Shown piece after piece: positions 1-14,953 of a stretch of DNA of 14,953 bases. A model generated the notes under the pieces. It searched no databases. It saw nothing but the letters and a program-made list of their open reading frames with translations, and was not told the DNA's origin. The position numbers and the translations under genes are program-made. Source of the stretch: Pseudomonadota bacterium (GTDB taxonomy: Bacteria > Desulfobacterota > Anaeroferrophillalia > Anaeroferrophillales > Anaeroferrophillaceae); the NCBI GenBank assembly GCA_011042595.1, contig DQWO01000126.1:1-14953 (forward strand), written 5' to 3'. Within the stretch, counting starts at the first letter, position 1, and the number at the start of each line of letters is the position of its first letter.

Positions 1-25
1 CTCATAAGCCCACCCTCCCAAACTT

Positions 26-44
26 GATGGTTTCGTAAAAACTC
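26..44. repeat. Partial copy of dispersed palindromic repeat (arm only)
   Basis: GATGGTTTCGTAAAAACTC matches 17 of 19 bases of the left arm of the 125-bp palindrome at 9682-9806 (GATGGCTTCGTAAAAGCTC). Only one arm tip is visible, and it stops just before the transketolase stop codon. It is therefore either a truncated copy or a solo end. Similar GATGGTTTCGTAAAA-type sequences are, as far as I recall, widespread between genes in Desulfobacterota genomes; that part is not checked here. Confidence 0.55.
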
Positions 45-48
45 TCAC

Positions 49-2058
49 TTATCGTGCCGCCAGAACATTTTTAACAATCTGATCGGCAGTCAGGCCAAAT
101 TCTTTATAAAGTACCTGAGAGGGTGCCGAAGCGCCGAAATGATCGATGCCGATGGTGATACCTTTATCCCCCACATAACGATGCCAGCCCTGGGTTGACC
201 CGGCTTCAATACTGACTCGGATTGGGATTGATAATGGCAGAATACTTTCACGATAGTCCGCCGGTTGTTGATCAAACAATTCCCAGGAGGGCATACTGAT
301 CACCCGGGAAGAGATCCCCTGACAACTCAGCAGTTTTCCGGCCTCCACAGCCAGGGAAACTTCCGAACCGGTAGCCAGGAGAATAATCTCCGGCTGCTCG
401 GTAGCCGGATCACTGACAATATAGGCACCCCGGGCAACCCCTTCATGGACAAGGTTGCAATCCAGTGACATGGTTGGCACGTTCTGCCGGGTCAGGATCA
501 GGGCCGTAGGACTGTTTCGCTGCTGCAGGGCCACCTGCCAGGCCGCTGCCGTTTCATTGGCATCAGCCGGTCGGATAACAATTAACCCGGGAATAGCTCG
601 CAGGGCGGCCAGATGTTCAATAGGCTGATGGGTGGGACCATCCTCCCCCAAGCCGATACTGTCATGGGTGAAAACATAGACAACCTGCCGGCCCATCATC
701 GCAGCCAGGCGAATTGCCGGCTTCATATAATCGGAAAAAACCAGGAAGGTTCCACCGTAGGGGATAATACCACCGTGCAGGGCCATGCCATTCAAAGCCG
801 CCCCCATTCCGTGCTCCCGCACTCCAAAGTGAATATTACGACCTTCATAATGTCCGGCGGCAAAATATCCCGCATCGCTGATCTCGGTTTTATTGGAAGG
901 AGCAAGGTCGGCGGACCCTCCCATCATGGCGGGGATGCCGGGAGCCAGAGCATTTATCACCTTACCGGAAACCACCCGGGTGGCCATGCCTTTGGCATCG
1001 GCAGGATATTCTGGCAGGTTCTTTTCCCAGCCTGCCGGCAGTATCCCCTTTACCACGGATTCCCATTGTCCAGCCATTTCCGGGTATTCACGCCCATAAC
1101 CTTCTACCAGCTTATTCCATTTCTGCTCTTGTTCAGCCCCCTGCCGACTCAAGTTCTGAAAATACTCCAGTACTGCTTCCGGAACCCAAAAATCCCCGTC
1201 AGACGGCCAATCAAGTTTTTCCCGGGTCAAGACAATCTCGTCAGCACCCAAAGGAGAACCATGAGCATCAGCGGTATCCTGTTTATGGGGACTGCCATAG
1301 CCGATATGGGTACGGATGGCAATCAGAGACGGCCTGCTACTATCATCGCGGGCACTGCGGATGGCAGTGGCAATTGCCTCCAGATCGTTGCCATCTTCCA
1401 CCACCAGGGTCTGCCAACCATAGGCATTGAACCGGACCATCCGATCCTCGGTGAACGCCAGCTCGGTACTGCCCTCGATGGAGATATGGTTGTCATCGTA
1501 AAGACAAATCAACTTTCCCAGTTGCAGGGTTCCAGCCAGGGACGCAGCTTCATGGGAAATCCCTTCCATGAGATCACCGTCACCGGCAATAACATACGTA
1601 AAATGATCAACCAGGGGAAATCCCGGCCGGTTGAAACGACTGGCCAGATGCCGCTCGGCAATGGCCATCCCAACAGAGGAAGCCAACCCTTGCCCCAGAG
1701 GACCAGTGGTCATTTCCACCCCGGGCGTATGTCCATATTCCGGATGGCCGGGGGTGTTGCTGCCCCACTGACGGAAATTTTTTATATCATCCAGCGAAAG
1801 ATCATAGCCGCTCAAATACAACAAGGCATACAACAGCATGGATCCATGGCCAGCCGAAAGAATAAAACGGTCACGATTAGGCCACGCAGGATTTGCCGGA
1901 TTATGATGAAGAAATTGCTGCCAGAGGACATACGCCATAGGCGCAGCCCCCATGGGCATTCCCGGATGACCTGAATTAGCTTTCTGGATGGCATCAACCG
2001 CCAGCATGCGGATGGTATTAATAGATTCCTGCGCTATCTGCATTCCTTGTTCATCCAT
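49..2058 (-). CDS. tkt: Transketolase
   Basis: Transketolase moves two-carbon ketol units between sugar phosphates in the cytosolic non-oxidative pentose phosphate pathway, using thiamine diphosphate (TPP) and a divalent metal. The protein is 669 residues, the usual family length. It shows GHPGMPMG (about 30-37), the TPP/metal motif starting GDGDLMEG at 159 and ending at the DDN at 188-190, [10 protein letters not shown] with the catalytic Glu (about 415), and the pyrimidine-domain block [17 protein letters not shown] chose the ATG at 2058 (MDEQGMQ) because GGAGG lies 11 bases upstream. A GTG start at 2100 would add 14 residues with no family similarity and would place the Shine-Dalgarno inside the gene. 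It stands alone on its strand, with the cytochrome b gene ending about 210 bases upstream. Nothing in the sequence looks damaged. Confidence 0.97.
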
Positions 2059-2119
2059 AACTGTCAAAACCTCCATCTTAGTAAAATTCCTGAAAATCAC
2101 GATTTTTAGAAAGTGGAAC

Positions 2120-2147
2120 TATATAACATCGAGGGGTTATTCTGCAA
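2120..2147 (-). promoter_or_regulatory. Possible sigma-70 promoter for tkt
   Basis: Read on minus, TTGCAG (2147-2142) and TATATA (2125-2120) are separated by 16 bases. They would give a leader of about 55 bases before the transketolase ATG. The -10 matches well and the -35 is moderate. No operator is evident. Confidence 0.35.
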
Positions 2148-2180
2148 TGACAATCTCTTTATAAAGGATATTGTTGAAAC

Positions 2181-2230
2181 AAAAAAAACCGGCGGCTCTT
2201 TCGGCAAATTGCCAAAATCACTACCGGCCA
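2181..2230 (-). terminator. Probable Rho-independent terminator of the arsR-otr-cytb operon
   Basis: Read on minus, downstream of the cytochrome b stop, a G/C-rich imperfect stem ends in CCGCCGG followed by eight T (complement of 2188-2181). It contains the inner hairpin TTGGCAATTTGCCGA. The stem is not a clean single helix, so the exact boundaries are uncertain, but the position and the T run fit the end of the operon. Confidence 0.55.
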
Positions 2231-2268
2231 AAAATATATTTTCAACAGCCCTGGAACTTTGCTATTCT

Positions 2269-2865
2269 TCAGTCCTCAACTTCCTCCCACCCAGTAATCA
2301 TGGCCTTGATGTAGGAAAACAGGGTGCCGCCCGTGGTCGACAAATAGGTGTGAATGACAAGAAAGGCTAAAACCATAAATGCAGCCGCGGTATGTACCAG
2401 AGCCGCGGTCTCAAGGTTGCCGCTCAAACCCATGGCCGGCCATTGATTATAATAGTAATACCAGAGGCCACTGAGCAGTTGCAGCGGCAGGATAAAAATT
2501 TTCAAAGCCAGGTAGGCAAGCCGCTGCAGGGGATTCAGCTTCTGTTCCCTGGTTTTACAGTGGGGATGTGGCTCTCCCTTAAAAATATCGCAGACATAGT
2601 ACCGGGCTATTTTATCCAGGTTTTCCAAGGTGGGAACATATTGTTTCCACTCCCCGGTTGTCGCGTGCCAGAAAATGGCAAAAACACCGAGAATAATTAA
2701 TGACCAGCCACAGAATATATGAACCTGATGAGCTTTAGCAAATCCCAGCAGTTTCAGCACTCCGTGAATTTCAAATCCGGTTATCAGCAACACTATGATC
2801 AGGAAAGCCTGCAGCCAGTGCCAGAACCGCTCAAAACGCGCGTACATCTGAATTTTCATCTTCAT
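2269..2865 (-). CDS. Cytochrome b subunit (b561/thiosulfate-reductase type), partner of the octaheme cytochrome
   Basis: This is a 198-residue integral membrane dihaem cytochrome b that would exchange electrons between the quinone pool and the periplasmic octaheme protein encoded just upstream. Four hydrophobic helices are visible (about 15-35, 47-67, 115-136, 155-176). Candidate haem-ligand histidines are H16 (RFWHW), H46/H49, H67, H158 and H172; the exact pairing cannot be fixed from one sequence. The start ATG at 2865 overlaps the stop of the octaheme gene as ATGA, with AAGGAG eight bases upstream, so the two are translationally coupled. A second in-frame ATG lies two codons later. The family (Ni/Fe-hydrogenase, formate dehydrogenase and thiosulfate reductase type cytochrome b) is recognised with good confidence. 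Direction of electron flow and substrate are inference. Confidence 0.88.
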   Translation of the reverse strand: MKMKIQMYARFERFWHWLQAFLIIVLLITGFEIHGVLKLLGFAKAHQVHIFCGWSLIILGVFAIFWHATTGEWKQYVPTLENLDKIARYYVCDIFKGEPHPHCKTREQKLNPLQRLAYLALKIFILPLQLLSGLWYYYYNQWPAMGLSGNLETAALVHTAAAFMVLAFLVIHTYLSTTGGTLFSYIKAMITGWEEVED

Positions 2866-4484
2866 TTTATCTGCTCCTTTTTCTGCTTATTCCGGCTAGC
2901 CATCCTTATCGCCGCATGGATAATCGTTCCGGCCAAAGTCAGCAGAATCATAATCCAACCGAGGGTATCCAGCCAATCCGATTTATCCCGTCCCGGCAGG
3001 TAGAAACCGGCTAAAGCGGCCAGGCGACCATTACGGCTGTGACACTCGTCACACGTGAGAGATTCTTCCTTGGGGGCCACCATATGGGTGATGGGCCAGA
3101 ACATTTTGGTTTCCACAAACCCGATTTTGCCACTGTATGGTTCCCCGGCTTCCCGCATACCGGCGGCAACCGCTTTGTTCCAGTCATATTCGGCCCAGTA
3201 AGCTCCGCTGCCCTTCTTGCCAAAGAGCTTGGGAATCACCAGCGTTTTTCTGGCGGGATCATAGACTTGTTTGCCCAAATATATCTTAAATGGGAAAATC
3301 CGGGCTTTCGGATCATCATAACTGCCTTCGAGCCGGTTCAATGAAACCGGTTTACTATCATCAAAAGAATCAGCTAAACTGAGATAATCCATCTTGCCAT
3401 TATACCAGGCATAATCGGGTTTTACATCTTTGGCCCAGCGCATATCGCCTTTCTTGGTATGATAAGCGATGGTTCCGTTGGCTGCCCGTTTGACAATCAT
3501 CTTACCATTTTCATCAAACCGACCGGCGGTAGACCAATCCCACCACATCTTGGTATAAACCCCTCCCCGGGCATAACGAGGAATATGGCAGGTCTGGCAG
3601 GCAACTTTATCGGTATGGTCATTGAGTTTGCTGTCTTTATGGGGTGAAGAACTGTGACATGATTCACAGGAAATACGATTACCATAATCTTTCGGCATCG
3701 CCAGTTTATGAATCACCGGGGCCGGATCGGAAGAGTAGCGACCGGCCATATGGTGATTAACGTTTGTATGACAGGCGGTACAGGAAAAATTGGGGCCATT
3801 GACAGCCATATGGACATCCAGCTTTTTATTGGGGCTGAACAGCGATGAATCCAGATCACCATGTTTCACTCCATCGGTTCCCCCACCATAGAAATGGCAG
3901 GCACCACAATTTTTCCGGCTGGGCAAACCCACATTCTGAGCAACCTCAGCTAACTTTACCGGCTTAAAAACCTTTTTCCCGAACTTTTTTTCTTCATATG
4001 CCGGGTGACCACAATCGGTGGGAAATTTTTTATAAGTCCCGGTGGTATCATGACAGACGAGACAATCGACATTGACTTCAGAAGTAAAATCAAATTTTTC
4101 ATCCTTCCAGCCATACCCCGCGTGACAGCTGGTGCACCTGCACCAGTTAGAAATCGGGGTAATTCAGAAGCTGTTGAGGGTATAGGCTTTCCCCATTTTA
4201 TTTAATTGTCCTTTTTTCTTCTTACTCCAGGTCCAATGGATGGTATCATGAACCTGTTTGCCAGCCTCGGTATGACAGCTAAGGCAGGCTTTGGTAACCT
4301 CCGGTCCCCGTTCAAGTCCCTTTTTAAGCTGCTTGAATTTCCGGTGATCTGCAGTTGGTTGGACCGCGATTTTTTTACCGGTGATCGCCGCCTTCTCTGG
4401 CGCCACCCCGGAAGCAGCCAGAGATGGCAGGCTGAAAACGAATACCAGAACAATGGCGACAATTAACTTTAGACAAATTTTCAT
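2862..4484 (-). CDS. Octaheme cytochrome c, tetrathionate reductase (OTR) family, probable selenoprotein (TGA at 4166-4164 read as Sec107)
   Basis: This is a periplasmic multihaem reductase of the octaheme tetrathionate reductase family; members reduce tetrathionate and, in vitro, nitrite or hydroxylamine. Reading through one in-frame TGA gives 540 residues. The order is: signal peptide (1-24, ending SLAA), then CXXCH motifs at 67, 117, 141, 193, 235, 273, 296 and 478 (exactly eight), TYKKFP at 150-155 (candidate Lys ligand of the active-site haem), and a C-terminal transmembrane anchor (about 504-529). The ATG at 4484 has AGGGGGG nine bases upstream and follows the arsR stop by one base. The downstream cytochrome b overlaps by ATGA. 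The TGA follows Tyr-Thr-Leu-Asn-Ser-Phe, ten codons before the second haem motif, where relatives, from memory, carry Cys in an NNFC-type motif. A SECIS-like hairpin follows directly. Extra Cys residues at 115 and 158 are notable. The alternative is a true nonsense mutation or sequencing error, but both halves are intact and in one frame. The substrate is not determined. Confidence 0.85.
4115..4166 (-). promoter_or_regulatory. Bacterial SECIS element (UGA plus hairpin) in the octaheme cytochrome gene
   Basis: Read on minus, UGA is at 4166-4164. Three bases later the lower stem ACCCCG (4160-4155) pairs with CGGGGT (4120-4115). After an 8x8 internal loop comes a perfect 7-bp upper stem CTGGTGC (4146-4140) and GCACCAG (4135-4129), closed by an AGGT loop (4139-4136). 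The first loop G is the 26th base after UGA, within the distance reported for bacterial SECIS elements (roughly 16-37). The tip GGTGCAGGTGCACC closely resembles the Escherichia coli fdhF SECIS tip GGUUGCAGGUCUGCACC, whose loop G and U contact SelB. The hairpin also encodes Trp-Cys-Arg-Cys-Thr-Ser, including the first Cys of the second haem motif, so it is under dual constraint. Confidence 0.8.
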
Positions 4485-4485
4485 T

Positions 4486-4833
4486 TTACAATGCCCCCCT
4501 TTTTTTAAATTCTTCCAGCAGACCTTCCCGTACGATCTGAATTCCCTGCAAAAATTTCTGATTTGCAATCCGATAATGGATTGTTCGCCCGTCACGCCGG
4601 GTTTCCACCGCGCCGTGGTCGCGCATCAAACGCAAGTGCTGAGACACATTTGCCAGCGAAACATTCAATTCTTCCGCCAGTTCGGTAACCGTTTTTTCCC
4701 CAGCTCCCAGAAAGTCCATAATCTGTAAACGAATGGGAGATGAAAAAATAGTACAAAAGGCGGCATGAATCCGAAAGATATCAATCCCAGCAGCCAGATT
4801 TTTCACCTCAGATGCTTTCCCGTTTTCATCCAT
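4486..4833 (-). CDS. ArsR-family winged-helix transcriptional regulator
   Basis: This is a 115-residue DNA-binding repressor, the first gene of the octaheme cytochrome operon. The ArsR fold is clear: a helical N-terminus, SSPIRLQIMDFL (31-42), helix-turn-helix TVTELAEELNVSLANVSQHLRLM (about 48-70) and the wing RRDGRTIHYRIAN (79-91). The classical CVC metal motif in helix 3 is absent and the only cysteine is Cys27, so arsenic or zinc sensing by the canonical site is unlikely. The sensed signal is unknown; a sulfur, selenium or redox cue via Cys27 is only a guess. Its TAA is one base from the ATG of the octaheme gene, so the two are co-translated. The start ATG has AAAGG six bases upstream. It probably autoregulates through the inverted repeat at 5013-5052. 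Confidence 0.9.
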   Translation of the reverse strand: MDENGKASEVKNLAAGIDIFRIHAAFCTIFSSPIRLQIMDFLGAGEKTVTELAEELNVSLANVSQHLRLMRDHGAVETRRDGRTIHYRIANQKFLQGIQIVREGLLEEFKKRGAL

Positions 4834-4907
4834 AAAAGACCTTTTACAAGTACGAAAAGAAATTTTACTACTTTCTCCGGCTCACCACTGCCCAGCAAAG
4901 TCATAAC

Positions 4908-4996
4908 TCAACTTTCTGCATTGCGCTAAAAAACCGCTATGAGCCAAGCCCGAACATCCTGTAATGTATTCCTGGCAATGCAAGCCAGAAAGTTGA
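4908..4996 (-). repeat. Long imperfect hairpin in the arsR leader
   Basis: TCAACTTTCTG (4908-4918) pairs perfectly with CAGAAAGTTGA (4986-4996). The helix continues after a 4-base bulge with GCATTGC (4918-4924) and GCAATGC (4975-4981). The loop is about 50 bases and contains weak internal pairing. It lies between the probable promoter and arsR, so most of it would be in the 5' leader RNA. No known riboswitch is recognised. It may equally be a small palindromic repeat. Confidence 0.5.
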
Positions 4997-5053
4997 ATTA
5001 TAACAATTCTTTTTGCATACATGCTAAATTACATACTTTAGCATTTATGCAAT
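4997..5053 (-). promoter_or_regulatory. Promoter and operator candidate of the arsR-otr-cytb operon
   Basis: A perfect -10 TATAAT lies on minus at 5002-4997. Just upstream sits an inverted repeat with 16-base arms: TTGCATACATGCTAAA (5013-5028), an 8-base spacer, and TTTAGCATTTATGCAA (5037-5052), with one mismatch. The inner half-sites ATGCTAAA and TTTAGCAT are perfect. The repeat covers the -35 position (about 5025-5020), where no good -35 hexamer is visible. This suits binding by a dimeric repressor, most simply the ArsR protein encoded by the first gene. The assignment of the binder is inference. Confidence 0.55.
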
Positions 5054-5063
5054 TATATATAAC

Positions 5064-5106
5064 AAAAAAATCCCACCGGTCAAGTATTTTTTCCGGCGGG
5101 ATTTTT
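5064..5106 (-). terminator. Rho-independent terminator downstream of oadB
   Basis: On minus, AATCCCGCCGG and CCGGTGGGATT form an 11-bp stem with one mismatch around a 13-base loop, followed by a run of T. The other strand also has T after the stem, so it may act in both directions. It lies ten bases after the oadB stop and separates it from the arsR promoter. Confidence 0.85.
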
Positions 5107-5115
5107 ACTGATGGT

Positions 5116-6231
5116 CTAGCGAGCCATAGTGAGAAACAAACCCGCAGCCACCACCGTACCAATGACCCCGGCAACATTCGGTCCCATGGCGTGCATGAGC
5201 AGAAAATTGCGCGGGTCCTCCTGGGCACCAACCGTTTGCACCACCCTGGCGGCCATGGGTACTGCGGACACCCCGGCAGCCCCAATCATGGGATTTATTT
5301 TTTCTTTGGAAAAAACATTCATAAGCTTAGCCAGCATAATACCACCAAAGGTACTGAAGGAAAAGGCAACCAGACCCATGACAAAAACCAGCAACGCTTT
5401 CGGGGTCAGGAAATTCTCTGCATTCATGGTGCCACCGACCGCCAGCCCCAGGAAGATGGTAACGATATTCATCAACTCATTCTGAGCCGTGGATGACAGC
5501 CGTTCAACAACCTTGGACTCACGGAAAAAATTCCCCAACATAAACATGGCCATCAAAGGAGCAGAAGCCGGTACAAAGAGACAAATCAGCAGACAGGTTA
5601 GCAAGGGAAAGATAACTTTCTGTCTGCTACTCACCGGTCTCAATTGCCGCATGCGAATAAGGCGTTCTTTTTTGGTAGTACACAAGCGTATAATAGGCGG
5701 CTGAATTATCGGCACCATGGCCATATAGGAATAGGCCGCCACCGCTGTAGCCCCCAACAGATGAGGAGCTAAGGCTACCGTCGTAAAAATAGTGGTTGGC
5801 CCATCGGCGCCACCGATGATCCCGATTGAGCATGCTTCCGGAATGGTAAAACCCATCGACAGGGCGGCAAAAAAAGCAATATAAACGCCAAATTGCGCCG
5901 CCGCTCCCAAAAGCAGGGTTTTGGGATTAGCAATCAGGGGACCAAAATCCGTCATGGCTCCCAATCCGAGAAAAATCAGCGGCGGAATAATCTCCCATTC
6001 CAAGCCATAATGATAGAACACTCCAAGGATACCATGGGCTTCCATCAAATGAGTTATGGGCAGATTGACCACAAAGATGCCAAATCCTATGGGAACCAGC
6101 AACAGGGGTTCATATTTTTTCTTGATGGCAAGATAAATCAGAATAAAGGCCACCAGCCACATGATCACATTACCAAAGGTTAAATGATAAATGCCGGTTG
6201 ACAACAATAACTTATGCAGCAAAGACTCCAT
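5116..6231 (-). CDS. oadB: Sodium ion-translocating decarboxylase, beta subunit
   Basis: This is the integral membrane subunit of the oxaloacetate / methylmalonyl-CoA / glutaconyl-CoA decarboxylase family. It decarboxylates carboxybiotin and couples this to sodium export. It has 371 residues and multiple hydrophobic segments. Conserved blocks are EIIPPLIFLGLGAMTDFGPLIANP (split around residues 80-103), GADGPTTIF with the sodium-site Asp143, AAGVSAVPMAARVVQ (about 318-332) and HAMGPNVAGVIGTVVAAG near the C-terminus. The start ATG has GAGGTG about five bases upstream. A tiny membrane protein gene precedes it by 60 bases. No alpha (carboxyltransferase) or biotin-carrier gene is in the window, so which acid it acts on cannot be told. 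The family call is firm; the symbol follows the commonest annotation. Confidence 0.93.
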   Translation of the reverse strand: MESLLHKLLLSTGIYHLTFGNVIMWLVAFILIYLAIKKKYEPLLLVPIGFGIFVVNLPITHLMEAHGILGVFYHYGLEWEIIPPLIFLGLGAMTDFGPLIANPKTLLLGAAAQFGVYIAFFAALSMGFTIPEACSIGIIGGADGPTTIFTTVALAPHLLGATAVAAYSYMAMVPIIQPPIIRLCTTKKERLIRMRQLRPVSSRQKVIFPLLTCLLICLFVPASAPLMAMFMLGNFFRESKVVERLSSTAQNELMNIVTIFLGLAVGGTMNAENFLTPKALLVFVMGLVAFSFSTFGGIMLAKLMNVFSKEKINPMIGAAGVSAVPMAARVVQTVGAQEDPRNFLLMHAMGPNVAGVIGTVVAAGLFLTMAR

Positions 6232-6291
6232 TACTCACCTCATAAATATAACGAAAGGATTTTCAAACCACTCATTTTCTTCTTAACGTAA

Positions 6292-6432
6292 TTATTTCTT
6301 CCCCTGGGGAGAAGGAAAGTGACTCAGGACAGCATTAGATATTTTAAGGGAAACTACCAATATACCCAAAATCAGAAACACACATGAAAAACCTACGCCA
6401 AAAATGCGCACCGCCAAATACCATTTTTCCAT
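6292..6432 (-). CDS. Small single-helix membrane protein, probable OadG-like gamma subunit
   Basis: This is a 46-residue ORF starting MEKWYLAVRIFGVGFSCVF and ending SPQGKK. One long hydrophobic helix spans about residues 5-30, with a short charged tail. The start ATG is preceded by GAGGAGGGATT, an almost ideal Shine-Dalgarno. It lies 60 bases upstream of the decarboxylase beta subunit on the same strand. In sodium-pump decarboxylases the gamma subunit is a short protein with one N-terminal helix that holds the complex together, and it often adjoins the beta gene. Length, topology and position fit that role. Sequence similarity of gamma subunits is low, so the assignment rests mainly on context. 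It is too short to be picked up by most gene callers. Confidence 0.65.
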   Translation of the reverse strand: MEKWYLAVRIFGVGFSCVFLILGILVVSLKISNAVLSHFPSPQGKK

Positions 6433-7052
6433 AATCCCTCCTCATGTTCAGACAAACTTTTGCCAGTCCGTTTACCAGTATCCCATGGATGATACAAGCA
6501 ATATTTTCCTTACCAGCCCTGAATAATATTATGACCAAAAAATACATTGCAGCAACAAACATGCCATAAAATGCCGTTTGTGGTTCATTCTTCATCAATA
6601 AACCATTAACCCAGAGCCAACGGCCCTGCGGAAATCAATCTTCCATAAACCTAACTCATCGTTTACTCAGCGTTTTTCTGGCTACTCTTGGCAATACCTG
6701 TCTGTAATAATCGTAGAGACAATATTGCCCGATGGACTATAAAGGCGACATTCAAATATAGTAATTATGATATGTCTGGTTTTTGAATCTATCGTTCTAT
6801 TATTTTGCTTAATTTTCAGGCATCATCGATAAAAAATCACCAGCTTGTTTCTTTGACCTGGCGAGTTAAAACTCATTGGATAACAATTCCTTGACTTTCA
6901 TCATTTCTTCGTAGAGCATTTGCTACCTTTCTCTCTAGTAATTTTCCTGTCAAGGGTTGTCTTGCCACAGTACCGGCGGCCAGGAAAAAATACGCCAGCT
7001 GTTGATAAACATACTGGACAATACGATCAAATACAATTATGAAGGAGGTAAA
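6433..7052. other. About 600-bp region without a confident gene
   Basis: This region separates the divergent oad and MATE units, so both promoters should lie here. On minus, TTGCTG (6555-6550) and TAATAT (6531-6526), 18 bases apart, could serve the oad pair. On plus, no convincing -35/-10 pair was found before the leader ORF at 7053, although TTGATA occurs at about 7001. A minus reading frame at 6344-6595 has a hydrophobic stretch but no good ribosome binding site, and it overlaps the gamma-like gene out of frame. The composition is more AT-rich than the genes around it. No tRNA, insertion sequence end or array was seen. Confidence 0.5.
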
Positions 7053-7106
7053 ATGGAACTTAAAACATCCCCATCCCCCAACTCCTGTGGGTTGACATCC
7101 CAATGA
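7053..7106 (+). CDS. 17-residue leader peptide overlapping the MATE gene
   Basis: AAGGAGGTAAA is followed directly by an ATG at 7053, an ideal ribosome binding site. The ORF encodes MELKTSPSPNSCGLTSQ and ends in TGA at 7104-7106. That stop overlaps the MATE start as ATGA. The MATE ATG itself has no Shine-Dalgarno of its own. The leader therefore most likely feeds ribosomes into the transporter gene by translational coupling and could make expression depend on translation of the short peptide. No homologous leader peptide is recognised. Confidence 0.6.
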   Translation: MELKTSPSPNSCGLTSQ

Positions 7107-8461
7107 CAACCTCCAACCGCCTCGAAGAATTCAGCCGGCATCCGAGAAAAGCCCTTTTCAAACTGGCGCTGCCCACCATTACCGCCATGGTGGTGCAAAC
7201 CACTTATAATATGGTGGACATGATATTTGTCGGCCGCCTGGGAGCCGCGTCACTGGCGGCGCTGACTTTTTCCTTTCCACTCTATTTTATTCTAGTTTCG
7301 GTGAATAGCGGCATGGGAGTGGGGTTGAATTCGCTCATTTCCCGGCAATTGGGCGCGGGGAGGAAAACAGAGGCAGAAAACAGCGCCATGCATGGGCTGG
7401 GCATTTCCCTGGCATCCGCCTTAAGTCTCTTTCTCCTTTTTCTCTGGATGTCCCGGCCACTTTTCCACTTGCTGGGAGCGCGGGAACAAGTACTCGAGCT
7501 CGCGGTCAGCTACATGAATATTATTGCCGCCGGCTGTTTCTTCATGTTTTCTTCCTACGCCATCCACAGCATTTTCACCGCCCAGGGCGACACCCTTACC
7601 CCGATGAAAGTGCAGATCAGCGGCTTGCTGCTGAATATAATTCTTGATCCACTGTTTATTTTTGTCCTCAAGAAGGGGGTTCCCGGAGCGGCCATAGCCA
7701 CCATTATTTCCCAGGGATGCGGCCTGCTGCTTTTCACCTGGTATCTGCGAAAAAAATCAGTATTACGACTTTCCCTGAAGCATTTCTCCGGCCGGCTGGC
7801 TACCATAAGTGAAATTTTCAAGGTCGGCATCCCCGCCAGCCTGACCATGTTGCTGATGGCATTTTATATCATGTTTCTCAACCGGTTCATGGCCCATTTC
7901 GGCACCGAATATGTGGCGGCTTTCGGCATGGCATCCCGTCTCGAAAGCGCCGTGGTCATGCCCCTGGTCGCTTCCGCCATCGCGCTTTTGACCCTGACCG
8001 GCATGTTTCACGGAGCAAAACAATTCCCCCTGCTGATTAAAACTTTTCATTTTGCCCTGAAGGTAAACATTATCTACGCCCTGGGCATGGGAATACTTTT
8101 TTTTATTTTCCCAACCAAATTCCTGGGCATCTTCACCTCCCGGGAGGACCTTTTGAATATCGGAGCAGCCTATATGAGAATCGAGGTTTTCACCTTTCCG
8201 CTGATGGCAGTCAATATCACTGCCAATCGAGCCATGCAGGGGATGGGATTAGGGCTGCCCGGAATTACAATGAATTTTATCAGAATTTTTGTAGTTGCTA
8301 TTCCCCTGGCATATGTGTTTGTCTACCTGTTGAATTTCAGTTACCTATCCATTGCTGCAGCCATGGTTTGTGGTGGCATTGCCGCCAACCTGACCGCTTT
8401 AACCTGGCTGCGCTCAATCTTTGGTAAATTAAATCAAAAAAAAGTCGAAAAAGAGGAATAA
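7103..8461 (+). CDS. MATE family multidrug efflux transporter
   Basis: This is a 452-residue inner-membrane antiporter that expels cationic or other toxic compounds in exchange for sodium or protons. The N-terminus (HPRKALFKLALPTITAMV, then TTYNMVDMIFVGRLG) is the typical MATE start of the NorM/DinF-like group. About twelve hydrophobic helices in two homologous halves are apparent; the second half begins near IPASLTMLLMAFYIMFLNRFM. The start at 7103 overlaps the stop of a 17-residue leader and lacks its own ribosome binding site. The next gene starts immediately after the TAA, so this is an operon with the TerB-like and zinc-ribbon genes. The substrate is not predictable. Confidence 0.93.
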   Translation: MTTSNRLEEFSRHPRKALFKLALPTITAMVVQTTYNMVDMIFVGRLGAASLAALTFSFPLYFILVSVNSGMGVGLNSLISRQLGAGRKTEAENSAMHGLGISLASALSLFLLFLWMSRPLFHLLGAREQVLELAVSYMNIIAAGCFFMFSSYAIHSIFTAQGDTLTPMKVQISGLLLNIILDPLFIFVLKKGVPGAAIATIISQGCGLLLFTWYLRKKSVLRLSLKHFSGRLATISEIFKVGIPASLTMLLMAFYIMFLNRFMAHFGTEYVAAFGMASRLESAVVMPLVASAIALLTLTGMFHGAKQFPLLIKTFHFALKVNIIYALGMGILFFIFPTKFLGIFTSREDLLNIGAAYMRIEVFTFPLMAVNITANRAMQGMGLGLPGITMNFIRIFVVAIPLAYVFVYLLNFSYLSIAAAMVCGGIAANLTALTWLRSIFGKLNQKKVEKEE

Positions 8462-8917
8462 ATGCTTAAACTTTTCAAAAATATCCTGACCCAAAATATC
8501 CGGGAAGAAGAAGATACAGCGACAGTAGAAGATGAGCTGCAACTGGCCACCTGCATGCTGCTGTTGGAGGTCGCCCAGGCCGATGGCACCATTCAGCCCC
8601 AGGAGGAGCTGCAAATTCAAACCATCATACGGAAGCGGTTTTCCCTGTCCGACGCCGACAGCGATAAACTGATTGAAAAGGCCCGGGAACTCCAGACCGA
8701 AAGTCTCGATATCTATCCTGTCGCCACCCTGATCAACAGACATTGGCCAACGGAAGAAAAGTGTCGCTTACTTGAAAATATCTGGCAGATCGTCTATGCC
8801 GATGGCATCCTGGAGCAGCATGAGGATCACCTGATGCACAAACTGGGTACCCTGCTGCAGCTTTCACACCGGCAGTTGATTGATGCCAAATTACAAGCAA
8901 AACAAGCCATCAGATAA
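8462..8917 (+). CDS. TerB-like (tellurite resistance TerB / DUF533-type) protein
   Basis: This is a 151-residue soluble all-helical protein. Two repeat-like halves each carry an acidic DG motif followed by acidic residues: AQADGTIQPQEE (about 38-49) and VYADGILEQHEDHL (111-124). Internal duplication of this kind is characteristic of TerB-like domains, which are thought to bind metal and sit near membranes. The ATG directly follows the MATE stop (TAAATG), with AGAGGA upstream inside the MATE gene. Nothing in the window links it to tellurite itself; single TerB-like proteins occur in many bacteria with unknown roles. The family call is fairly sure, the function unknown. Confidence 0.8.
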   Translation: MLKLFKNILTQNIREEEDTATVEDELQLATCMLLLEVAQADGTIQPQEELQIQTIIRKRFSLSDADSDKLIEKARELQTESLDIYPVATLINRHWPTEEKCRLLENIWQIVYADGILEQHEDHLMHKLGTLLQLSHRQLIDAKLQAKQAIR

Positions 8918-8939
8918 AGACAGACCCCGGAGACTTTCG

Positions 8940-9677
8940 ATGAAAGTAAACTGCGAATACTGTCAGGCCAGATGCCGAATAGACGAATCAAAGATTCCGG
9001 CAACCGGAGGTTTTGTCCGCTGCCCATCCTGCCATAAGGTTTTTTTCCTGAGCCCTGAAGATGCCAGGATTCAGGAACAGGACCAAACACCAGAAGCCAC
9101 ATTACTGCCAGAAAAAAATGAAATCGAACCCCAAGCTGAAAAGCCACCGGTATCTGAAGTTATGGCGGACAAACCAGCAGTTCAACTCAAACCCAAACCA
9201 GCAACCAAAAGCACGACAATCAGGTTGCAAAAATTAATCACTTCTCGACCACTGGCCATAAGCATAGCGGTTACAGTCCTGATCGAAATCATGCTCCTGA
9301 TCCTCTGGGGGACCGGCCATCAGCCAGTTATTCAATCAAAAAGCTCATCACTCAGCATCCCGGTTATTTCTATCCAGATCAAAAATCAGGTTGTTCAGGA
9401 AATAACTTCCCACTCCCTGGTGGGTGATGCAGCCATCAATCAACAGGGGAATGAATTGTCCCTGGCCCTGCTGGTTGACCAGTCCACTCCACCGGCCTAT
9501 GCCCTGAAACTGGGCAGGCAGTTTGTTGAAAATGTAAAAAGGCTAACCGGCACTGGAAAAACCGATAAAAACCTCACAGATTACCCGTCATATCAGTTTC
9601 ACCTGTTCATCTATTATCCCAATGGGAAGGAAGTAACCAACCAGCTTTCAAATACCGGCGATATCAGAGACAATTAG
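8940..9677 (+). CDS. Zinc-ribbon (MJ0042-type) single-pass membrane protein of unknown function
   Basis: This is a 245-residue protein. The N-terminal zinc ribbon has CEYC (5-8) and CPSC (28-31), spaced as in MJ0042-type fingers. A low-complexity Glu/Pro/Lys-rich linker (about 40-100) follows, then one transmembrane helix (about 104-124) and a roughly 120-residue domain, presumably outside the membrane, with no recognised family. This layout (cytoplasmic finger, helix, outer domain) is common in Desulfobacterota and Myxococcota and resembles DUF3426-type proteins. I chose the ATG at 8940, with GGAG seven bases upstream, over an upstream frame extension that begins inside the TerB-like gene. 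It is the third gene of the MATE operon, 22 bases after the TerB-like gene. Confidence 0.75.
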   Translation: MKVNCEYCQARCRIDESKIPATGGFVRCPSCHKVFFLSPEDARIQEQDQTPEATLLPEKNEIEPQAEKPPVSEVMADKPAVQLKPKPATKSTTIRLQKLITSRPLAISIAVTVLIEIMLLILWGTGHQPVIQSKSSSLSIPVISIQIKNQVVQEITSHSLVGDAAINQQGNELSLALLVDQSTPPAYALKLGRQFVENVKRLTGTGKTDKNLTDYPSYQFHLFIYYPNGKEVTNQLSNTGDIRDN

Positions 9678-9681
9678 GGCT

Positions 9682-9806
9682 GATGGCTTCGTAAAAGCTC
9701 CATCTTCTTTGTTATGCTGCAACCTTCGTCATTGCAACGTACGGTAAAGTACGCCTCATGACTCAGGTTTTGCATGCCTCAAATATGAAGCTTTTACTGT
9801 GCCATC
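9682..9806. repeat. 125-bp imperfect palindromic intergenic repeat
   Basis: GATGGC opens and GCCATC closes the element. Reading inward from both ends, conserved blocks match in order: GATGGC, GTAAAAGCT, CAT, ATGC, AACCT, GTCAT and CGTAC. They meet at the centre CGTACGGTAAAGTACG. It lies right after the zinc-ribbon stop and before the M48 gene. A partial copy of one arm lies at 26-44. It encodes no protein. It could be a non-autonomous mobile palindrome, or a REP-like element forming a cruciform or a long RNA hairpin. Confidence 0.75.
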
Positions 9807-9846
9807 GGTTTTGTGTTTTTTACGACAACATCAAGGTCAATGCGTC

Positions 9847-11679
9847 ATGTATCACTCTTTTATCATCTATATTGTCATTATCCTGGTGTACAGCACCCAG
9901 GTGCCGCCGGAGAGCCCCAACTTTACCATCGCCCAGACTCTCATCCTGCAAGCCGCCCTCTACCTCCTGTTTACCCTGATAACCAGGATCAGATTTTCAG
10001 CGATTATCAGCCGATTTCGAAACCATAAAATGACGGCTGAACAGCTTCCCCTATCTTACGACCGCAGCATTACTCAACTCAATATTCTGGCGGTGGCCGC
10101 CTATATCCTGACCGTCTACATGGTCAACATCAAATCAGTGATTGCCACACTTCCCCTGGTTTCACACGGCTCGGCATTGAACAATCTCATCGCTTTCTCT
10201 GTCTTCCTTGTCTACCAGCTCATCATCTGGGAACACGCCCACAAGGTTTTCAGCAAACTGCTGACCTTTGAAAAAAACCGCTCAACCTACTGCTTCCGGA
10301 AACTGTTTTTCGCTCTCGGCATCATCGCCCCCTGGCTGGCAATCATGGGAATTACTGATCTTATCCAGCTTTTAGCCCCGGAGCTTTTCCAGCATCTCCT
10401 GCAGTCGCCAGCCATAGATATTGCTTTCTTCGCTTTTTTTCTCCTTATTCTCTCGGCCATCGCCCCGCCCCTGATGGTCAAATTATGGGGATGTCAACCC
10501 ATGCCACCTTCGCCCCTGCGTACATCATTAGCCGATTTTTGCGCCCGGGAGGGAGTAAAGTATCGAGAGATCATGCTCTGGCCTTCGGTCGAAGGAAGAG
10601 CAGTTACGGCCGCGGTCATCGGCCCTTATTTTTTCAGCCGTTACCTGCTGATTACCCCGGGGTTGATAGAAATCCTCAACCCGAAAGAAATCAACGCCGT
10701 CATTGCCCATGAAATCGGTCATGTCAAGAGACATCACCTGCTGGTATTTCTGCTTTTTTTTCTCAGTATCTTCCTGCTTAACTATGCTTTTTTTGAGCTC
10801 CTGATCGGCTGGCTGCTGACCACAAGCCTGATACAGTATCTGCTTTTATCTTCTCCCCATCAGCAGGCGAATATTATTTCGCTGGCATCCACGATTCCGC
10901 TGCTGCTGATCTACCTGCTGTATTTCCGCTTTGTTTTTGGCTATTTCCTTAGAAACTTTGAACGAGAAGCCGATCTTTATGCTTTCTCCGCCATGGGCAC
11001 GGTTGAACCCTTGATCAGCGCTTTCAAAAAACTTGCCTGGCTGATTGGCGATTTCGGCCAGCGGGCAAACTGGCATCATTATAACATTCCCCAACGAATC
11101 GATTATTTGCGTAAATGCATTGAAAATCCAGCACTTATCAACCGGCATCGACGCAAGGTGAAAGCGGCATTGCTGGTTTTCATCATCTGCGTTTCCTCTC
11201 TCGTCCTGCTGGGATCCCAGTTGAACACCGCAAATTTGCAGCAGTCATTGAACAATCGCTTCCTGATCAAAGTCATGGAAAACTACTGCCGGGAACATCC
11301 CAATGAGGTGAATGCCTTTATCAGCCTGGGATCACTCTATTTTGAAGAGCAGCAGTTAAAGCCGGCCCGGGATTGTTTTGAATCCGCTCTGGCACTGGAC
11401 CGCAAGCGGCCGGAGCTGTTGAATAATTTCGCCTGGCTGCTGCTGACTGCAGCTGATCCGCAAATCCAGAATATTGAACGTGGTTTCCGCCTGGCAAAAG
11501 AGGCGGCGGCCATCAAGCCGGCACCCCATATCCTCGACACCCTGGCAGAAGGTTACTGGCGCCGGGGATTTCCCTGCGTTGCCCTGGACCTGGAGCAAAA
11601 AGTCCTGTCAGCAAAGCCAAAACAACTGGAGATCTACCAGCGGCAGGCGGAAAAATTTGCCCGGGACTGCCAGCCTTGA
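9847..11679 (+). CDS. M48-family membrane zinc metalloprotease with C-terminal TPR repeats
   Basis: This is a 610-residue polytopic membrane peptidase related to Ste24/HtpX-type M48 enzymes. The first half holds several transmembrane helices. The catalytic motif HEIGH lies at 288-292 (two zinc His and the catalytic Glu), and the third ligand Glu is in EADLYAF (374). A hydrophobic pair follows HEIGH. After a final helix (about 438-458) the C-terminal 140 residues are TPR-like (AFISLGSLYFEEQQLKPARDCFESAL and the following helices). The ATG at 9847 is chosen because AAGG lies ten bases upstream; the upstream in-frame ATG at 9799 falls inside the palindromic repeat. M48 enzymes handle membrane-protein quality control or outer-membrane assembly; the specific target here is unknown. 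Confidence 0.88.
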   Translation: MYHSFIIYIVIILVYSTQVPPESPNFTIAQTLILQAALYLLFTLITRIRFSAIISRFRNHKMTAEQLPLSYDRSITQLNILAVAAYILTVYMVNIKSVIATLPLVSHGSALNNLIAFSVFLVYQLIIWEHAHKVFSKLLTFEKNRSTYCFRKLFFALGIIAPWLAIMGITDLIQLLAPELFQHLLQSPAIDIAFFAFFLLILSAIAPPLMVKLWGCQPMPPSPLRTSLADFCAREGVKYREIMLWPSVEGRAVTAAVIGPYFFSRYLLITPGLIEILNPKEINAVIAHEIGHVKRHHLLVFLLFFLSIFLLNYAFFELLIGWLLTTSLIQYLLLSSPHQQANIISLASTIPLLLIYLLYFRFVFGYFLRNFEREADLYAFSAMGTVEPLISAFKKLAWLIGDFGQRANWHHYNIPQRIDYLRKCIENPALINRHRRKVKAALLVFIICVSSLVLLGSQLNTANLQQSLNNRFLIKVMENYCREHPNEVNAFISLGSLYFEEQQLKPARDCFESALALDRKRPELLNNFAWLLLTAADPQIQNIERGFRLAKEAAAIKPAPHILDTLAEGYWRRGFPCVALDLEQKVLSAKPKQLEIYQRQAEKFARDCQP

Positions 11680-11688
11680 GGCAAGAAA

Positions 11689-11712
11689 AAGGCCGCCCTT
11701 ACAGGCGGCCTT
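11689..11712 (-). terminator. Rho-independent terminator between convergent genes
   Basis: AAGGCCGCC (11689-11697) and GGCGGCCTT (11704-11712) form a perfect 9-bp stem with a 6-base loop. On minus the stem runs into TTTTTCTT, a good terminator for the OB-fold-like gene. On plus the T run is only two bases, so termination of the M48 transcript here is weaker but possible. Confidence 0.88.
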
Positions 11713-11749
11713 ATGGTGCATCCTCTATATTGTCACTGATACCGGCTAT

Positions 11750-12547
11750 TTACTGAAAAGTCGTTTCTTCCAAAATCACCTTATAGCGGTAGCCAGCACC
11801 AAAATCTTTATTCTGGTGCAATATTCCTTCAGCTACCACCACCTCACCCACTTTCGGTGCATTTTCTGAGGTTATTGTCAGATCATATGTACCCTTGGCG
11901 GCATCGCCGGTACCATCCTGCAGGTGAATCCAGTTTCTTTTCATGATATTTTGGGAGACCTTCACTACTTTCCCCCGGACCCGCACCTTTTTTGCATCAA
12001 GCTTGTCTTTCTGGGCGTATAATTCACCAATGGTAAAGGCATTGGCCCCACTGGCCTTTTCGACTGCAACCACGGCGGCCTTTTCCAGGGCCGGTGAACC
12101 ACTATGAGGCATCTTTTTTGCCGCCATCTCAGGTGGCATGGGACAGTTTCCCGGAGCACACTTTTCCTTCATCCCGGCTTTGGGCATCCCGGCCCCGGGA
12201 GCGGCAGCCTTACCGGATGAGAAAATAATCCGGTCAAAGGTCCGCTTCAGGGTATTGCTGGTAAAACCGGCCATTTCAATCCCCTGAGACAAATCCACTA
12301 CCTGCCCCACTGACACCTTCATCGTCGGAGTTGCCACCCAAAGCTTTTCACTGCCGGTATCCAGAAGTACGTACGTATAGCCACCGCTATCCATGGTTTC
12401 CACTATTTTTCCGTGAATGGGTGCGTTCACCTGCTGCGCGGACTGCCCCTGGGCCGCCTTGTTTGAAGGAAAGGCCCCGACTGACAAAGGCGCCAGCATG
12501 AAGACCATCAAAACCAAGCCTATTTTGACATATAAAGATACTTTCAT
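11750..12547 (-). CDS. Periplasmic protein with two OB-fold-like domains and a Cys/Met-rich linker
   Basis: This is a 265-residue exported protein. The signal peptide is about 1-24, ending SVGA. The first beta-rich domain is about 40-112 (GKIVETMDSGGYTYVLLDTGSEKLWVA, with GQVVDL and the FDRIIFSSG end). A linker of about 50 residues contains CAPGNCPMPPEM, several Met and one His. The second beta-rich domain is about 165-262 (KVRVRGKVVKVSQNIMKRNWIHLQDGTG). Both domains have the look of small OB-folds found in secreted proteins of Geobacter-like bacteria, sometimes annotated as DNA-binding or NrfJ-related; none of these roles is shown. The start ATG at 12547 is chosen because the signal peptide begins there, with GTGAG six bases upstream. 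The linker might bind a metal. Specific function unknown. Confidence 0.72.
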   Translation of the reverse strand: MKVSLYVKIGLVLMVFMLAPLSVGAFPSNKAAQGQSAQQVNAPIHGKIVETMDSGGYTYVLLDTGSEKLWVATPTMKVSVGQVVDLSQGIEMAGFTSNTLKRTFDRIIFSSGKAAAPGAGMPKAGMKEKCAPGNCPMPPEMAAKKMPHSGSPALEKAAVVAVEKASGANAFTIGELYAQKDKLDAKKVRVRGKVVKVSQNIMKRNWIHLQDGTGDAAKGTYDLTITSENAPKVGEVVVAEGILHQNKDFGAGYRYKVILEETTFQ

Positions 12548-12744
12548 TTTCAACTCACTTTTCCTGCCTGTTCCTAAGAATCCTGAAAAGTTTTTCGAAA
12601 GCGAGCCAGCCAGGCAAACATGAGCACCTTTCATTGAAAAACCTCGAACGAACAGGAAAATACCCTTTTCCGACTATTTTAGCAAGTTATTTTGATTTTC
12701 TTTTCCACGGTTAATATTGCCGCTATCCCACAAGGCTACAATCA

Positions 12745-13236
12745 TCAATAATCACGGCTGTATTTTTCCCCTTCGCACACTTCTTCCACTTTTTCACTTA
12801 CCAGAACCCCTTTATCCCATACCCGTTTGGTTACCTTGCGGCAATTGGTATGCTGGTCCACGGGTCCGGGAATAGTTTCCACATACGTCCCATCATTATC
12901 ATCGTAGCCATGATGATCATAATCATTGCACGATCTATTCTGTCGGTAACCATAGTTTTCAGCCCGTCGGTCATGATATATAGTTTCCCGACTCATCCGC
13001 TGATCCTGATCAACCGCGTTGCCAAGGATAGCCCCGGCCACCGTGCCTATGCCGGCGCCAAGCAGAGTTCCTTCGGTATTTCTGCCGATAGCCTGCCCGG
13101 CAAGAGCACCAATTCCAGCACCGATGGCCGCGCCCCTCTGGGTATTGTAGTAGCCGGGTGTAGAAGCACAGGATACCAAGCCAGCCAGTAAAAATGCCGC
13201 CACCAAAATCCGAATCAATAATTGTTTCTTCTGCAT
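12745..13236 (-). CDS. Glycine-zipper outer-membrane lipoprotein
   Basis: This is a 163-residue lipoprotein. It has a signal peptide with lipobox L-V-S-C (Cys23). Two glycine-zipper segments follow, GAAIGAGIGALAGQAIG (about 35-51) and GTLLGAGIGTVAGAILG (56-72), as in the SlyB / glycine-zipper 2TM families. A polar tail rich in Tyr, Asp, Asn and His, with two cysteines in the last third, completes it. The start ATG has GGAGGAGG close upstream, indicating strong translation. Such lipoproteins support envelope integrity. It is transcribed in the same direction as its neighbours but separated from each by 150-200 bases, so it may have its own promoter. Confidence 0.85.
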   Translation of the reverse strand: MQKKQLLIRILVAAFLLAGLVSCASTPGYYNTQRGAAIGAGIGALAGQAIGRNTEGTLLGAGIGTVAGAILGNAVDQDQRMSRETIYHDRRAENYGYRQNRSCNDYDHHGYDDNDGTYVETIPGPVDQHTNCRKVTKRVWDKGVLVSEKVEEVCEGEKYSRDY

Positions 13237-13279
13237 GTCTTCCTCCTCCCATCGTCACCCTCACTGAAGATGCTGGTTG

Positions 13280-13307
13280 TCCAGTGAATAATTTGTTGTT
13301 TACTGGA
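13280..13307. promoter_or_regulatory. Short inverted repeat upstream of the lipoprotein gene
   Basis: TCCAGTGAA and TTTACTGGA (8 of 9 pairs) flank a 10-base spacer, about 45 bases before the lipoprotein start. There is no T run on either strand, so it is more like a protein-binding site than a terminator. No factor can be named. Confidence 0.3.
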
Positions 13308-13383
13308 TACTGACGATGTGAGGCGGTGAAAAGTTTACCGTTAGCACCTGAGTGGACTAACCGATAGGCAGGAAATAATGGAC

Positions 13384-14505
13384 TTACTCTGTCAGCTTGA
13401 TGGACAACATAGTCAGGTCATCTTCAAACCGTATACTATTGGAATATTGAAGTAATTTCTCTTCAATCTTTTCCATTTCGCTCTTGCTGTCAGGATAGCC
13501 AATCTTTTTCAGCAAGGCCATAAAACCGGAAAGACCCAATTCATGGTGTTCAGCGTCACGAACTTCAATCGCCCCATCGGTAAAACAGAGCAGTGAGTCA
13601 CCGGGATGCAGAGAAATGTTTGTTTCTTCATAATCCATATTTTTCATCAGCCCCAGGGGGAAACCAGGGGATTCAAAGCTTTCCAGCCCCCCATTTTTGC
13701 GACTGACAATCAGGGGAGGACTGGCCGCATTGGAAAAACGCACCTGCTGCCGGTCCAGATCAATGAGGCCAAAAACCGCGGTCGCAAACGTATCTCCATC
13801 TTCCGCCAGATTGCAGAGTTTACGATTTGCTTCAGCCATAAATTCCGCCGGGGCAGCAAATAAATGCCGACATTCGGTCCACAGACCATGGAGATGCATG
13901 GTGTACAACGCCGCTGGAATTCCATGACCCATCACATCCGCCAGCATGAAAACATAGCGATGGTCGTCCAGTTTTTCAATGGTATAATAATCTCCCCCGA
14001 CAACATCAAAGGGGACATAATGAACGGTAAAAGTGACCCGGGGATCATTGTTCTCCGGCAACCTCAACGATTGTTTCTGGATATTTTTTGCCCGTTTCAG
14101 ATCTTTCATCAATAAAGAAAGATCCCTGAAGGTCTCAACTCCACCGATCACCGCACCAGACTCATCGGTAATCGGAGCGACACTGACCTGCAGGGGAATT
14201 TGCGTCCCGTCTTTGCACTGGGCAAAGACAATGATCGGCACGGTGGAACTGCTATTGGTAACCATGGCCCGATGCAGCGGACAATGTTCCTTGCCACAAA
14301 GCTCATGTCCATCTTTATCAACATGGCACAACAGATTATCAAAGCAGCTTCGACCCACTATTTCATCGGATGCCCAACCAACAAGGCGCTCGGCGGCATT
14401 ATTCCAATACAAAATATTGCGTTCACGATCGGTAACATAGACACCATCATTCATGAAATCCAAAATTTGCGTGGAAGAGAGATTTATCAATTTGTTTTTA
14501 TTCAT
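13384..14505 (-). CDS. PAS domain-containing SpoIIE/RsbU-type PP2C phosphatase
   Basis: This is a 373-residue cytosolic signalling protein. The PAS domain (about 10-130) starts LDFMNDGVYVTDRERNILYWN and carries a cysteine-rich insertion (Cys54, Cys60, Cys70, Cys75, with LCGKEHCPL). A short coiled linker joins it to a PP2C-type serine phosphatase domain (about 158-371) with metal-binding motifs VVGGDYY (Asp172), ADVMGHG (Asp190), FTDGAIE and the final EDDLTML. Such enzymes dephosphorylate anti-sigma-factor antagonists in partner-switching pathways. No RsbV/RsbW-like partner is in the window. The start ATG has GGAGAAGG four bases upstream. What the PAS domain senses is unknown; the cysteines suggest redox, metal or a cofactor. 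It is divergent from the TetR gene. Confidence 0.92.
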   Translation of the reverse strand: MNKNKLINLSSTQILDFMNDGVYVTDRERNILYWNNAAERLVGWASDEIVGRSCFDNLLCHVDKDGHELCGKEHCPLHRAMVTNSSSTVPIIVFAQCKDGTQIPLQVSVAPITDESGAVIGGVETFRDLSLLMKDLKRAKNIQKQSLRLPENNDPRVTFTVHYVPFDVVGGDYYTIEKLDDHRYVFMLADVMGHGIPAALYTMHLHGLWTECRHLFAAPAEFMAEANRKLCNLAEDGDTFATAVFGLIDLDRQQVRFSNAASPPLIVSRKNGGLESFESPGFPLGLMKNMDYEETNISLHPGDSLLCFTDGAIEVRDAEHHELGLSGFMALLKKIGYPDSKSEMEKIEEKLLQYSNSIRFEDDLTMLSIKLTE

Positions 14506-14594
14506 CGAGCCTTCTCCATCTATTGATTAAGCACCCTGCTGTAGATTTCGTCTGAAAGGAATAAAGTTTTAGTAAATTATTCCTTGACTTATTC

Positions 14595-14619
14595 ATACAT
14601 CTGTTTTAAACGTTTGTAT
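14595..14619. promoter_or_regulatory. TetR-type operator candidate
   Basis: The site reads ATACA-N3-GTTT-T-AAAC-N3-TGTAT, a 25-base palindrome with 9 of 12 pairs matching. It lies 34 bases before the TetR start, in the region shared with the divergent phosphatase gene. A TTGACT -35-like hexamer (14584-14589) sits just before it. Autoregulation by the TetR protein is the natural reading. Confidence 0.55.
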
Positions 14620-14653
14620 AAATATATTAATGCAAAAATACCCAAAGAAAACC

Positions 14654-14953
14654 ATGGCTGAAAAAAATACCAAACAGTGTATCCTAGACGCGGCTGAAAG
14701 ACTTTTTGCCCTCCACGGCTACCACCATACCTCGCTGCGGAAAATCACCGGAGAAGCCAACGTCAACCTGGCCGCTGTCAACTACCATTTCGGTTCAAAA
14801 GAAGCCCTGCTGAAAGCCATCTTTGAATACCACCTGACTCCCCTCAACCAGACAAGACAGGAAAACCTCAAAGCAGTCCGCGAACAAGCCCTGCAGCAGG
14901 GAAAAATACCACAGGTGGCCGATATCATTCGGGCTTTCATCGAACCGACCCTC
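14654..14953 (+). CDS. TetR/AcrR family regulator (5' part, runs off the window)
   Basis: The first 100 codons are present. The helix-turn-helix is clear: ILDAAERLFALHGYHHTSLRKITGEANVNLAAVNYHFGSKEALLKAIF, residues about 9-56, split here only by helix turns. The AAVNYHFGSKEAL plus HLTPLN continuation resembles the CecR/YbiH-like (DUF1956) branch, which often controls efflux pumps. The ATG at 14654 gives the usual short N-terminal tail; an in-frame ATG at 14630 would add eight residues without a ribosome binding site. The ligand-binding domain lies outside the window, so its signal and targets are unknown. Confidence 0.9.
   Translation, partial: MAEKNTKQCILDAAERLFALHGYHHTSLRKITGEANVNLAAVNYHFGSKEALLKAIFEYHLTPLNQTRQENLKAVREQALQQGKIPQVADIIRAFIEPTL

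Follow-up and report, generated by a model that had tools for sequence, protein, structure and literature searches.

Octaheme c-type cytochromes of the octaheme tetrathionate reductase (OTR) family (NCBIfam TIGR04315), which are expected to reduce tetrathionate, nitrite or hydroxylamine, are represented by the enzyme of Shewanella oneidensis (1SP3), in which we take Cys64, Asp150 and Lys153 to be active-site residues and Lys153 a haem ligand, roles that were reportedly described by Mowat et al. in 2004. The existence of a selenocysteine (Sec) form of this family is not new in itself, because a recent review already lists the family once as a GenBank-annotated selenoprotein: its Table 1 carries a “Tetrathionate reductase family octaheme c-type cytochrome” (TIGR04315) with 1 Sec under the accession WP_331457571.1 (PMC13188914, 2026). 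The table line provides family, Sec count and accession, without motif, SECIS element, distribution or function; the gene considered here belongs to the same family and also has one Sec, a likeness that is drawn from the table line. The same table also includes another multihaem c-type cytochrome with one annotated Sec, ExtKL (NF040886), which is set apart from the present protein by its different NCBIfam family label (PMC13188914). Beyond this review, a literature search that covered few subscription papers and no preprints returned no other paper naming this enzyme as a selenoprotein and no characterised Sec-containing OTR, and the deep-Sep paper contained none of the haem terms that were sought (PMC12013277). 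The initial annotation, which knew of no characterised selenocysteine octaheme reductase, therefore stands as far as characterisation is concerned, but the family had already been listed as an annotated selenoprotein in the review's table (PMC13188914). What is new here is the distribution of the Sec form, the types of its SECIS hairpin, and the repeated exchange between Sec and Cys.

The window, by which we mean the whole stretch of 14,953 nucleotides that was analysed, carries on its minus strand at 2862..4484 an octaheme c-type cytochrome gene of 540 residues including Sec107. The frame from 4484 to 2862 contains a single internal TGA, at 4164..4166 (minus strand, residue 107), and ends at a terminal TGA at 2864-2862, so that the frame, its coordinates and the position of the TGA are as first proposed. 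The read-through protein contains exactly eight CXXCH motifs (at residues 67, 117, 141, 193, 235, 273, 296 and 478) with the UGA located between haems 1 and 2, in agreement with the same proposal, and, judged by eye, it begins with a signal peptide and ends with a C-terminal membrane anchor. The TIGR04315 model matches it with 625.4 bits against a cut-off of 375, over residues 45-495 and model positions 1-440 of 440, and since this score is far above the cut-off, the protein can be regarded as a Sec variant of the OTR family, which bears out the family assignment made at the outset. Pfam recognizes Cytochrome_cB and Cytochrome_C7 domains in it, and its alignment with 1SP3 (408 bits) pairs residue 107 with Cys64, Asp204 with Asp150, and Lys207 with Lys153. 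The two proteins thus share full-length homology, eight CXXCH motifs, equivalents of Asp150 and Lys153, and the same Cys64 column; they differ in that Shewanella has Cys at this column, whereas the window gene has UGA, which we interpret as Sec, the selenium counterpart of the residue expected of the family. The window protein further differs from Shewanella OTR in its putative membrane anchor and in having an adjoining cytochrome b partner. One detail of the initial annotation had to be corrected: the candidate for the Lys-ligated active-site haem had been placed at TYKKFP, but because Asp204 and Lys207 align with Asp150 and Lys153 of 1SP3, the equivalent lysine is Lys207 in the motif GGGTDGVK (Asp204 to Lys207, DGVK, at 3864..3875 on the minus strand). 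As a separate observation on the family, the OTR domain occurs in very long frames of 1063-1106 aa at L159 (4116-7361, minus strand) and in matches from G072, G187, G303, G324 and G298; at L159 it is fused, according to Pfam, behind an NrfD/PsrC-like membrane domain together with extra haem domains, and a neighbouring 730-aa frame looks like a molybdopterin oxidoreductase.

A comparison of column 107 among relatives, as the initial annotation had suggested, came out in favour of selenocysteine. Among the 59 genomes nearest to the MAG of the window (its own included), 25 have an OTR match. Within the same order, all 17 full-length matches have exactly one internal TGA, always at the codon of residue 107, and the eighteenth (G017) is a 3′ fragment that stops short of this column; because 17 of 17 full-length orthologues share one TGA at the same codon, the TGA of the window is not a matter of chance. 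When 395 genomes of the phylum were scanned for OTR matches at E up to 1e-60, 78 matches were obtained in 69 genomes, and 31 of these matches contain an internal TGA, in every case in column 107 (the extra stops counted in the matches of G090, G336, G172, G201 and G244 are the end codons of the genes). Of 97 fetched loci in which the column was readable, 38 have TGA, 56 have Cys, and three (L042, L043 and L046, with at most 30% identity and neither TGA nor Cys) were set aside as unalignable there, so that Cys was read in 56 of 59 TGA-free loci. Dropping five duplicate records leaves 33 distinct TGA loci from 32 genomes, in none of which was a further stop found between the start of the match and the end stop. 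Among the database proteins, for which we considered the matches listed from the best 120 per search (189 proteins), 138 have Cys at column 107, 50 begin downstream of it, and one is gapped there, starting just after the column. An NWC[RS]C motif lies within the first 30 residues in 27 of the 50 late-starting proteins among these listed matches, which is what Sec genes would show if their start had been called too far downstream. One of the late-starting proteins is the 438-aa record P0149 of Thermodesulfatator autotrophicus, whose sequence falls within a TGA-bearing locus of the same phylum (L157, G370:C1) and which looks mis-annotated, since its start lies after the UGA. Both forms can also coexist in a genome: G339 and G199 each have one Cys and one Sec OTR, and G151 has three paralogues, namely L118 (Sec, type B hairpin, see below), L129 (Sec, type A-like) and L140 (Cys).

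Downstream of the TGA lies a candidate bacterial SECIS element (bSECIS) at 4129..4146 (minus strand), a hairpin with a 7-bp stem (CTGGTGC / GCACCAG) and an AGGT loop, which starts 17 nt past the TGA and places its loop at 24 nt; its 3′ arm is overlapped by the attachment site of haem 2 (CTSCH, residues 117-121, 4122..4136, minus strand). Under a model requiring a loop of 3-9 nt, a stem of 4-16 bp, a G in the first two loop bases, a spacing of 16-37 nt and a minimum free energy of at most -7.5 (PMC13188914), the window hairpin qualifies with a loop of 4, a stem of 7, a spacing of 24 and -11.1 kcal/mol. A qualifying hairpin is present at 33 of 33 distinct Sec loci vs. 1 of 53 distinct Cys loci (L058), and none was found after the OTR gene's own terminal TGA. 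Two types can be distinguished. Type A, of the CTGGTGC-AGGT-GCACCAG kind, occurs at 30 loci, while type B (GCAACGA-GGC-TCGTTGC, 13 nt past the TGA) occurs at L118, L125 and L126 and barely reaches the limit of -7.5. The stability of a single hairpin is weak evidence, because 2-11% of synonymous resamples with the amino acids fixed fold at least as stably, and 16% meet the bSECIS model. It is the conservation pattern that provides strong evidence for this putative element: in 26 main-clade loci the mean modal codon fraction is 0.97 in the hairpin (six hairpin columns having synonymous choice) vs. 0.57 in 156 other conserved columns, and the hairpin Arg codon is AGG in 26 of 26, while in 35 Cys loci the two comparable hairpin columns have 0.71 vs. 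0.70 elsewhere. Among the type A loci, L129 has its outermost pair changed on both sides from C-G to U-A, and L030 and L113 each have one G-C changed to G-U. An Rfam search of positions 3900-4300 gave no family match, only three sub-threshold matches of eukaryote type. The SECIS of E. coli fdhF, encoding the Sec-containing formate dehydrogenase H, resembles the window hairpin in having a similar apical sequence after the UGA (GGTTGCAGGTCTGCACC); however, it belongs to an unrelated protein, and the fdhF core begins 11 nt past the UGA and, by our own reading, has a bulged T.

These frozen codons bear directly on the possibility that the ribosome stops at the UGA and restarts, yielding a one-haem fragment and a separate seven-haem enzyme. 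Although database proteins of relatives, among the matches listed, often start at an ATG or GTG shortly past the TGA, no signal peptide would precede the seven-haem fragment, and on general knowledge its periplasmic haem attachment should therefore fail; neither the Cys at column 107 in alignable TGA-free relatives nor the invariance of the hairpin codons accords with such a split, which we consider very improbable.

The genomic context of decoding was searched for in the MAG of the window itself, which is 82% complete and comprises 370 contigs. ARAGORN identified a tRNA-Sec with anticodon tca (70.3 bits), adjoining a protein with a TusA/DsrE domain and a protein of the class-V aminotransferase fold, which we interpret as YedF and a selenium gene resembling a cysteine desulfurase, and selD is present at L016:1429-2532(+), where an in-frame TGA (SGUAAK) makes it probably a selenoprotein itself. 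No match to selA and nothing above the cut-off for selB were found in this 82% complete MAG; the best sub-cut-off selB match (188.9 bits, in a 407-residue frame) was taken as an EF-Tu-like factor. Hence the search for Sec machinery called for by the initial annotation succeeded for tRNA-Sec and selD and failed for selA and selB in the incomplete MAG, though both of the latter occur in close relatives: selA and selB in G001 and selA in G002, both of the same genus, and, among 21 relatives of the order, selA above cut-off in 19 and selB in 17 (tRNA-Sec and selD were sought in the window's own genome only). Outside the order, selA was found in 14 of 14 tested genomes with Sec-OTR; however, it is also present in 34 of 36 genomes of the phylum whose OTR matches are TGA-free, so that selA is not specific to Sec-OTR and Sec machinery is simply common in the phylum. 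This repertoire also speaks to the idea that UGA is reassigned, or read through as Trp, Gly or a near-cognate amino acid, in favour of which nothing was found: the same OTR gene terminates at TGA, Cys fills the column in each of the 138 listed database homologues that extend across it, and the genome's tRNA with anticodon tca is a tRNA-Sec, which together leave reassignment with hardly any probability. That the gene is a pseudogene or a sequencing error, with a nonsense mutation breaking it into the two frames that ORF calling reports before and after the TGA and with late-starting homologues as its apparent counterparts, is next to impossible, given that all 17 full-length orthologues found in the order, and 33 distinct loci overall, have a lone TGA at this very codon and no other stop inside.

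We conclude that the in-frame UGA almost certainly encodes selenocysteine, and that the gene very probably specifies a periplasmic, membrane-anchored octaheme reductase in which a conserved Cys is replaced by Sec, with the UGA decoded by SelB and Sec-tRNA through the hairpin. A cytochrome b561-type membrane subunit at 2269..2865 (minus strand) overlaps the OTR stop by 4 bases and is likely its quinol dehydrogenase partner, and an ArsR/SmtB-family regulator lies directly upstream of the OTR gene at 4486..4833 (minus strand). A homologue of the cytochrome b stands beside OTR at 29 of 33 distinct Sec loci and is absent from all four loci of a second group (L127-L130), whereas an ArsR-family homologue, tested by tblastn, was found at 17 of 33, several of the available stretches being short. 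Elsewhere in the window, 8462-9677 (plus strand) encodes a TerB-domain protein followed by a zinc-ribbon protein, both downstream of a MATE transporter. In Thermosulfurimonas dismutans, a cytochrome b has been described next to an OTR (PMC4911364). Two papers cite the OTR of this species under different locus tags, TDIS_1882 in one and TDIS_1881 in the other (PMC4911364; PMC5276818), which may point to a UGA within the reading frame dividing this gene as well. For a Beggiatoaceae relative, tetrathionate and nitrite reductase activities have been measured (PMC6449678).

We infer that the window OTR works in the periplasm as a quinol-linked reductase and has a selenolate at haem 2. SelB and Sec-tRNA would decode the UGA under the guidance of the hairpin that starts 17 nt past it. 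The most likely route for electrons would lead from the quinol pool to the haems by way of the neighbouring cytochrome b subunit, and at the Lys-ligated haem 2 the selenolate may be faster than a thiolate as a nucleophile or redox group towards an S-S or S-O (or nitrite-like) acceptor.

The history of the exchange was approached with two trees, built without duplicate records and without loci whose matches were short or distant. In the 108-row tree, 26 type A members share a clade with three Cys proteins, P0006, P0008 and P0031 (SH-aLRT 99), which retain NWCRC, the stretch for which the hairpin codes. The remaining four type A members (L127-L130) belong to a subfamily far from this clade, and the type B members, three in number, are placed among Cys proteins. 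At least 7 changes of label are needed in this tree, and 7 again in a 78-row tree with the trait's own columns masked; these trees count changes only and do not distinguish Sec gain from loss. The AU test rejects a single clade of all Sec members together with P0006, P0008 and P0031 (p 3.9e-5, for a group named post hoc, after the first tree). The type B hairpin argues for a separate gain of Sec, while the type A hairpin could be old and often lost; ancestry, local gene conversion or convergence could each account for its near-identical form in two subfamilies that lie far apart. In 11 genomes of the order of G090, no Cys relatives keeping NWCRC were found, only two Sec loci that were already known. 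As a tentative scenario, which we hold to be possible though rather unlikely as a whole, a single phylum may have seen no fewer than three independent swaps to Sec (or back) of the residue at the Cys64 position, by means of two SECIS hairpins that are unrelated to each other. The type A hairpin would impose additional residues on the protein, NWCRC, in which an extra Cys stands two residues ahead of the haem 2 motif, and these would remain as a scar once the position had reverted to Cys. The acceptor of the Sec enzymes would be a sulfur (or selenium) compound of its own kind that is more difficult to reduce.

For the biology of the family, the finding would bring Sec next to the active haem in a respiratory reductase that relies on haems alone, which bears on how selenium enters haem enzymes, and because the Cys form has a solved structure, the role of the residue is testable by comparing Cys and Sec within one family. 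Databases present the products of Sec-OTR genes as truncated proteins, that of the cultivated Thermodesulfatator autotrophicus among them. Lastly, the repeated swap of Sec and Cys at a single column, with two SECIS types and apparent hairpin scars, amounts to a natural experiment on the gain and loss of selenoproteins.
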